Below, piece by piece: positions 1-64,000 of a stretch of 64,000 bases of DNA. Numbering within the stretch: position 1 is the first letter of the stretch; each line of letters begins with the position of its first letter. Under the pieces are notes generated by a model, which had not been told where the DNA came from, did no database searches, and saw only the letters and a program-made list of their open reading frames with translations. A program made the translations under genes and the position numbers. The stretch covers positions 868,001 through 932,000 of the forward strand of contig WGME01000003.1 in the NCBI GenBank assembly GCA_016125225.1, given 5' to 3'. Origin of the DNA: a bacterium. Lineage in GTDB: Bacteria > Planctomycetota > Planctomycetia > Planctomycetales > Planctomycetaceae.

Positions 1-1
1 C

Positions 2-898
<897 letters not shown>

Positions 899-943
899 CC
901 AACATCGTGACTTTCAAAGTCACCAATGAGCCGCGAGGCAACG

Positions 944-981
944 CCGAGCGCTGAGTCGATCTCAGCGCTCGGTTTCATTTT
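944..981 (+). terminator. Intrinsic terminator of rho
   Basis: A perfect 12-bp GC-rich stem (944-955 with 961-972, arm CCGAGCGCTGAG) with a 5-nt loop is followed by TTTCATTTT, 45 nt after the rho stop. The oppositely oriented cytochrome gene ends at 975, so the hairpin lies between convergent genes. Only the plus-strand side has a T-rich tail. Confidence 0.85.
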
Positions 982-2837
982 GCTGATTCAACTATGCGGT
1001 CCCGATGCCATTTCGCTCGGTCATGCTTGCCCATCCGCTCAAAATGCTCAGCCAGAAACGTATGCACTTTACTCAACCGAGGATTGATCGCAACGGCTTG
1101 CTCAAGTGCGTGAATTTCTAGCTTTGAATCACCCAGATGCCGGGCACAGTCGGCATAGGCCAGCCAGTCGCCCGCTGACCTACGGGATTGAGTCAGCAGC
1201 AAAAATGACTCAGCGGCCTGTTTGTAGTCACCTCGATTTGCATAACCGACGGCCAGAATATAACGCGTATTGGCCCATTCCTTAGCGGGCAGTTCGCCCT
1301 GGCTGAAGGCTTCCCTTGCGAAGTCCAGACTTTCTGATGCGCCAAACTCAAAGCTCATGCGAGCCAGAGCCGCGAGAATCTGGGGGTCTGTAGTTCCCTG
1401 TTCATCCAGTTCGGCCAGACGCATCGCAGCTTGGTCCCAGGCACGTTGTCGAATGCCCGGGTCATCACTTTCCATCGCAATCTGAAACCATGCCAACGAT
1501 AAATCCCGTTCTAATTCCGCCGCATTTGTTGCGTCATCTGTCAGCACTGGTGTCAAATCAGATTGAGGTAAAGCAGCGGGTGTCTCGTCGTTGGGGCGAC
1601 GCATTATTCGATGATGTGTGAATGCATGGTGGGGAATATCGGTCCCTGTGCGAGGCATGTGGCATTCGATGCAATTGTCGGCAGGTTTCGTCGCTTGGCG
1701 CTCAAGCAAGGGGTTGCTGCAATCACTCTCTTGATGACAGCTCAGGCAGACTTGCCGGTACTTTGTTTCACTCATTTCTGCTGAAGTGGTATCGTGCGGA
1801 TGATGGCAGGTGACACATGTCAGACTATCCGACTTGCGGTAACAGGCGCTCAGGAGCAACTGCTCGGCGTGACCAACCACGGTCATCGACGAATCCGTAG
1901 AGAAACGAAAGTCTCTGCGGAATTCTGTTAACGGATGTCCTGGCACAAAGTCGCCATATTCATGTCCGTCCGCTGGAACTTGAGCGTCAGACCGCAGATG
2001 GCATTGTTGGCAGATCGCATCAGCCAGCGTTCGTGAGAGTCGCTGCGGATTGATGATAGTTGTGTCGCGCCCGCTGAGGCTGGCTGACTGTGTCGTGGCA
2101 TTCTGGTGTTTAGCGACATGCAGCGATCCAGGCCCATGACAGCGTTCGCAGCTAATCGATGTCTCGATAATTGTGGCACGATGCAGGCTGTGATCGGGGA
2201 ATTCCGTTTGCCCCATGTGGCAGCGGAGACAATCTCGCCCGGTTTCCCGTTGGAATCCGGGTTGTTCAGCCCGATGGTAACCTGGTGACATATCCCACTT
2301 CTGAAGTGAGGAATACCATGTCAGCGGCGATTCCATCAAAAATCCATCCTGTTCGATCAGATACGAACGGGAATGGCGACCGGAACCAATCACATAACGC
2401 ACGGGATACTCTGATAGCAATAGCAGCTCGGTACCTGAAGGGGAAAGCGACCACTCCTGATGCATCAACCAACCAGCCTGATGAATCGCGGTATATTTGC
2501 GCTGCGAGGCCATGTGGACCACGGTGGCATCACCTGGTTCCACATGTGGATCATGGAGTGTTGCGGAACGGCCCATGCCAGTGCGCAGGTAGGCTGCTGC
2601 CTCTGCAGAATGACAATCCGCGCAGCGTGAACTGCCCACGAACTTAGCCGCCGATAATGCTTGGTTGGAGGTCGAACTGGCATCACTCTTCGTGATCGCG
2701 GATGCCGTTGCAGAAGAAGGATTTGTCGGAAGAGATGTTCGATCTCGGCAACCAGCCAAGGCTCCGCAGATTCCAATGCAAAAAACAGCAGATCGGGTTG
2801 CCGATAGCAACCGCGGAAATTGTGGCATGAGACGCAT
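975..2837 (-). CDS. Multiheme c-type cytochrome lipoprotein with C-terminal TPRs
   Basis: Probable exported electron-transfer protein of the cytochrome c554/multiheme family. Seven CxxCH heme-binding motifs are visible (CADCH, CLRCH, CERCH, CQQCH, CVTCH, CLSCH, CIECH) in the N-terminal two thirds. The last ~200 residues look like tetratricopeptide repeats. The N-terminus has a hydrophobic segment ending in a lipobox (ALAGC), so it is probably lipid-anchored. An in-frame ATG exists at 2909, but the ATG at 2837 (or 2828) puts the signal peptide at the very N-terminus and is preferred; no clear Shine-Dalgarno helps to decide. It stands alone, convergent with rho. Its electron donor and substrate cannot be told from the sequence. 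Confidence 0.85.
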   Translation of the reverse strand: MRLMPQFPRLLSATRSAVFCIGICGALAGCRDRTSLPTNPSSATASAITKSDASSTSNQALSAAKFVGSSRCADCHSAEAAAYLRTGMGRSATLHDPHVEPGDATVVHMASQRKYTAIHQAGWLMHQEWSLSPSGTELLLLSEYPVRYVIGSGRHSRSYLIEQDGFLMESPLTWYSSLQKWDMSPGYHRAEQPGFQRETGRDCLRCHMGQTEFPDHSLHRATIIETSISCERCHGPGSLHVAKHQNATTQSASLSGRDTTIINPQRLSRTLADAICQQCHLRSDAQVPADGHEYGDFVPGHPLTEFRRDFRFSTDSSMTVVGHAEQLLLSACYRKSDSLTCVTCHHPHDTTSAEMSETKYRQVCLSCHQESDCSNPLLERQATKPADNCIECHMPRTGTDIPHHAFTHHRIMRRPNDETPAALPQSDLTPVLTDDATNAAELERDLSLAWFQIAMESDDPGIRQRAWDQAAMRLAELDEQGTTDPQILAALARMSFEFGASESLDFAREAFSQGELPAKEWANTRYILAVGYANRGDYKQAAESFLLLTQSRRSAGDWLAYADCARHLGDSKLEIHALEQAVAINPRLSKVHTFLAEHFERMGKHDRAKWHRDRIVESAK

Positions 2838-2970
2838 CCGGCTACGAGCGACGCCGAAAATCTGAGAGGGGTACCAGTCTCTCAGTATGCGCAGTTCTCG
2901 TTGCCACAATCAAATGTGGTCAGCCTCAGTCCATCCCACAATCGTCAATACGGAATGTCAGGGGGCAGCC

Positions 2971-3336
2971 TCAAGCAGGGAGTTTATCCGGTCGGATGAC
3001 TTGCACGAGATTTCGGATCTGGTGGCTGCGGCGCATGTGCTTCTTTACGACTTCTTGTGCCATCTGCTTCACAAAGTAGGAGCCGGCGTTCCCATGAATA
3101 TCAACCCGGTTGTCGGACACACGGCAGCTCAACCAACGTAGTTCGCGATGTTCCGCGTCTCGAAGAATCTCAGTTAAACGCCGCGCCTCCGAGACCAACT
3201 CATGCTCTCTGTGACGCGACTCTTCAGAATTCCCCGCGTCAAAAGAGTCCATGTCATGGGGGCTATACTCAACAAGACGATTCTTGCGAAACGTGGATTT
3301 CTGTTCCGTGGCGATCATGGGGGCCTGATCCTTCAC
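2971..3336 (-). CDS. Small BON-like domain protein
   Basis: A 121-residue protein. The C-terminal ~60 residues (from SCRVSDNRVDIHG to IRNLVQVI) fit the short BON-like module common in planctomycete proteins, with a strand, helix and strand ending in xVxNxVxV. The N-terminal half is charged and probably helical. Function is unknown; BON domains are usually thought to bind membranes or periplasmic ligands. ATG codons at 3336 and 3318 are both possible starts. The gene precedes the cytochrome gene on the same strand with a gap of ~130 nt. Confidence 0.55.
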   Translation of the reverse strand: MKDQAPMIATEQKSTFRKNRLVEYSPHDMDSFDAGNSEESRHREHELVSEARRLTEILRDAEHRELRWLSCRVSDNRVDIHGNAGSYFVKQMAQEVVKKHMRRSHQIRNLVQVIRPDKLPA

Positions 3337-3591
3337 CAGTGGGAGTGAGTCGCGATTCCGCGAGATGTGACTAAGGTATTCGCCGCAGCACTCGGCGTGC
3401 CATGAGGACCACTGCAGGGCATATCACATGCGATTCATCAGTTCTCAACGCAATTCGCGAGCACTTGCTCGGAATTGGACCGCTGGCGGTGCTTGATCAG
3501 CGACCAGTCTGCATGATTGGCGATCATTGCCTGAGAGGTCGTGGGAAAGATGCTAAATGCGTGCGGAACACTGAGCGGAAGGACAGAGCTA
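3337..3591. other. Intergenic, nothing recognised
   Basis: About 255 nt between the BON-like gene and the DUF1801 gene. No convincing ORF, hairpin or repeat was seen. It probably holds the promoter of the BON-like gene. Confidence 0.4.
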
Positions 3592-3978
3592 CTACTTCGC
3601 TTTTCGCCGACGCTTTGCAGCCTTCTCGCGATTTTCCTGCAACCGGCGGCGGATCACGCGCTGGATGAGGGGGTAGGGCATTTTCTGATCGAGCGGGAAC
3701 TTCAGATTCCCCTTCGGACCCTGATACTTCGTCAGAGCTGCCAGCAACTTTTCATCGCCACTCAGCGGCGGATAGATACCGATGTGTTCTTTGAAGGCGG
3801 CGAAGTACATCAACACGCCGTCTTGGAAGAACGCGGGCATCCGGTAACTGATGCGTTCTTCCGCCTCGGGCGCGATCTCATGGATGAGTTCCCGAATCTT
3901 CTGCAGAATCGGCTGCACGGCGGGATCACATCCCGCGATGTAGTCGTCGATGGTTTCAGGAACAGGCGTGGGTTTCAT
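3592..3978 (-). CDS. DUF1801 / YdhG-like protein
   Basis: A 128-residue protein matching the DUF1801 (YdhG/YdeI-like) fold. Hallmarks are TIDDYIAGCDPAVQPILQKI near the N-terminus, then EERISYRMPAF, an aromatic stretch (MYFAAFKEHIGIYP), and GNLKFPLDQKMPYPLI before a basic helix ending KRRRKAK. Members have been called iron chaperones in Bacillus (frataxin-like), but the biochemical role is poorly established. Length is normal for the family. It lies 9 nt downstream of the RDD gene on the same strand and may be cotranscribed with it. Confidence 0.85.
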   Translation of the reverse strand: MKPTPVPETIDDYIAGCDPAVQPILQKIRELIHEIAPEAEERISYRMPAFFQDGVLMYFAAFKEHIGIYPPLSGDEKLLAALTKYQGPKGNLKFPLDQKMPYPLIQRVIRRRLQENREKAAKRRRKAK

Positions 3979-3987
3979 CGTCGAGGT

Positions 3988-4587
3988 TCAAGCAACAACG
4001 GATTTCAATTGGTCAGGAGTCTGCACTGCTGAGGATTGTATCGTCAACGGACGAACGCGGGCGTATCCGACGGCGAGCACGGGTGCGGTCACGAACACAT
4101 ATTGAATCCGGCCGGGGCCGATTGGCTGGGCATGGTTGCGGACCAAGCGTGTCTGGAAGATGTAGTCGCACAGCATCTGGCGTTCCTCTTCGATAAACGT
4201 CCACAGCCAGTCGACGTAGAAATTGATCGGGAAACCAATCAACCAGATGACCAGCCAGGACAGCCGCAGGGTCATTCGGATGATCGATGGCTTGCGGCCA
4301 TCCAGCGTGATGATCTTGGCACCCGTGATCCAATAACCTGGAGATCGAAAACGTGACGGTTTAAGTACGACGAGATAACACCAAACGCTGATGACGGAAA
4401 GCCAGGGAGAGATCGACGTCAATGGCGTGGTGATAGCCAGCAGCACAAAGCCATCGACGCCCAGGATCACCAGATGACGAAAGCCGCCGATGTAATCCGA
4501 TTTGTCATAAACCAGCGGTCCTGGAGGGAAGGTTGAGATTTCGTTACCGGAGGGCTTCGACAAAGAAACAGGGTTTTCTATGAACAA
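3988..4587 (-). CDS. RDD family membrane protein
   Basis: A 199-residue integral membrane protein. It shows the RDD-type arrangement: an Arg before the first hydrophobic segment with an Asp inside it (RHLVILGVDGFVLLAI), a second hydrophobic segment, the loop SPGYWITGAKIITLDGRKPS, and a third segment (LSWLVIWLIGFPINFYVDWL). RDD proteins are widespread, some transport small solutes or ions, and most are unassigned. The C-terminal ~60 residues are hydrophilic. It is followed 9 nt later by the DUF1801 gene. Confidence 0.8.
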   Translation of the reverse strand: MFIENPVSLSKPSGNEISTFPPGPLVYDKSDYIGGFRHLVILGVDGFVLLAITTPLTSISPWLSVISVWCYLVVLKPSRFRSPGYWITGAKIITLDGRKPSIIRMTLRLSWLVIWLIGFPINFYVDWLWTFIEEERQMLCDYIFQTRLVRNHAQPIGPGRIQYVFVTAPVLAVGYARVRPLTIQSSAVQTPDQLKSVVA

Positions 4588-4781
4588 GATGAACGCCCCT
4601 CATGACTGTTATAGGAAACCGGTCTGTAATAAGTCATCGAGAAATAAAGTGCAGGGCGATTGTGTCATGGGGGCACATTTCCGAGCAAGTCTGTCATGCC
4701 TCCGCGGCATCGAGAACTTGGGCCTGCGGATAAGAGAGCAAAGACCGGTACGAGCCATCTCAACAGCGAAATGGTCTCTTG

Positions 4782-5738
4782 TCACTTGGTCGCGGCACGC
4801 CGTAGCCGGTCGTTGAGGGCAATGCCTAGTCCGGTATTCGGAAATGGCACCGCGACGATGCGTTGCAAGGACGATCGATCGAGTTCGTGCAGTGTCTCGA
4901 AGAACCGCGCTGCGGCGACAATCAGATCGCCCTCGTCCGACAGCACCCGATGCACGGCGTAGCCAGCGGCATGGCAGGGTGTCAGTGTCAAGAGTCCCCA
5001 ACGGATGCCCGATGGAGGACGTGGCAACTCTCCTTCCGCGATCACAATTTCTGTTCGCGGGGCATAGTGTTGGGGCAGCATCCCCGGGGCTTCGGGGGCC
5101 GTGGGCGATTCGGTTGTCGCCAGACGAACATCCGGAATTACAGTCTGCAATTCGTCGATGGATAACCCGCCCGGTCTAAGAACGGTCGCCGTCTCACCTT
5201 CGATTTTGACAATGGTTGACTCAACGCCGACGGTGCATGGACCACCATCGAGCACCAGGTCGATGACGTCGCCGAGTTGATCGAGCACGTGTTCCACGCG
5301 GGTCGGGCTGAGGCGTCCAAAGCGGTTGGCACTGGGGGCCGCGATCGGACAGCCGGACTGCGTGAGTAATTCCTGCATCAGAGGATGCCGTGGTACACGA
5401 ACGCCAACTGTGGGCAGGCCCGAGGTGACGAGTTCCGAAATCGCGGCCTGCTTGGGCAGGACGATGGTGAGTGGTCCCGGCCAGAAGCGGCGTGCCAGTC
5501 GCTCTGCGGGTTCGGAGATTTCGCTGGCCACGGCGGATACCGCAGCGAAATCGGGGACATGCACGATGAGTGGATCAAAAGTCGGTCGTTGTTTGGCGGC
5601 AAAGATGCGGGCCACCGCGTTGCGATCGAGCGCATTGCCACCCAGGCCATAGACGGTTTCCGTGGGCACGGCGACGATGCCGCCGCGTCGAATCACAGCG
5701 GCGGCCAAGGCAACATCGGTAGTCACAGGGCAGGGCAT
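4782..5738 (-). CDS. sua5: Threonylcarbamoyl-AMP synthase, Sua5 type
   Basis: Makes L-threonylcarbamoyladenylate from Thr, bicarbonate and ATP, the first step of t6A37 formation in tRNA. The YrdC domain fills residues ~1-200 (GGIVAVPTETVYGLGGNA, KQRPTFDPLIVHV, SANRFGRLSPT, GPCTVGVESTIV). The Sua5-specific C-terminal domain follows, introduced by APGMLPQHYAP. At 318 residues it is the long Sua5 form rather than short TsaC (~190). It is one of a run of minus-strand genes, with 58 nt between it and the upstream TPR lipoprotein gene. Confidence 0.93.
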   Translation of the reverse strand: MPCPVTTDVALAAAVIRRGGIVAVPTETVYGLGGNALDRNAVARIFAAKQRPTFDPLIVHVPDFAAVSAVASEISEPAERLARRFWPGPLTIVLPKQAAISELVTSGLPTVGVRVPRHPLMQELLTQSGCPIAAPSANRFGRLSPTRVEHVLDQLGDVIDLVLDGGPCTVGVESTIVKIEGETATVLRPGGLSIDELQTVIPDVRLATTESPTAPEAPGMLPQHYAPRTEIVIAEGELPRPPSGIRWGLLTLTPCHAAGYAVHRVLSDEGDLIVAAARFFETLHELDRSSLQRIVAVPFPNTGLGIALNDRLRRAATK

Positions 5739-5796
5739 GGCCCCATTGTCGCCAACCGTAGCCGTAGCGTCGAGTCAGTTCCTGGCCGGTTGAGAA

Positions 5797-6771
5797 TTAT
5801 GGTTCCAGGTGTTGCTGATTCTTCCATTGCTCCAGTTGCTGGGGTGTCAACCCGGCTGGAGCCTGCGGTGCTTGTGCCTGACCGCTGGATGAAGGTGGCT
5901 GTTGCGATGTCCACAGCGTCTGTACGGTGTCAAAGCCTTCGTCAGCGGCTGTGGCGCCGGCCGTAGTGATGGACGCACTCTCAGAAGGATTGGTCCGGGC
6001 GAGTTGTTGACGGGCTGGACCGTTGGCCACATCGGTCGGCAGACCGCGTTGGCGTTGCACTTTGGCTAACATCGCCGTCGCGGGAACCAGCTTGGGATTG
6101 ATGGCAAGAGCCTGCTGGAATTCCGACTCGGCCGCTGCCAGTTCGCCCTGCTGTTGCAACAGGTAGCCCACGTTGTAATGGGCTTCGGCAGGACCGACGA
6201 TGCTGGCGAAAGCTTCGTATCCACCGGTGATATCGCCGCCCTTGGTCAAGGCGATGGCTAACTGATGTTTGAACACCAACTCGTTCGGGGCCAGTGTAAT
6301 GGCTTCGCGATACTTTCCGATCGCCTGATGGTAATTGCCCGTCGAGGCGTAGAATTCGGCCCAACCTGCGATGACCAGCGGATCATTCGGACGTAGTTTT
6401 TCGGCTCTCTTGAGATGCTCTTCGGCTTCAGTGATACGACCAGCCAGACGATCGAGCCGTGACAGACCCAGCAGGGCCTCGGCTGATCGGGGTTCGTACT
6501 GCAAAGCCCGCTGGTAGGATTCCCGAGCTTGTGGAAACTGCTTCTGCTGTTCCTGCCAGCGGCCATAAGCAATATGGACAGTCGCGGGATGCCGCATTTC
6601 CTGGCTTTGGGCGATGTCGGCGGTTCCGGGAACGGAAATGCTGGTGCGATCGGGCATCGGACCGGAAGGCGATTCGTTCAAGGCCATGCGGCTTTGAGAA
6701 CAGCCCGTCATCGCAGCCGCACATGCCAGACTCAGCCACCAGCGTGAGTTGCGGTTTCGGTTTTCCAGCAT
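5797..6771 (-). CDS. TPR-repeat lipoprotein
   Basis: Exported TPR scaffold protein of ~324 residues. The ATG at 6771 is preferred over the in-frame ATG at 6813. It is preceded by AGGGAG at good spacing and begins directly with a lipoprotein signal (SLACAAAMTGC lipobox). Several TPR units follow (for example RESYQRALQYEPRSAEALLG and IGKYREAITLAPNELVFKHQ), then a Gln/Pro/Ala-rich C-terminal tail. It is the last gene of a trio with the AAA+ ATPase and the secreted W/H-rich protein. Its partner is unknown; a role in an envelope assembly with that ATPase is inference. Confidence 0.8.
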   Translation of the reverse strand: MLENRNRNSRWWLSLACAAAMTGCSQSRMALNESPSGPMPDRTSISVPGTADIAQSQEMRHPATVHIAYGRWQEQQKQFPQARESYQRALQYEPRSAEALLGLSRLDRLAGRITEAEEHLKRAEKLRPNDPLVIAGWAEFYASTGNYHQAIGKYREAITLAPNELVFKHQLAIALTKGGDITGGYEAFASIVGPAEAHYNVGYLLQQQGELAAAESEFQQALAINPKLVPATAMLAKVQRQRGLPTDVANGPARQQLARTNPSESASITTAGATAADEGFDTVQTLWTSQQPPSSSGQAQAPQAPAGLTPQQLEQWKNQQHLEP

Positions 6772-6834
6772 GTTCGCTCCCTCTTTCCAAGCACCGCGAA
6801 GGAAGCACCCCAAGGTGTTCCCACCGTCATCGAC

Positions 6835-8391
6835 CTAAGACTGCAATTCGTGAAACAGCCGCCCCGTGGCATACCGCAACGTTTCTTCATCCCATGCCAT
6901 CGCACGACCATGAAACCGGCACATCGCTTGCGCCAGATCCAGCAGATCGCGCGGGTCACTGGAACGGGGGATGCGGCCTTTGTCGTAGTAGTGTTCGTAC
7001 AAATACGCGACCGCTTCCGGACTGCTTGCAACACCCCGCTGCTGGCAGGTTGACGTGAATATCTGCGTAAAAATGTCCTTTTCCGGCGGATCGACGCGAA
7101 TCTTGTAGCGAATCCGCCGCAAGAAGGCGTCGTCCACCAGATCCTTCGGGTTCAGGTTCGTCGAGAAGATAACGAGCTGTTCGAACGGGACTGAGAACTT
7201 CCGCCCGGTGGTTAACGTCAGGTAATCGACGCGCTCTTCCAATGGCACGATCCAGCGATTCAGTAAGTCGCGCGGGCTGACGAGTTGCCGCCCGAAATCA
7301 TCAATCAGAAAGACACCACCGTTGGCTTTGATGTGCAGCGGTGCGTTGTAGAAGTTGCCGTTTTTGTGATGCTGCAGTTCCAGCATATCGAGGTTGAGTT
7401 CGCCGCCTGTGATGACCACGGGGCGTTTCACGCGTCGCCATCGCAAGTCCGACAATCCATCGGGATTCGAAGAGAGTCCCGGCGAAGTCTGCGTGACCTT
7501 GGGCAACATCCCACGACGGGCCAATTCCGCATCGTCGGCCGTCTGATGCAGGACCGGATCGAAGATGGTGATGATGGTGTTCTCGGCCTGGATGGCGTAA
7601 GGGACATACATCTCGCCGCCGGACATATTCAGATAGCGGCCGAGACCCTTGGCGATGACCGTTTTGCCATTCCCCGGCGGACCATAGACGAAAATCGACC
7701 GTCCGCTGCAGACCGCGGGACCGAGGTCGTCCAGCAGATCCGGACGGATGATGAACCCTTCAAAGGCCGTTTTCAGCGACGCCGGAGTGCATTGTGTTCC
7801 CGTCACCGTCTGACGACGGCATTGGGCCACATATTGTTCCATGGTCACCGGTGCCGGACCGACGTAGCGACATTGTTCGAATGTTTCCCGGGCACGCAGC
7901 CGTCCCAGTTCCGTCAAACCGAAGCGGTAGGAAATGCGGCCCATGACATCACCGCCCGATGCCTCCAGGCAGCGCTGATCTTTGAGAAATCGCAAGGCTT
8001 CGTCGATGAGCGGAAAGGGCAATCGAATCTGATGGGCGATTTCCTGGCCGAGCAAACTCCCCTGCACATACAGGACTTTCAAGGCCATGTCGGCGAGAAA
8101 GCCCAGGGTGAGGCCGGTATCGGGCAGATTGGTTGGCAGGCGTGGTGCCGGGGCCGCGTGAGCATTTCCGCGAGCGAGCCAGTCTGTGGGATGCGGCGGC
8201 GTCGCTTCAGGGGCAGGGCTGGAAACAGGGGCAGCCGACGACGGTTGCTGACGTGCAGCCGCGCTTCCAAAGACTTCCTCGACGATCGATTTCTGCCCCT
8301 GCATGCCTAGCGCTTCAACCTGTTTCGGTGCGACAGAGATCCAGTGTTTGTGATGGCTTGAACTGCACTTTGAAGTGCCTGCCCCTGCCAT
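6835..8391 (-). CDS. AAA+ family ATPase (MoxR/chaperone-like)
   Basis: A 518-residue ATPase. The N-terminal third is a Pro/Ala-rich linker followed by what looks like a small winged-helix region (residues ~90-190). The AAA+ core has Walker A GPPGNGKTV, Walker B GGVFLIDDFGRQ and a sensor-1-like FSTNLNP, with C-terminal sequence (RIRYKIRVDPPEKDIFTQIF) typical of the lid. Such ATPases are common and uncharacterised in planctomycetes. The frame is open from an ATG at 8391, 9 nt after the upstream stop, but an ATG at 8304 (MQGQKSIVEEVFG) begins the part that looks conserved and may be the true start. Confidence 0.8.
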   Translation of the reverse strand: MAGAGTSKCSSSHHKHWISVAPKQVEALGMQGQKSIVEEVFGSAAARQQPSSAAPVSSPAPEATPPHPTDWLARGNAHAAPAPRLPTNLPDTGLTLGFLADMALKVLYVQGSLLGQEIAHQIRLPFPLIDEALRFLKDQRCLEASGGDVMGRISYRFGLTELGRLRARETFEQCRYVGPAPVTMEQYVAQCRRQTVTGTQCTPASLKTAFEGFIIRPDLLDDLGPAVCSGRSIFVYGPPGNGKTVIAKGLGRYLNMSGGEMYVPYAIQAENTIITIFDPVLHQTADDAELARRGMLPKVTQTSPGLSSNPDGLSDLRWRRVKRPVVITGGELNLDMLELQHHKNGNFYNAPLHIKANGGVFLIDDFGRQLVSPRDLLNRWIVPLEERVDYLTLTTGRKFSVPFEQLVIFSTNLNPKDLVDDAFLRRIRYKIRVDPPEKDIFTQIFTSTCQQRGVASSPEAVAYLYEHYYDKGRIPRSSDPRDLLDLAQAMCRFHGRAMAWDEETLRYATGRLFHELQS

Positions 8392-8400
8392 TCGCGATGC

Positions 8401-9132
8401 TTAACGAATCGGGGATGTTCCGGTCGACGATTGGCCTGATCCGCTACCACCGCCGCCTTGCGATCCCCCCGAACCACCGCTGCTGCCACCACTACGGCTG
8501 CGGACGGTGAAGAGTCGCGGCGCGGGAAGTGATTGAAGTTCCATCCGTCGGAGCTGATCGATCTCCTGAGCCGGACGTCCGCGGTAACGGTCATATCGCA
8601 CGGAGACAGGAATGCCCCCTTCCGGACGAAACTCGCGGACGGACTGTTCCACCACGGCTGTTCGCTGGAGATCGACCGACGAAGACGGGCTTTGAGCGAT
8701 GTAGATCGAGCGGTATTGCACCGGTGTCGCGACGACGATCCATTGCAGGTGATCGCGGCCGACGGAATTCAATTGCTGCGTTTCCGGATCGAAATGGTAA
8801 TCCTGCAACGTGGTCGCGCCGATCCAGCCACCCGCGGCCTGCTGATCAATCAGGTTGCGGACGAAAGCCTGGTCATCACAGTTGTACGGATGCGGCCAGT
8901 AATGGGCGTGATGATACTTGTGAACCCAATGTTGCTTCTCACCCGTGGGGCGGGGATAAGGGGGCCAGAGCTTGCCGTCTTTTTCGACCTGCCGTGCTCC
9001 CGGCGGATCACCGGCCCGCAAGGCCCACCATTCATCGGAATACGGGTACGGTTCCCCAGCCAGAGCCGGAGAAATCAAATTCTGGGCAACCAGACAAGCC
9101 CATAATCCAGTGAGACCCGTGTGTCGCAGCAT
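8401..9132 (-). CDS. Secreted W/H/Y-rich protein with Gly/Ser-rich tail
   Basis: Function not recognised. The ATG at 9132 has AGGGGG at 7-nt spacing and starts a signal peptide (MLRHTGLTGLWACL to about SPALAG); the frame remains open to 9252, but that extension is Arg-rich and unlikely. The mature part has a striking aromatic/His cluster (HWVHKYHHAHYWPHPYNCDD), a strand-rich middle and a C-terminal low-complexity Gly/Ser segment. It is first in a likely operon with the AAA+ ATPase (9-nt gap) and the TPR lipoprotein. The His cluster might bind metal; this is speculation. Confidence 0.7.
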   Translation of the reverse strand: MLRHTGLTGLWACLVAQNLISPALAGEPYPYSDEWWALRAGDPPGARQVEKDGKLWPPYPRPTGEKQHWVHKYHHAHYWPHPYNCDDQAFVRNLIDQQAAGGWIGATTLQDYHFDPETQQLNSVGRDHLQWIVVATPVQYRSIYIAQSPSSSVDLQRTAVVEQSVREFRPEGGIPVSVRYDRYRGRPAQEIDQLRRMELQSLPAPRLFTVRSRSGGSSGGSGGSQGGGGSGSGQSSTGTSPIR

Positions 9133-9371
9133 ACCCATTCCCCCTCTCGCCGCAGTCTCGACAGACCGCGAGCGCTCCTCCGACCGGGTCCGTGGAGACC
9201 CTCTGAAGTGCCGGTGCAGGGGTCGGCGCTGGCCCAGCGCAGAGATCCCCACGCTTCCGTTATCGTCCGTAAGCTGTAGCGGTCATAACGAGAAAACCGC
9301 TTCGGACGATTGTGAGGGGGGAATTCCTCACGTCCCGCGCCAGACGCTGATGAGTGCCGGGTACTGGGAAA

Positions 9372-9683
9372 TCAGCCGGAATTTGCGATGTAAACGCCAT
9401 CCCCTTCAACGGTTACGTTGAATTGCTTCAAGCAGATGCGGGGATTGATCTGGTGGCAGCCGGTCCGGATGTCGTATTGCCAGCCATGCCAGGGACAGGT
9501 GACCACGTCTTTCCGTACCATGCCCTGAGCGATGGGTCCGCCGGCATGCGGACAAATGCCATCGACGGCGAAAACTCCGTCCTCCGTTCGGAACACGGCG
9601 ACAACCTGCCCATCGACGACGAACTCGCGCCCTTTGTCCATCGGCAGATCGTCCAGAGCACAGACACGTTCACCAGCGGGCAT
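9372..9683 (-). CDS. Rieske [2Fe-2S] protein (NirD-like ferredoxin)
   Basis: A 103-residue single-domain soluble Rieske protein. It has both cluster-binding boxes: CPHAGG (Cys44, His46) and CPWHGW (Cys63, His66). It lacks a transmembrane anchor, so it resembles the small ferredoxin subunits of dioxygenases or of nitrite reductase (NirD type) rather than a bc-complex subunit. No oxygenase or reductase gene is adjacent, so the partner is unknown. It lies downstream of the acyltransferase gene, separated by an inverted repeat. Confidence 0.9.
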   Translation of the reverse strand: MPAGERVCALDDLPMDKGREFVVDGQVVAVFRTEDGVFAVDGICPHAGGPIAQGMVRKDVVTCPWHGWQYDIRTGCHQINPRICLKQFNVTVEGDGVYIANSG

Positions 9684-9716
9684 GACAATGCACTTTCGAT
9701 CGGCTTAAGGAATTCT

Positions 9717-9808
9717 CAGCGGAAAGCAAAAAGCGGAAGGCGGAAAGCCAACTGCAGCGAGTCGAGGACTAATCCGGCTTTCTGCTTTTTGCCTTCTGCT
9801 TTCCGCTG
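9717..9808. repeat. Intergenic inverted repeat, GCGGAAAGC family
   Basis: Imperfect 33-nt arms (9717-9749 and 9776-9808) that would fold into a long hairpin of purine-rich against pyrimidine-rich strands. A related element with the same arm sequences lies at 28842-28933. It sits between lpxL-like and Rieske genes. Confidence 0.75.
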
Positions 9809-9865
9809 GAATGCAGTCTCCTGCTGAGAGCAGGTTCAGTGGCCGTATGATCCGACCAGTTTTCT

Positions 9866-10813
9866 TTACGCGGCGGTCTTGGCGGACTTCCGTACCCGGG
9901 GCTCGCTTTTCCAGCGACGATGCACCCAGAAATACTGTTCCGGGGCCTGACGAATCAAGGCTTCCAACCCTTTGGTAAACCGCTGCGTAATTTCGCCCAC
10001 CGGATCGTTGGTGGTGAGCGTCCGGGGATCAATCACCTCGGTGGCTCCAATCCGGAACCGCGACCAGCGATGCTCCGAAAAGTCGTCGGGTTGACGGATC
10101 GCCGCTCCGACCAGCACCAGGGCGTCGTACTCCAGGGCGAGCAATGCGATCGATTTGAACGTCGACGCCGGATGACCAAAGAAGTCGACGAACAATCCTC
10201 GTGACCCGGCGTCTTGATCACACAGCAACGCGACCGTGCCGCCACGTTGCAGCATCTGTTGGATGTCATCAAAATCGCCCCGCTTTTTCAGCAGCCGATG
10301 ACCGTACTGTTCGCGATAGCGGCGGAACCAGTCATCGAGCAGCGGGTTGTCCATTTCGCGAGCGATCACCCCCATCGGAAAGCCCCAGGCACCGAACAGA
10401 CCGTTCGCGACTTCCCAGTTCCCGAAGTGACCGCTCAGCACCAGCACCGGCCGCCCTGACAACAGTGGTTCGTTCGTGTAGGACAGATCGACGAAGTCAC
10501 AGACCCCGAAATACGTTTGCCGGTGGAGATGCCGTGGGGCCTGCACGATTTCGACCACCATGCGGAACAAGTGAATCCACATGCGATAGACCGTCTGATT
10601 GATCCACGCTTCAGAGACCTCTTCGCCGAACGCCTTCCGCAAGTTATCGCGGCTGACGTTGTACCGCGACACTTTTCGTGGCAAACCATAGTGCAGAAAG
10701 GTGGCGAGTGCGGTCGCACAGCGCGTCGCCGTGCGTGCGGGCAGGCAGGCAATCAGACAGGTGATCACCCGGAATGCCAAGTACTCTGCCTGCCAGCGGA
10801 TGCGTTTCCACAT
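9866..10813 (-). CDS. Lysophospholipid acyltransferase (LpxL/HtrB family)
   Basis: Likely transfers a fatty acyl chain to a lipid A precursor or related lipid at the inner membrane. The catalytic H(X4)E motif is present (GHFGNWE, His129 and Glu134), after an N-terminal hydrophobic segment (AFRVITCLIACLP). Later family features are CDQDAGSRGLFVDFFGHPAST and EQYFWVHRRWK near the C-terminus. 315 residues is normal for the family. With waaA elsewhere in the window it supports lipopolysaccharide-type outer-membrane lipids. It follows the SDR gene on the same strand, separated by a palindromic repeat. Confidence 0.9.
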   Translation of the reverse strand: MWKRIRWQAEYLAFRVITCLIACLPARTATRCATALATFLHYGLPRKVSRYNVSRDNLRKAFGEEVSEAWINQTVYRMWIHLFRMVVEIVQAPRHLHRQTYFGVCDFVDLSYTNEPLLSGRPVLVLSGHFGNWEVANGLFGAWGFPMGVIAREMDNPLLDDWFRRYREQYGHRLLKKRGDFDDIQQMLQRGGTVALLCDQDAGSRGLFVDFFGHPASTFKSIALLALEYDALVLVGAAIRQPDDFSEHRWSRFRIGATEVIDPRTLTTNDPVGEITQRFTKGLEALIRQAPEQYFWVHRRWKSEPRVRKSAKTAA

Positions 10814-10896
10814 GATCGGTCACTCCGTTGACCGCAAGGATGGTGGCCTACGTTGGATAGTTTCGCCGGAATTGGACACAGGGTCAATCGGTTTTT

Positions 10897-10960
10897 ACCA
10901 GCCCGCAGGGCCAGCAAGGGGTCCTTCGAATGCCATCCCTTGCTGGCGCTGCGGGCTGGT
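10897..10960. repeat. Intergenic palindrome, AGCCCGCAGCGCCAGCAAGGG family
   Basis: Arms 10897-10920 (ACCAGCCCGCAGGGCCAGCA and following AGGG) and 10937-10960 pair almost perfectly around a short spacer. The element starts 8 nt after the SDR stop codon on the minus strand. Related copies lie at 12983-13169 and 54863-54929, with a remnant at 53392. Confidence 0.8.
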
Positions 10961-10968
10961 TGGCGGCA

Positions 10969-11751
10969 TCACCACAGCGTGTAACCTCCATCGATGACCA
11001 AGGCCGCACCGGTCATGTAACGGGCCGCGTCGCTGGCCAGGTAAACCGCCAAGGGCCCCAAGTCGGCCGGTTGACCGAAGTCTCCCGCCGGAATCTGTTC
11101 GCGGAACTTCGAGATCACATCGGGATGTTCCTGCGACCAGCGGACATTCGGTTCCGTCATGAATCCGCCGGGGCAGATCGCATTCACGGTCACACCTTGT
11201 GGTGCCCAGTCCGCGGCGGCGGCTTTGGTGAGCTGGATCACAGCCGACTTCGAGGTTTCATAGCTGCGGCCACCAATCCCCTTGTTCGCCACCAGCCCGG
11301 AGATCGAGGCGATATTGATGATCCGCCCCCCTTGCCCCCGAGCCACCATTGCCCCGCCGATGTGCTTCATGCACAAAAACGTGCTCGTGAGGTTGAGGTC
11401 CATGATCTGCTGCCACTGCTCCAGCGTCTGGTCTTCCAGGGGCACATTGATCCGCCGCCCGCCGACGTTGTTGATCAAAATATCGATCGGCCCGTGTTGC
11501 TCGAGCACCGTTTGACAGAGGCGTTCGCACTCCGCCGGTTGACCGACATCACCGATCAGCGTGACGGCTATGCGGCCCAGTTCACGAATCTCGCCAGCGG
11601 TCTTATCCAGCGATTCCCCATCACGACCCACCAGCACGACATCGGCTCCCGCCGACGCAATCGCCAGGGCCATTTCGCGACCCAGCCCGCGACTTCCGCC
11701 GGTGATCAAAAGCCGTTTGCCATCAAGGCGGAAGCGATCCAGAATGTTCAT
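10969..11751 (-). CDS. Short-chain dehydrogenase/reductase
   Basis: NAD(P)-dependent oxidoreductase of the classical SDR family, 260 residues. It shows the cofactor motif TGGSRGLG near residue 18, NNVGG in the middle, the catalytic Ser in IASISG, and the active-site pair in YETSK. The C-terminal half (VNAICPGGFMTEPN, GGYTLW end) is closest in style to gluconate 5-dehydrogenase and 3-oxoacyl-ACP reductase groups; the substrate is not determinable. It starts 23 nt after the hpnH stop, so the two are probably cotranscribed, which suggests but does not prove a role in lipid or hopanoid metabolism. Confidence 0.88.
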   Translation of the reverse strand: MNILDRFRLDGKRLLITGGSRGLGREMALAIASAGADVVLVGRDGESLDKTAGEIRELGRIAVTLIGDVGQPAECERLCQTVLEQHGPIDILINNVGGRRINVPLEDQTLEQWQQIMDLNLTSTFLCMKHIGGAMVARGQGGRIINIASISGLVANKGIGGRSYETSKSAVIQLTKAAAADWAPQGVTVNAICPGGFMTEPNVRWSQEHPDVISKFREQIPAGDFGQPADLGPLAVYLASDAARYMTGAALVIDGGYTLW

Positions 11752-11774
11752 GCGGAGTCCGTGGGTGAGACCAA

Positions 11775-12890
11775 TCAGCGGGTGAGCACGGGGAGTTCGA
11801 CGATCGGTAGTGCGGGGCCATCTGCTAGCGTGTCGTTGTCCGTTTTCGTCGGCAGGGCGACCGGGACCGGGCGTTTCGGGGCACCGAACATGGTTAGGCG
11901 GGCCACCCAGGCCAGGCCCTTCAGGCTGCTGAAGGTTTCGCTGACAGCGGTCGGTTCATAGCCACAGTGGACCATGCAATCGGCACATTTGCTGTTGCCA
12001 CTCGCCCGGCCGTATTGCGACCAGTCGGTGGTGTCGAGCAGTTCCTGGAACGACTGGGCGTAACCTTCCTGCAGCAGATAGCACGGCTTCTGCCAACCGA
12101 AAATGTTGTACGCCGGGCTGCCCCACGGGGTACATTCCAGGTTCCAATACCCCTGCAGATATTCCATGAACAGCGGCGACAGATTGAACTTCCAGCGACG
12201 TTTCGCCTGACCGAGAATCCGTCGGAAGATATTGATCGTCTGCGCCCGTTGCAGGAACAACTCCTGTCCCGGAGCTTTTTCGTACTGATAACCCGGCGAC
12301 AGCATCATGCCTTCGACGCCGAGGTCCATCAGCGTATCGAACATCGACCGCAGGGCTTCGGCACTGGCGTTGTTGTAAACCGTAGTGTTGGTTGTCACGC
12401 GGAAGCCACGAGCGACAGCCGCTTTGATCGCCGCAATGGCGACGTCATACACCCCTTCCCGGCAGACGGCGAAATCGTGTTCTTCTTTCGGTCCATCGAG
12501 GTGAATCGAAAAGGTGAGATACTTCGACGGCGTGAACTTATCGAGATGCTTTTCGAGCAGGATGGCATTGGTGCAGAGATAGACGTACTTCTTGCGGGCC
12601 ACCAGACCGGCAACGATCTCGTCCATCTGTGGATGCAGCAAAGGCTCGCCGCCGGGGATCGAAACGATCGGAGCACCGCATTCATCGACCGCCTTGAAAC
12701 ACTGCTCCGGCGTGAGTTGTTTCCGCAGGATATCGGCCGGGTACTGGATCTTCCCGCAACCGGCACAGGCGAGATTGCAGCGAAACAGCGGTTCCAGCAT
12801 CAGCACCAGCGGATACTGTTTGCGACCAGACCAGCGTTGCTTCAGAACATACGTCGCAACAGTCCACATCTGCGACACGGGAACACTCAT
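11775..12890 (-). CDS. hpnH: Adenosylhopane synthase, radical SAM (HpnH)
   Basis: Radical SAM enzyme that adds the 5'-deoxyadenosyl group to diploptene, opening the route to extended hopanoids. The [4Fe-4S] motif CNLACAGC is at residues 38-45, followed by SIPGGEPLLHPQMDEI and CTNAILL as in HpnH. The C-terminal region has further cysteines (CADCMVHCGYEPTAV) and the characteristic LSPGYQYEKAP. 371 residues is a typical length. It is first in a likely operon with the SDR. A palindrome-filled divergent intergenic region lies upstream. The squalene/phytoene synthase 3 kb away fits the same pathway. Confidence 0.93.
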   Translation of the reverse strand: MSVPVSQMWTVATYVLKQRWSGRKQYPLVLMLEPLFRCNLACAGCGKIQYPADILRKQLTPEQCFKAVDECGAPIVSIPGGEPLLHPQMDEIVAGLVARKKYVYLCTNAILLEKHLDKFTPSKYLTFSIHLDGPKEEHDFAVCREGVYDVAIAAIKAAVARGFRVTTNTTVYNNASAEALRSMFDTLMDLGVEGMMLSPGYQYEKAPGQELFLQRAQTINIFRRILGQAKRRWKFNLSPLFMEYLQGYWNLECTPWGSPAYNIFGWQKPCYLLQEGYAQSFQELLDTTDWSQYGRASGNSKCADCMVHCGYEPTAVSETFSSLKGLAWVARLTMFGAPKRPVPVALPTKTDNDTLADGPALPIVELPVLTR

Positions 12891-12982
12891 TCACCCACTC
12901 CCTGGATGTCCTATTTTTCCCCAGCTATGGCAGTGTTTATCAGGTTTCGTGGGAAATGTCAGCGCTGAATGGCCGCGTATTA

Positions 12983-13169
12983 CCTGCCCGCAGCGCCAGC
13001 AAGGGGGACCGGAGAATGTCGAATTTCGAAATCCGAATGACGAAAGACCTGTGAAATCCTAAGCTCCAAACAGAAACTTGTTTGCGTGATTATTCAAAAT
13101 CACTTTCGACATTCGAGCTTCGTCATTCGACATTGGGAAACAAGCCCCTTGCTAGCGCTGCGGGCTGGT
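12983..13169. repeat. Nested intergenic inverted repeats
   Basis: The outer arms 12983-13005 and 13146-13169 belong to the AGCCCGCAGCGCCAGCAAGGG family (one mismatch, CTAGCG for CTGGCG). Inside is a second, unrelated pair: CGAATGACGAA at 13034-13044 against TTCGTCATTCG at 13119-13129, with AATGTCGAA near 13015 repeated in inverted form downstream. The element fills the gap between divergent hpnH and the DTW-like gene. Translating it gives a spurious N-terminal extension to the latter. Confidence 0.75.
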
Positions 13170-13232
13170 CAATCTTGCGGTATCATTCATCCAGACGCTC
13201 CTTCCGCCTCCCCTGCCCGGAAAATCGCGGCT

Positions 13233-13751
13233 GTGACCAGTCGGGACCCTGCCGTCGTTGATCAATTAGACCCCCCGCGTGATGTCGTGCCATCGCTGCC
13301 GACGGTGATCATTGTCCACCCGAAAGAACGGCGGGCCAAGTGCTCGGTGTTGCCCTTGCGGGGTGATCCGCGACTTGTATTCCATAAGTATCCGCGACGA
13401 CCGGCTGACCTTTCGAACTATGTGCAGTTAGGCATGACGGGTCCGGTGTTATCGGCCGATGACGCGGAGTCTGGATTGCTGTTGCTCGATGGCACCTGGC
13501 GGTATGCCGACGACATGGCCGCGAAGTTCGCTGATGTGCCGATGCGAACCTTGCCCGCGATCGAGACGGCTTATCCCCGCATTTCCAAAGTCCGCGATGA
13601 TCCCACCGGCGGGTTAGCCACGGTCGAGGCGTTGTATGCGGCCCTGCGACTGCTCGGCCGCAGCACCCGCGGACTACTCGACCAGTATCCGTTCGCCGCT
13701 GAGTTTCTTCGCCGCAATGCGGCATTGTTTGAACGATATCCGGAATGGTAA
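13233..13751 (+). CDS. DTW/Tsr3-like aminocarboxypropyltransferase-type protein
   Basis: Resembles the DTW/TSR3 superfamily, whose members transfer a 3-amino-3-carboxypropyl group from SAM to RNA uridines or pseudouridine. Visible features are HPKERRAKC near the N-terminus, the core LLLDGTWRYADDM with its D-x-T-W signature, and DPTGGLATVEALYAALRLL, which corresponds to the conserved (S/G)xxEAL segment. The longest ORF begins at 13086, but its first ~45 residues come from the intergenic repeat; the GTG at 13233 (or 13289, 13304) is a more credible start. Assignment to the superfamily is good; the exact RNA target is unknown. Confidence 0.65.
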   Translation: MTSRDPAVVDQLDPPRDVVPSLPTVIIVHPKERRAKCSVLPLRGDPRLVFHKYPRRPADLSNYVQLGMTGPVLSADDAESGLLLLDGTWRYADDMAAKFADVPMRTLPAIETAYPRISKVRDDPTGGLATVEALYAALRLLGRSTRGLLDQYPFAAEFLRRNAALFERYPEW

Positions 13752-13756
13752 GGGGC

Positions 13757-13846
13757 GGGCCAAGTGATAAGTGGTAAGTGCCAAGTGAGAGATACATCGG
13801 GCAGCATTTGCCTTTCACTTGGCACTTAGCACTCCACACTTGCCCC
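13757..13846. repeat. Intergenic inverted repeat, AAGTGCCAAGTG family
   Basis: Left arm 13757-13789, rich in CAAGTG/TAAGTG units, pairs with right arm 13811-13846 (CACTTGGCACTTAGCACT). It begins 5 nt after the DTW-like stop and ends just upstream of the amidohydrolase GTG start. Fragments of the same motif occur at 24036-24094 and 61695-61735. Confidence 0.7.
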
Positions 13847-13870
13847 ACGGAATAACAATAGGAACCGATT

Positions 13871-15454
13871 GTGCATTACGATCTGATTCTGCGTGGTGGC
13901 GATGTCATTGATGGCCAGCGGAAACCGCGGTTCAAGGCCGATGTCGGTGTGACTGGTGATCGCATCACCACGGTCGGTGATCTCACCGCTACGACGGCGA
14001 ACAAAGTCATTGATGTGACCAGCCGGTGTGTCGCGCCGGGTTTGATCGATGTCCACAACCATTCCGATGGCTGGATGCTCAAGTCGCCGCATCAACTCCA
14101 CAAGACGGCACAGGGCATCACTACCGAAGTCCTGATGGCCGACGGCATCTCCTATGCCCCGGTCGATCCACACACGGCTCCCGAATGGATCGCCTATTTG
14201 CGGTCGCTCAACGGGCTGCGGTTCGATGAATACCGCGGCTGGGAATCGCTGAATGACTATCTGGCCTTGCTCGACGGTCGCAATGTGCAGCACGCGGCTT
14301 ATCACATTCCGTACGCGAATGTCCGCACGATGGCATGCGGCTTCGGTAAACGCCGCATCGATGACTTCCAACTGCGGCAGATGAAATACGAGATTCGCAA
14401 GTCGATGGAAGAGGGGGCCGTCGGCGTTTCAACGGGCATGGACTACCTCGATCAATGGTATGCGACGACGGATGAACTGGTCGCGACATTGTCGGTCCTC
14501 AAGGAAACCGGCGGACTCTATGTCACGCACATGCGGTACAAGACGGGCCTGATGGCGGCGATGAAGGAAGCGGTCGAAATCTGCCGCCGGGCCGAAATTC
14601 CGTTGCACATTTCGCATCTCAAAGCCTTGGGCGATATTCCGCCGGAAGCTGTGCTGGAGTATCTCGATCAGGAAGCCCGGAAGCAGGTTGATCTGACGTT
14701 TGATGTCTATCCGTACCAGCCCGGCTCAACGATGTTGAACTCGTTGCTGCCGTATGATGTGTGGGACAATGGAGCGACAGCCGCCCTGGGACGCTTAGTG
14801 CAACCGGAGTTTCGGTCACGGTTCGCGCGGTCGCTGGCCTGCCAGCGATTGCCTCTCGATCGCATCTGCATCGCCTGGACGTTGAGCAAAGAAAACGCGT
14901 GTCATCAAGGGAAGACACTCGCTCAATATGTTGCAGACGTCGGCAAACCGGCGGGTGAAGCGCTGCTGGATCTGTTGCTGGAAGAACGGCTGTCGGTTCT
15001 GCTGGTGTTTCTCGAAGGGGACGACCGCAAGGTCTATCCGATGCTGCAACATGAGTGCTGCATGCTGGGATCGGATGCGATTTATTATCCGAATGCGGTG
15101 GTCCATCCGCGGGCGTTTGGTTCCGGACCGCGCTGGTTGGGCCCATGCGTGCGTGAACAGAAATTGTTCTCGCTCGAAGATGCCGTGTGGAAGGCGAGCG
15201 GGTTTGCCGCCCGGCGCTTTGGTTTACCCGATCGCGGCGTGATTCAACCCGGTGCCCTCGCCGATCTGATGATCTTTGATCCGGCGACCATATGCGATAC
15301 CGCCACCTTTGCTGATCCGCAACAGTATCCGGTGGGCATCGACGCTGTGATCACAGCGGGGCAGATTATTGTTCGTAACAACATTCCGGAAGATCTTGGC
15401 AGCGAGAACCTACCCGGTCGTGTGATTCGTGCCCAACCGAAGGCATTGTTTTAG
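13871..15454 (+). CDS. N-acyl-D-amino-acid deacylase-like amidohydrolase
   Basis: Metal-dependent hydrolase of the amidohydrolase superfamily (D-aminoacylase branch), 527 residues with a GTG start. The N-terminal strand LILRGGDVIDG, the metal site VAPGLIDVHNHSD, GVSTGMDY, the HISHLKALG metal-ligand region and DVYPYQPGST, and the C-terminal GVIQPGALADLMIFDP are all typical. Likely substrates are N-acyl-D-amino acids or related amides, cytoplasmic since no signal peptide is seen. The TAG stop codon lies inside a palindromic repeat shared with the convergent synthase gene. Confidence 0.88.
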   Translation: MHYDLILRGGDVIDGQRKPRFKADVGVTGDRITTVGDLTATTANKVIDVTSRCVAPGLIDVHNHSDGWMLKSPHQLHKTAQGITTEVLMADGISYAPVDPHTAPEWIAYLRSLNGLRFDEYRGWESLNDYLALLDGRNVQHAAYHIPYANVRTMACGFGKRRIDDFQLRQMKYEIRKSMEEGAVGVSTGMDYLDQWYATTDELVATLSVLKETGGLYVTHMRYKTGLMAAMKEAVEICRRAEIPLHISHLKALGDIPPEAVLEYLDQEARKQVDLTFDVYPYQPGSTMLNSLLPYDVWDNGATAALGRLVQPEFRSRFARSLACQRLPLDRICIAWTLSKENACHQGKTLAQYVADVGKPAGEALLDLLLEERLSVLLVFLEGDDRKVYPMLQHECCMLGSDAIYYPNAVVHPRAFGSGPRWLGPCVREQKLFSLEDAVWKASGFAARRFGLPDRGVIQPGALADLMIFDPATICDTATFADPQQYPVGIDAVITAGQIIVRNNIPEDLGSENLPGRVIRAQPKALF

Positions 15455-15537
15455 CCCCCGGTGAGACACTGGGGGCCGAGCGCTGCGTGGACGTATCGAT
15501 AAGTGCAATCGGCCCCCGGTCATTGACCGGGGGCTAA
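15451..15537. repeat. Palindromic element TTAGCCCCCGG...CCGGGGGCTAA, copy 1
   Basis: An 87-nt element with two internal stem-loops (15453-15477 and 15511-15535) and symmetric TTAG/CTAA ends. The left TAG (15452-15454) is the stop of the amidohydrolase, and the right CTA (15534-15536) is the TAG stop of the convergent synthase. It probably acts as a bidirectional terminator. Confidence 0.85.
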
Positions 15538-16421
15538 GACTTGCGAGCCCACAAGGCCCGGCCGACGATCCAGAGCTTCTTCCATCGCGGCACACTGACA
15601 CGCTGCGTGAAAACGTCGTAGTGCCGCTTTTCGATCTCGTGCAGCAATCCGCCGTAGATATCGAGCATGGCCCGCAAGATGGGGCGTCCGATCGGTTTGA
15701 GGAGCGGAAACAGACGTTCGGCACGACGATAACTGGAGCGAGCCCGATCGGCTTCAAACTGCATCAACCGGCGAAATCGTTCATCCTGAACATGTCGCGA
15801 AAGGTCGTCGCAGGTATAAACAAAGCGCTGCAAATCTTCGGCGGGGAGATAAACTCGCCCCAGCGCCCAGTCTTCACCGAGGTCGCGCAGAATGTTCGTC
15901 AACTGCAGGGCGAAGCCACAGTCGATGGCGATGGGAATCGCATCTTCGTCCATGAAGCCCCAGATGTGAATGCAGCACAGGCCGACGACACCAGCCACGT
16001 GGTAACAGTAATCGTCCAGTTCCGCGAAGGTTTGAAAGCGGACCGGTTGCAGATCGCGTTCCATCCCTGTGATGACCGCAAACAGATAGTCGGGCGGAAC
16101 ATGATGCCGTTGGACCATGTCCACGACTGCCGGAAGAATCGGATGCTCAACCACTTCACCCGCCAATGCCCGAGTCAATTCCTCACGCCAGGCTGTTAAG
16201 GCCTGCTGACGGCTGTGGTTCGGTTGCAGCGGGTCATCGCCTAGATCGTCGGTGATGCGCATGTAGGCATAGAGCGCGCACATCGAGTCGTACTGCGGGC
16301 GGGGCAACGTGAGGAAGGCGTAGTGAAAATTCTGGGCGGCTCGCTGAGTCAATCGGCGGCACTGTTCATAAGACTCGGCCAGCAACATGGAAGAACACAC
16401 CCGAAGCCCGAAACCACGCAT
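15534..16421 (-). CDS. Squalene/phytoene synthase family protein
   Basis: Head-to-head prenyl transferase condensing two prenyl diphosphates. It has the two Asp-rich substrate/Mg motifs: DDLGDD near residue 60 and NILRDLGEDWALGRVYLP near residue 180, plus the family N-terminus SYEQCRRLTQRAAQNFHYAF. With hpnH nearby it may act in the HpnC/HpnD route to squalene for hopanoids, but carotenoid (phytoene) synthesis cannot be excluded. 295 residues is normal. The ATG at 16388 (MLLAESYEQ) is an alternative start. The stop codon comes from the palindromic element. Confidence 0.88.
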   Translation of the reverse strand: MRGFGLRVCSSMLLAESYEQCRRLTQRAAQNFHYAFLTLPRPQYDSMCALYAYMRITDDLGDDPLQPNHSRQQALTAWREELTRALAGEVVEHPILPAVVDMVQRHHVPPDYLFAVITGMERDLQPVRFQTFAELDDYCYHVAGVVGLCCIHIWGFMDEDAIPIAIDCGFALQLTNILRDLGEDWALGRVYLPAEDLQRFVYTCDDLSRHVQDERFRRLMQFEADRARSSYRRAERLFPLLKPIGRPILRAMLDIYGGLLHEIEKRHYDVFTQRVSVPRWKKLWIVGRALWARKS

Positions 16422-16530
16422 CCCTCACAGGTAAGACACGAGACGTTACGTGCTGGACGCAAAATTTTCCATGCTCACGGGGAATGTGATACCGATGGAC
16501 ACTTCGTTCGCGCTGACGGGACACGAACAT

Positions 16531-16612
16531 ATAGCCCTCGGTTGCTCGCAACCGGGGGGAGATCACGATTTACGATAGACACGGCCCCCGGTTCACGGAA
16601 CCAGGGACTAAA
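16531..16612. repeat. Palindromic element, degenerate copy 2
   Basis: TAGCCCTCGGTTGCTCGCAA begins the left hairpin, and CGGCCCCCGGTTC...GGGACTAAA makes the right one. It has the same two-hairpin layout and TAG/CTA ends as copy 1, with more mismatches. It ends 4 nt from the cbiX stop codon (minus strand). Confidence 0.65.
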
Positions 16613-16616
16613 TGGA

Positions 16617-17027
16617 TCACAATGACGCTTGGCCGCGTGACATCGATTCGGCCCCCTCGGCCAACCGCGCAAGCACGAGTTCGACCATCAGTGGATGCAG
16701 TCCCAGATGTGGGCAGAGCACGAACTCGACGCCCGGAAGATTCGCGGTCAGCTGCTGCTGAAACTCCCGCAGGTCATTTGCGACGTGCACCCCGGCGGAG
16801 AGAAAATAGGGCAGCATCAGCACCCGCGTCGCCCCCTTCGCCACACAGTTGGCTCCGCCATTTGGGATCGACGGCTCGGTTAGTTCGAGATAACTCACCT
16901 CGACGATTGGATACAACCCCCGCTGCAAAATCAGATCGGCGAGCGTCTGCAGATCGTTATTCGCTGCGGCCCGGCGGCTACCGTGGGCCATCAACAGAAC
17001 GGCAGTCTTGGGGGAGTCGTCGGTCAT
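16617..17027 (-). CDS. Short CbiX-type chelatase / sirohydrochlorin ferro- or cobaltochelatase-like
   Basis: A 136-residue single-domain chelatase of the CbiX small form. It has LLMAHGSRR with the candidate metal-binding His15, the LELTEPSIP segment, and LPYFLSAGVHVANDLREF with the second conserved His. Family members insert Co or Fe into sirohydrochlorin. The open frame runs on to 17945, but that part is antisense to the kinase gene. The ATG at 17027 is the first that matches the family start. No other tetrapyrrole gene is nearby, so the metal and the pathway (cobalamin or siroheme) are not clear. Confidence 0.85.
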   Translation of the reverse strand: MTDDSPKTAVLLMAHGSRRAAANNDLQTLADLILQRGLYPIVEVSYLELTEPSIPNGGANCVAKGATRVLMLPYFLSAGVHVANDLREFQQQLTANLPGVEFVLCPHLGLHPLMVELVLARLAEGAESMSRGQASL

Positions 17028-17180
17028 CACGATTCCATTGGATTTGTGGAAGCCATGCCGCGGCGGGCGTTGCTGTCTGTGCTGTGAACAACGGTGCTCA
17101 ACGGGTATTGTGGACGTGATTCCCATTCTGACCAGTCCCACGCCAACTTTCTTCATGATTCCAGCGGGGTCGCCGATCGC

Positions 17181-18779
17181 ATGAGTACGGATGATTCCAG
17201 TATCGCTGAGCCGATGCCCGAGAAAATCGGCCCTTACCGCCTGTCGCAAGAACTGGGGGCGGGAGGTATGGGAGCCGTCTATCTCGGGCGGCATGAGACC
17301 ACCGGCGAGCAGGCTGCCTTGAAAATGCTGCCGCCCAGCTTCGCCCGGCAGGAAGGGTTTCGCCTGCGGTTTGCCCGCGAAATCGAGGTGATGCAGCAAC
17401 TGCACAGCCCGCATATCGTCCGTTTCTTCGATCATGGCGAAGACCACGGCACGTTGTATTATGCGATGGAATATGTGCCCGGCGAAAACCTGGCCGACCG
17501 TCTGCGTCGCGAACGCCGACTCGATTGGCGGGAAGCCGTTGATATCACCCGACAGCTGTGTCTGGCCCTGAAATCCGCACACGACGCCGGCGTGATCCAT
17601 CGCGATCTCAAACCCTCGAACATTCTGATCGCGCCGCAGGGTGTCGTGAAGCTGACCGACTTCGGGATCGCTCAGCTCTTTGCCGCCGACAAGCTGACGG
17701 TGACTGGCGGCGTGGTGGGTACGGCTGAATACATGTCTCCCGAGCAGGCCCGTGGTCTGAAGGCGACCAAACGCAGCGACCTGTACTCGCTGGGAGCGGT
17801 CCTCTATGTGATGCTGACCGGTCGCCCCCCCTTCACCGGTCCGGCTGCGGTCGACATCATGCATAAGCATCGCTTCGGCCAGTTTGATTTGCCAAGTCGA
17901 TATGTTCCGGAGATTCCCGCCGCACTCGACGATCTGGTTCAACAACTCCTGGAGAAAGACCCGGACAAACGTCTGCCCGATGCCTATGTATTACTGAAGC
18001 GGCTGGAAGAACTGATCAGACGAATGGATCGGCCGTTGAACGAACAGGTGACAGCGGCTGCGGAAGTGGTCGAGCCGGAAATTGCTGCACATGGCGGGCA
18101 TGCCACGCTCATGCGTGATCTGGTGCGAGCCGAAGTTCGTAAATCGGCGGAACCGTCGGCCTTCTCGCGGTTCACTGACAACATCTGGGTGTTGCTGCTG
18201 TTGTTGGCCGGATTGATCGGCGGCGTCTACTGGATCTCAACCTTGCAACCCTCGGGTGAGGTCCTGTTCGCCCGGGGCGAAGAGTTGATGCAGAAAAACG
18301 ATCCCGACTGGCAACGAGCGCGGGATGAGTTCTTTGAACCTCTGATTAAACGCGACCCGGCGACATGGAAGGATCGCGTGCAACCGTGGCTTGATCAGAT
18401 CGCGGTGCTGGAACTCGACGAACAGCTGTCGTCACCACGACGGCGACGCTTGAAAAATGCGGATGAGGAAACACTGATCGAGGCCCAGTTGCGACTGGCT
18501 CGCACCCTCTGGGAACGGGGTGATTTGCTCGCCGTTCAAGCCTGGCTCGATGCCATCCAGCTTCTATGGGCCGATGATCCCGCCGCTAAAACTGCCCTCG
18601 CCGTCGCCACTCGTTGGCAGGATGAACTGCAATCCACGGCGGCAGCCTCACCCGATGCCAGCGAGTTTATTCGTGCGATGGAAGAGCGGATCAAAGCCAT
18701 GGCGGAAACGAATCCGGAAGAAGCCGCGAAGTTGCATGCGGCGTTACGGACTTTGTTTGCGGGTTCGCAGATGCCGTGA
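17181..18779 (+). CDS. Membrane-anchored Ser/Thr protein kinase
   Basis: Hanks-type kinase, 532 residues. From the ATG at 17181: glycine loop GAGGMGAV at ~26-33, catalytic Lys48, HRDLKPSN at 140-147, DFG at 160-162, and a P+1 region GTAEYMSPEQARG at 180-192. One transmembrane helix (IWVLLLLLAGLIGGVYWI) lies at ~335-352, and the C-terminal ~180 residues outside the membrane look helical, possibly TPR-like. The ORF extends upstream to 17094, but the added residues are atypical. Kinases of this type are abundant in planctomycetes; no substrate is indicated by the neighbours. Confidence 0.92.
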   Translation: MSTDDSSIAEPMPEKIGPYRLSQELGAGGMGAVYLGRHETTGEQAALKMLPPSFARQEGFRLRFAREIEVMQQLHSPHIVRFFDHGEDHGTLYYAMEYVPGENLADRLRRERRLDWREAVDITRQLCLALKSAHDAGVIHRDLKPSNILIAPQGVVKLTDFGIAQLFAADKLTVTGGVVGTAEYMSPEQARGLKATKRSDLYSLGAVLYVMLTGRPPFTGPAAVDIMHKHRFGQFDLPSRYVPEIPAALDDLVQQLLEKDPDKRLPDAYVLLKRLEELIRRMDRPLNEQVTAAAEVVEPEIAAHGGHATLMRDLVRAEVRKSAEPSAFSRFTDNIWVLLLLLAGLIGGVYWISTLQPSGEVLFARGEELMQKNDPDWQRARDEFFEPLIKRDPATWKDRVQPWLDQIAVLELDEQLSSPRRRRLKNADEETLIEAQLRLARTLWERGDLLAVQAWLDAIQLLWADDPAAKTALAVATRWQDELQSTAAASPDASEFIRAMEERIKAMAETNPEEAAKLHAALRTLFAGSQMP

Positions 18780-18790
18780 ATCTGTCAGAT

Positions 18791-18821
18791 TAAAAAAGCC
18801 CACCCATGGCGATGGGTGGGC
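18791..18821 (-). terminator. Intrinsic terminator of the sucC-sucD transcript
   Basis: A 9-bp perfect stem (18798-18806 with 18813-18821, GCCCACCCA) with a 6-nt loop. On the minus strand it is followed by TTTTTTAATC, 20 nt past the sucD stop. It also lies just after the convergent kinase stop codon but has no T tail in that direction. Confidence 0.88.
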
Positions 18822-18841
18822 GTCTCGATGATTTCGATCGG

Positions 18842-19744
18842 TTACTTCCGCTTGGCGATGGCCCGTTGCACGGCGGCACCCATGTCGGCCGGGCTTTCGG
18901 CAACTTCGACACCGGCGGCTCGCAACGCGGCCTGCTTCTCGGCGGCGGTCCCCTTACCCCCGGAGATGATCGCCCCGGCGTGGCCCATGCGTTTTCCTGG
19001 AGGAGCAGTCGCCCCGGCTATGAACGCGGCCACTGGCTTGGTGACATGCTTCTGGATGAACTCGGCGGCTTGAATCTCGGCGTTGCCGCCGATTTCGCCA
19101 ATCATCAGGATCGATTCGGTACCGGGATCGTTCTGGAACATCTCCAGCAGATCGAGGTACATGGTGCCGATGATCGGATCGCCGCCGATGCCGACCGCCG
19201 TGGACTGACCGAGGCCGACGTTGCCCAATTGCCAGGCGGCTTCATAAGTCAGCGTACCGCTCTTGCTGATGAGCCCCACGGTGCCCTTCTTGTGAATGTA
19301 ACCGGGCATGATGCCGATTTTGGCGACGCCGGGGGTGATCACGCCGGGACAGTTCGGGCCAATGAGCCGACTGTTCGGGTAGTTGACCATCTGCCGCTTC
19401 ACGCGAGCCATATCGAGCACCGGAATGCCTTCGGTGATGGCGACGATTAGTTCGATCCCCGCATCGGCCGCTTCCAGGATTGCATCGCCAGCGAACGGCG
19501 GCGGCACAAAGATCAGCGAGCAGTTGGCCCCGGTTTTCTCACGGGCCTGGGCCACGGTATCGAACACCGGAAAGCCATCGACCGTGGTGCCACCCTTGCC
19601 CGGCGTGCAACCGCCGACAAACACGTCTTCGCCCGGCCGATGCTCGACGGCATACGCCCGGCACTGCTGGCTATGAAACAACCCGGCCTTGCCGGTAATC
19701 CCCTGGCAGATGATTTTCGTATTACGGTCGACAAGGATACTCAT
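18842..19744 (-). CDS. sucD: Succinyl-CoA synthetase alpha subunit
   Basis: Forms the SucCD enzyme that converts succinyl-CoA to succinate with nucleotide phosphorylation in the TCA cycle. 300 residues, ~10 longer than the E. coli subunit. CoA-binding N-terminal domain ([20 protein letters not shown]), [11 protein letters not shown], and the phosphohistidine loop [16 protein letters not shown] near residue 240 are intact. Its partner sucC is not adjacent: two unrelated genes (20576-21457 and 19823-20560) lie between them on the same strand. Confidence 0.97.
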
Positions 19745-19822
19745 AGCGGGTCGCGTTACTTTCTGGACGGGAACGAAATCTCTCTATGGCCTCGTCAGCA
19801 TATCGTAGAGCGTAGTGACTTC

Positions 19823-20560
19823 CTAGCGCTCCGGGGCAGAGTTCGCGGGATTCGGAATACGCAGATTCCGGCAGGCTTCCAGATAGGTCGCATTCAGGTC
19901 AACTGGCACGTCGGGACCGTGCCGCAAACTCAAGGGTAGCACTGGTAAAACATCACCGACTTTAAGCTTTGTCAGCCAGATGGGCAGTCGCAACCGATCG
20001 CCGCACATGACGGGTTCGTAAGCACAGGCGAAAAGTCCCGGTGGTTCGGTGACGTGATATTCTGGGGCGAGCCGTTCCAGCAGCAGGCCATGCAAATCGG
20101 CATGACGGGCCGTGACAACATCGACTATGACCAGCCCAATCCCCGTGCGGAGATACTGTTCGCACTTGGTGACAAAACTGTCGCGGCTTTCCGGGCGGTC
20201 TTTATTGGACGGGCTGACCAGTTCGATGGCGCCAGCAAGATTTCGCGGCCGCCCCGGAGCGTAGACCTCGACCGCAACGATGTCGTTCCACAAGGGCATT
20301 TCGAGCACGGCGGTCGGATCGGGCTTGGACCATTCCGGTTGCAGCTCGCTGGTACCCGGCGTGGCAACAGCAGTGCTTTCCCCCTGAGATTCAAAGGCCG
20401 CGACATCAATCTCGATCTGGAACTGCACGTTGGGCTCGGCGAACCAACCCGTGGGCAGACGGCGATTCAAATCGGCCGCCAGCATGATGGCCCACGCCTG
20501 ATGGAACCCATGCCAGTCGCGATACTGCTCCAACTCACCGTTGAAATGATCGAGGAGCAT
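19823..20560 (-). CDS. DUF4058 family protein
   Basis: A 245-residue protein resembling DUF4058: an N-terminal WHGFHQAWAIMLAADLNRRL block, then IELVSPSNKDRPESRDSF followed by KCEQYLRTGIGLVIVDVV, the signature of the family, which occurs in cyanobacteria and planctomycetes. It lacks the SPFPGMDPYLE-like start usual for the family, so it may be a shortened form. GGGTGAAAGA precedes the ATG. It is encoded between the protease-like gene (15-nt gap) and sucD (78-nt gap). The function is unknown. Confidence 0.7.
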   Translation of the reverse strand: MLLDHFNGELEQYRDWHGFHQAWAIMLAADLNRRLPTGWFAEPNVQFQIEIDVAAFESQGESTAVATPGTSELQPEWSKPDPTAVLEMPLWNDIVAVEVYAPGRPRNLAGAIELVSPSNKDRPESRDSFVTKCEQYLRTGIGLVIVDVVTARHADLHGLLLERLAPEYHVTEPPGLFACAYEPVMCGDRLRLPIWLTKLKVGDVLPVLPLSLRHGPDVPVDLNATYLEACRNLRIPNPANSAPER

Positions 20561-20575
20561 TCTTTCACCCTAATC

Positions 20576-21457
20576 CTAAGATGCAAGTTGCTCGATCATA
20601 GGCCAGACGAATTTCCACAACGTACATCGGAGAGCATACGGTTCTTTACCTGAAAACTGACTCGTTTGAACACCTACGGCAGACAAAAAGTTCTCATCCC
20701 AACATTTTAAATCCATATCCCTATGGTGAACAAACCAGACGTTAGCACCACTCAAGCCTTGGACAGTGGAAAGAGATTTCTCAATATGAAGAGTCTTTGT
20801 GTCAAAGGATGGGGTTATTGGGTACTGTAGCCACCCAAATTCAGGCTGAAACCAAGATTCATTTTCAACACGAACCGTTAACGGTCTTGCCCAACTGTTA
20901 CTGAGATTGGCTAATCGAAAGGACTGATTATCTTCGCTAAATCCACACTCGTGGGCTAGGAATCCCGGAATGATATAGCATCCTTCCTGCAGGCAATCGC
21001 CGCGGCTTATATTGTTTTCATTCAGAAAATTACCAGTGCCAAGGGCTTCATACCCTTGGTTTGTGAGAACAACTACCGCAATATCCAGAGACTCATCCAT
21101 CTCAACTGCTTGGATGACTGGAGCAAGCCGGCGTGGACGATCATTAACAGTGATACGAATCTCGTAGCCTGACCGTTCCCAATTTTTTAGTGCGTGAGCT
21201 GCTGTAACTAGAAAACCCTTATGCCTATGCATAACTAGAGTTCCGGTAGCAACTTCACGAATCGGATTACCCCGCACTATATAGATATCACCCGACATAT
21301 CTAGTGATTCACGATCGCAAGCAAATAGCGCCACAATACTTTTACGAAGTACTGGCACACAATGCTGCTCAAACGCATCACGGAATGCTACTTCCTCAAA
21401 TCCTTCATTCCGTGTCGCATCGCAATGCAGATCAGAGATCTTAGGAAGCTGGCCCAT
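20576..21457 (-). CDS. Trypsin-like serine protease-fold protein (inserted between sucC and sucD)
   Basis: A 293-residue cytoplasmic-looking protein with a chymotrypsin-type triad: His88 in GFLVTAAHAL, Asp125 in ESLDIAVVVL, and Ser236 in VQGLSGANV. No signal peptide is visible. The ATG at 21457 is chosen because GGAGA lies 3 nt upstream, overlapping the sucC stop codon; the frame stays open further upstream only inside sucC. The gene is visibly more AT-rich than the flanking sucC and sucD, consistent with later acquisition. Comparable trypsin-like proteins occur in stress or defence contexts, but nothing here identifies the target. Confidence 0.75.
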   Translation of the reverse strand: MGQLPKISDLHCDATRNEGFEEVAFRDAFEQHCVPVLRKSIVALFACDRESLDMSGDIYIVRGNPIREVATGTLVMHRHKGFLVTAAHALKNWERSGYEIRITVNDRPRRLAPVIQAVEMDESLDIAVVVLTNQGYEALGTGNFLNENNISRGDCLQEGCYIIPGFLAHECGFSEDNQSFRLANLSNSWARPLTVRVENESWFQPEFGWLQYPITPSFDTKTLHIEKSLSTVQGLSGANVWFVHHRDMDLKCWDENFLSAVGVQTSQFSGKEPYALRCTLWKFVWPMIEQLAS

Positions 21458-21464
21458 TTGTCTC

Positions 21465-22646
21465 CTAAATCGCCGCCACGGCTTTCTTTGCTGCGTCGGT
21501 GAGGTCGGTGCCGGTGACGATTTTTTTGCCGCTGTCGGCGAGCATCTTGCGGGCGAGTTCAACGTTGGTCCCTTCCAGCCGCACGACCAAAGGCACCTTG
21601 ATGCCGATGTTGTCGTAGGCTCCCAGCAACGCGGTGACAATCGTGTCGCATTTCATGATGCCGCCGAAGATGTTGACCAGCACGCCTTTCACGTTCGGGT
21701 CGGCGAGGATGATGCGGAAGGCTTCGGTCACCTGGTCGACGTTGGCACCGCCACCGACGTCGAGGAAGTTCGCCGGTTCACCGCCGTGCAGCTTGATGAG
21801 GTCCATGGTGCTCATGGCGAGACCAGCGCCGTTGACAAGGCAACCCAGGTTGCCATCGAGTTTCACATAGCTCAATCCCGCATTAGCCGCGGCGACTTCC
21901 ATCGGTTGTTCTTCCGACAGATCGCGAAGTTCCAGCAGATCCTTGTGGCGGAACATCGCGTTGTCGTCGAAAGTGACCTTGGCATCGAGAGCGACCAGGT
22001 CGCCTTCCTTGGTGACGACCAGCGGGTTAACTTCTGCCATCGCGCAGTCGTGCTTAAGGAAGAACTTGGCGATCTGCTGGAAGAACTTTTCCGCACTGCG
22101 GAGGGCGGCGCCTTCCAAGCCTAACGCAAAAGCCAGCTTTCTCGCCTGGTAGGGGAACAGGCCGGCATCGGGGTCGAAGTGTTCCCGCAGGATTTTTTCC
22201 GGCGAATGCTCGGCGACTTCCTCGATCTCCATGCCCCCTTCCGAGGAAACGATGAGCACCGGCTTGCCAACTTCACGATCGATGACCGCACCGAGATACA
22301 GCTCGCGGGCGATGTTCAGCCCGGCTTCGACGAGCAGGGTATTGACCTGTTTGCCTTCCGGACCGGTTTGAATGGTGACCAGCGTGTTGCCCAACATTTT
22401 CGTGGCATGATCGCGGGCGGCTTCGGCCGATTTCACCAGCACCACGCCCGGTTGTTCCGGCTGTTCCTTGAAGCGGCCCTTGCCGCGACCACCGGCGTGA
22501 ATTTGCGATTTGACCACGGCAAGCGGCCCGCCGAGTTGGGTGAACGCGGCGGCAGCTTCCTCGGCCGACTTCGCCACCACATGCTGAGGAACGGCAATGC
22601 CCGCGGCGGCGAACAACTGCTTGGCTTGGTATTCGTGAATTTTCAT
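21465..22646 (-). CDS. sucC: Succinyl-CoA synthetase beta subunit
   Basis: ATP-grasp subunit of succinyl-CoA synthetase, 393 residues (E. coli 388). It has the start [20 protein letters not shown], the nucleotide-binding [12 protein letters not shown], the acidic metal site EVNPLVVT, and the CoA/phosphate segment [18 protein letters not shown] followed by [11 protein letters not shown]. All catalytic elements look intact. It is the first gene of a four-gene run with the protease-like gene, the DUF4058 gene and sucD. The stop codon TAG overlaps the ribosome-binding site of the next gene. Confidence 0.97.
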
Positions 22647-22799
22647 GCTGTGAAATTACCGCTCAGGTTCCCGAATTCGGGAAGGTCACTTCGGAAATGA
22701 TGCCGTATCGGCGGCCACTTGTGGGAACTATACTCGATCGCGAACAACGGGTCTAATGAGCAGCATGACATTCCCGTTTCCTGTCGTATCGAGTGTCTC

Positions 22800-23585
22800 A
22801 TGTCGCAGTCCGCCAGTGATCCGACGACACGCTTCACCAGCCGCGTGGACGATTACGTCCGCTGGCGGCCGGGGTATCCGCAGGAGGTGCTGTCGACGCT
22901 GGTCGCACGGACCGGAATTCACCCTCCCGCGACGGTCGCGGATATCGGCGTGGGCACTGGCATCAGTTCCGAGATGCTGCTGAGTGCCGGATTCGATGTG
23001 ATCTCAGTGGAACCGAATACGGCCATGCGCTCGGCTGCGGAGCGACAGTTCGCGGAGAACGAGCATTGGCACAGCGTTCCTGGAACGGCCGAAGCCACGA
23101 CCTTGCCCGACGGATCGGTCGATCTCGTGCTCGCGGCTCAGGCGTTTCACTGGTTCGACCCCGTGGCGACCAAACGGGAATGGCAACGCATTTTGAGGCC
23201 ACCGGGCTGGGTCGCCCTGCTCTGGAATGCCCGGCGACTCGCTGCCACGCCCTTCCTGCGGGACTATGAGCAGATGCTCATCACGCTCGGAACCGACTAT
23301 AACACGGTGCGACATGAAAACGTGGACGCCGAGCGGTTGAATGCGTTCTTTGACGGCGAATGGACCTGCACGCGCTTTGAGTCGGTCCAACCGTTGACCA
23401 GAGAGGGTTACCTGGGACGCTTGCGGTCGTCATCCTATGTGCCGGGGCCTGACCATCCGAGACATGCCGCCATGGTGACAGCCGCGGAAAAGATCTTTGC
23501 GGAACATCAGACCGATGGCACGGTCACCTTCGAATATGACACCCAGCTTTATCTTGGCCACCTGAGTCCAGCACCCGGAAAGTGA
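22800..23585 (+). CDS. Class I SAM-dependent methyltransferase
   Basis: A ~261-residue methyltransferase. The ATG at 22800 (MSQSASDPTTRF) is chosen over 22719, since TTRFTSRVDDYVRWRPGYP is the usual start of this group. Motif I VADIGVGTGISSEMLL binds SAM, followed by ISVEPNTAMR (acidic residue after strand 2), GTAEATTLPDGSVDLVLAAQAFHWFD and the later LRPPGWVALLWN. It belongs to the UbiE/Methyltransf_11 type acting on small molecules; the substrate is unknown. It is 6 nt upstream of the FucU-like gene. Confidence 0.88.
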   Translation: MSQSASDPTTRFTSRVDDYVRWRPGYPQEVLSTLVARTGIHPPATVADIGVGTGISSEMLLSAGFDVISVEPNTAMRSAAERQFAENEHWHSVPGTAEATTLPDGSVDLVLAAQAFHWFDPVATKREWQRILRPPGWVALLWNARRLAATPFLRDYEQMLITLGTDYNTVRHENVDAERLNAFFDGEWTCTRFESVQPLTREGYLGRLRSSSYVPGPDHPRHAAMVTAAEKIFAEHQTDGTVTFEYDTQLYLGHLSPAPGK

Positions 23586-23591
23586 CGATCC

Positions 23592-24026
23592 ATGTTAAAG
23601 GGCATCTCGCCATTGCTGTCTCCTGAGTTGCTCCTCATTCTCGCCGAGATGGGGCATGGCGATGACATCGTGATCGCCGACGGCAACTTCCCTGCCGAGA
23701 CGATGGGGCAGCGCGTGGTCCGGGCCGATGGGCACGGTGTGGTCGCGTTGTTGAATGCGATACTGCCCCTCTTTCCACTGGATGATTTCGTTCCCGACCC
23801 GGCCAAGGTCATGCAGCCAGTCGATGCGGCGACACCCACGCCCCCCATCTGGTCGGAGTTCCAATCGGCGATTGATCGGCATGAAACGCGACCGTTTCCG
23901 CTCATCCGGTTGGAACGCTTTGAGTTCTACGATCAAGCGAAGAAAGCCTATGCCGTGATTGCCACCGGCGAGACCGCGATCTATGCAAATCTGATCCTGA
24001 AAAAGGGTGTCGTGAAGGTGGAATAA
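23592..24026 (+). CDS. fucU: RbsD/FucU family mutarotase
   Basis: Interconverts alpha and beta anomers of fucose (FucU) or related sugars. The 144-residue protein begins MLKGISPLLSPELL, with the catalytic His in EMGHGDDIVIADGNFP and the C-terminal ERFEFYDQAKKAYAVIATGE, where the Tyr of the FucU group lies; GETAIYANLILKKGVV closes it. It follows the methyltransferase gene by 6 nt and may be cotranscribed. No fucose catabolic genes are next to it, so the physiological sugar is uncertain. Confidence 0.9.
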   Translation: MLKGISPLLSPELLLILAEMGHGDDIVIADGNFPAETMGQRVVRADGHGVVALLNAILPLFPLDDFVPDPAKVMQPVDAATPTPPIWSEFQSAIDRHETRPFPLIRLERFEFYDQAKKAYAVIATGETAIYANLILKKGVVKVE

Positions 24027-24035
24027 AGGAAATCT

Positions 24036-24094
24036 CAAAGCCCAAGCTCTAAACCCTGCCACTTGACGCCTCTTACCTGCCACTTGGAACTCCC
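24036..24094. repeat. Short repeat, CCACTTG family
   Basis: Between fucU and the Ycf46-like gene there are two copies of CCTGCCACTTG (around 24056 and 24078), related to the AAGTGCCAAGTG arms at 13757-13846. It ends right at the start codon of the downstream gene. Confidence 0.45.
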
Positions 24095-24095
24095 C

Positions 24096-26069
24096 ATGCC
24101 TGCCTTGACGACGGAATCGCTGCTGAATGATCTGCGGGAACGCATCGCTGCGGGGTATGCCCTGATCTTTCTGCGCAGTTGGGAAGAGGAACGCTGGGAA
24201 CCGTTGCTGGCGGAGTTGGCTCTGGAGATGGAGCGCGGGCTGGTGGTCTGGACGCAGACCGAGGGTTGGCAACCCCCGGCGGATGGCAACGGAGCCGAGA
24301 CCTTCGGCTTGAATGCGATCTCCCGCTTTCCGACCGACCATGTCTTCCTGCTGAAAGACTTTCATCCGCAGTTCAGCGACCCCGCGGTGGTCCGCCAACT
24401 GCGTGATCTGGTCCCACAATTGCCGGAACGGCGTCAGACGCTGATCTTCTTTGATCCCTTTGGCACCGTCCCCAGGGAACTCGAAAAAGACTCCGTTGTC
24501 GTCACGCTGCCGCTGCCCGATTATCACGACTTGCGTGGGCAATTGGATGAGTTGCTCGAAGCTTGGACCGCCGAGTTGGAGATCGATGCGGCCGCTGAAG
24601 ACCGCCTGATCAAAGGGGGACTCGGTCTCACGCAAGCCGAAGCCAAACGGGCCTGGGTCCGTGCATTGACGGGTCGGTCCACGGTCGACGATGCCGCGAT
24701 TGATTTGCTCATCGAAGAAAAGCGGCATCTGGCAGCGGCGTCGGATTTCCTGGAGTTTCATGAACTCGGTGGTGGAGCCGAAGAGGTCGGGGGGCTGGAT
24801 GAACTCAAAACGTGGCTCAAGCGCCGGGCACTCGCTTACAGTCCCGAAGCACAGGAACAGGGCATTCCGCTACCAAAGGGAGCGTTGTTGCTCGGCGTGC
24901 AGGGGTGCGGCAAGAGTCTCACTTCCCGTGTCGCCGCCCGCATGTTGTCGTTCCCGCTGATCCGGCTCGATCTGTCTCGCTTGCTGGATAGTGGTCAAGG
25001 AGCCTCCGAACGGAATCTGCGGGGGGTGTTGCATCTGCTGGAATCGATTGCCCCGGTCGTCTTGTGGCTCGATGAACTCGAAAAGGGCTTCGCCGGCGCG
25101 GAAGGGGGGAAGACGCAAGACGCCACGATGGCTCGCATTCTCGCGATGTTTCTGATGTGGATGCAGGAACAGGTGAAGCCGGTCTTTGTGATTGCCACGG
25201 CGAACTCGATTCATAACCTGCCGCCAGAACTGTTACGTCGCGGCCGCTTTGACGAGTTGTTCTTCATCGACCTGCCGAACTATCACGAACGGCGAACCAT
25301 TCTCACCATCCACCTCAACAAACGCGGCTGGAAACCCGACCGGTTCGCGCTGGACACCCTGGCCCAGAAGACCGACGGTTTCTCGGGGGCCGAACTCGAA
25401 CAACTCATCGCAACGGCGATCATCGATGCCTATGGCCAAGGGCACATGCTCAATGATGAAATCCTTGATCGCACGCGGCGGAACCTGGTGCCCTTGTCGA
25501 AGACGATGGAAGAAAAGATCTTCGAACTCCGGCAATGGGCGCAGGATCGTTGCCGGCGAGCGACGTCTGATAACCGGGCCGTGCAGATGCTCGATGAAGA
25601 GGAACGCATCGGCAAGCTGGAACTCGATGACGATGAACAGGAGAAGCCGTCATGGGCGATGCTCGCTGAAGCCGGTCAGCTCAAGGGTGCCATTGTCGAG
25701 TACATCCGGACGGGGGGCGAAGTAGAGTTCCCCCGGTTGGTGGCCGATTTTCAGCCGTACTTTAGTGCGGAAGGCCAACAGGGTTTGGCCATGCGGACCG
25801 ATCCGCAAGCAGTCTTATGGGTCGGCATGAGTCAGGAACTTTGCGAACTTCTGATCGATCTGATCGCCGCCCGCCGCATCTATGTCCATCCGTGTGAACT
25901 GGAACGCTACCGCGATTTGGGTGGCCTGAAGCTGCCGACAACTCCCACACCGCCCACCGAGAAACTCGACCGCCCGCACTGGCTACCCTCAACCCTCCGC
26001 AACCGCCCGCACCCGGCGTACTCGGCTCAACTATCAAGGCTGCGACGAATTCAATTGAGTCGGGGTTAA
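24096..26069 (+). CDS. Ycf46-like AAA+ ATPase
   Basis: A 657-residue AAA+ protein resembling cyanobacterial/plastid Ycf46. The N-terminal ~220 residues (LIFLRSWEEERWEPLL, QTLIFFDPFGTVP) are a P-loop-like domain without Walker A. The AAA+ core has Walker A GVQGCGKSL in KGALLLGVQGCGKSL, Walker B VLWLDELEKGF, sensor FVIATANSIHNLPPELLRRGRFDELFF with two conserved arginines, and a lid region TDGFSGAELEQL. An Asp/Glu-rich linker and an extra C-terminal domain (~residues 500-657) follow. The ATG at 24096 is the family start; 24063 lies in a repeat. The function is unknown. Confidence 0.85.
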   Translation: MPALTTESLLNDLRERIAAGYALIFLRSWEEERWEPLLAELALEMERGLVVWTQTEGWQPPADGNGAETFGLNAISRFPTDHVFLLKDFHPQFSDPAVVRQLRDLVPQLPERRQTLIFFDPFGTVPRELEKDSVVVTLPLPDYHDLRGQLDELLEAWTAELEIDAAAEDRLIKGGLGLTQAEAKRAWVRALTGRSTVDDAAIDLLIEEKRHLAAASDFLEFHELGGGAEEVGGLDELKTWLKRRALAYSPEAQEQGIPLPKGALLLGVQGCGKSLTSRVAARMLSFPLIRLDLSRLLDSGQGASERNLRGVLHLLESIAPVVLWLDELEKGFAGAEGGKTQDATMARILAMFLMWMQEQVKPVFVIATANSIHNLPPELLRRGRFDELFFIDLPNYHERRTILTIHLNKRGWKPDRFALDTLAQKTDGFSGAELEQLIATAIIDAYGQGHMLNDEILDRTRRNLVPLSKTMEEKIFELRQWAQDRCRRATSDNRAVQMLDEEERIGKLELDDDEQEKPSWAMLAEAGQLKGAIVEYIRTGGEVEFPRLVADFQPYFSAEGQQGLAMRTDPQAVLWVGMSQELCELLIDLIAARRIYVHPCELERYRDLGGLKLPTTPTPPTEKLDRPHWLPSTLRNRPHPAYSAQLSRLRRIQLSRG

Positions 26070-26086
26070 ATATTGCATGTTCTAAA

Positions 26087-26161
26087 AGCCCCCGGGGCCC
26101 ACCGGGGGCATGCGAGTGGGGACGTCGATTGTGCATCGGCCCCCGGTGGGCCCCGGGGGCT
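26087..26161. repeat. Palindromic element, copy 3 (perfect 23-bp arms)
   Basis: A perfect inverted repeat of 23 nt (26087-26109 and 26139-26161, arm starting AGCCCCCGGGGCCC) around a 29-nt spacer. It is 17 nt after the Ycf46-like stop. The arms contain a self-complementary core, so each can also fold alone. Confidence 0.85.
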
Positions 26162-26280
26162 TTGTAGGTTCACATTTTCATCTTCCCAGACTGCCCTAGG
26201 CGCACATTTGCGCTTCTACTAGATTCCCCGCCTGTCAGGTGAAAAACACGTCGAACGACCCATCCGAAAGGGACTTTGGG
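26162..26280. other. Intergenic before the OmpH-like gene
   Basis: About 120 nt following the palindromic element. A GTG at 26239 is the only in-frame alternative start. Nothing else recognised. Confidence 0.3.
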
Positions 26281-26931
26281 ATGCTCAAGGGCAGTCTGTG
26301 GGCCATGCTGGCCGCTGGTGTCATGATGTCAATTGGCTGCGGTTTTCAGCAAGGGACCGCCGAAAGCTCGAGCGCTGCCAAAGGTGGCCTCGCCGTGATC
26401 GATCTCGACGTGGTGGCCAAGTCGATTGGTCGCACGCAGGAAATCAACGAGTCGTGGCAAGTTCGCAAGAACGCCCTCGATCAGGCCTTGCAAAAATTGC
26501 AGGCCAATTTCAATGAACAACTGACCGCCAAGAAGACTGAATTCGGCGAAACCCCGACCGAAGAACAAACCAAGCAACTGGCCGCCATGCGTCAGGACGC
26601 GGCAAATAAGCTGGTGCAGGCGGGCCGCACCGCTCAGGGCGATCTCGAAAAATATCGCCAGAAAATGGTCGCCGATTTCCGCGCGGAAATGCGTCCATAT
26701 GCTCAGCAAGTGGCATCGTCCAAGGGCCTAGGCATCGTCATCCCGAAGAACGAAGGCTTTCTGCTGTCGGTTGATCCCGGCGTCGATATCACCGCTGACG
26801 TGATCTCGGCTTATGCTGCCAAGTCTCCGGCTGCAAAACCGTCCGCGACGACTGCTGCCAAGCCCTTGACTCCGGCCCCGGCTGCTCCTGCTGAAACCGC
26901 GGCGGCTCCGGAAGCGGAAACCACCCGCTAG
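26281..26931 (+). CDS. OmpH/Skp-like lipoprotein
   Basis: Periplasmic chaperone-like protein of the OmpH/Skp family, ~216 residues. The ATG at 26281 begins with a lipoprotein signal (LKGSLWAMLAAGVMMSIGC); a GTG at 26239 is also in frame. The Skp-like core starts GGLAVIDLDVVAKSIG and continues with a long charged coiled coil (LQKLQANFNEQLTAKKTEFG) to KGLGIVIPKNEGFLLSVDPGVDIT. The C-terminal 45 residues are Pro/Ala-rich. Lipid anchoring is unusual for Skp but is what the leader shows. It ends at a clear terminator. Confidence 0.82.
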   Translation: MLKGSLWAMLAAGVMMSIGCGFQQGTAESSSAAKGGLAVIDLDVVAKSIGRTQEINESWQVRKNALDQALQKLQANFNEQLTAKKTEFGETPTEEQTKQLAAMRQDAANKLVQAGRTAQGDLEKYRQKMVADFRAEMRPYAQQVASSKGLGIVIPKNEGFLLSVDPGVDITADVISAYAAKSPAAKPSATTAAKPLTPAPAAPAETAAAPEAETTR

Positions 26932-26959
26932 TCGGCAACTGCTGTGCACGAAATTTCTG

Positions 26960-27006
26960 CAACCGGTCTGATGGGATCTCTCCCGTCAGACCGGTTGTTG
27001 TTTTTT
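26960..27006 (+). terminator. Intrinsic terminator after the OmpH-like gene
   Basis: A long stem (26960-26975 with 26981-26997, CAACCGGTCTGATGGGA, one mismatch) with a short loop is followed by TTGTTGTTTTTT. It is the strongest plus-strand terminator in this part of the window. Confidence 0.9.
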
Positions 27007-27197
27007 GAGGCTGTGATCACCGAATGCTGATCGGCTGGCTAACTGTAACGGCTGTCCCTCCTCTGCCGATCAATTGTGTTATGAGCATCGTGCCTGGGTC
27101 GTTGCAGATTTGGCCTCACGGCGACGATAACCGCAGGGAGCAGGGATCGCTCTGCCAGCGGTACCGGCTCGGGTGCTTCTGGTTCTGGTCAGGATGA

Positions 27198-28334
27198 GTG
27201 ACTCGGGTTTCGCAACAGCGCGGGGGCTGCCGCGTGAAGGCCGGTATCCAAGTTCTCCATCCTGCTCGCGGTGTTCTGCGCACCGGGTTGGCCATGTGCC
27301 TCTATCTGGCCCTGGCCTCCTTGCCGCTATGCGCGCAGGTGCAACCTGCCAATCCTTACAGTCTGCCGCCAGCACCGGCGACCACGTGTCCCTGCGACGA
27401 CGGTGGCTACTGGATCATCAGTGCCCGTCACCTGGATGGGGAACTTGGCTGCAGCCGTTGCCAGCACTTTGCCGTGTGGCGGTATTCCTGCGACGGGCAG
27501 GGCCGAGTCGCGACCATCTCGGAGTTTCTCGCCTCGTTGTCTCCGCAGCTGCCTGTCTGCTTCATGATGCACGGCAGCTTCGTCGACTGGGAGACCGTCC
27601 GGCAGGACAGTTGGCAGACTAACCGCTGGCTTCGCTCGGGGGCTCCCCACATGCCGGTTCATGTGGTCTTCTTCACCTGGCCCAGTGACGATACCCCCCG
27701 CATCTGGTTGCCCATTGATGTGCATATTCTCGGACGCCGGGCCGCACGTCATGGCTTCTATGTCGCCGAGCTGATCTCGATGATTCCCAATGATCATCCG
27801 ATTTCATTGGTCGGCCATAGTCATGGAGCCCGCATGGTGGCTTCGACGTTGCATGTCCTCGGCGGGGGGCAGGTCGAAAATGTGGCCTTCCAGGGAGGGC
27901 CTTACCAGCAGCACCGGCTGCGTGCCGTCTTTGCGGCGGCGGCCTTTGATCACAACTGGTTGAACCCCGGCCAGATCTACGATCATGCGATCCATCGTCC
28001 GGAAGGCATCTTGAACCTGATGAACCGTCGCGATCTCGCTTTGGGATTTTATCCGCTGCATCGGCCTCTCACCACGACTGCCGCAGCCGCTCGCAGCGGG
28101 TTCACCGATCGCGATCGGGCGAGAATCGGCGGTCTGCACGAGAAGATTGTCGATTACGACATCACGCCCCGAGTCCGCCGGGGTCACATCTGGCCACATT
28201 ATTACAGTGACTCTGGGATTGCACAGGTGATAGCTCCCTATGCTCTGTTCGCCGATCGCCCGGCAATGATTTCAGCGACTGAACCCGCGGAGACCCATGT
28301 CGCCAGCCAGGTTTCTCACAACACGAGAGACTAA
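27198..28334 (+). CDS. Secreted alpha/beta hydrolase
   Basis: An exported hydrolase-fold protein of 378 codons. The hydrophobic leader is GLAMCLYLALASLPLCAQ, so the GTG at 27198 or the GTG at 27234 (VKAGIQVLHPARG) is the start. The middle contains VCFMMHGSF (oxyanion region) and the nucleophile elbow LVGHSHGARM; IWPHYYSDSGI near the end may supply the His. The layout resembles DUF900-like esterases. Two Cys pairs (CPCDDGG, CSRCQ) are near the mature N-terminus. The substrate is unknown and it stands alone. Confidence 0.75.
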   Translation: MTRVSQQRGGCRVKAGIQVLHPARGVLRTGLAMCLYLALASLPLCAQVQPANPYSLPPAPATTCPCDDGGYWIISARHLDGELGCSRCQHFAVWRYSCDGQGRVATISEFLASLSPQLPVCFMMHGSFVDWETVRQDSWQTNRWLRSGAPHMPVHVVFFTWPSDDTPRIWLPIDVHILGRRAARHGFYVAELISMIPNDHPISLVGHSHGARMVASTLHVLGGGQVENVAFQGGPYQQHRLRAVFAAAAFDHNWLNPGQIYDHAIHRPEGILNLMNRRDLALGFYPLHRPLTTTAAAARSGFTDRDRARIGGLHEKIVDYDITPRVRRGHIWPHYYSDSGIAQVIAPYALFADRPAMISATEPAETHVASQVSHNTRD

Positions 28335-28457
28335 ATCTCTCCATCGCTCATCTCAAAGAATCGCTCGATCCGTGCAAAAAATTTCCTGATCCGCTCACCG
28401 TCCTGCTGCGTTCGCGTGTCGATAGTGCTCCGAATATCCGGCCAGGAGACATCGACG

Positions 28458-28823
28458 ATGCGGGGGATGCGGGGATTGTTACTATTCCTGGATGGGTTGG
28501 ATGATGATGTTCCGCCCGATGCCGGGACCAAATGGATCTATGGTGCGGTGACGCCGTTACTGTTTGGCCTCTATGCCTCTTCCATCTTTTATTCGGGTTA
28601 TGTCACGATTGGCCGGCGATTCAGTCGGGCCCAAGTCCAGGCTCCCGCTGCCTATTGGCTGGCAGGGGCGGTCATCGGTTTCGCGCTCCTGCTGCATTGC
28701 CGCAACTTCTGGAGCAATACGCGTCGGCTGGCGGGCTGGAGCGAATTAGGCATCTTGGTTTGCCTGATCGCTACGGTCGCATGCCTTATCGCTTTTGTGT
28801 GGACCGCATTCCGGCTATTCTAA
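28458..28823 (+). CDS. Small membrane protein
   Basis: A ~121-residue hypothetical protein with three predicted transmembrane helices: YGAVTPLLFGLYASSIFY, YWLAGAVIGFALLL and LGILVCLIATVACLIAFVW. ATGs at 28416, 28458 and 28467 are possible starts; the latter two lead straight into LLLFLDGLDDDVPPDAG. No family was recognised. The convergent-looking ORF on the other strand (28331-28531) is less convincing. A palindromic repeat begins 18 nt after the stop. Confidence 0.55.
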   Translation: MRGMRGLLLFLDGLDDDVPPDAGTKWIYGAVTPLLFGLYASSIFYSGYVTIGRRFSRAQVQAPAAYWLAGAVIGFALLLHCRNFWSNTRRLAGWSELGILVCLIATVACLIAFVWTAFRLF

Positions 28824-28841
28824 TTGCCCGGATGATCTGTT

Positions 28842-28933
28842 CTGGCGGAAAGCGAAAGTCAAACGGCAGAAAGCCGGAATCTTCTTTGATTCCCGATATC
28901 TGGCTGTCTGCTTTCCACTTTTTGCTCTCCGCA
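28842..28933. repeat. Intergenic inverted repeat, GCGGAAAGC family, copy 2
   Basis: Left arm 28842-28875 (GGCGGAAAGCGAAAG, GGCAGAAAGCC) pairs imperfectly with right arm 28902-28933 (GGCTGTCTGCTTTCC, TTTTTGCTCTCCGC). It has the same arm composition and size as 9717-9808, and lies 18 nt after a stop codon. Confidence 0.7.
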
Positions 28934-29092
28934 GTAGCAATTGAAAAGTCTTCTCGAACTCATGGCATCACGCCGCCACTCCGGGCGCTCACTCGCAGTC
29001 TGCCCCTGTTCCCTGATACACTATCCACTCTGGATGGTGTCCCATCTCGAATCAGCTATGCGATCAGTCACCTCACCTAGGATGCGTCAGCG

Positions 29093-30634
29093 ATGGCGGT
29101 GTTTCTCGGGATCGATGTCGGTACCAGCGGTACGAAGACCCTGGCGATGCAGGAAGATGGCACCATTCTCGCGTCAGCCACCGGCGAATATCCCCTCTCG
29201 AATCCCAAACCCGGCTGGTCGGAACAAGATCCTGCCGACTGGTGGAAAGCCACCTGCGACACCGTCAAAAAGGTCCTGAAAGCTGGGAAAATCAAGCCCG
29301 ACGACGTGGCTGGCATCGGCCTGTCCGGTCAGATGCACGGCAGTGTGTTCCTCGATAAACAGCGCAACGTCATCCGTCCGGCGATTCTCTGGAATGACCA
29401 GCGCACCGCCGCCGAATGTGCCGAGATCGAGAAGAAAGCTGGCGGTCGTGACAAACTCATCGGCATGGTGGCGAACCCCGCTCTTACCGGATTCACCGCA
29501 CCGAAAATCCTCTGGCTCCGCAAGCATGAGGCGAAGCACTACGACAAAACTGTGCAGATTCTGCTGCCGAAAGATTATGTCCGCTTCTGCATGACCGGCG
29601 AATTCGCCACCGAAGTGAGTGATGCGTCAGGTACCTTGTTGCTCGATGTCAAAAACCGGCAATGGTCGAAGCCGCTGCTCGATAAGCTCGATATCAGTCC
29701 GTCGCTGTTGCCGAAAGTCTATGAGTCGGAAGATGTGACCGGGCAACTGACGGCTTCCGCGGCCAAGTTGCTGGGACTCAAAGCGGGCATTCCCGTGGTC
29801 GGCGGCGGGGGCGATCAAGCCGCCGGGGCGGTCGGGAACGGCATCGTCAAGCGCGGCGTCATCTCAGCGACCATGGGAACCAGCGGCGTTGTGTTTGCCC
29901 ATAGCGACGAAGTGCAGATCGATCCGCAAGGCCGCGTGCATACCTTCTGTCATGCCGTGCGGGGCAAATGGCATGTGATGGGCGTGGTCCTCTCCGCCGG
30001 GGGGAGCCTGCAATGGTATCGGAACCAGCTCGGTCAAGCCGAAGTGGCTGCCTCGAAGAAGATCAGAACCGATCCGTATAACCTGCTGACCGATTTGGCG
30101 GCGGAAGCTCCTCCGGGATGTGAGGGCCTGTTTTTCTTGCCCTATCTGACCGGCGAACGCACACCGCATGCCGACCCCAATGCACGTGGCGCCTGGATCG
30201 GGCTCAGCCTGCGACACGGCCAGGCCCATCTGGTCCGCTCGGTCATCGAAGGGGCGACTTATGCCATGCGTGACAGCCTCGAAATCATCAACGAACTGAA
30301 GATCCCGATTCGCGAGATCCGTCTTTCGGGTGGCGGGGCTCGCAGTAAATTCTGGCGACAATTGCAGGCCGATCTGTACGGCCGCCGCGTGGTCACGATC
30401 AACGCCGAAGAAGGCCCGGCTTATGGCGTCGCCCTGTTGGCTGCTGCCGGGACCGGTCATTACAAGGGAGTCGTTGAAGCCTGCACCGCGACCATCAAAG
30501 TGAATCAGGCGACCGACCCGCAGGCCGAAGCCAAGCGGATCTACACCAAGTGCTACCCCATGTTCGGCCGCCTGTATAAAACTCTGAAGAACGATTTCAG
30601 CGAACTGCAACGGCTCATCGAGGAATGCGAGTAA
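29093..30634 (+). CDS. xylB: Xylulokinase (FGGY sugar kinase)
   Basis: Phosphorylates D-xylulose (or a related ketose) with ATP, feeding the pentose phosphate pathway. 513 residues, normal for XylB. N-terminal [14 protein letters not shown], the substrate region [10 protein letters not shown] and ILWNDQRT, catalytic Asp in [19 protein letters not shown]-binding [10 protein letters not shown] and the C-terminal FGGY-type segment [18 protein letters not shown] are all there. It is the first of three close genes: xylB, an ornithine-cyclodeaminase-like gene (9-nt gap) and a secreted nucleoside hydrolase (20-nt gap). Confidence 0.95.
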
Positions 30635-30643
30635 CGAGAAAGG

Positions 30644-31606
30644 ATGCCCATGCCCGCGATCTTCCTCACCGAAGCCGATGTCGAATGGTTACTGGAAATG
30701 CCCGCGGCGATTGAATGCGTGGAAGCCGCATTCGTTGCCTGGGCCGAAGGTCAGGCCGACAATCAACCCCGCCGCCGTGTTTCGGCACCGGGCATCATTC
30801 TGCATAGCATGTCGGCCGCATCGGCCTATCTGGGCTACATGGGAGTGAAGGTCTACTCGACCAAGCGCGACAGCTTTCGCTTCCATCTCCATCTGTACGA
30901 TGCCACGTCGGGGGAACTCGTCGCGATCATGGAGGCCAACCGCCTCGGCCAGATGCGGACCGGTGCTGTCACCGGGGTCGCCACGCGGGCCATGTCTCGA
31001 CCCGATGCTTCCGTCGTGGGTTGCTTCGGTACCGGCTTCCAGGCACGCACGCAATTGCAAGCCGTTTGTGCGGTCCGCAAGGTGGAACTGATCGAAGTTT
31101 ACAGCCGCGATGAAGAACGTCGCCAGCAATTCGCCGCCGAGATGACCGAACTCTGCAATGTTCCCGTGAAGGCCATGCATCAGCCCGAGCATGTCGCCGC
31201 CGAGAAAGATATCGTCATCACGGCAACGTCCTCGAAAGTGCCGCTGTTCGATGGCCGTGTACTGGATGAAGGGACGCACCTTAATGTAGTCGGCAGCAAC
31301 TGGTTGACGAAGGCCGAGGTCGATGTCGCCACGATCACCCGGGCCGATCACATCGTGTGTGATGATATCGTCGCTTGTCAGTTAGAAGCGGGGGACTTTG
31401 TCTCAGTGATCGAAGCGGGATCATTCACCTGGGACCGCGTTCATAACCTGTGCGATGTCCTCACCGGCCGCGAAACCGGGCGTGCGAATCCCGCCGATGT
31501 CACGTTGTTCAAATCGGTCGGACTGGCACTGGAAGACATCGCCGTCGCCGTCTATGTCTACCGCCGGGCACTCACCGAATCGGCTGGGCAGAAACTGCCG
31601 TTCTAA
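30644..31606 (+). CDS. Ornithine cyclodeaminase / mu-crystallin family protein
   Basis: NAD(P)-dependent enzyme of the OCD/mu-crystallin superfamily, 320 residues. N-terminal LTEADVEWLLEMPAAIECVE, catalytic Lys in GVKVYS, the helix start RLGQMRTGAVTGVAT, and the Rossmann motif VVGCFGTGFQARTQ are present. Family members include ornithine cyclodeaminase, alanine dehydrogenase and ketimine reductases, so the reaction here cannot be named. The position between xylB and a nucleoside hydrolase gene is unusual for an amino-acid enzyme and suggests a substrate tied to pentose or nucleoside breakdown; this is inference. Confidence 0.88.
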   Translation: MPMPAIFLTEADVEWLLEMPAAIECVEAAFVAWAEGQADNQPRRRVSAPGIILHSMSAASAYLGYMGVKVYSTKRDSFRFHLHLYDATSGELVAIMEANRLGQMRTGAVTGVATRAMSRPDASVVGCFGTGFQARTQLQAVCAVRKVELIEVYSRDEERRQQFAAEMTELCNVPVKAMHQPEHVAAEKDIVITATSSKVPLFDGRVLDEGTHLNVVGSNWLTKAEVDVATITRADHIVCDDIVACQLEAGDFVSVIEAGSFTWDRVHNLCDVLTGRETGRANPADVTLFKSVGLALEDIAVAVYVYRRALTESAGQKLPF

Positions 31607-31626
31607 ATCTCCCGAGGAATTCTCCA

Positions 31627-32637
31627 ATGAATCGTGCGATCGTGTGGGGACTCTGTGTCATTCTGGGTGTGACGGCCATCACACTTCCTGCCGCTGAACC
31701 CGTCGGCATCATCTTCGATACCGATATGGGGAACGATGTCGATGATGCCCTCGCGCTCGGCATGCTGCATGCCCTGGAATCGCGGGGCCAGTGCCGGTTA
31801 CTGGCGGTCACGTTGACCAAAGATCATCCGCTGGCTGGTGCCTATGTCGATGCCGTCAATACCTTCTACGGCCGCGGAGACATTCCCATCGGTACGGTCC
31901 GCAATGGTAAGACGCCGGAACCGAGCAAGTTCCTGCCTTTGGCCACCGCGATGGACAACGGCCAACTCCGTTATCCACACGATCTATTGTCCGGCAATGA
32001 TGCCCCGGAAGCGGTCAGCCTGATTCGCAAGATTCTTGCCGAGCAACCCGATCAATCGGTGAAGCTGGTGCAGGTTGGGTTCTCGACCAACCTCGCGCGG
32101 CTGCTTGATACGCCGGGCGATGCCGCATCACCTCTCACCGGCCGCGAACTGCTGATGAAGAAGGTCATCGAACTCGACATCATGGCGGGGGCCTTTACCC
32201 CCATCAATGGCAACCCGCGGTATCTGGAATACAACGTCATCAAAGACATTCCCGAGGCGAAAAAGCTCGCGGCGAACTGGCCCACACCGATCGTCTGGAG
32301 TGGCTTCGAAATCGGCATCGCGGCCCCTTACCCGGCGGTCAGCATCGAACAGGATTATGCTTACGTGCCCCATCATCCGCTGGCGGAAGCCTATGTGCTT
32401 TACGAACCGCCGCCGCATAATCGGCCGACTTGGGACTTAACCGCCGCATTACACGCCGTCGCGCCGGAGCGGGGTTATTTTGATTTATCACCAGCGGGAA
32501 ACGTGATCGTCGAAGATGACGGTTTCACACGATTTGAAGCCGACCCGAATGGCAATCAGCGATATCTCATTTTGCCAAAAGACAAACAGCCGCGACTGGT
32601 CGAAGCGCTGGTCCAATTGAGCAGTCAGCCGCAATAG
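31627..32637 (+). CDS. Secreted inosine/uridine-preferring nucleoside hydrolase
   Basis: Hydrolyses nucleosides to free base and ribose outside the cytoplasm. The ATG at 31627 begins a signal peptide (MNRAIVWGLCVILGVTAI to LPAAEP), which shows that the longer frame from 31450 is not used. The mature protein opens with the signature metal site FDTDMGNDVDDALAL, followed by conserved NH-fold segments and PTPIVWSGFEIGIA. 336 residues. It is the third gene of the run with xylB and the OCD-like enzyme. Together they suggest uptake and use of nucleoside-derived pentose. Confidence 0.92.
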   Translation: MNRAIVWGLCVILGVTAITLPAAEPVGIIFDTDMGNDVDDALALGMLHALESRGQCRLLAVTLTKDHPLAGAYVDAVNTFYGRGDIPIGTVRNGKTPEPSKFLPLATAMDNGQLRYPHDLLSGNDAPEAVSLIRKILAEQPDQSVKLVQVGFSTNLARLLDTPGDAASPLTGRELLMKKVIELDIMAGAFTPINGNPRYLEYNVIKDIPEAKKLAANWPTPIVWSGFEIGIAAPYPAVSIEQDYAYVPHHPLAEAYVLYEPPPHNRPTWDLTAALHAVAPERGYFDLSPAGNVIVEDDGFTRFEADPNGNQRYLILPKDKQPRLVEALVQLSSQPQ

Positions 32638-32654
32638 GGGATACCAAAAACAAC

Positions 32655-32683
32655 AGCCCCCCGTTGGCAAGCAACGGGGGGCT
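32655..32683. terminator. Palindromic hairpin after the nucleoside hydrolase
   Basis: A perfect 12-bp stem (32655-32666 with 32672-32683, AGCCCCCCGTTG) around a 5-nt loop. It begins 17 nt after the stop codon, and its CTAA end resembles the TTAGCCCCCGG repeat family. It probably terminates the xylB operon. Confidence 0.75.
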
Positions 32684-32715
32684 AAATTGTAGCGGCGTGA
32701 TTTGAGTGGTTCAGT

Positions 32716-33459
32716 CTATTCGGCCAGGTCTGCGATGCGGATATTCTTGAACTCGGTCCACATCGGTTTGCCAGCGTGGAGTTGCAACGCCAGAATGCCT
32801 TCATTCAGGGCGAGTTCCGGGTTGTTGTCGGTGAAGTCGAGGATCAACTGGCCGTTCAGGTAATGCTGAATGCGATGGCCCCGAGCGATGATCGCGACAT
32901 CGTTCCAGTCATCCAGTTTGAACAGCTTGCCGAACTCTTCTTCGTTGATGAGATCCGACTTTACAACCTTCTTGCCATCGGTTTCCCAGGTGGCGACTTC
33001 GCCGACGAGACAGATGCGGCCGCGTTTGCCCCCTTCGTCGTAGATGAAGCTGGAGGTGTTCGGGAATTTGATTTCGTTCCGCAGTTCGTGCTGATAGCCC
33101 CGCACTACCCACTTGTTGCGAACCTTGTCGTCGGTGATGTGCTTCGAGCGGTATTGAATGCCGGAGTTGTTGGTGGCATTGCAGCGGAACGATAACCGCA
33201 GGTCGAAGTCTTTCAACGTCCCCTGCTGACAGATCAGGAACGTATTGCCCATCGCGACGTTTTCCGGCGTGGTTTCGCCATGAATCACGCCCTCTTTCAC
33301 GCTCCACAAACGCGGGTCACCATCCCAACCGGATAAGTCCGTGCCATTGAACAGCGACCGCATGCCGCTCGGTTCCGCGGGAACAGTGGCGGGGGCATCG
33401 GCGGCGAACAGCGGGGCGGAACACAAGACGGTCAGGGCCGTCACAAACCAGCGAGTCAT
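32716..33459 (-). CDS. Secreted DUF1080 (3-keto-disaccharide hydrolase-like) protein
   Basis: A 247-residue exported protein with one DUF1080 (concanavalin-like beta-sandwich) domain. The ATG at 33459 follows GGAGAG at 7 nt and starts the signal peptide MTRWFVTALTVLCSAPLFAA; the frame upstream to 33522 is not used. Domain hallmarks are LFNGTDLSGWDGDPRLWSV at the start, NNSGIQYRSKH, and WNDVAIIARGHRIQHYLNG. Some members hydrolyse 3-keto-glycosides and the family is greatly expanded in planctomycetes, but this one's substrate is unknown. The nearest neighbour is divergent purU. Confidence 0.9.
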   Translation of the reverse strand: MTRWFVTALTVLCSAPLFAADAPATVPAEPSGMRSLFNGTDLSGWDGDPRLWSVKEGVIHGETTPENVAMGNTFLICQQGTLKDFDLRLSFRCNATNNSGIQYRSKHITDDKVRNKWVVRGYQHELRNEIKFPNTSSFIYDEGGKRGRICLVGEVATWETDGKKVVKSDLINEEEFGKLFKLDDWNDVAIIARGHRIQHYLNGQLILDFTDNNPELALNEGILALQLHAGKPMWTEFKNIRIADLAE

Positions 33460-33702
33460 GCAAGCTCTCCTGCAGAATAGACAATCGGTGTGGTGAATCT
33501 CGGGTAACTTTCGGTCTGGCAACCCGCTTCAATCGACGGGCGCCGTGCGAGCCAGAGTGTCGTATTTGACCACGGAATTCAATCTTATCAGCCGGTAAGA
33601 CCAACGGGTCAGGAAATCGTGGGGAAACTTGCGACTCGGCATCGACTTCGCAATCTCGTATGATACAACGGTTTGGATCGCACCCGAGGGAAGTCAGGTT
33701 CC

Positions 33703-34569
33703 ATGCAAGTTGTGATTACCGCCGTTGGTCCGGATAACCAGGGCCTCGCCGACCCCATTGTGCATTACGTCACGGGAGCCGGGGCGAACATCTACGAAAT
33801 TCAGATGTACGACCACGACTCGGAACAGTTGTTCGCGATGCTCCTGCGGATCAACTGGCCCGACAATCTTCCGCTGACCGGTTTGCGCACCGCGATGAAA
33901 GAGATCGGGGCGATCAAAAAACTAGCGATCCGCACCTGGTCACGCGAGGAACGTAATGATCCGCCCCGCATTGCCATCTGTACCACCTATCGGCCGGAAA
34001 CTCCGCTGGCCTTGTTGCGGGCGATGCGTGATAAGCGGTTGCAGGCCACTCCGGCAGTGATGCTCGGCAATCGCAACAGTTGCCGGGGGCTGGCCGAGCA
34101 ATTCGGCGTCGATTGGCACAATATCGGCGATGCCCAAGGCAATCCTGATTACGGCCAGATGGTCGAGCTGTTCGATCAATATGATGTCGATTACATCGTC
34201 CTCGCCCGGTACATGCGGGTCTTACCGGCTCAGGTCTGCTGGCAGTTCGCGGGACGGATTATCAACCTGCATCACGGCCTGCTGCCGCCGTTTCCCGGGT
34301 TTCGTCCCTATGAAGATGCATTCCAGCATCGCATGCTGACGTACGGTGCCACGGCTCACTTCATTGTGCCGGAACTCGACGCGGGCAATCAGATCATTCA
34401 TCAGACGACGTTCACCGTCTTTCCGGGAACGCCATTGGAGCAGATTAAGGCCATTGGCGAAGCCGACAATGAACCGGCCTGTCTGGTGGAGGCCGTGCGG
34501 CGGGTGGTCGATCGCGAAGTTGAGTTGCACTTTCATCGGGTGGTCCGGCGAGCAGGAGTGAACCCGTGA
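33703..34569 (+). CDS. purU: Formyltetrahydrofolate deformylase
   Basis: Splits 10-formyl-THF to formate and THF, supplying formate for purine synthesis. The 288-residue protein has an N-terminal ACT domain (VVITAVGPDNQGLADPIV) and a C-terminal formyltransferase-fold hydrolase domain with the catalytic set: Asn/His in INLHHGLLPPFPG and Asp in PELDAGNQIIHQ. YIVLARYMRVL is also typical. The ATG at 33703 gives the family's normal start. Its stop overlaps the GTG start of the GNAT gene by 4 nt, so the two are translationally coupled. Confidence 0.93.
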   Translation: MQVVITAVGPDNQGLADPIVHYVTGAGANIYEIQMYDHDSEQLFAMLLRINWPDNLPLTGLRTAMKEIGAIKKLAIRTWSREERNDPPRIAICTTYRPETPLALLRAMRDKRLQATPAVMLGNRNSCRGLAEQFGVDWHNIGDAQGNPDYGQMVELFDQYDVDYIVLARYMRVLPAQVCWQFAGRIINLHHGLLPPFPGFRPYEDAFQHRMLTYGATAHFIVPELDAGNQIIHQTTFTVFPGTPLEQIKAIGEADNEPACLVEAVRRVVDREVELHFHRVVRRAGVNP

Positions 34570-35003
34570 GTGAGGTCGACGACATTGTCATCCGGCCGAT
34601 GTATGCCACCGATATTCAGCGGGGGTTTCTCGCGGCCATTGCGGCCTTAAAACCGTGCGAACTGACCGATGAAGACGCCGTTGAAGTCTTCCGCAAGCGG
34701 ATGCGGCAGAAGATTATGACGTATGTCGCGATCAAAGAAGACCGCGTGATTGGTACGGCGTCGCTGCTCATCGAGCCGAAATTCATTCACTCGGGCGGCG
34801 TGGTGGGGCACATCGAAGATGTCGCGGTCCACCAGGGGTTCCAGCATCACGGCCTGGGTGGCCGGCTGGTAAAATTCATCCTCGATGTCTGTCGTCAGCA
34901 CAAGTGCTACAAGGTCATTCTCGACTGTGCGGAAGAGGTCATCCCGTTCTACGAAAAGATGGGCTTCCATCGCTGGGAACGGGCGATGCGGATTGATTTG
35001 TGA
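34566..35003 (+). CDS. GNAT acetyltransferase (GNA1-like)
   Basis: A 145-residue GNAT-fold N-acetyltransferase with a GTG start overlapping the purU stop. The acetyl-CoA motif lies in VAVHQGFQHHGLGGRLVKF (R/Q-x-x-G-x-G/A type), followed by YKVILDCAEEVIPFYEKMGF. The combination HIEDVAVHQ and FYEKMGF resembles eukaryotic-type glucosamine-6-phosphate acetyltransferase, so amino-sugar acetylation is a reasonable guess. The 3' end overlaps the convergent VanZ-like gene by 65 nt. Confidence 0.85.
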   Translation: MSEVDDIVIRPMYATDIQRGFLAAIAALKPCELTDEDAVEVFRKRMRQKIMTYVAIKEDRVIGTASLLIEPKFIHSGGVVGHIEDVAVHQGFQHHGLGGRLVKFILDVCRQHKCYKVILDCAEEVIPFYEKMGFHRWERAMRIDL

Positions 35004-35352
35004 ATCGTGTCACGAATTGAACCAACGTTGCCAACGCCATCCCCAGAAAGATGCCGCGCACATCGGCGTACCAGTCGGCCCATTCGGCATGGCGACCGAC
35101 GTAGGGCTGCGTGATCTCGTCGAATCCGCCCCAGAGCATCATGCTGACGATTGCCACGACGCGGTCCCGCCAGGTGCGACACAGGCCGAGCCCCACCAAT
35201 CCCGCCAGACCTGTGTAAGAACCGAAATGCAACCATTTGTCGATCGGTACAGTGCTTTTCGGCACCGGATCGATCGGCGTGTGCGTGCCGAGGTAATGCG
35301 CCCCGGCGTAGCACAGGATGATGATCCACCACATTCGACGGGATAAGAACAT
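34939..35352 (-). CDS. VanZ-like family membrane protein
   Basis: A 137-residue protein with four hydrophobic segments. VanZ-family marks are DKWLHFGSYTGLAGLVGLG, DEITQPYVGRHAEWADWYADVRGIFLGM, which includes the conserved Asp/Glu-rich turn. The last ~25 residues are hydrophilic and are encoded antisense to the GNAT gene. The original VanZ confers low-level teicoplanin resistance, but most members are uncharacterised. Its promoter lies in or near the palindromic element at 35376-35467. Confidence 0.85.
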   Translation of the reverse strand: MFLSRRMWWIIILCYAGAHYLGTHTPIDPVPKSTVPIDKWLHFGSYTGLAGLVGLGLCRTWRDRVVAIVSMMLWGGFDEITQPYVGRHAEWADWYADVRGIFLGMALATLVQFVTRFTNQSASPVPSDGSPSFRRTG

Positions 35353-35375
35353 CAGGGCAATCCGTAATCATCCAA

Positions 35376-35467
35376 GTCTTAGCCCCCGGTCAATGACCGG
35401 GGGCCGATAATTGCATGGGGTGTCGTTTGTTGTATGCGGCCCCACGTCAATGACGTGGGGCTAAGAC
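35376..35467. repeat. Palindromic element, copy 4
   Basis: A 92-nt element bounded by GTCTTAG and CTAAGAC, with two hairpins: GCCCCCGGTCAATGACCGGGGGC on the left and GGCCCCACGTCAATGACGTG (then GGGC) on the right. It ends 2 nt before the aminotransferase stop codon (minus strand). Confidence 0.85.
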
Positions 35468-35469
35468 GA

Positions 35470-36732
35470 CTATTCCGCATACGGTTTCGCCAACCGGAAC
35501 TGCGGCTTCTTTTCGAGGTAAGCCGTGATGCGGTCGGTGCGTGAGATCGCGACCGGCAGGAAATCGAGCGCCTGCTGCAGCCGTTCATCGGGTTCCGCAC
35601 AACTGAATCGCAGGAATCCGCCGCCAGCTTCCCCGAAGCATTCACCGCCGAGGCACGCGACACCGAACTGGTCATCGGCCCCTTCGAGCAGATACATGGC
35701 CAAGCCGTGACTGGTGATGCCGAGGCGATTGCAGATCGGCTTGACGCTGGGGAAGACGTAGAAGGTGCCGGTTGGGTCGAGCGACTTGAAACCATCGAGC
35801 TTGTTGAGCCCGGCGGTCAGCAGTTCCACCTTGCGACGAAACTTCTGCATCACAGCGTCGCGTTCCGAGGAATCTTTCTCGAGCGCGGCTTTCCCAGCGA
35901 GTTGGACCAACGGCGGCGTGCAGGAGAGTGTCGTGTTGATCATCTTGCCGATGGCTTCGGCGACTTCTTTCCCCGCGACAGCAAAACCCAACCGCCAGCC
36001 ACTCATGCTGTACGACTTGCTGAAGGTGTACGCGGCCACACATTGATCGAGCATGCCCGGTTGAGCCAGCAGCGATTCGTGCTTCCCTTGCCAGATCATG
36101 TGGCAATAGGGTTCGTCGCTGAAGACGGCAATGTCCTTGCCGCGAACCAGGTCGGCAATCTGCTGCATGTCTTCCAGGGTCATCACACCACCGGTCGGGT
36201 TGTGGGGACTATTGAGGAAGATGGCCCGTGGCGAGGGATCTGTCTTCAGGAACTGCTCGATATCTGACAGCAATGGGCGGAAGCCGTGCTGTTGCTTGAG
36301 GGATGCGAAGACCGGGCGGCCGCCGCGCCGCAGAATGTTCGGCACATACGTGGGGAAGTAGGGACTGAAAACGAGCACGCCGTCGCCGGGATTGACGAAG
36401 GCTTCACAGAAGTATTGTTCGAAGACCTTGGCCCCAGGGGCGACGACGATGTTTTCGGCTTTCGCGGGAATGCCGAACTCATCACTCACGAATTTCGCGG
36501 CCGCTTCACGGAACACCGGCAAACCGGGCGACGGGCAATAGTGCGACTGGTTTTCGCGGATGGCGTCGATACCCGTGGACTTGGCCGACGCGGTGCTCTC
36601 GAAGGGGCTGTCGCCGATTTCGAGTTCCACCACATCTTTCCCGGCGGCTTTGAGAGACTTGGCGACCGCCAGCACGCTGAAGGCGGTTTCGACGGTGAGC
36701 GACTTGGCAAATTCACTGAGCGACAACGTCAT
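35470..36732 (-). CDS. PLP-dependent aminotransferase, class I
   Basis: A ~420-residue aspartate-aminotransferase-fold enzyme. The ATG at 36732 (MTLSLSEFAKSL) is chosen; the upstream frame to 36786 is not conserved-looking. Marks include LEIGDSPFESTASAK, SPGLPVFREAAAKFV, LNSPHNPTGGVM, the Asp-Tyr pair SDEPYCHMIW, and the PLP lysine in AAYTFSKSYSMSGWRLGF. The family contains transaminases for many amino acids; no neighbour narrows the substrate. The promoter side faces the gene for the uncharacterised 247-residue protein. Confidence 0.9.
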   Translation of the reverse strand: MTLSLSEFAKSLTVETAFSVLAVAKSLKAAGKDVVELEIGDSPFESTASAKSTGIDAIRENQSHYCPSPGLPVFREAAAKFVSDEFGIPAKAENIVVAPGAKVFEQYFCEAFVNPGDGVLVFSPYFPTYVPNILRRGGRPVFASLKQQHGFRPLLSDIEQFLKTDPSPRAIFLNSPHNPTGGVMTLEDMQQIADLVRGKDIAVFSDEPYCHMIWQGKHESLLAQPGMLDQCVAAYTFSKSYSMSGWRLGFAVAGKEVAEAIGKMINTTLSCTPPLVQLAGKAALEKDSSERDAVMQKFRRKVELLTAGLNKLDGFKSLDPTGTFYVFPSVKPICNRLGITSHGLAMYLLEGADDQFGVACLGGECFGEAGGGFLRFSCAEPDERLQQALDFLPVAISRTDRITAYLEKKPQFRLAKPYAE

Positions 36733-36805
36733 TGCAGTCAATCCTGATGATGATAATCGATGGGAACGGAAGCCCAGGGAAAGCATTCCCTGGGCGTCTG
36801 CGAAA

Positions 36806-37546
36806 TTAACGTGTGGAAATCGCCTGCTGGAGTGGCTTCAAGACTTGCTCGATCACATGCTGCTCCAGCAACTGCTCGCACGACTCCCGCAACTCCAGCA
36901 GCGTTTTTTCGTAGGTGCTGTTTGATTCGAGGCTGCCATATTGCCGGACCGTGAAGTACACGCTGATCTGGTCTTCCGGGAACTCGCCCCGACGGACCTG
37001 ATAGGCGTTCGTGCGGGTCTCGATCAAGAGACGGGCCTGACGGCGACAGGCTTCATCGAGACTGATGGTAATCGTCGGTTCATAACTGAGAATCTGTGAG
37101 CCGGGAATCTCGATCAGGCCTTCCATCGCGGAACTCATGCCGAGGGCTTCAGCCACCAGCGCGTCGTGATTGCCGCGGTAGGTGAAATCGAAGCCGAGCA
37201 TATAATCGAGAGCTTCGCAATCGAGCGGGCTGACGGAGAGCATGAACGGCACCAGATCGAGCACCAGGGCATGTTGCTGGCAGGCGGAGTCAATCGACGA
37301 AGGGTTGATGCCGCCGCTGCAGATCCGCCTTGGTTCTAAAGTCACCCAGCGCTGCTGACCGTGCTCTTTATCTTCTTCCAGCACGAAGTCACCATTGTCG
37401 CGGGTGTAAAAATTCCGCATGGACGGATATTGTTTCTGAATGCGTTCGAAAAACCCCAGCACCGTTTCGCGACCCGCGGGGAGCGCCATTTCGGTGTTGA
37501 GGTTCGTGTTGACGTAGAAATCGTCAGCCAGCGTCGAGTAATCGTG
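36806..37546 (-). CDS. Uncharacterised conserved protein
   Basis: A 246-residue protein with no recognised domain or signal peptide. The ATG at 37546 (MHDYSTLADDFYVN) gives a sensible start; the frame extends to 37597. It shows VTLEPRRICSGGINPSS, FTYRGNHDALVAEALG, a strand-rich middle and a Glu/Leu-rich C-terminal helix. The even codon usage and overall G+C match the neighbours, so it is probably a genuine gene. Its stop lies 74 nt upstream of the aminotransferase start on the same strand, so cotranscription is possible. Confidence 0.65.
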   Translation of the reverse strand, partial: HDYSTLADDFYVNTNLNTEMALPAGRETVLGFFERIQKQYPSMRNFYTRDNGDFVLEEDKEHGQQRWVTLEPRRICSGGINPSSIDSACQQHALVLDLVPFMLSVSPLDCEALDYMLGFDFTYRGNHDALVAEALGMSSAMEGLIEIPGSQILSYEPTITISLDEACRRQARLLIETRTNAYQVRRGEFPEDQISVYFTVRQYGSLESNSTYEKTLLELRESCEQLLEQHVIEQVLKPLQQAISTR

Positions 37547-37629
37547 CATCAGTCCGTCTCTGAAAGTGTCCGCAGCGACATCTTTCGCCGCCTGCAAACC
37601 GCAACCCGTATTCTATAGAGGAGTCTTCC

Positions 37630-38187
37630 ATGACGCAAAGACGTGCATCCGTGGGCAACCACACGCCTCAAGATGTCTCGGCATGGTCACTCTTCGAGAC
37701 CGCCATCGGTTGGGTCGGAATGAAAGGCTTGCACGGCACGGTTCAACGTGTGTTGATGGGGTATCGGAGTGCGGCGGCATTGCGGCAAGCGATTTTGACG
37801 ATCGATCCGCATTTCATCAGTGCCGACTGGTATCCGGAATTACGCGAACGGATCACCAATCATCTAAATGGCGAGTTCGACCATTTTCTGGACGTCAAAG
37901 TCGCTGACCTGTGGTCAACCCCCTTCCAACGCGATGTTGTGCAGACTTTGCGACTTATTCCCGCCGGACAAACGACGAGTTACGGTGATCTCGCTCGGAA
38001 GGTCGGGCGAACCGGCGCGGCCAGGGCGGTGGGTCAGGTGATGGCGACCAACCCGGTGCCGCTGATTGTGCCTTGCCATCGCGTGCTGGGCAGCGGCGGT
38101 CGGTTGGGAGGGTTCTCCGCACCCACTGGGACGGTTCTCAAGCAACAACTGTTGGACTTGGAAGCCGGTTGCCTTGTCAACGCGTGA
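37630..38187 (+). CDS. Methylated-DNA--protein-cysteine methyltransferase
   Basis: Repairs O6-alkylguanine by transferring the alkyl group to its own cysteine. 185 residues, with the active-site motif IVPCHRV (Cys149) and the preceding helix-turn-helix region YGDLARKVGRTGAARAVGQVM, whose Arg serves as the base-flipping residue. The N-terminal ~85 residues match the small Ogt N-terminal domain (methyltransf_1N). It faces the FadL gene, with a perfect hairpin between them. The ada/ogt subfamily cannot be told for certain. Confidence 0.9.
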   Translation: MTQRRASVGNHTPQDVSAWSLFETAIGWVGMKGLHGTVQRVLMGYRSAAALRQAILTIDPHFISADWYPELRERITNHLNGEFDHFLDVKVADLWSTPFQRDVVQTLRLIPAGQTTSYGDLARKVGRTGAARAVGQVMATNPVPLIVPCHRVLGSGGRLGGFSAPTGTVLKQQLLDLEAGCLVNA

Positions 38188-38202
38188 ACGGGATCGTTGT
38201 TC

Positions 38203-38238
38203 ATTTAGCCCTCGGTTGCTTGCAACCGAGGGCTAAAT
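38203..38238. terminator. Bidirectional hairpin between convergent MGMT and FadL genes
   Basis: A perfect 17-bp inverted repeat (38203-38219 and 38222-38238) separated by 2 nt, arm ATTTAGCCCTCGGTTGC. It begins 15 nt from the MGMT stop and ends 7 nt from the FadL-like stop. The TTAGCC...GGCTAA ends make it a shortened relative of the 90-nt palindromic element. Confidence 0.8.
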
Positions 38239-38245
38239 GGGCGGA

Positions 38246-39508
38246 TCAATACCGATAAATCGCACTCGCACCGAGGGCATGGATAAATGCCTGGTCAGTG
38301 CTGTTATCGAAGTCACCGCCCAGAATGTCGCTAGTTCCGACACTCACCTTCGGCGACCAGAGGAACATGTACGAGGCATCGAGTTCCCAGTTTCGCCATT
38401 TGAAGCCGTAACCCAACGAGACCGCGTGCTCGAAGATGCCCTGGATGTAGGGTGTCTGTGTTCCAGCGGGAATCGGATTGCGGTGGTAGACATAGCCCGT
38501 TCGCACGATATGGCCGTTGGAGAGGATTTGTTCGTAGCCCAGTTTTACAGAGACGGTATCCCGCCAGTGCAGGGGCAACTCCTCGGTGATGTTCGGGAAC
38601 AGCAAGCGGTCGGCATCGGTCAGTGTGATGCCCAATTCATCGAACGCAGCTGACCAGTTATACCACACGATATCCGACGAGATGATCCGATGCGGACAGA
38701 GTTCGTGCCGGACACCAAAGCCCAGCGTTCGCGGCCAGGTCATTTTCATGTGGGTGTCGTAACGCGCCTGGCCCAACCCGGGGATATCGACCAGCGTGTT
38801 GCCTTCCAGATCGAAGCGGCTTTCACTTTGATACGTGACCCCCACCGTTGTCACTTCGGTCAATTTGTATTGCAGCCCCAAAGAGTAAATGGGCGTGGCT
38901 CCGGTGGCTTGCAGATCGATGCGGGTTGGCACGCCATTCAGAAGGGGAAAATTGGTGTTCTGTAAGTAGTAGGGGCCTTCCAGTTCTTCATGGCTGATGG
39001 CCATGCCGAACGTGCCCCCGATCGACAGCCGATCGGTCACCTTATAGGCAGCACCCGGCATGATCTTGATCAGCGAGCCGAACGACTTGTAGGTCTGCTC
39101 GCCGCCATAGGGGAACTGGCCCTGCATCTCCCACGATTCCGAGAAGCCAGCAGGAGCATAGATGCCGATGCCGTAGGCGAAGCGTTCATCTTCCGACTTC
39201 CGCACAAGACCCATGGACGGCAATGGAGTAATCCCGAAGTCGGATACCGAGGGGTTATCGGGATCGGAATAGCGGAAGTCCATGAAGAGAACATTGCCGC
39301 CGACATCGAACAGCCCGTCGCCCGAAACAAAGGCGGCAGCGGCCGGGTTATCGAAGAAGAGGGCCCCGTTATCGGCATGGGCAATGTTGGTGCCGCCGCG
39401 TCCCAGCGACCGGGGAGACAATCCATTCAAATGGATGCCATCAGCCGCGGCGAAGTCTCCCAGCACGACGCAAACGATTCCCGTGAAAATCGCGGTCCAG
39501 CGCTGCAT
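38246..39508 (-). CDS. Outer-membrane protein, OmpP1/FadL/TodX family
   Basis: A 420-residue outer-membrane beta barrel thought to pass hydrophobic compounds. The ATG at 39508 starts a signal peptide (MQRWTAIFTGIVCVVLGDFAAADG). The FadL plug region is recognisable: GLSPRSLGRGGTNIAHADNGALFFDNPAAAAF, which has the family's NPA motif. Alternating hydrophobic strands continue to an aromatic-residue C-terminus. The codons upstream to 39637 do not resemble the family. Likely ligands are fatty acids or aromatics, not determinable here. Confidence 0.88.
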   Translation of the reverse strand: MQRWTAIFTGIVCVVLGDFAAADGIHLNGLSPRSLGRGGTNIAHADNGALFFDNPAAAAFVSGDGLFDVGGNVLFMDFRYSDPDNPSVSDFGITPLPSMGLVRKSEDERFAYGIGIYAPAGFSESWEMQGQFPYGGEQTYKSFGSLIKIMPGAAYKVTDRLSIGGTFGMAISHEELEGPYYLQNTNFPLLNGVPTRIDLQATGATPIYSLGLQYKLTEVTTVGVTYQSESRFDLEGNTLVDIPGLGQARYDTHMKMTWPRTLGFGVRHELCPHRIISSDIVWYNWSAAFDELGITLTDADRLLFPNITEELPLHWRDTVSVKLGYEQILSNGHIVRTGYVYHRNPIPAGTQTPYIQGIFEHAVSLGYGFKWRNWELDASYMFLWSPKVSVGTSDILGGDFDNSTDQAFIHALGASAIYRY

Positions 39509-39739
39509 GACACCCACCTTGGCAATAAGACATGACCGCCGCGCGCATCCCGAGCGGGGCGTCTCCACTCCTTCGTGAAGTGGTGACAAAAGACTGTAGC
39601 TGTATCCTGCACGCTGGAAGGTTCCGATGCAGATCATGCCAGTCGGGCAATCGCGGCAGACTTTAACGCTGCGCGAAGAAGTGAAACACCTGCTGTCGGT
39701 TACCGAGCAGGTGTTCCAATACTTTCGTCTCTTTGATCT

Positions 39740-40813
39740 CTATTTGCCGACACCCGCCAGAGAGGTTTCTTCCATCGGATCGGCTTTCAGACGTTCGCCG
39801 TCGAAGACAGACGCTGTATTTTCAAAGCGTTGTCGAATGAGTTGGAAGTCGTCGGTCAGTTGCAGGAAGGCATCGACAACGACCGGGTCAAAGTGAGCGC
39901 CGCGACCTTCCACGATCATGTTCGTAGCGGTCTCGTGACTGAAGGCAGGCTTGTAGACACGTTTGCTGGTGAGGGCATCATACACGTCGGCCAATGCGGT
40001 GATCCGCCCCGACAAGGGAATGTTGGAGCCAACCAGATGGTGCGGATAGCCTGTACCATCGAACCGTTCATGATGTGTCAATGCAATATCACGGGCCATC
40101 GACAGGAACCCGGCCTGCGGATTCATTTCGGCAACTGCCGCCAGGGTTTGTGCCCCAATCAGCGTATGCTGCTGCATGATGCTGAACTCTTCCGGTGTTA
40201 GTTTTCCCGGTTTGAGCAGCACTTGGTCGGGAATACCAACTTTGCCGATGTCATGCAAAGGCGATGTCAGATAGAGCAGTTCGACAAAGTCGCCATCGAT
40301 CTGATCGGCGTAGGGGCCGCTGCGTGACAATTCTGCTCCCAGTAGGCGGCAGTATTCCCGAATGCGTTCGAGATGGGCCCCGGTTTCGGTGTCACGTGAT
40401 TCCGCCAGCTTGGCGAGGGCAAAGATGATCAGGTCGCGGCTCTGCATCGACAGAATGCGTTGACCCACCGCCAGACGGACCCGGAGTTCCTGGGGATAGA
40501 ACGGCTTGGTGAGAAAATCGTCGGCCCCGGCATCGAGCCCCTGGACAACGTTATTCACACCGGAATGCGATGTCAGCAGAATGAAATACGTATAGCTGCA
40601 ACCACGGCGTTTCCGCACGCGACGGCAGAGTTCCAGGCCATTCAAACCGGGCATTTCCCAGTCAGAGATGACCAGTTGGAATTTGCCGGAGCGAATCAGC
40701 CGTAATGCTTCCAAGCCATCGACAGCCACTGTGACCTGGTAGCCAAATTCCTCCAAGGCCGCAGTAAGCAGATCGACGGTGACATCATCGTCTTCAGCGA
40801 CGAGAACATGCAT
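39740..40813 (-). CDS. Response regulator with HD-GYP phosphodiesterase domain
   Basis: A ~357-residue regulator that likely degrades cyclic-di-GMP upon phosphorylation. The REC domain covers residues 1-120, with acidic pocket EDDD near 7-10 and phospho-acceptor Asp51 in VISDWEMPG. The HD-GYP domain has HDIGKVGIPD (His187, Asp188) and the signature HHERFDGTGYP at 247-257. Both catalytic motifs are intact. The ATG at 40813 (MHVLVAEDD) is chosen over 40837. It follows an HPt gene after a 57-nt gap, so phosphate may come from an unlinked kinase through that HPt. Confidence 0.93.
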   Translation of the reverse strand: MHVLVAEDDDVTVDLLTAALEEFGYQVTVAVDGLEALRLIRSGKFQLVISDWEMPGLNGLELCRRVRKRRGCSYTYFILLTSHSGVNNVVQGLDAGADDFLTKPFYPQELRVRLAVGQRILSMQSRDLIIFALAKLAESRDTETGAHLERIREYCRLLGAELSRSGPYADQIDGDFVELLYLTSPLHDIGKVGIPDQVLLKPGKLTPEEFSIMQQHTLIGAQTLAAVAEMNPQAGFLSMARDIALTHHERFDGTGYPHHLVGSNIPLSGRITALADVYDALTSKRVYKPAFSHETATNMIVEGRGAHFDPVVVDAFLQLTDDFQLIRQRFENTASVFDGERLKADPMEETSLAGVGK

Positions 40814-40870
40814 AGTGGTCAAAACTCCTCCTGCCACAACGCGACCGACGAAACCTGTCGACGGTAAAAG

Positions 40871-41230
40871 TTACGACAATTGAATCTGCTTGATAGCTTC
40901 GACAAAACGTTCCTGCTCTCGCAGTAACCCGTGCATCACAATGCCGTACTGATCTTCGAGTCCCAACTGGATTGCCGATTCCAGGGCGTGAGCCTGTTCC
41001 TGCAAACTATGAGCAGCCACATTGGCTGCGGCCCCCTTCAAACGATGCGCAACTTCACGTGCCACGGCATAGTTCTCGCTGTTGAGGGCCGCCGAAATGC
41101 GGTCGAGATCTCCAGCCAGTTGCACTTCGAACTTCTTCAGGACTCGCGTGACCAACTCGGGTTTGCCGAGGCAGCGATTCATCAGGTCCCAAAGATCGAA
41201 CACAACCGATTCATGCTGCACAAGTGCCAT
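40871..41230 (-). CDS. Histidine phosphotransfer (HPt) protein
   Basis: A 119-residue single HPt domain. The phosphorylatable His62 lies in VAHRLKGAAANV, in the classic HxLKGxAxx context, with helical regions on both sides. It is placed directly upstream of the REC-HD-GYP gene on the same strand, which makes that regulator its most likely partner. No sensor histidine kinase is encoded in the window. Confidence 0.88.
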   Translation of the reverse strand: MALVQHESVVFDLWDLMNRCLGKPELVTRVLKKFEVQLAGDLDRISAALNSENYAVAREVAHRLKGAAANVAAHSLQEQAHALESAIQLGLEDQYGIVMHGLLREQERFVEAIKQIQLS

Positions 41231-41691
41231 GGTGAACTCCTAATTGTCCAAGGCGATGCACTGGCCCAGGTGACACATCCAAGTGTTCTCGAAGATGATT
41301 TCACTGATTTCCTGTGTTTAACCTATGTCTCACTGGAACCGTGTCAAAAAGGATTCAGCCACTGAGGAAAATCCTCGTCGAACCTTCGGAACACCGAACG
41401 GATCGAGAAGCTTATGCCCGACCTTTAGTGTGGCGAATAAACACCCCGGATCAGTTCAACCGTCATGATTGCTACCAAGGGCATCGGCGCCATCGTGAGA
41501 ATCGTTGGCACCGTTACAATTCATCCCATTACATCGATTCAGGCATATGCCTGAGATTCCAGGATGTCCAGTCGTTGATTCCGGGTATTTTCCATGAACT
41601 CTGCCGCCATTTCGATTTTCTTCGCAGCGTAAAACTGTCACGATCACACAATTCCTCACAAGCAACATCTGGCCGATTGGGATTTTTATTG
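41231..41691. other. 461-nt intergenic region with a 16-bp palindrome
   Basis: Between the HPt gene and the divergent secreted-protein gene. The frame open from 41314 to the downstream ATG contains residues with no signal-peptide or family character and is considered noncoding. One perfect palindrome, TCAGGCATATGCCTGA (41539-41554), is a possible dimeric regulator site. Nothing else was recognised. Confidence 0.4.
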
Positions 41692-43149
41692 ATGTCTAAG
41701 ACTGTTTTCTCTGTCCGTGGTTTTGTGACCGTGGCTGCCTGCTGTCTGGTCTGTAGCGCGAGTTTTGCCGGAGACGCGCTCTCCTGGTTACCGCGCGATG
41801 TCAATGCCGTGCTGCGGATGGACATCGCGGGGCTGTATGCGTCTCCGCTGTCCCATAAGGAAGAGTGGGCGACCAAGGCACGCGAGTCGTTTCAACAGCA
41901 CGAGGCCATCGTGCCGCCGGGCATTGATGAACTGATTTGCGTGGCCGACCTGGACTACACCAACGGGCTGCGTCCGTTGAAGGAATACGCCATTGCCCGT
42001 CCCCGCACCGGTCTGACGTTGCCGGCCATGTCGGCTCTGATGAACGTGGACCTCTCTCAGTTCCAGGACCATTCTGCCGTCACGTCACCGCGTGGAACTT
42101 TTGTCGTGGCAGCCGAGCCGGCCGTCTGGTTGGCTGTGCCTCAAGGGGGACGACAAACGGCGGCACGCTGGCTGGCGTCTCATGGGCAAAGCGATAGTGG
42201 ATTGGACCGTTTGAAGACCGCAGTGGCGGCAGCCGCCGATGCCGGGCAAATCAACCTCGTGCTTGATCTGGCGGGGGCAGTTGATACTGCGGCGGTGGCC
42301 AGCTTTCTCGAACAGCAGGATTGGAAACTCAACTCGGAACAACGGCAGCAAATCGCCAAGCTGCTGAGCACGGCCGATCTGTTATCGGTGAATGTGACGG
42401 TCGCGGAGACCATTCAGGGACGTTGCACGGTGACATTCACCGGCGATGCTCAGCCCTTAGCGGCTGTGGCCCCAGAGTTCGCCGCAGCGATCCTGCAAAG
42501 TTATGGTGCGTCAAGCGTGGTCGATGAACATTGGAAGTGGACCGTCAGCAGTCATGCCTTGGAGGGAACAGGGCCGCTGACCCTGCCGCAGGTGCGGCGA
42601 CTCTTGAGCCTTGTGCACAACCCGGTGGTGGAGTTTTCCACGGCCGAACCCATGGATTCCGCTGCTGCAGCCCCGCCGGTTCCCGATGTCGTAGGAGCAA
42701 CTCAAAAGTATGTGAAATCGGTCCGCACGATTCTGGATGACCTGCAGGAGACGCTGCGACACACTCGCGACAACCATGCCTTATGGTATGAACGCTCAGG
42801 CCGGAAAATTGACGATCTGCCGATGGTCAGTGTTGATCCCGACGCGTTGGAGTTCGGCGGGAAAGTGTCGAGTTCCCTGCGCTATCAAGGCCAGGTGGAA
42901 CGGACAATGAATGTCCGGGCGGGGACCGCGAAATCGCAGTCTCGAGCCGGTAACAGTTATTACTATGGGTCGACCGGCCCCTATGGTGGCTGGGTCACTC
43001 AGACGCGGGCCAATGTCGACCCCGGCACCATCGACAAAGCCGCGAACCAGCAGTCGCAGGAGGTCCGGTTTTCGGAGTGGAAGCAGATTGAAGACGGTTT
43101 CGCCACACTAAAACGCGAGCTGTCCGCGAAACTGATGGCGGCATTCTAA
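41692..43149 (+). CDS. Secreted protein of unknown function
   Basis: A 485-residue exported protein. The ATG at 41692 starts a signal peptide (MSKTVFSVRGFVTVAACCLVCSASFAG, given here as two parts: start MSKTVF, cleavage after about SFAG). The N-terminal part contains DALSWLPRDVNAVLRMDIAG, followed by several mixed alpha/beta repeats and long helices (LDDLQETLRHTRDNHALWY). Near the end is a Tyr/Gly-rich stretch (YYYGSTGPYGGW). No known family was recognised; DUF-type proteins with a similar opening (evaluation of resources, often with LPxDxxAV) are common in planctomycetes. Confidence 0.7.
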   Translation: MSKTVFSVRGFVTVAACCLVCSASFAGDALSWLPRDVNAVLRMDIAGLYASPLSHKEEWATKARESFQQHEAIVPPGIDELICVADLDYTNGLRPLKEYAIARPRTGLTLPAMSALMNVDLSQFQDHSAVTSPRGTFVVAAEPAVWLAVPQGGRQTAARWLASHGQSDSGLDRLKTAVAAAADAGQINLVLDLAGAVDTAAVASFLEQQDWKLNSEQRQQIAKLLSTADLLSVNVTVAETIQGRCTVTFTGDAQPLAAVAPEFAAAILQSYGASSVVDEHWKWTVSSHALEGTGPLTLPQVRRLLSLVHNPVVEFSTAEPMDSAAAAPPVPDVVGATQKYVKSVRTILDDLQETLRHTRDNHALWYERSGRKIDDLPMVSVDPDALEFGGKVSSSLRYQGQVERTMNVRAGTAKSQSRAGNSYYYGSTGPYGGWVTQTRANVDPGTIDKAANQQSQEVRFSEWKQIEDGFATLKRELSAKLMAAF

Positions 43150-43231
43150 TTGCCCAGGTCGTCGAGTATTCTAATCCCATCTGACCTGTTCTGGTCGTAA
43201 CTCAGATTCTCATCCTGGAAGGAACTTCGGT

Positions 43232-43864
43232 ATGGCTTGGGCGAAATGGTGGGGCATGGCATGTCTGGCAGTTTGCAGCGCGGGTTTCGTGTCCGCCGCG
43301 GAGGAACCCGGTTTCAAACGGCTCGATAACGGCCAGAACTTTGAAGGCTGGAAGATCAACGAAAGCCCCGATAGCTGGTCGGTCAAAGACGGCGCGTTCG
43401 TGGCCCATGGCCCGCGCAGCCACCTATTCTATGTCGGTGACGATCAGCCGTTCGTCAACTTTGAACTCAAAGTCGACGTGATGACCGAAGACAACAGCAA
43501 CGGCGGCATCTACTTCCACACCAAGTATCAACCCGATGGCTGGCCGAAGTACGGTTTTGAAGCCCAGGTTAACAACAGCTACCACAGCGATCCCCGCAAG
43601 ACTGGCAGCCTGTATCAGGTGGTCGATGTCCATGAACCGGCGGCCAAAGACCACGAGTGGTACACCGAGCACGTCATCGTTCAGGGCAAGCACGTCATGA
43701 TCAAAATCAACGACAAGATTGTCGTCGATTATCACGAACCAAAGGGGGCACAACCGGGCGACGACTTCACCCGCGTGCTCGATCAGGGAACCTTTGCCCT
43801 GCAGGCGCACGACCCCGGCAGCACCGTGCACTTCAAGAATATCCGCGTGAAGCGGCTCGACTAA
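43232..43864 (+). CDS. Secreted DUF1080 protein
   Basis: A 210-residue exported single-domain DUF1080 protein. Signal peptide MAWAKWWGMACLAVCSAGFV to about SAAEE, then LDNGQNFEGWKINESPDSWSVKDGAFVAHGPRSHLFY (given in segments: NGQNFEGWKI and WSVKDGAFVAHG), NSNGGIYFHTKYQ and a C-terminal HFKNIRVKRL strand, all typical. Likely acts on oligosaccharides outside the cytoplasm; a role in 3-keto-glycoside cleavage is known only for some members. A strong bidirectional terminator separates it from a second DUF1080 gene. Confidence 0.88.
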   Translation: MAWAKWWGMACLAVCSAGFVSAAEEPGFKRLDNGQNFEGWKINESPDSWSVKDGAFVAHGPRSHLFYVGDDQPFVNFELKVDVMTEDNSNGGIYFHTKYQPDGWPKYGFEAQVNNSYHSDPRKTGSLYQVVDVHEPAAKDHEWYTEHVIVQGKHVMIKINDKIVVDYHEPKGAQPGDDFTRVLDQGTFALQAHDPGSTVHFKNIRVKRLD

Positions 43865-43901
43865 TTGGGTCGATGTAAATTGCCATCAGCATCGGCGTAA
43901 C

Positions 43902-43944
43902 AAAAAAGACACCGGGGAACTCAGGGTTCTCTGGTGTCTTTTTT
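43902..43944. terminator. Bidirectional intrinsic terminator
   Basis: AAAAAAGACACC (43902-43913) pairs with GGTGTCTTTTTT (43933-43944) around a loop with further pairing. The A-rich and T-rich ends suit both convergent DUF1080 genes (stops at 43864 and 43983). Confidence 0.9.
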
Positions 43945-43982
43945 CGTCTCTTCCGCATGCGGTGTCAGCTTCCGTTCATCCG

Positions 43983-45161
43983 CTATTCCAACGCCGGACC
44001 GATCCGCAGGTTGCGGAACTTGACCACGGTGCTGTGGTTCTGCAATCCGAGATAGCCGCTGGTCTTCCGCAAGGCCAGCAACGGATGAGAATCCGCCGTG
44101 ATATCCACGACAACTTGGCCGTTATGAATCGTTCGTACTCGCTGACCGCGACAGTTGATCTCCAGCGAATTCCATTGACCTGCCGGTCGTGTCACTCGTG
44201 GGTCAGCCCCAGAGATATCATAGACCGAAGCCGAATACTGGTACGGCTTGAGCTGGGCATATTTCGGGTCGGCATCGTCCAGCAGTTGTACCTCGAAACC
44301 CGCCGGTGGCAGGGTGTCGTTCTCGCGGTGATGCAGGCCATCTGACGGAACCCGCACATACACACCACTGTTTCCGCCTTCTGAAACCAGATAGTCGAAC
44401 CGCAGATTGAAGTCGCCGTACTCTTGTGCAGTTCTTAACCACGGGCCTTTCTTTCCATCGCAGACCAGCAGGCCATCGACCACGCTCCAGCAGGCATCGG
44501 CAGGGCTCTCCGCGCCGCTCCAACCGGCCAGATCGCGACCATTGAACAGCGAATCAAAACCCAGTTCCTTGAGACGCACATTGCGGACCAGGAACTGGCC
44601 ACCCAGCGGAACTTCAATTTGAAAACCGACGTAGCCCTGCAAACGCGTCAGACCGCCTACGTCATAAGCCGCTTCCCCATTGATCTTCAAGGCCACGCGG
44701 TCTCCCACCACCTTGAGATCGAAGACATTCCATTGTCCGGCGGGTTTCGCGAGTCCCGTGCTCATGGCTCCGGGCAAGTTACCGATGTTGCCTTCTTTTC
44801 CTTCCAGCAGATTGACCTGATACGAGGCTTTGGGAAACGGAGCGCCGCCGTTGGCCGTGCGGATGTAAATGCCCGCGTCGTACTTGGTGTTTTGCAGAGC
44901 CTGCCATTCGAGATGCAGTTCGAAGTCGCGGTATTCATGCGGAGATCGCAGCCAGCCGTTGCCCCCTTTTAATCGCAGGCAGCCATCAACGAAGTCGGCT
45001 TCCGCTCCATTTTCCAGCACCCAGTCGCCGAGCGATCCCTCCGCAAACGGCGTGGTCTCAAATCCCGCGACAGATTCGGCGGCCGTCAAAGGTAGTGCTG
45101 TCATCATCAGGCTGCACAATCCGATCCCCATCACAATCAACGCGCGCTGCATGCTTCGCAC
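43983..45161 (-). CDS. Secreted protein with two tandem DUF1080 domains
   Basis: A 392-residue exported protein. A signal peptide (QRALIVMGIGLCSLMMTALP) is followed by a first DUF1080 domain (FAEGSLGDWVLENGAEADFV; YDAGIYIRTANGG; VFDLKVVGDRVALKINGE) and a second (FDSLFNGRDLAGWSGAESP; GNSGVYVRVPSDG; LEINCRGQRVRTIHNGQVV). The two halves are probably the product of an internal duplication. The start may be the ATG at 45161 or the third codon ATG at 45152. It lies 62 nt downstream of the DUF1501 gene on the same strand and may be in its operon. Confidence 0.88.
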   Translation of the reverse strand: MRSMQRALIVMGIGLCSLMMTALPLTAAESVAGFETTPFAEGSLGDWVLENGAEADFVDGCLRLKGGNGWLRSPHEYRDFELHLEWQALQNTKYDAGIYIRTANGGAPFPKASYQVNLLEGKEGNIGNLPGAMSTGLAKPAGQWNVFDLKVVGDRVALKINGEAAYDVGGLTRLQGYVGFQIEVPLGGQFLVRNVRLKELGFDSLFNGRDLAGWSGAESPADACWSVVDGLLVCDGKKGPWLRTAQEYGDFNLRFDYLVSEGGNSGVYVRVPSDGLHHRENDTLPPAGFEVQLLDDADPKYAQLKPYQYSASVYDISGADPRVTRPAGQWNSLEINCRGQRVRTIHNGQVVVDITADSHPLLALRKTSGYLGLQNHSTVVKFRNLRIGPALE

Positions 45162-45223
45162 CTTGTCAACAATGCTGTTTCCTCTGCCGACGCTGCAGAA
45201 TTCCGGTCAGCATCATACGCGGA

Positions 45224-46621
45224 CTACGCCAGAATTGCTGCAATGGGCGTGCCCCGGCTGATGGGCAACGGACGGCCCAGCGGGTCTTGGATTTCTGTTT
45301 CCGGCGCGTAACCCAGACGGTCGAAGATGGTTGCCGTGATGTCACACGGTTGTACCCGACCTTCTTGCGGATAGGCTCCCTGAGCGTCGGATGATCCATA
45401 GACCATACCGCCACGGATACCACCCCCGGCCAAAGCGACCGAAAAGACCTGGCCCCAATGATCGCGACCGCCTCGGCCATTAAAACGCGGCGTCCGGCCG
45501 AATTCCGCCAATACGGCGACCAGCGTCTCTTCGAGCAGCCCGCGCTGTTCGAGGTCTCGGATCAAAGCCGACAAGGCCAGATCGAGCGGCGGCATCAGCA
45601 CGGTTTTGAGTCGTTGTGTCTCTCGCGCATGGCTATCCCAACACGGAGCGTCGTCGGGTTCATCGGCTCCACGGAACCAGTTGACCTGCACGAATGAGAC
45701 GCCAGCTTCGAGCAACCGACGCCCTAACAGCACACTTTGTCCAAACTGGTTGCGACCATAACGATCGCGGGTCCGAACCTCTTCCCGATTCAGGTCACAG
45801 GCTTCACGGGCTTGTGCCGTGCCAAGCAACGTCAACGCCTGTTCGCGTTGTAGACCATAGGTGTCGAAGGATGGCCCGCGATCGATCGTTCGTAGCTGGG
45901 TCTCCAATTGAGTCAGCAGCGAGCGGCGGTTATCTAACCGACCCAGTGGGACATCGGCCTGCAACTTGAAATGAGGGACTTCAAAGTTCGAAGAACCCGG
46001 CTGACAGTTGAACAACCAGGGATCAGACGACGGACCTAGAAATCCCGAGTCTTGTCCCGGCCAGACTGATTGATCGGTATTGAAGATGTGGTGTGGTAAC
46101 CGCACCGCCGGGGGTAACAATCGCGGTCCACTGTGTAGATGCTGAATGACCGAACCCATCGTCGGCCAGTTGTTTGGCGCACCGGGGTTGGCGTTTTCCA
46201 CCTGCATGGGAACGTGCGGCACGCCGGTCATCATCTGGTAGCCGCTCGACGAATGTGCGTTATCGCCACTGGCCACGGCTCGCAGAATCGCCAAGTGATT
46301 GGCCACCTGAGCGGTTTCCGGCAGCAACTCACAGATTTCCATGCCCGGTACAACCGTGGGAATGGGCCCGAGTTCGCCACGGATTTCGCTGGGGGCCAGC
46401 GGCTTCGGGTCCCATGTGGAATGCTGGGGGGGACCACCGAGCAGAAAGAGAACGATACACCGCTTGGCACGGGCGGGATGACCACTGACCACATGGGCCG
46501 CCGACAAGGGATCGGCTAAACCGCAGCTGGCCGCGAGGGTCGCAAGTGACCCCGCGCGGAGCAATTCCCGGCGGGACAATCCATCACACAGACGTGGTCC
46601 CTGATCGGAGATCGAGAGCAT
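45224..46621 (-). CDS. DUF1501 family protein with Tat-type leader
   Basis: A ~465-residue sulfatase-superfamily-like protein. The ATG at 46621 gives LSRRELLRAGSLATLAAS, a twin-arginine leader ending near DPLSA; the open frame to 46702 is not needed. Family hallmarks include CIVLFLLGGPPQHSTWDPKP, the internal VQVNWFRG, CWDSHARETQRLK, LVAVLAEFGRTPRFNGRGGRDHW and the C-terminal CDITATIFDRLGY. DUF1501 proteins are expanded in planctomycetes and often pair with DUF1553/DUF1549 cytochrome-like genes; here it is upstream of a double DUF1080 gene. The substrate is unknown. Confidence 0.9.
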   Translation of the reverse strand: MLSISDQGPRLCDGLSRRELLRAGSLATLAASCGLADPLSAAHVVSGHPARAKRCIVLFLLGGPPQHSTWDPKPLAPSEIRGELGPIPTVVPGMEICELLPETAQVANHLAILRAVASGDNAHSSSGYQMMTGVPHVPMQVENANPGAPNNWPTMGSVIQHLHSGPRLLPPAVRLPHHIFNTDQSVWPGQDSGFLGPSSDPWLFNCQPGSSNFEVPHFKLQADVPLGRLDNRRSLLTQLETQLRTIDRGPSFDTYGLQREQALTLLGTAQAREACDLNREEVRTRDRYGRNQFGQSVLLGRRLLEAGVSFVQVNWFRGADEPDDAPCWDSHARETQRLKTVLMPPLDLALSALIRDLEQRGLLEETLVAVLAEFGRTPRFNGRGGRDHWGQVFSVALAGGGIRGGMVYGSSDAQGAYPQEGRVQPCDITATIFDRLGYAPETEIQDPLGRPLPISRGTPIAAILA

Positions 46622-46766
46622 GGGGCGCGTTCCAACTTCGATCTTGAACATGGCGAGCCACAGCGGCTCTGCCATGGAAGGTCGGATTGTAACACGCATC
46701 AACCGCAGTTGAAATGAGAATTCCCGCAGAAATCAGACGGCATCGCAGCCAATTCCGCAGTTGGGG

Positions 46767-47906
46767 TTACCAGCGGAAGAGAGCCGTGCCCCAAGTGAGT
46801 CCGGCACCAAAACCGCTCATCACCACGGTATCACCCCGGTGAATCATCCCTTTGCGGAACGCTTCATCGAGCGCCAGAGGAATGGAGGCCCCGGAGGTGT
46901 TGCCGTATTCCTGAAGGTTATTGAAGATCTTCGTCGGTGAGACGCCGAGTTGCTCTGCTGCATAATTGATGATGCGGATGTTGGCCTGATGCAGCACATA
47001 GAGCGACACATCATGCACACCGAGGCCGCTCTTCCGCAGCACCAGTTCGATGGTTTCCGTAACGGCTCGCACCGCCCATTTGAAGACGCTGCGGCCATCC
47101 ATTTGCAGGAAGTGTTCGCCAGCATCAATCGCGGCAGCGGTGATGGGGAACTTTGATCCACCGCTCTTGCGGTCGAGCATCGCTCCGCCACTGCCATCCG
47201 AACCGAGTTGATAACAGACCAACCCTTGGTGTGCATCACCTCGGGTCAGCAGGACGGCACCCGCCCCATCGCCGAAGAGCGGGGCCACCTTTTGATCGCT
47301 CGGATTGACGATGCGGCTGTTGCAGTCGCCGCCAATCACCAAAGCCATGCGGCTATTGCCGGTGGCCACAAACTGGGCAGCCGTCGTCAACGCGTACATG
47401 AAGCCCGAGCAGGCTGCTTGCACATCAATCGCCGGGGCATCGAGTCCTAAGGCATCCTGGACCAGATTAGCAGTTGACGGGCAGTGAAAGTCGGGAGTGA
47501 ACGTGCCGACGACTACGAGATCAATTTGCCGGGGATCGATACTGGCTGCACGAATGGCCCGGCGAGCTGCTTCCACACAGAGATCGCTGGTGGCCTGATT
47601 TTCTGCCGCGTAACGACGTCGCAGAATGCCCGTGCGTTGTTCGATCCAACCGGAGTCACAACCGTAGAGTTCCTGCAGGTCGGCATTCGTCACGATGCGA
47701 TCGGGAACATACGAGCCCGTGGCGACAATCTGCACACCCAGGAGTGACCGGGTTCGCTGACTCCACCCCGTCGACGAGATTTCGGCCACCGTCGGTTCTC
47801 GACGCTGGACTGAACCAAGCGAGTGATGGGCCAGCGGCTCGAGCACCGATGACTCCATGGGCAAGACCCTTGTGGTGGAGGGGTTGTCATACATATGCGG
47901 TCGCAT
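46767..47906 (-). CDS. fabH: Beta-ketoacyl-ACP synthase III (FabH) with extended N-terminus
   Basis: KAS III-type condensing enzyme that starts fatty-acid chains from acyl-CoA and malonyl-ACP. The triad is intact: Cys166 in VQAACSGFMYA, His in VLHQANIRI, Asn in GNTSGASIPLAL. Compared with standard FabH (Cys at ~112) there is a ~54-residue N-terminal extension before the LLGVQIVATGSYVP start of the fold. An ATG at 47858 (MESSVLEPL) is an alternative start that would shorten it. No acp or fabD is adjacent, so a role in a secondary lipid rather than bulk fatty-acid synthesis is possible. Confidence 0.9.
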   Translation of the reverse strand: MRPHMYDNPSTTRVLPMESSVLEPLAHHSLGSVQRREPTVAEISSTGWSQRTRSLLGVQIVATGSYVPDRIVTNADLQELYGCDSGWIEQRTGILRRRYAAENQATSDLCVEAARRAIRAASIDPRQIDLVVVGTFTPDFHCPSTANLVQDALGLDAPAIDVQAACSGFMYALTTAAQFVATGNSRMALVIGGDCNSRIVNPSDQKVAPLFGDGAGAVLLTRGDAHQGLVCYQLGSDGSGGAMLDRKSGGSKFPITAAAIDAGEHFLQMDGRSVFKWAVRAVTETIELVLRKSGLGVHDVSLYVLHQANIRIINYAAEQLGVSPTKIFNNLQEYGNTSGASIPLALDEAFRKGMIHRGDTVVMSGFGAGLTWGTALFRW

Positions 47907-48252
47907 CCATGCCAGGGCGACCAGTTGAACCGAAGGAGCAATGCCGAGTGAACATTCCGACTCGGACGGTTACTCACGAATCAGGCGTAACTGGTTCGGT
48001 CTCCTGAAGTTCCCGCGGATTGGTTCATCGAAGTATAACCGGGCTGACCTGAGCACTCCAGTCAACACCGGCAGCTCTTGCCAGATTGTCGAATCATCAG
48101 ACTCTGGTAACGGCTGGCGAAGTTTTAACGCTGCGAAAGGACGCTGCATTATGGCAAAATGTGAGGGTGCGACAAGATGGAAATCTCAGCCCGCCCGGCT
48201 GAGCAAATCTGTGTACGACTGACCAACCCGAGAAGATCATCAGAAATTCATA
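47907..48252. other. 346-nt intergenic region, nothing recognised
   Basis: Between the divergent fabH-like gene and the small jelly-roll gene. No repeat, hairpin with T tail or convincing ORF was seen. It must hold the promoters of both genes. Confidence 0.4.
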
Positions 48253-48675
48253 ATGCACCGAATTTCTCTCCGTGGCCCCTGGACCATCACCCACTCGGAA
48301 CTGCTCGATTCGCAGGCCATTCCACAGCGGTTGCCACTCCCCTGGCGAAACCTGTTCGGCGACGTGGGCGGAACGGCAGTCTTCTGCCGGACGTTTCATG
48401 CTCCAACCAATCTCGACGAGACGGAAGTCGTGCGTCTTGTTTTGACGGGTTATCGCGGGGCGGGTCAAGTCTCTCTCAATGGTTTGGAACTGGGAGTATT
48501 GGCGGCGGAGCAGTCCACATGGTCGGCGGAAATCACTGATAAACTACGTTCCACGAACCGGTTACGCATTGAGCTGGCTTACGAGCCCACGGAGCCTGAT
48601 GTACCGGGCGGCCTCTACGATGTCGTCGAATTGCAGATCGAACAACGCGGCGAGGCACGGCCTTCTTCGACTTAA
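48253..48675 (+). CDS. Small beta-sandwich (glycosidase-2 N-domain-like) protein
   Basis: A 140-residue protein resembling the sugar-binding domain that precedes glycoside hydrolase family 2 catalytic domains: RGPWTITHSELLDSQ, FCRTFHAPTNLDETEVVRLV, GYRGAGQVSLNGLELGVLA. No catalytic domain follows. It might be an isolated carbohydrate-binding domain, or a degraded remnant; homology is moderate. The stop overlaps the convergent membrane-protein stop by 4 nt. Confidence 0.6.
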   Translation: MHRISLRGPWTITHSELLDSQAIPQRLPLPWRNLFGDVGGTAVFCRTFHAPTNLDETEVVRLVLTGYRGAGQVSLNGLELGVLAAEQSTWSAEITDKLRSTNRLRIELAYEPTEPDVPGGLYDVVELQIEQRGEARPSST

Positions 48676-49472
48676 GCGGCGGCTCGAACGGCTGCGGCGA
48701 CAGCCATATAGCCCACATCGCCAGTCATCGGCGCATCGAGTCGGCGGCGAACGTGGATGCGTAATCCATAGGGGAACGCCGCCGCCAGCTTCACTTCCCA
48801 GTCGTGTCCATCCAGGTCCTCCAGTTCCACTTCGGGACTGCAGCCCAGGGCGGGGCAGAACGCCACGTGCACGGTTTGCTCCCGCTGTCCCTCGGCGAAG
48901 ACCATGTGCACGGTTCCTTCAATGGATTCGGTGCCCATTTCCACCCGACGGACTTGCGTCTGCACGGGGGCTTCCGCGGGAGTGACCGCCACGGGGGATT
49001 TGATTTCGGGTTGAACCGTGACGCTTTCATGAATTGGCGAAAGTGAGGCCGGTTTGACCTCGTCGGAATGGACTGCCTCGACCAATTCCCAGGACGTGGT
49101 GAAGACAACCGCCATCACAGCCGCAAGCACGGCCAAACCGAGAAAAATCCCCAGTCCGACGGCCGTCCACAGGGGCAAAACCGCCAGGATTGCAGCACCC
49201 CCGATGACACTCGACAGACAGACCGCCATGCCACCAGGAACGCGAAATCCCTTGATTTCAAGGCATTCCGTGTGACGCAGCAGCCAGGCAGCCAAGGCAC
49301 ACATCCCCAGCAAAATCGTTGACCAGAGCATCCCCAGGCCCATGGGGATGGGAGTGGTGATGGCCCCACCGAGTCGGCGGCTGATCAGCACGGCTGTAGT
49401 GAGAGCGGCAGCGGTCCAAATTCCCACCGCCAATTGACGCTGCGGTTCCGTGGTTTGCATCGCGGACATCAC
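48672..49472 (-). CDS. Uncharacterised membrane protein
   Basis: A 266-residue protein with about four transmembrane helices in its N-terminal half (LAVGIWTAAALTTAVLIS, GLGMLWSTILLGMCALAAWL, AVCLSSVIGGAAILAVLPL, LGIFLGLAVLAAVMAVVF). The C-terminal half is soluble and contains VRRVEMGTESIEGTVHMVF and CPALGCSPEVELEDLDGHDW. No family name was recognised. Similar proteins with a cytosolic tail follow membrane segments in many planctomycetes. It lies upstream of metK on the same strand, 116 nt from the metK stop to the gene's own promoter side, and is convergent with the small beta-sandwich gene. Confidence 0.6.
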   Translation of the reverse strand: MMSAMQTTEPQRQLAVGIWTAAALTTAVLISRRLGGAITTPIPMGLGMLWSTILLGMCALAAWLLRHTECLEIKGFRVPGGMAVCLSSVIGGAAILAVLPLWTAVGLGIFLGLAVLAAVMAVVFTTSWELVEAVHSDEVKPASLSPIHESVTVQPEIKSPVAVTPAEAPVQTQVRRVEMGTESIEGTVHMVFAEGQREQTVHVAFCPALGCSPEVELEDLDGHDWEVKLAAAFPYGLRIHVRRRLDAPMTGDVGYMAVAAAVRAAA

Positions 49473-49526
49473 TCAGACTCCTGGCAGACCGGCGAGTGAT
49501 AGGCGATTTCGACCACGGCGCGAATG

Positions 49527-49556
49527 CAAAAAGCCCGGAGAATTTCCCCCGGGCTT
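49527..49556 (-). terminator. Intrinsic terminator of metK
   Basis: On the minus strand an AGCCCGG...CCGGGCT stem (49532-49538 with 49549-49555) with a 10-nt loop, followed by TTTTTG. It starts 33 nt past the metK stop. Confidence 0.85.
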
Positions 49557-49588
49557 CTTCAGTCCACGTTATCCATCAGTCGGCAAGA

Positions 49589-50734
<1,146 letters not shown>

Positions 50735-51017
50735 CGCGGTCTTTGTACTATCCAGGAGAGGGAAATTCCGCGGCGATCAGACGTCCAGGGGACTCCAGCA
50801 ACGCGATCCGCCGCAAACGGTGGCTATCAGAAACTTCTGCTCGCCAGAGCAGGGGAGTATAAGTCTTCACAACTTGAGCGGCAACTCTTCGGGAATGCCG
50901 TGGGCAGAATCCTCCGGGAAGCAGCCGAGACAATTTGTCAGGATTCCGGGAGAATTGCGAGGTGACAAGATTGCCGGAAGTCGGTAGATTGCCGTCACGT
51001 CTGAGGGAGCAGACCTG

Positions 51018-51800
51018 ATGCCCATGTCGATTCCGATGTCTCACACCGCCGTCGAAACTCAGCAGGATGCTGAACTGCCATGCCTCGTTTTACTGCCCGG
51101 TCTCGACGGGACCGGCCGGATGTTTACGCCCTTTATCGAGCGGCGGCCCATCGATCAGCAGGTACTGGTCATCGGCTATCCGGGAGATGAACCGCTCGGC
51201 TATGACCAGTTGTTCGCGCGTGTCTGGTCGCAACTGCCGCATGGTCGGCCGTTTGTCGTTCTTGGCGAATCATTTTCCGGGCCACTCGCTGTCCGCGTCG
51301 CGGCGGAATCACCTGCGGGGCTGTGCGGCGTGGTCCTGTGTGCCAGTTTTGTGACCAGTCCGACACCGTGGTACATCCGCTGGTGGCCATCGTTATTCTC
51401 GGCCCGTGTGGTGAAGACTTTGGTCAAACTCGAGGGCTGGGCGTCTCGACTGATGCTGCGTCGCTGCAAAGTCGAGATGAAGGCCATGATGCGCGATGCC
51501 CGTCATCAGGTTTGTCCCGAAGTGATCGCCCATCGCGTGCGGTCGACGATGACAGTCGATGTGCGCCAGGAACTGCAGAAACTTACCGTCCCGCTGCTTT
51601 ACCTCGCGGGTCGTTGGGATCTCGTGGTGCCGAAACGGAGTCGCACGCAGATTCAGCGGTTGCGTCCCGATACGGCCCTGAGCCTGATCGATGGCCCCCA
51701 TGCTCTCCTGCAAACCCGGCCCGATCTGGCCTGGACGGCGATCATGGAATGGTCTGCCACCTTGCCATCAACGGCACGAATCGGGAAACTGGCTGGTTGA
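51018..51800 (+). CDS. Alpha/beta-hydrolase family protein
   Basis: A 260-residue hydrolase. Oxyanion region CLVLLPGLDGTGRMFTPF, nucleophile elbow VVLGESFSGPLAV, an acid in LAGRWDLVVP and the His in IDGPHALLQTRPD form a complete Ser-Asp-His set. ATGs at 51018, 51024 and 51036 are possible starts. No signal peptide. It is followed 44 nt later by the DUF2306-like gene. Such proteins are esterases or lipases; the substrate is unknown. Confidence 0.85.
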   Translation: MPMSIPMSHTAVETQQDAELPCLVLLPGLDGTGRMFTPFIERRPIDQQVLVIGYPGDEPLGYDQLFARVWSQLPHGRPFVVLGESFSGPLAVRVAAESPAGLCGVVLCASFVTSPTPWYIRWWPSLFSARVVKTLVKLEGWASRLMLRRCKVEMKAMMRDARHQVCPEVIAHRVRSTMTVDVRQELQKLTVPLLYLAGRWDLVVPKRSRTQIQRLRPDTALSLIDGPHALLQTRPDLAWTAIMEWSATLPSTARIGKLAG

Positions 51801-51843
51801 AGCATCGTTGATTACTGAGGCCGTGAGCTCTGCCGGTGATGCC

Positions 51844-52515
51844 ATGCCTCTTCGCCGCCAGTTGCCGTTGGTTCGACTATTGACATTTGCCGCGTGCCTG
51901 TTGATTGGCAAGGTGCTGGTCGAGATTCTGCTCAATTACCGGTACTACTTCCCGGCCGATTTTGAACGCGGCGAGTTTCTGACAGGTCGCGATCGTTACT
52001 TCTGGCAGGGGTATCACTGGGCGTTCTATCCGCACATTCTCGTGGGGCCCTTCACGCTGATTGCAGGGACATTGCTCCTCAGCGAGAAGTTCCGGCGGTG
52101 GTCTCCGCGCTGGCATCGCATCATCGGCCGTTGTCAGGTGGTGAGCATCCTGTTCGTGATTGTGCCGAGTGGACTCTGGATGGCCCGCTTTGCCGCCAGT
52201 GGTCCGGTCGCAGCTGTCGGCTTTGTGCTCTTGTCGATGCTCACGGGACTTACTGCGGTGATGGGCTGGCGTGACGCGGTCGGCCGACGGTTCGTGAACC
52301 ATCGTCGTTGGATGTGGCGGTGCTACCTGCTTCTGTGTTCTACGGTAATTCTAAGGTTGATGGGCGGCTTCGGCCGTGTCATGGAAATCGAGGCCCATTG
52401 GTACTATGGCCAAATGGCATGGACCAGTTGGCTCGCGCCGCTGATCGTGTTCGAAGTGATGGAACAGTGGCGCGGGCGAAGGCAGCCCACCCATCGCAAT
52501 GAGTGGGCTGCTTGA
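51844..52515 (+). CDS. DUF2306-like membrane protein
   Basis: A 223-residue integral membrane protein with about six hydrophobic segments. The ATG at 51844 (MPLRRQLPLVRLLTFAACL) is chosen, as the frame upstream to 51691 is antisense-like and unhydrophobic. DUF2306-type marks are PHILVGPFTLIAGTLLL, WHRIIGRCQVVSILFVIVPS and FVNHRRWMWRCYLLLCSTVI, with the conserved His residues. The function is unknown. It ends 7 nt before the convergent DUF1559 gene's stop. Confidence 0.82.
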   Translation: MPLRRQLPLVRLLTFAACLLIGKVLVEILLNYRYYFPADFERGEFLTGRDRYFWQGYHWAFYPHILVGPFTLIAGTLLLSEKFRRWSPRWHRIIGRCQVVSILFVIVPSGLWMARFAASGPVAAVGFVLLSMLTGLTAVMGWRDAVGRRFVNHRRWMWRCYLLLCSTVILRLMGGFGRVMEIEAHWYYGQMAWTSWLAPLIVFEVMEQWRGRRQPTHRNEWAA

Positions 52516-52522
52516 TGTCGCA

Positions 52523-53284
52523 TCAGAACTCTCCGGCGGTGTCACCCGCGGCGATGGTGAACGCGGCCTCGAGGACCTTTCGATCGATGTTCTCAGAGAT
52601 GAAGCGAACGGCTCCATCGGCGAGCAAACCATGCCGCCCGCCAGTATGGCTATTCTTCGAGACCACCATGAAATCTTCCAGCACGGTGGCATCGGCATCG
52701 TACGGCGACATCCATTCGATCGCCTGTTCTCCCGGAACTTCGATGACCATTAACGTCTGGCTTGTGCCATCGGTGGTGTCCTCGAGTTTCCTGGCTTCCG
52801 CACCGGGAAAGATGCTGTCCGGTGTGCTAATCACCATGTAGGTTGTTTTGGGGGACGTCACGTTCGCGCTGGGGCATGCATACCCGTAAATGTTTTTCTC
52901 ACTCGCTGCCGCATTCACCGGGTCATCCCAGGGTTTGGTGAGATCGATGGTTTTATACAGCGCGGCCTGATCAATGTAGGGCAGAATCAGCGTCCGCCAA
53001 CTGTGCAGTCGGTTCCCATCGGCGTCGACTGTGTATGCCTGCGGAAAACTGCCGTAGGCGTCATGATAGTTATGTAACGCCAAGGCAATTTGCTTGAGAT
53101 TGTTGCGGCATTGCGTGCGACGGGCTTCGCCGCGACCGCTTTGACGAGTGGCAGGAATCAACAGCGCAATCAGAATCGCGATGATGCACAGCACCACCAG
53201 GACTTCAATGAGCGTAAAGGCCTGCCGCCGACGTCTGGACCACGGGGGAGCATGGCATAGGAATGAATGAGAGAACGTCTTCAT
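52523..53284 (-). CDS. DUF1559 type II pseudopilin
   Basis: A 253-residue pseudopilin. The N-terminal prepilin motif is [28 protein letters not shown] (Phe and Glu5 typical), cleaved by prepilin peptidase. The DUF1559 head has the conserved [27 protein letters not shown] start, and ends with the [10 protein letters not shown]-type strand ([16 protein letters not shown]) typical of the family. Planctomycetes carry dozens of such genes and their role is unknown. No other secretion genes are beside it. Confidence 0.95.
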
Positions 53285-53391
53285 GAGACTGACTCCAGAA
53301 AGGAAAGAAACGAGTCAGGAACAACACGGAATGAAAATCACGAGACGTGATCTCTTCACGATATGCCGGAGATCGCAGTGATTCAACAGCT

Positions 53392-53497
53392 TTTACCAGC
53401 CCGCAATGTCTTAGCCCCCTGTCAGTGACGGGGGGCCGGTGGGGCATGGGGGCATCGATTATGAATCGGCCCCCGGTCAATGACCGGGGGCTAAGAC
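53392..53497. repeat. Palindromic element, copy 5, next to a remnant of another family
   Basis: A 90-nt element (53408-53497) bounded by GTCTTAG and CTAAGAC with two hairpins. Directly before it, 53392-53406 (TTTTACCAGCCCGCA) is identical to the start of the element at 10893, and its continuation is cut off by the GTCTTAG boundary. The element ends 10 nt before the waaA stop. Confidence 0.8.
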
Positions 53498-53507
53498 GTG
53501 CGTGTCA

Positions 53508-54821
53508 TCACGCGGCGTGGCGGATGTTTTGGCCGTTCCCCTGCAACACGCCATCGATCACGGTCAGTGTCTTTGCGGTCGCGCCTTGCTGTGTCAGCAC
53601 GAAGTCGCGGGCCGTCTGTCCCAACCGCTTGCATTCATCAGGATCGACGATGACTCGGCGGAGGGTATCACACAGTTCGTCCACGTCATGAATCACCACG
53701 GCGGCTTGCCGCAAGAGTAACTGTTCGACGATGTCGCGGAAGTTCCACGTGTTCGGGCCGAACAACACCGCCGCACCGTAACCTGCCGGTTCCAGCATGT
53801 TCTGCCCGCCGCGTTGAGTCAGACTGCCGCCGACAAAGGCGATATCAGCGAGTCCCCAGCAGGCCGCGAGTTCCCCGAGGGTATCGAGGAGGCAGACGGT
53901 TGAGAGTTGAGGGTTGAGAGTTGAGAGTTGAGACATTTCGCTGCGACGGATGAGTCGCAGACCACGGCGGTGAACCAGACTGGCGACGTCTTCGAAGCGT
54001 TCTTTGTGACGGGGTACGAGAATCAATCGTAACTGCGGGAACTCATCGATCAGTGCCTGATAGGTATCCAGGGCTAAGTATTCTTCCGGGTCTTGCGTAC
54101 TCCCGGCGATGAAAACCAGATCATCGGGACCGATGCCGAAGGCGCGACGGAGTTCGGCGGTCTTCGGGTTGTTCCGGTCGGACTGCACGCGGTCATATTT
54201 GATGTTGCCGGTGATCGTGAGGTGTTCCGCAGGTACACCCATCGCGGCAAAGCGTTCCGCATACTCAGCCGACTGCACCGCGACGTGCGTGAGAGTCGAA
54301 AGCAGCGGCCGCAATAACGGTTTCAAACGGGAGTAACCGCGATAGCTGTTCGCACTCAGACGGCCATTGATGATGACGACCGGCACCTGTTCCGCTTGCG
54401 CAATCCGCAGGAAATTCGGCCAGACTTCGAGTTCGACGAGGACGACGAGTTCGGGCTGAACTGTTCTCAAGGCCCGTCGCACCGCCCACGTGAAATCGAA
54501 GGGCCAATAATTGATGGTGTGCTGCGGGAACTTCTGGTAGGCGATGTCGTAGCCCGTGCTGGTGGTTGTCGTGATACAAATCTCGTGGTGCGGATGCCGT
54601 TGGGCGAACTCGGCGATGAGCGATTGCAATTGCAGCACCTCGCCGACGCTCACCGCATGGAACCAGACACACGGTCGCTCGGGATGCTGCCGGATCATCC
54701 AGCCGGTCCACTTCTCGCGGAACCCGGCGATCGATTTGCGTTGCGACCAGCGGCGATAGGCCAACCACGGGGCGAGCAACAGCCCGACGCTGAGATACAC
54801 CAGATTCAGGAGTCCGCCCAT
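53508..54821 (-). CDS. waaA: 3-deoxy-D-manno-octulosonate transferase with an internal heptad-repeat insertion
   Basis: GT30 enzyme that adds KDO to lipid A precursor at the inner membrane. 437 residues; E. coli WaaA 425. Marks include an N-terminal membrane segment, CVWFHAVSVGEVLQLQSLIAEF, YDIAYQKFPQHTINYWPFDF, PELVVLVELEVWPNFLRIA, and the C-terminal HKERFEDVASLVHRRGLRLI and FVGGSLTQRGGQNMLEPAGYGAAVLFGP. Between LIRRS and the conserved LLDTLGEL sit MSQLSTLNPQLSTVC-like residues encoded by five copies of GTTGAGA (53899-53933). The insertion is in frame and lies in a variable loop, so the enzyme may still work. Confidence 0.92.
   Translation of the reverse strand: MGGLLNLVYLSVGLLLAPWLAYRRWSQRKSIAGFREKWTGWMIRQHPERPCVWFHAVSVGEVLQLQSLIAEFAQRHPHHEICITTTTSTGYDIAYQKFPQHTINYWPFDFTWAVRRALRTVQPELVVLVELEVWPNFLRIAQAEQVPVVIINGRLSANSYRGYSRLKPLLRPLLSTLTHVAVQSAEYAERFAAMGVPAEHLTITGNIKYDRVQSDRNNPKTAELRRAFGIGPDDLVFIAGSTQDPEEYLALDTYQALIDEFPQLRLILVPRHKERFEDVASLVHRRGLRLIRRSEMSQLSTLNPQLSTVCLLDTLGELAACWGLADIAFVGGSLTQRGGQNMLEPAGYGAAVLFGPNTWNFRDIVEQLLLRQAAVVIHDVDELCDTLRRVIVDPDECKRLGQTARDFVLTQQGATAKTLTVIDGVLQGNGQNIRHAA
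53899..53933. repeat. Heptad tandem repeat GTTGAGA x5 inside waaA
   Basis: Five 7-nt units (the second is GTTGAGG), read on the minus strand as TCTCAAC. They give the peptide SQLSTLNPQLST. The total length is compatible with an open frame. Confidence 0.9.
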
Positions 54822-54862
54822 GTTCTTGCCTTCCGTGGCATACGCCGCATTGGCGATTCATC

Positions 54863-54929
54863 AGCCCGCAGCGCCAGCAAGGGGCATCCCTGCAACACGT
54901 TGTATCGGCCCTTGCTGGCGCTGCGGGCT
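54863..54929. repeat. Palindrome, AGCCCGCAGCGCCAGCAAGGG family
   Basis: A perfect 21-bp inverted repeat (54863-54883 with 54909-54929) around 25 nt. It is in the divergent region between waaA and the Gfo/Idh/MocA gene, and matches the arms at 10897 and 12983. Confidence 0.85.
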
Positions 54930-55091
54930 AGTTCAGGGCATGTTACCTCTTCGTGGAGTTTGCGTGAACGGGAGTTCGGGATCGCGAAAAATTGGGGTCT
55001 GCGGCAAAACTCTGGCGTACATCTCGGGCACGATTCAGGTAAGATGATATTGATGCATGCCCGAAAACCCGCCTCACCGAACCGGAAAGCT

Positions 55092-56360
55092 ATGTCCACG
55101 CCCACCGACGACCGCCGCGAAGTCAACCGCCGGGAGTTTCTCGGTTGTAGCGCCCGTCAGGCGGCCGGGGTCGCTGCGGGCGTGATGTCGCTGGCCGCTC
55201 CGGTGTTAGCCGCGGGAACTGCCGAGCGCTTATCGGTGGCGGTGATCGGTGTCCGCAACCGGGGGAAACACCTCGCGACTTTGCTGACGGAGTCGCCGGA
55301 TGTTCACCTGAAAGCCGTGAGCGATGTTGACACCGCGATTTTGTCGGGCGCTCTGAACAGTCTCACCCCGCTGTGCCGCACGGCTCCGGAGGCCATTCAC
55401 GATTACCGCCGCATTCTCGATGACCGTTCGATCGACGCCGTCATCATCGCCACGCCTGATCACTGGCATGCCACGATGGCCCGGCAAGCCCTTGAAGCGG
55501 GCAAAGATGTTTACCTCGAAAGCCCGATCACGGCGAACCTCGAAGAATCAGCCGACCTGATCGCCGCCGCCACGCGATCGCAACGCATCGTGCAGTGCGG
55601 TTTGCAGGAACGGAGCGGGGCCCCTTATCGCGATGCCATGCGATTTCTGCATGCGGGCAATCTGGGGACCGTGAAGCTTGCGCGGGCCTGGGTGGTCCAT
55701 CGTCGCAAACCGATCCCTCGCCGTAAGGACGAACCGGCCCCGGAGACGCTCGATTATGCCGCATGGCTCGGGCCGGCGACCGAGCGGCCCTTCAACCCGA
55801 ATCGCAGCCATTTCAACTGGCGGTGGTTCTGGGACTACGGCGGCGGTGAGTTGACCCATTGGGGTTCGCATCTGCTCGATGTCGCCCGCTGGGGTCTGCA
55901 GGTCAACTGGCCCGATCGCGTCGCGGCGACCGGCGGCAAATACGCCTTCGATGACGCCACCGAAACCCCCGACACGCTGATGGTGCAGTACGCCTACCCG
56001 AAGCACACCATCCAGTGGGAACACCGGCTGTGGTCCGGCCATGCCCCGGAAGGCCGCAGTTCGGCCGTGGCGTTTTACGGGGAGCGCGGCGTCCTCGTGA
56101 TCGATCGCGGCGGCTGGAAAGTCTATGACGGCGAAGCGGCCGGCGGTTCCTGCACCTCCGCCGAACTGGATCGCGACCACCTGCAAAACTTCCTGAGCTG
56201 CGTCCGCACCCGGCAACAACCCAAGGCTGATCTGGCCACCGCTTTGGTGTCAACTGGCCTCTGCCACCTCGGTAATTTGGCGTACCGCGCCGGACACGAG
56301 ATCACGTTCCACCCACAATCCGGGGTGATCGAACGAAGTGCGGGACCACGGGCGGTTTGA
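55092..56360 (+). CDS. Tat-exported Gfo/Idh/MocA protein lacking the EKP lysine
   Basis: A ~422-residue oxidoreductase-fold protein. The ATG at 55092 follows GGAAAG; the frame upstream to 54396 lies within waaA antisense. The Tat leader is NRREFLGCSARQAAGVAAG to APVLAAG. The Rossmann part has VAVIGVRNRGKHLATLL, SDVDTA, IDAVIIATPDHWHATMA and then VYLESPITANLEESADL, where the family norm is EKP; the Lys is replaced by Ser. Later conserved pieces (DYGGGELTHWGSHLLDVARWG) remain. It may bind cofactor or a sugar without standard catalysis, or use a different chemistry. It has no linked pathway genes. Confidence 0.88.
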   Translation: MSTPTDDRREVNRREFLGCSARQAAGVAAGVMSLAAPVLAAGTAERLSVAVIGVRNRGKHLATLLTESPDVHLKAVSDVDTAILSGALNSLTPLCRTAPEAIHDYRRILDDRSIDAVIIATPDHWHATMARQALEAGKDVYLESPITANLEESADLIAAATRSQRIVQCGLQERSGAPYRDAMRFLHAGNLGTVKLARAWVVHRRKPIPRRKDEPAPETLDYAAWLGPATERPFNPNRSHFNWRWFWDYGGGELTHWGSHLLDVARWGLQVNWPDRVAATGGKYAFDDATETPDTLMVQYAYPKHTIQWEHRLWSGHAPEGRSSAVAFYGERGVLVIDRGGWKVYDGEAAGGSCTSAELDRDHLQNFLSCVRTRQQPKADLATALVSTGLCHLGNLAYRAGHEITFHPQSGVIERSAGPRAV

Positions 56361-56397
56361 AAGCGTATATTCTGGCTTTTTCTGAGCTACAACCCTA

Positions 56398-56757
56398 ATG
56401 TCTCGCAACACCAAGAATTCCCGCCGAATAAAGGTTAATGACGTCGACTATCGTTGGCGTGCGTCCGGGAACGATGGCTACATCACTTTCACGATCTGGC
56501 CCAGCAACGAGATCGGGCCTACAATTCAAGGTAGCTTTAAGTACCACGAAACTTGGGTACCAGCTGGTGAGGGACGCTGGTCATCGGCTGGCGACCAAAT
56601 CGTCATCACAAACAGGATCGTCCGGCGTGTCATAGAATTTGCTGTAACTAATCATGCGTATAATCCACTGGAAAAGGGACAAATGTTGAGTCTTTACCGG
56701 ATGGATGACCAAATCGTCATCAGCGACGCAGTAAGAGCAACTGACTCAGATCATTGA
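56398..56757 (+). CDS. Hypothetical small protein
   Basis: A 119-residue protein, no recognised family. It begins MSRNTKNSRRIKVNDVDYRW and continues with YITFTIWPSNEIGPTI, FKYHETWVPAGE, and VRRVIEFAVTNHAYNPLEKG, giving a mixed strand-helix pattern. The region is more AT-rich than its neighbours. It is 37 nt downstream of the Gfo/Idh/MocA gene on the same strand. Proteins of this style occur in planctomycetes as orphan genes. The function is unknown. Confidence 0.55.
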   Translation: MSRNTKNSRRIKVNDVDYRWRASGNDGYITFTIWPSNEIGPTIQGSFKYHETWVPAGEGRWSSAGDQIVITNRIVRRVIEFAVTNHAYNPLEKGQMLSLYRMDDQIVISDAVRATDSDH

Positions 56758-57178
56758 TTTTTGTCTTGTTCCAATATTGCGCTTGGTCATGCTGGGCTAT
56801 GACGTTTCGCATGTCAATCAACGACAGCATTTGCCCCGGCAGGGGCAGAAGATATTAGCCCCTGGTGTGAACCAGGGGAATGAGATGCGGTAATGATGAT
56901 TCAGCCCTGTAGGGGCGAGAGAACAATCAGGAATCTGTCGCCCCGGTGGGGCTCTCTGGGAGCTGATGGCTCCGTGTGCCCCAGGCTGACGCCTGGGGCT
57001 ATTTTCGATCGCCCCTCCGGGGCTGAAACTCGGTCACTCTGTCTCTGTCACCCTTGCGAAACCACGCGTCGTATCCGAACGACTTCGCTTGTGAAAGTCT
57101 CTCGCGGGGGATGGTCCGACCGGCTGCGCCAGCATGGCCCCTCAAAGAATTGTGCCGTCGATCAGACCGACAAGAGGG
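56758..57178. repeat. 421-nt intergenic region with compound hairpins
   Basis: Several hairpin pieces: TTAGCCCCTGGTGTGAACCA (GGGG) at about 56856-56878, GCCCCGGTGGGGC around 56959-56971, CCCCAGGCTGACGCCTGGGG at about 56979-56998 and GCCCCTCCGGGGC at about 57011-57023. Such runs of GCCCC hairpins are common between planctomycete genes. The last ~80 nt (57049-57128) resemble a sequence upstream of map. No gene was found. Confidence 0.6.
57049..57128 (+). other. 80-nt duplicated element, copy A
   Basis: Contains CACCCTTGCGAAACCAC, GCTTGTGAAAGTCTCTCGC and GACCGGCTGCG at the same spacing as copy B at 60226-60307. It lies beyond the 3' end of the autotransporter gene. Confidence 0.55.
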
Positions 57179-59866
57179 CTATTGCGGTAAGGTGTTGCCC
57201 ATGGCGTTGCCGTTGCCACTTGCGGTGTTGCCGCTGAGGGTTGGGGCGCCGGTTTTCAGGAAGGCGTTGAAGCCTGAACCAGCATTGTTGGTGGAGGCGT
57301 TGTTGCTGAACGTGCCTCCTGCCGCATTCGTCAGCCCATCGAAACCATCGCCCGGATTGGGGGGCACGGCCACACCCGTGAACATCGTCGGCACGCCATT
57401 GGTGAAACCATTACCGGTGGCAATGTTGCCCGTGATCATCCCGGTATTCGTGGAGTCAAATGCGTCGCCGTTCGCCAGGTTTGAGAAGTAGAATCCATCG
57501 ACGAGGTTACTGGTGGCCACATTGTTATTCATCGTGCCGGTGTTGTTGCCATAGATCGTGAAGCCATCAAAGAAGTTTCCGGTGGCAGAGTTGTCCGAGA
57601 AGATCCCCGCGTTGTTTCCCGTGGCCGCACCGCGATTCTGACCGAACGAGAAGCCACTGCCTGTGAGAGCGGTTGCGTTCACATCGCCACCGTTGGAATT
57701 GGCGATATTGCCTGTGATCCTGCCCGCAGCGTTATTTCCCCCGGCAAAGGTAAATCCATCGCCGCCATTGGTCCCCGCCCCGTTGCCTGTGGCCACATTC
57801 CCCGAAATGATACCGGCATTGGCGTTGCCAAACAGGTAGCCGCTGCCGCCCCCTGCCCCCGTCCCATTCCCGGTGGCCATATTTCCGGAGACAATTCCGC
57901 TGTTCGTCCCGGTCATCACAAATCCATGTCCTCCGGAGGCTCCCGTTCCATTCCCGCTCGCCGTATTTGCAGAAATGACGCCACTGTTATTCCCCGCGAA
58001 GGCGAATCCGTGGCCGACATTTCCTGTCGACGTATTCCCTGTGATCATGCCCGTGTTGGCGTTTACGAAGATCCCGTCAGTACCATTGGAAATGGCTTGG
58101 TTCCCTGAGATTGTGCCACTGTTGGTTCCTGCAAGCAGACCTCTCTGCCCGCTCTGGGTGAACGAGTTTCCAGTAATTCTGGTCGCGGCATCGAGGTTCC
58201 CCATCCGGAGCCCGTTGTTGGCAGCCCCCGAGATGGTATTCCCCGCAACCAGCACGTTGGTCACGGTGTCGAGTCCGCCGTCGTTATTGTTGTCGGAGAG
58301 AATTCCGTTCCTTCCGCCAGTGATATTGACACCCCGAATCCCGGAGTTGCTGTTGATATGGATCACGTCCTGAGCCACATTCGTGCCATTGATCGTGGCG
58401 GCTGCCCCCGGCGCGGTGGTGGTCACTATCTGGCCACTGCTGACACCGCGGACCTGGAAGCGTGTTCCCCCGCCAATCAACTGCTGGCCGTTGATGAAAA
58501 CCGGATTCGCCTGATTGATGTTGCCACTCACAAACACCGTATCTCCCGTTCCCAGATTCAGGTTTCCATTACCAGCGACCGTCGCTGTGGAGACGTTGTT
58601 CAACAGCCGGCCGGTATCGACATCGATGGTGTTTTCCTTGGGACCGGTTGCCCGGGCCTGCGTCACAATGTCGACGTCGCGAACGACGCGATCGAGCATA
58701 CGGCGGCTGAAGCGATCGTTCGAGGGTTGGTTTCGATAGCCAAACGGAATGACCACCCGGAATGAGCCCGCCACCTGAGTATCACGCACCTGGTCCCATT
58801 GCAGATCGACCCCCAACGTCACGCGCGAATCCGCACCAAGCGCCGGGAGGTCAAACATACGCAGTTCCAACCTGCCGCGCGGACCGGTGATCGACTCAAA
58901 GCCAGATTCACTGGTATCGAAATGGTAGCCACCGATAAACGCGCGCAGTTCGGTAACGTTGCTATAGAAATCGGAGACCAGAAAGCCGATTTCCCCATCT
59001 AATCCGTAGTAGGGCTGTTCGCGTCCGCCCTGCATAACCAGACTGTTTCCCACCAGGCTGACCTCGGTAGCTCCTGGTGCCGACTTTCCGCCATTGAGCG
59101 GAATGTAACCGTTGGCCCGCGCTTCCCAGAAGGTCGACATGGTTTCCAGCCCCAGCGTGATCTGGCTGAAATTGTTGTCGTTTTCCGAGGTCTTGTTGTC
59201 GTAGAAGATGTAGGCCCCATGGATCAGATCATTCGCGATCATGCTGCGATACACCAGACCAAGATTCCCTTCGTAGTTTTGACTGTCGTCAGCGTGTCCG
59301 CGCAAGTCGGCAAACAACAACGACCGGCCATCCTGAAACAAGGGCACCACCAACTGGCCTTCGCCCAGAGTCCGTTCCGATCCCGCATTGATTGAACCGG
59401 CAAGGTAAGGGTTCCAGACGTAAGGAGCAGCTCCATACCCCATGCCACCCGGCATCGGCTGATAGGGCATCCCCTGCGCGGGATACGGTGCCCCCTGGAA
59501 TGGTGCAAAGGGGTCAGCCTGCATGGGTGCATACGGGCCGGATTGGTAAGGATCAACCGATTGATTCATGTATTGCACCGGCGCAGCGGCGAAATTCTGT
59601 CCGGCTGAGACCGTGATCCAGGGGTCCAGCATCGGTTGCAGATAAGGCGATTGCCCTCGATAGATCACACCGGACGGCTCATCAACTTCGCCTTGCGGTC
59701 GGACATCGCGTTGAGTCATCTGGTCTGTGGCCAGATTCGAGCTCTCCTGGCTGGCATCGCTCACCCGTCGAGCGACCAGGGACTCAAACTGTCCAAAACA
59801 GGGTGCACTGCCCGACAGGACACAAATCAGCGCGAATGAAGTACGCACAGACCAGTTAAGGGACAT
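57179..59866 (-). CDS. Probable inverse autotransporter with beta-helix passenger
   Basis: An 895-residue protein. It has a signal peptide (SFALICVLSGSAPCFGQ), a Pro/Gln-rich linker to ~residue 140, then a region ~160-400 with alternating strands of an outer-membrane barrel: LGEGQLVVPLFQDGRSLLFA, NLGLVYRSMI, GAYIFYDNKTSENDNNFSQI, EARANGYIPLNGGK. This matches the IAT_beta domain of intimin/invasin-type (type Ve) autotransporters. Residues ~430-895 are a right-handed parallel beta helix with repeats such as GIISGNVATGNGAGTNGGDG. The sequence ends in the passenger, without LPxTG or further domains. The assignment of the barrel is moderate. Confidence 0.75.
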   Translation of the reverse strand: MSLNWSVRTSFALICVLSGSAPCFGQFESLVARRVSDASQESSNLATDQMTQRDVRPQGEVDEPSGVIYRGQSPYLQPMLDPWITVSAGQNFAAAPVQYMNQSVDPYQSGPYAPMQADPFAPFQGAPYPAQGMPYQPMPGGMGYGAAPYVWNPYLAGSINAGSERTLGEGQLVVPLFQDGRSLLFADLRGHADDSQNYEGNLGLVYRSMIANDLIHGAYIFYDNKTSENDNNFSQITLGLETMSTFWEARANGYIPLNGGKSAPGATEVSLVGNSLVMQGGREQPYYGLDGEIGFLVSDFYSNVTELRAFIGGYHFDTSESGFESITGPRGRLELRMFDLPALGADSRVTLGVDLQWDQVRDTQVAGSFRVVIPFGYRNQPSNDRFSRRMLDRVVRDVDIVTQARATGPKENTIDVDTGRLLNNVSTATVAGNGNLNLGTGDTVFVSGNINQANPVFINGQQLIGGGTRFQVRGVSSGQIVTTTAPGAAATINGTNVAQDVIHINSNSGIRGVNITGGRNGILSDNNNDGGLDTVTNVLVAGNTISGAANNGLRMGNLDAATRITGNSFTQSGQRGLLAGTNSGTISGNQAISNGTDGIFVNANTGMITGNTSTGNVGHGFAFAGNNSGVISANTASGNGTGASGGHGFVMTGTNSGIVSGNMATGNGTGAGGGSGYLFGNANAGIISGNVATGNGAGTNGGDGFTFAGGNNAAGRITGNIANSNGGDVNATALTGSGFSFGQNRGAATGNNAGIFSDNSATGNFFDGFTIYGNNTGTMNNNVATSNLVDGFYFSNLANGDAFDSTNTGMITGNIATGNGFTNGVPTMFTGVAVPPNPGDGFDGLTNAAGGTFSNNASTNNAGSGFNAFLKTGAPTLSGNTASGNGNAMGNTLPQ

Positions 59867-60344
59867 CGGGAATATCCTTTGGAAGTGACAGGCGTGCGCC
59901 GGAACGGAATGTCAGTTGAGGTGCGGGCGGGATAGTAGGAAGCAGTCAGATCCTGAACAACCCGAATTCGGCAGTTTTTGCCGATGGTTTCCAATTATCA
60001 GCGAAAAACAGACCAGGGGCGTCCCTGGAAGCTCAAAGGCCTGCCGCATCGTGGTAGATGCCCTTACGTCACCAGCAAGACCGAGCGACCATGTCTGTGG
60101 TGCGGGTTCTAAGTCACTACAGCCGCGCAGGCTCAGTCTTCCGGCACCCCTTGGATTAATCTGGTCTGGTTACCTTCAGAGACCCGGGGCAAGCCATTGT
60201 TCGGGGGGCATGGCAATCAGGCCTCCACCCTTGCCAAACACCACTTTGAAACTCAAACTACACGGCTTGTGAAATCTTCTCGCTGCGCGTATTCGGACCG
60301 GCTGCGGGAACCTGCTCTGTGAGATTGCACTCGAAAGCGCGACT
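59867..60344. other. 478-nt intergenic region
   Basis: It contains the promoter side of the autotransporter gene on one strand and that of map on the other. The only recognised structure is the duplicated element at 60226-60307. No further ORF or hairpin was found. Confidence 0.4.
60226..60307 (+). other. 80-nt duplicated element, copy B
   Basis: CACCCTTGCCAAACACCAC, GGCTTGTGAAATCTTCTCGC and GGACCGGCTGCG; same order and spacing as copy A (57049-57128). It ends 38 nt before the map start codon, so it could carry the map promoter. Confidence 0.55.
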
Positions 60345-61157
60345 GTGGCTGTTAAGAAGAAATCGAAACCGATCATCCCGTTGTACTTCGACGAAGAGCG
60401 GGAGGGCCTGCGGGCCGCCGGTCGGTTTAATGCCCAGCTGATGGATTTCATCCGAGAGAAGGTGCAGCCGGGCATCACCACCATCGAGATTGACCGGCTG
60501 ATCTACGAATACACCACCGACCATGGCCATAAACCGGCCGACCTCGGCTACAAGGGCTATAACCACTCGACCTGTACCAGCATCAACGAAGTCGTCTGCC
60601 ACGGCATTCCCGATGGGACAGTGCTGCGGGAAGGCGACATCATCAATGTCGACCTGACGACCATCGTCGACGGCTGGTACGGCGATTCGTCGGAAACGTT
60701 TCTTGTCGGCCGGGTGACCGATGAAGCCCGTCGTGTGGTGCAAATCGCCTTCGACGCCTTGTACGTTGGGATCGAAGCCGCTCAGCCGTATGGCAAGGTC
60801 AGCGACATCGGCCGGGCGATTGAACGGTTCGTCAAAGCTCATGGCCTCGAAGTCGTCCGGGAATATCAGGGCCACGGGATCGGCCGCGAATTCCATCAGG
60901 ACCCGGGCGTGCCTCATTATCTGCCGAAGATTGGGGCCTCGCAGACGGTGCTGGAACCCGGCATGTGCTTCACGATTGAACCGATGGTGAATGCTGGCAC
61001 GTGGCGGACTTTTATCGATAGCCGCGACAACTGGACGGTCCGTACCCTCGATCTGGCACCGTCGGCCCAGTTTGAGCACACCATTCTGATGACCGAGACC
61101 GGGCCGGAATTGATGACCACCACCGAACACGGCCCGAAACCGGGTCACCGTTTTTAG
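60345..61157 (+). CDS. map: Methionine aminopeptidase, type I
   Basis: Removes N-terminal Met from nascent proteins. 270 residues with a GTG start. All five metal ligands are visible: Asp in INVDLT, Asp in WYGDSSETF, His in GHGIGREFH, Glu in FTIEPMVN and Glu in AQFEHTILM. The fold's start [20 protein letters not shown] is slightly longer than the minimal type Ia enzyme, with no zinc-finger extension. It stands alone upstream of the FKBP gene, 69 nt away, and may form an operon with it. Confidence 0.95.
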
Positions 61158-61226
61158 AAACCACGGAATGGAAGGCCCGGCATTTCGCCTGCAGTCTTCC
61201 GCTTCTTCTCTCGACAGGACTCTACA

Positions 61227-61694
61227 ATGCGTCACGGATTGGCTTGGACCTTGTGCTTACTCATGACAGGACTACTGATGGCGGACGACACAGCGAAGGA
61301 AGTGCCTCACCCTGAACTTCCCAAGGGAGCGGGCAAGATCGACGAGAAGGCCCCGAAGACCTTCACCACCACTAAGTCGGGTTTGAAGTACCGCATTCTG
61401 CGGGAAGGCAAAGGCAAGAAGCCGACGGCCTCGCAAGGGGTGGAGGTCAACTATCACGGCTGGCTCGATAACGGCAAAGTCTTCGACAGCTCCTATCAGC
61501 GTGGCGAATCGATCTCTTTCGGGCTCAACCAGGTCATCAAGGGCTGGACCGAAGGGATGCAGTTGGTCGGCGAAGGTGGCATGATTGAACTACAGATTCC
61601 CTCCGAACTTGGCTACGGTGCCCGGGGGGCTCCTCCGGTCATTCCGGCGAATGCCCAATTGCACTTCCTGGTCGAACTGATCGATGTGAAGTAA
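61227..61694 (+). CDS. Secreted FKBP-type peptidyl-prolyl isomerase
   Basis: A periplasmic PPIase, 155 residues. The signal peptide is MRHGLAWTLCLLMTGLLMA, followed by a short charged linker and one FKBP domain (GLKYRILREGKGKKPTASQG, VNYHGWLDNGKVFDSSYQRG, VIKGWTEGMQLVGEGG, ELGYGARGAPPVIPANAQL, FLVELIDVK). The active-site Tyr, Phe, Asp and Trp positions are present. It resembles the FkpA/Mip domain without the dimerisation helix. It may assist folding of exported proteins. Confidence 0.93.
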   Translation: MRHGLAWTLCLLMTGLLMADDTAKEVPHPELPKGAGKIDEKAPKTFTTTKSGLKYRILREGKGKKPTASQGVEVNYHGWLDNGKVFDSSYQRGESISFGLNQVIKGWTEGMQLVGEGGMIELQIPSELGYGARGAPPVIPANAQLHFLVELIDVK

Positions 61695-61741
61695 CGCAGG
61701 GCAAGCGGCAAATGCTGAGTGCCAAGTGGAGTGATCGAAAC

Positions 61742-61772
61742 CAGAGCCGTGGTGACCGAAACCACGGCTCTG
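61742..61772 (+). terminator. Hairpin after the FKBP gene
   Basis: A 12-bp stem (CAGAGCCGTGGT against ACCACGGCTCTG) with an 8-nt loop, 47 nt past the stop, followed by TGCTTG. The T tail is weak, so confidence is moderate. Confidence 0.6.
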
Positions 61773-61946
61773 TGCTTGATGTCGCAGAAATTGCCGCAGA
61801 CCACCCAGATTGCCAGACGAATTCGGCAGCGGGACGGGCGGCCAGCAACTCGGTCTTTACGGTCTGCCGGTGTTGTGCCACACTACCGGGGCTGATGCGA
61901 TGGACGGACCCGTCGTATCGATCGGACTGCCAGGCAGGATGCCGCG

Positions 61947-62933
61947 ATGAGTGTGTCGGTTGTTGTTCCCATCTACAACGAAGTCGAAACGATTCCCCAT
62001 TTGTACCAGGCGATTGCCGATGTCATGCGGCCGCTCGGGAAAGAATGGGAACTGATCCTCGTGAACGATGGTTCCAAAGATGGCTCCAGCGGCGCCTTGG
62101 CCAAGCTCGCGGCTGCCGATTCGCATGTGAAGGTCATCGAGTTCCGCAAGAACTATGGCCAGACCGCCGCGATGCAGGCCGGGATGCAGGCCGCGACCTG
62201 CGATGTCACCATTCTGATGGATGGCGACCTGCAGAACGACCCGACCGACATTCCCATGATGCTCGCCAAGCTCGACGAAGGATACGACCTGATTCACGGC
62301 TGGCGGAAGAATCGACAGGATTCGTTCCTCGACCGCAAGCTGCCTTCGAAGATTGCCAACTGGATCATCTCGCGCGTCACCAAATTTCCGGTGCACGACC
62401 TCGGTTGCAGCCTGAAAGCGATCCGCACGGAAATCGCCCAGGAACTGCAGCTCTACGGCGAAATGCACCGCTTCATTCCCATCCTTGCCCATTGGCGCGG
62501 GGCGAAATGCGTGGAAGTGGTCACCAATCACCACGCCCGCAAGTACGGCACATCGAAGTACGGCATCTCACGCACCACTCGCGTGATCCTCGATCTGCTC
62601 ACCGTGAAATACATGATTCACTACTCCGCCAGCCCGATGAAGCTATTCGGCATGATCGGCCTCGGTTGCATGGCGGTCGCCGGGTTATCGGGCCTTGCCA
62701 CGGGTTATATGAAACTCGCCTCCGGAGTCGATATGACCGGCAACCCGCTGTTGCTGCTGACGTGTCTGTCGGTGATGCTGTCAGCTCAGTTTCTCTTCCT
62801 GGGGATGCTCGGCGAACTCTGTTCCCGCATCTTCTTCGAAGTCCGGGGCATGCCGAACTACGCCATCCGGAAGACCTGGAACTTCGACACGCACACCATC
62901 CCCGCGTTCCCGACGGAGCGCCGCGCGGCGTGA
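61947..62933 (+). CDS. GT2 polyprenyl-phosphate glycosyltransferase (GtrB/DPMS-like)
   Basis: A 328-residue membrane-attached glycosyltransferase. N-terminal SVSVVVPIYNEVETIPHLYQ, nucleotide-binding LVNDGSKDGSS, the DxD-type MDGDLQNDP, and DLGCSLKAIRTEI are typical of dolichyl/undecaprenyl-phosphate sugar synthases. Two C-terminal transmembrane helices (MIGLGCMAVAGLSGLATGY, LLLLTCLSVMLSAQFLFLGML) anchor it. It likely makes a lipid-linked mannose or glucose for surface glycans. No flippase gene is adjacent. Confidence 0.9.
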   Translation: MSVSVVVPIYNEVETIPHLYQAIADVMRPLGKEWELILVNDGSKDGSSGALAKLAAADSHVKVIEFRKNYGQTAAMQAGMQAATCDVTILMDGDLQNDPTDIPMMLAKLDEGYDLIHGWRKNRQDSFLDRKLPSKIANWIISRVTKFPVHDLGCSLKAIRTEIAQELQLYGEMHRFIPILAHWRGAKCVEVVTNHHARKYGTSKYGISRTTRVILDLLTVKYMIHYSASPMKLFGMIGLGCMAVAGLSGLATGYMKLASGVDMTGNPLLLLTCLSVMLSAQFLFLGMLGELCSRIFFEVRGMPNYAIRKTWNFDTHTIPAFPTERRAA

Positions 62934-62938
62934 TCGAA

Positions 62939-63751
62939 CTAAGGTTTTTTCTTACCATCTTTGTCAATGTTCCGAAGCTGCTTATCTGTCTGCTTCAAGC
63001 GTTTCTTTACATCTTTGATTGGTTCAGCTGGTGGCAAGTCCTCGGGCTTTGCACCGCTGATTTCTAGCATGCTCTTCCTGACTTGTTTACCCACCTTCTC
63101 GGCAGCATCTTCCAACAATCGTTGACCTTGAACCCCTTCATTTCGAATTTTGGCTGCAGTTTGTGTAATCCGAAATAAGTGGGCAGCAAGTTCCTCTTTG
63201 CCCATTCGGTCAATGAGCTTTTCTGTCGGCTTGAGGCCTTTCCGTTCTCGGAGCTTGGAAAGGTTCATGTTGTACATGCCTCGATAGCCTGCATTTTGAA
63301 AAAACGGATAATTCTCGACACCGTGTCTGCTGGCCGTGCTGCTAAGAGACTTCTCACCCTCAGAAACCTCGTCTCGAATCAGCACACGATCAATCGCATC
63401 GGAATGTTCGAGCGCAGTGTGAAAAGTTTCAGCAAGAACTGCAAAATAAAGTTGGGCAGCTGCAACTTGAAGCTTCTTTGGATCTCCGTTCATCGCCAAT
63501 AGATAGCAAGCAAATCGTGTGAAGCGATATGTGCCATCTGCTTGTCTGTGGAAATTGTCCTCCGTCGGAATTCCAAGCGTAAGACACGCTTGCATCGCCT
63601 TCATGACCAATTTCCGAAAGGCCTCTTCGCTCCGATAATCGAGAGCGGACATGACGTCTGATTGCTCCCACAAATTTGCCCCATTCTTGATTGCAAGATC
63701 CTCAAAGCATTGACGATCCTCTTCAAAATGGAATAGCGAAATCTCAGTCAT
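62939..63751 (-). CDS. DinD-like DNA damage-inducible protein
   Basis: A 270-residue protein resembling E. coli DinD across its length: RFTRFACYLLAMNGDP, VAAAQLYFAVLAET, FQNAGYRGMYNMNLSKLRER, KGLKPTEKLIDRMGKEELAA and LFRITQTAAKIRNEGVQGQ match the order of that family. The C-terminal end is Lys-rich. DinD belongs to the LexA regulon in E. coli and modulates RecA; whether this holds here is not known. The gene is AT-rich against neighbours. A TGTGA-N8-TCACA palindrome lies 20 nt upstream. Confidence 0.85.
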   Translation of the reverse strand: MTEISLFHFEEDRQCFEDLAIKNGANLWEQSDVMSALDYRSEEAFRKLVMKAMQACLTLGIPTEDNFHRQADGTYRFTRFACYLLAMNGDPKKLQVAAAQLYFAVLAETFHTALEHSDAIDRVLIRDEVSEGEKSLSSTASRHGVENYPFFQNAGYRGMYNMNLSKLRERKGLKPTEKLIDRMGKEELAAHLFRITQTAAKIRNEGVQGQRLLEDAAEKVGKQVRKSMLEISGAKPEDLPPAEPIKDVKKRLKQTDKQLRNIDKDGKKKP

Positions 63752-63770
63752 TACGGCCCCTCAACAGAAG

Positions 63771-63788
63771 TGTGACCGTTTGATCACA
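63771..63788. promoter_or_regulatory. Palindromic operator candidate upstream of dinD-like gene
   Basis: TGTGACCGTTTGATCACA at 63771-63788 is an inverted repeat of 5 nt on each side of 8 nt, ending 20 nt before the dinD-like start. It could bind a dimeric repressor or activator. No link to LexA is shown. Confidence 0.4.
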
Positions 63789-63811
63789 TGGGTGTGTTGC
63801 CATGCTAGATT

Positions 63812-64000
63812 TTACAGTTTTTTATCAATTCTTCTACGAAGATTCCGCACACACGCAAATGCGATTCGCAGGTGATCGTAGCTCACCTCGCCCTGCAATG
63901 CGTCGAAAGTTGGTTTCAAACGATCGAGGGGTTGGTCTGCGGTGACTTCGCAAATGTGGGCGAAAGTAACAGTATCGACCCAGGGTTCGGGTGACGTACG
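63812..64000 (-). CDS. C-terminal end of an unknown protein (start outside window)
   Basis: The last 62 codons before a TAA at 63812-63814, open from the window edge. The visible part reads EPWVDTVTFAHICEVTADQP, then LDRLKPTFDALQGEVSYDHL and a basic end RNLRRRIDKKL. It is too short for family assignment. It lies 60 nt upstream of the dinD-like start on the same strand and may share an operon. Being without an ATG in the window, it is only found by reading the frame from the edge. Confidence 0.55.
   Translation of the reverse strand, partial: RTSPEPWVDTVTFAHICEVTADQPLDRLKPTFDALQGEVSYDHLRIAFACVRNLRRRIDKKL

Follow-up and report, generated by a model that had tools for sequence, protein, structure and literature searches.

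A probable one-armed member of a dispersed heptanucleotide repeat family occupies a permissive loop of a planctomycete Kdo transferase

The waaA gene of a planctomycete (genome G000; 6.35 Mb, 42 contigs) carries a short array of seven-base units. We analyzed a stretch of 64,000 nucleotides containing this gene (assembly GCA_016125225.1, contig WGME01000003.1, positions 868,001 to 932,000), which we refer to as the window. Our preferred reading, to which we assign a probability of about 0.7, is that the array is a dispersed heptad element, selfish or neutral, which is tolerated at a permissive loop of the enzyme and works like the palindromic elements of Rickettsia.

Results

The array is located at 53899-53933 and consists of five GTTGAGR heptads on the plus strand, antisense to waaA: GTTGAGA, GTTGAGG, and three further GTTGAGA units. 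TRF assigns to it a period of 7, 5.0 copies, 92% matches, and a score of 63, the top score among 12 rows for the window. At up to two mismatches, GTTGAGAGTTGAGA has four overlapping matches against 0.35 expected, and four matches were reached in none of 100 shuffles. The five heptads reported here by a preliminary description of this DNA are thus real by TRF score and shuffles, and as unit 2 ends in G, they form an imperfect array. For the counts of the unit in G000 and across genomes given below, the reversed pattern is a rotation of the repeat when the variable base is A and is thus not an independent control, so that we rely on shuffles. No inverted partner of the array was found, with the best inverted-repeat score being 4.2 versus a cut-off of 13, and the array is consequently classified as a single arm.

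The open reading frame on the opposite strand (53508-54821, minus) is matched by the NCBIfam PRK05749 models with a best E value of 1.7e-112, but stays under the curated cut-offs of these models. It also matches Pfam Glycos_transf_N and has solved relatives (4bfc, 2xci). On this evidence it is annotated as waaA, encoding lipid IV(A) Kdo transferase, and it is the sole match and thus a single-copy gene in G000. The nearest named relatives of this waaA belong to records of Planctomycetaceae and Schlesneria MAGs. In the WaaA frame the array encodes SQLSTLNPQLST, corresponding to residues 297-308 (53898-53933), which is contained in a loop of residues 295-310 (53892-53939, minus strand) that we regard as permissive. 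The peptide had been described as inserted between LIRRS and LLDTLGEL. Its position between these motifs is correct, but a net insertion is not seen: the loop has 16 amino acids, within the common range of 10-22 amino acids among 75 orthologues, and the array thus takes up the loop without extending it. In the AlphaFold2 model (29-row alignment, mean pLDDT 91.6), residues 293-307 sit between strands formed by residues 289-292 and 308-311, and mean pLDDT falls to 76 and 73 in the ten-residue blocks covering them, lower than in any other block short of the C-terminal end.

Heptad arrays recur at this loop. In a set of 83 waaA coding sequences, assembled from two collections of 63 and 20 loci and including some duplicates of one genome and some non-planctomycetes, lag-7 arrays were found in eight rows, and all eight are located in the loop that holds SQLSTLNPQLST in G000. 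No arrays were detected at lags 4, 5, 8, 10, 11, and 13 in the same set, the scan being confined to lags that are not multiples of 3. On a tree from which the loop columns had been left out, the loop arrays require at least six changes, corresponding to at least six lineages, on a topology from a quick method in which 25 of 72 inner branches are weak. The unit is TCAACTC in G000, CTTCAAC/CCTCAAC in L038, a degenerate CTCAACC in G023, ACTCCGC in L061, GGGAGGA in G009, and ACATCGA plus CATCCTC in G014. These represent at least four unit types; as a CTCAAC-type unit is common to three of the six lineages, with each of the other three having a unit of its own, unit diversity is lower than the number of lineages. 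The loop of G001 and G002, which are sister species, contains a two-armed palindrome with 35-nt arms, identified at lag 14 and by eye. The same loop is occupied by a non-heptad palindrome in L042, and in G015 it measures 102 residues and contains SPQRKQG, the likely translation of a REP. Aligning WaaA from relatives, which had been proposed as a check, reveals recurrent arrays with differing units. In a WaaA of another family (L186, genome G051), a G/C-rich insert that looks palindromic is found elsewhere, in the linker between the two domains.

A second recurrent site was found in MnmG, where lag-7 arrays were found in 9 of 30 coding sequences, the site being covered in 29 of them. These represent seven genera (G000, G001, G002, G003, G009, G014, G015, G017, and G024), and all map to one site following a conserved VEG motif. 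At other lags, the 30 sequences yielded one array at lag 4 and none at lags 5, 8, 10, 11, and 13. The MnmG units differ by genus, with the G001 and G002 arrays related by descent and the G009 array being purine-rich and borderline. Additional host genes in G000 encode a GT9 heptosyltransferase with two arrays, MetH, and a PfkB/cytidylyltransferase protein, HldE-like by its domains, with the array at its C-terminal tail. A ketosynthase/FabA-domain protein of 2359 residues in G001 (L277 11450-18529) has seven in-frame heptad tracts, and the mismatch-repair protein MutS of G023 (L274 10783-13503) harbors two in-frame heptad palindromes.

The GTTGAG unit is dispersed throughout G000. GTTGAGNGTTGAG has 51 overlapping matches, divided 28 to 23 between the strands, and these make up 26 GTTGAG arrays of 2-7 units each, 15 of them with two units. 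We sampled 864 kb of G000, comprising 40 stretches of 20 kb taken at fixed steps along three large contigs plus the window. With a stricter threshold of at least 20 matches in a 28-nt window, 11 arrays were found at lag 7, zero to two at each of lags 4-6 and 8-13, and five at lag 14, itself a multiple of 7, and order-3 Markov shuffles of the same 864 kb contained no lag-7 arrays in both runs. A looser threshold yielded 20 lag-7 arrays, to which the non-randomly chosen window contributes six; 12 are intergenic, six genic, and two lie across gene ends. The unit varies by locus in this sample and includes GTTGAGR, AGCGGAA, NNYCGAA, AAGTGNN, GGTTGAT, and GCGGAAG. Many G000 arrays are opposed by an inverted, degenerate copy of themselves. 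An inverted-repeat scan of the sample returned 82 repeats, for which an arm self-period of 7 is the most common (13 of 79 scorable, a few of these not being heptad elements by eye), followed by a period of 13 (11 repeats). Three intergenic heptad palindromes in the window, with no strand assigned, were detected by both the lag-7 and the inverted-repeat scans: at 9714-9811 with AGCGGAA/AGCAAAA units and 36-bp arms, at 13015-13134 with TGTCGAA/TTTCGAA/ATCCGAA units and 32-bp arms, and at 13755-13848 with AAGTGNN units and 43-bp arms. A weaker inverted repeat at 28845-28932, likewise unstranded, has period-7 arms of the GCGGAAA type (lag-7 identity 0.56).

Across 12 genome samples, those of G001, G002, G017, and G023 having been picked near known hits, we found 44 lag-7 arrays versus four in shuffles. 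Lag 14 gave 22 arrays, lag 12 gave 19 (11 of them in G009), and lag 6 gave 17; at the stricter threshold, lag-7 arrays were absent from five of the 12 samples. In the sampled G023 stretches (80 kb near known hits) there were five lag-7 arrays at the stricter and nine at the looser threshold. Among 51 heptad elements from six genomes, those of G001, G002, and G023 again sampled near known hits, 21 face a second, inverted array with which they make up an imperfect palindrome, and in the other 30 no palindrome was seen. Nineteen of the 51 are located inside called genes (seven in one gene) and three are partly genic; the remainder lie between co-directional (14), divergent (10), or convergent (5) genes. 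Three consecutive GTTGAGR units are present in 12 of 59 genomes in a set of relatives and in 4 of 199 genomes phylum-wide, with G000 counted in both, and bursts of GTTGAGR occur in G014 (224 overlapping matches) and G089 (107). The MnmG unit of G024, GGATTGCGGATTGCG, has nine matches at seven places in its own genome, one of them being MnmG, one match in G017, and none in six others. That of G014, GAGGGACGAGGGWC, is found at five places in G014, again including MnmG, at two in G023, and at none in six others. Related genomes thus carry differing units, as shown for these two units in eight genomes.

Several observations were made at the margins of this distribution. Degenerate seven-base arrays are present near waaA relatives in two Elusimicrobia MAGs (L068, L077), which hints that the heptad class is widespread beyond planctomycetes. 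No inverted partner was found for any of the 13 arrays of this set, one of which is that of the planctomycete L061. A contig of G017 (C76; L271 12088-12195) terminates within a heptad array of ~13 units, showing that long arrays break assemblies and may be under-counted. An apparent eight-base period (AGTNNCAR, by eye) with the same palindromic layout, as in a sister class, is seen at L162 6512-6609 and L137 748-814.

We examined how the reading frame and the unit counts of the arrays behave. The preliminary description had proposed a contingency locus, in which slippage of 7-nt units alternately breaks and restores the waaA frame and thereby switches lipopolysaccharide. Seven is not a multiple of 3, so that any change by a single unit shifts the frame, waaA is a single-copy gene, and the GT9 heptosyltransferase and the HldE-like protein bear arrays as well. 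Two contigs in the genome bin of G014 (L172/L173) end or start within waaA, and these two alleles match at 93 of 96 bases next to the loop but have different heptad inserts, suggesting that inserts may turn over between close strains. The two alleles, however, differ in unit identity and not simply in number, and one is cut by a contig end. All 17 arrays that are bordered on both sides by homologous sequence in waaA (8) or MnmG (9) keep the reading frame, and no out-of-frame allele was found among these 17, which come from species-level genomes rather than strains. Between G001 and G002, the unit count is the same at the three loci compared (the WaaA, MnmG, and ketosynthase palindromes); their palindromes differ by base changes, and the sole indels, of 1 and 2 nt, are located in one loop. 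Furthermore, the waaA array is short and imperfect, and MnmG, MetH, and MutS are not surface-variation genes. The proposed switch is thus not borne out, and we regard it as highly improbable, although slow phase variation among strains of this species, of which no further strain was detected, is conceivable.

The ketosynthase gene of G001 contains two palindromes (contig C28, 17245-17343 and 18235-18350) that are 89% identical over 99 nt, including their non-repetitive loop, with unlike flanks. This single clear pair is the most direct sign in our sequences that a whole palindrome was copied within a genome. Weaker matches to the same element number 38 in G001, 33 in G002, 13 in G000, and 0 in G003, counts that include the query, matches to one arm only, and matches on either strand. 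The earlier suggestion of an invading repeat is supported by the genome-wide dispersal of 26 GTTGAG arrays, by related arrays in several unrelated host genes, and by this whole-element copy in a sister species.

Alternatively, the arrays could have arisen locally through slippage at native codons of the loop, in which case they would mirror a shared 7-nt duplication bias and not copying. This is the main rival for the G000 waaA copy in particular: that array is one-armed and, lacking an inverted partner, could have grown locally. Enrichment of period 7 in the 12 genome samples is in line with this reading, and by eye several MnmG arrays open in register with GTNGARG codons of the native sequence and a GT9 array continues native sequence. 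The register in MnmG is equally compatible with insertion, local growth, and microhomology. Local growth is at odds, however, with the presence of one unit at 26 loci in G000 while other genomes place other units at the same gene site, with the unit order shared between palindromic arms, and with the duplication of a ~99-nt element as a whole, its non-repetitive loop included. We thus judge local growth unlikely as an account of these arrays, and favor a dispersed element that is tolerated at the WaaA loop.

The heptads could also represent a functional nucleic-acid element, such as a site for a chromosome-architecture protein, a G-quadruplex, or an mRNA hairpin, with their presence in genes being incidental. 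A precedent exists in the paired heptad and octad arrays of Geobacter metallireducens, which have been proposed as IHF/HU-type sites (PMC2700814). In addition, three G001/G002 hairpins show four compensatory arm changes versus 0.77 expected (P ~0.008), one of the four pairs being located outside the heptads; these changes hint, weakly, at arm-templated correction. The mismatches on the sense strand of 16 hairpins comprise 56 A.C and 23 G.U, the opposite of what selection on an mRNA stem would leave, and the mRNA hairpin was rejected for this reason. A G-quadruplex was rejected for the waaA copy, as the four-GGG-tract pattern is matched by 3 of the 26 GTTGAG arrays but not by this one. An Rfam search gave no match at the waaA array, and the units differ between related genomes. 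Together, these data make a functional nucleic-acid element improbable, and we retain the selfish or neutral element as our preferred reading.

No target duplication, dedicated enzyme, or linked transposase was found for the heptad elements. Mobilization by a RAYT was rejected, since the four Y1_Tnp loci of G000 show no consistent link to arrays: a lag-7 array is nearby at one of them and absent at three. One of these Y1 transposase genes (L289) is flanked by GCCAGCAAGGG REPs and not by heptads. The core of ACCAGCCCGCAGCGCCAGCAAGGG also flanks the L289 gene, and its likely translation is the SPQRKQG peptide of the G015 WaaA loop; paired ACCAGCCCGCAGCGCCAGCAAGGG REPs are found in the window at 10897-10960 and at 54860-54932, the latter just upstream of waaA. 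Just past the waaA stop, at 53406-53499, lies a REP-like paired palindrome, TTAGCCCCCGGTCAWTGACCGGGGGC, with copies in the window at 15448-15540 and 35376-35467 and elsewhere at L148 17095-17186 and L160 14448-14550. A match of this neighboring palindrome (53404-53501) to the Rfam family MIR8670 was discarded as sub-threshold (31 bits versus a cut-off of 150). The Rfam Acido-Lenti-1 RNA is matched at 56979-57024 (plus strand, 52.1 bits). This match corresponds to one arm of an inverted repeat with its partner at 56835-56878, which suggests that the RNA family may itself be REP-like.

Discussion

We propose that the waaA array is a one-armed member of a dispersed heptanucleotide repeat family, many members of which are imperfect two-armed palindromes. 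Such elements would spread inside a genome by the copying of whole units, as shown for one pair, and would persist in intergenic DNA or, within genes, as in-frame stretches of protein loops that can absorb additional residues, as shown by the recurrence at the same sites of WaaA and MnmG. In WaaA, the tract encodes the low-confidence loop of our model and would be held open by purifying selection on the frame. The element itself probably has no function of its own and may be a selfish or neutral passenger. A broader scenario, which we put forward tentatively and consider less probable, is that planctomycetes possess active, protein-invading heptad palindromes with lineage-specific units. Native codons resembling a heptad would help these to enter housekeeping enzymes repeatedly and in frame, always at the same permissive loops, their arms would be kept matching by fold-back (quasi-palindrome) correction, and they would provide a standing source of new loops.

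If our preferred reading is right, in-frame palindromic DNA in protein genes, known from Rickettsia, extends to planctomycetes, and a repeat class can be defined by its period and architecture instead of its sequence. The fixed-site recurrence in WaaA and MnmG would then offer a testable map of loops that tolerate new sequence. For annotators, a non-triplet repeat inside a gene is not automatically a phase switch. A seven-base period has been noted for bacteria earlier (PMC4692102), and its origin could then be studied by contrasting sites with and without an element in closely related strains.

We compared the heptad elements to known repeat systems, using literature whose coverage leaves out most subscription journals. 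Within this coverage, no match to the repeat peptides and no account of heptanucleotide tandem repeats in planctomycetes was found. Nor did we find in print, within the same limited coverage, any description of heptad palindromes that differ in their units and yet repeatedly occupy the same sites of conserved enzymes.

In G. metallireducens, heptads (e.g. MTYCTGA, GGACCGG) or octads are repeated four to five times in tandem, in tens of copies; in several classes the arrays are paired on opposite strands at variable distance, and the GGACCGG family is also found inside genes; the arrays have been read as sites for global regulators (IHF/HU) or as RNA elements (PMC2700814). Among our elements, tandem heptads paired on opposite strands are seen for 21 of 51 but not for the G000 waaA array. 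G. metallireducens belongs to another phylum and has other units (PMC2700814), and the likeness is one of architecture. Recurrent, in-frame occupation of conserved enzymes at the same site is a feature of the planctomycete elements, with none described for G. metallireducens in the accessible part of that report (PMC2700814).

The GGGNATC heptamers of Xanthomonas and Nostoc form arrays of at least two units that are over-represented in non-coding DNA and for which no function was found (PMC4692102). They resemble our elements as dispersed heptamer arrays (PMC4692102). They form G-quadruplexes, however, and prefer four units (PMC4692102), a pattern that the waaA array does not fit, whereas 21 of 51 planctomycete elements are inverted pairs and, in the G000 sample, 6 of 20 arrays are genic. 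In Beggiatoaceae, TAACTGA heptamer arrays are mostly intergenic, sometimes located within open reading frames, and patchy in distribution, all of which they have in common with our elements (PMC4679880). There, one fixed unit is found mainly just upstream of start codons and related heptamers are rarely repeated (PMC4679880), whereas planctomycete units drift widely. REP/RAYT elements are likewise small palindromes found between and inside genes, and two Xanthomonas species have been reported to carry REPs at nearly the same position in recB (PMC3733652); the heptad arms differ from them in having no fixed REP core.

We also compared our elements to the Rickettsia palindromic elements, families of ~150 bp encoding a conserved peptide in frame in unrelated protein genes (PMC10969869). 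Similarly, a dispersed palindrome is found in frame in MnmG, WaaA (G001, G002), the ketosynthase, and MutS, with the G000 waaA copy being one-armed. On this comparison by description, we say that the heptad elements work like Rickettsia palindromic elements and claim no membership. The heptad elements differ from them in being built of units that vary from genome to genome, and in recurring at the same protein site across lineages.
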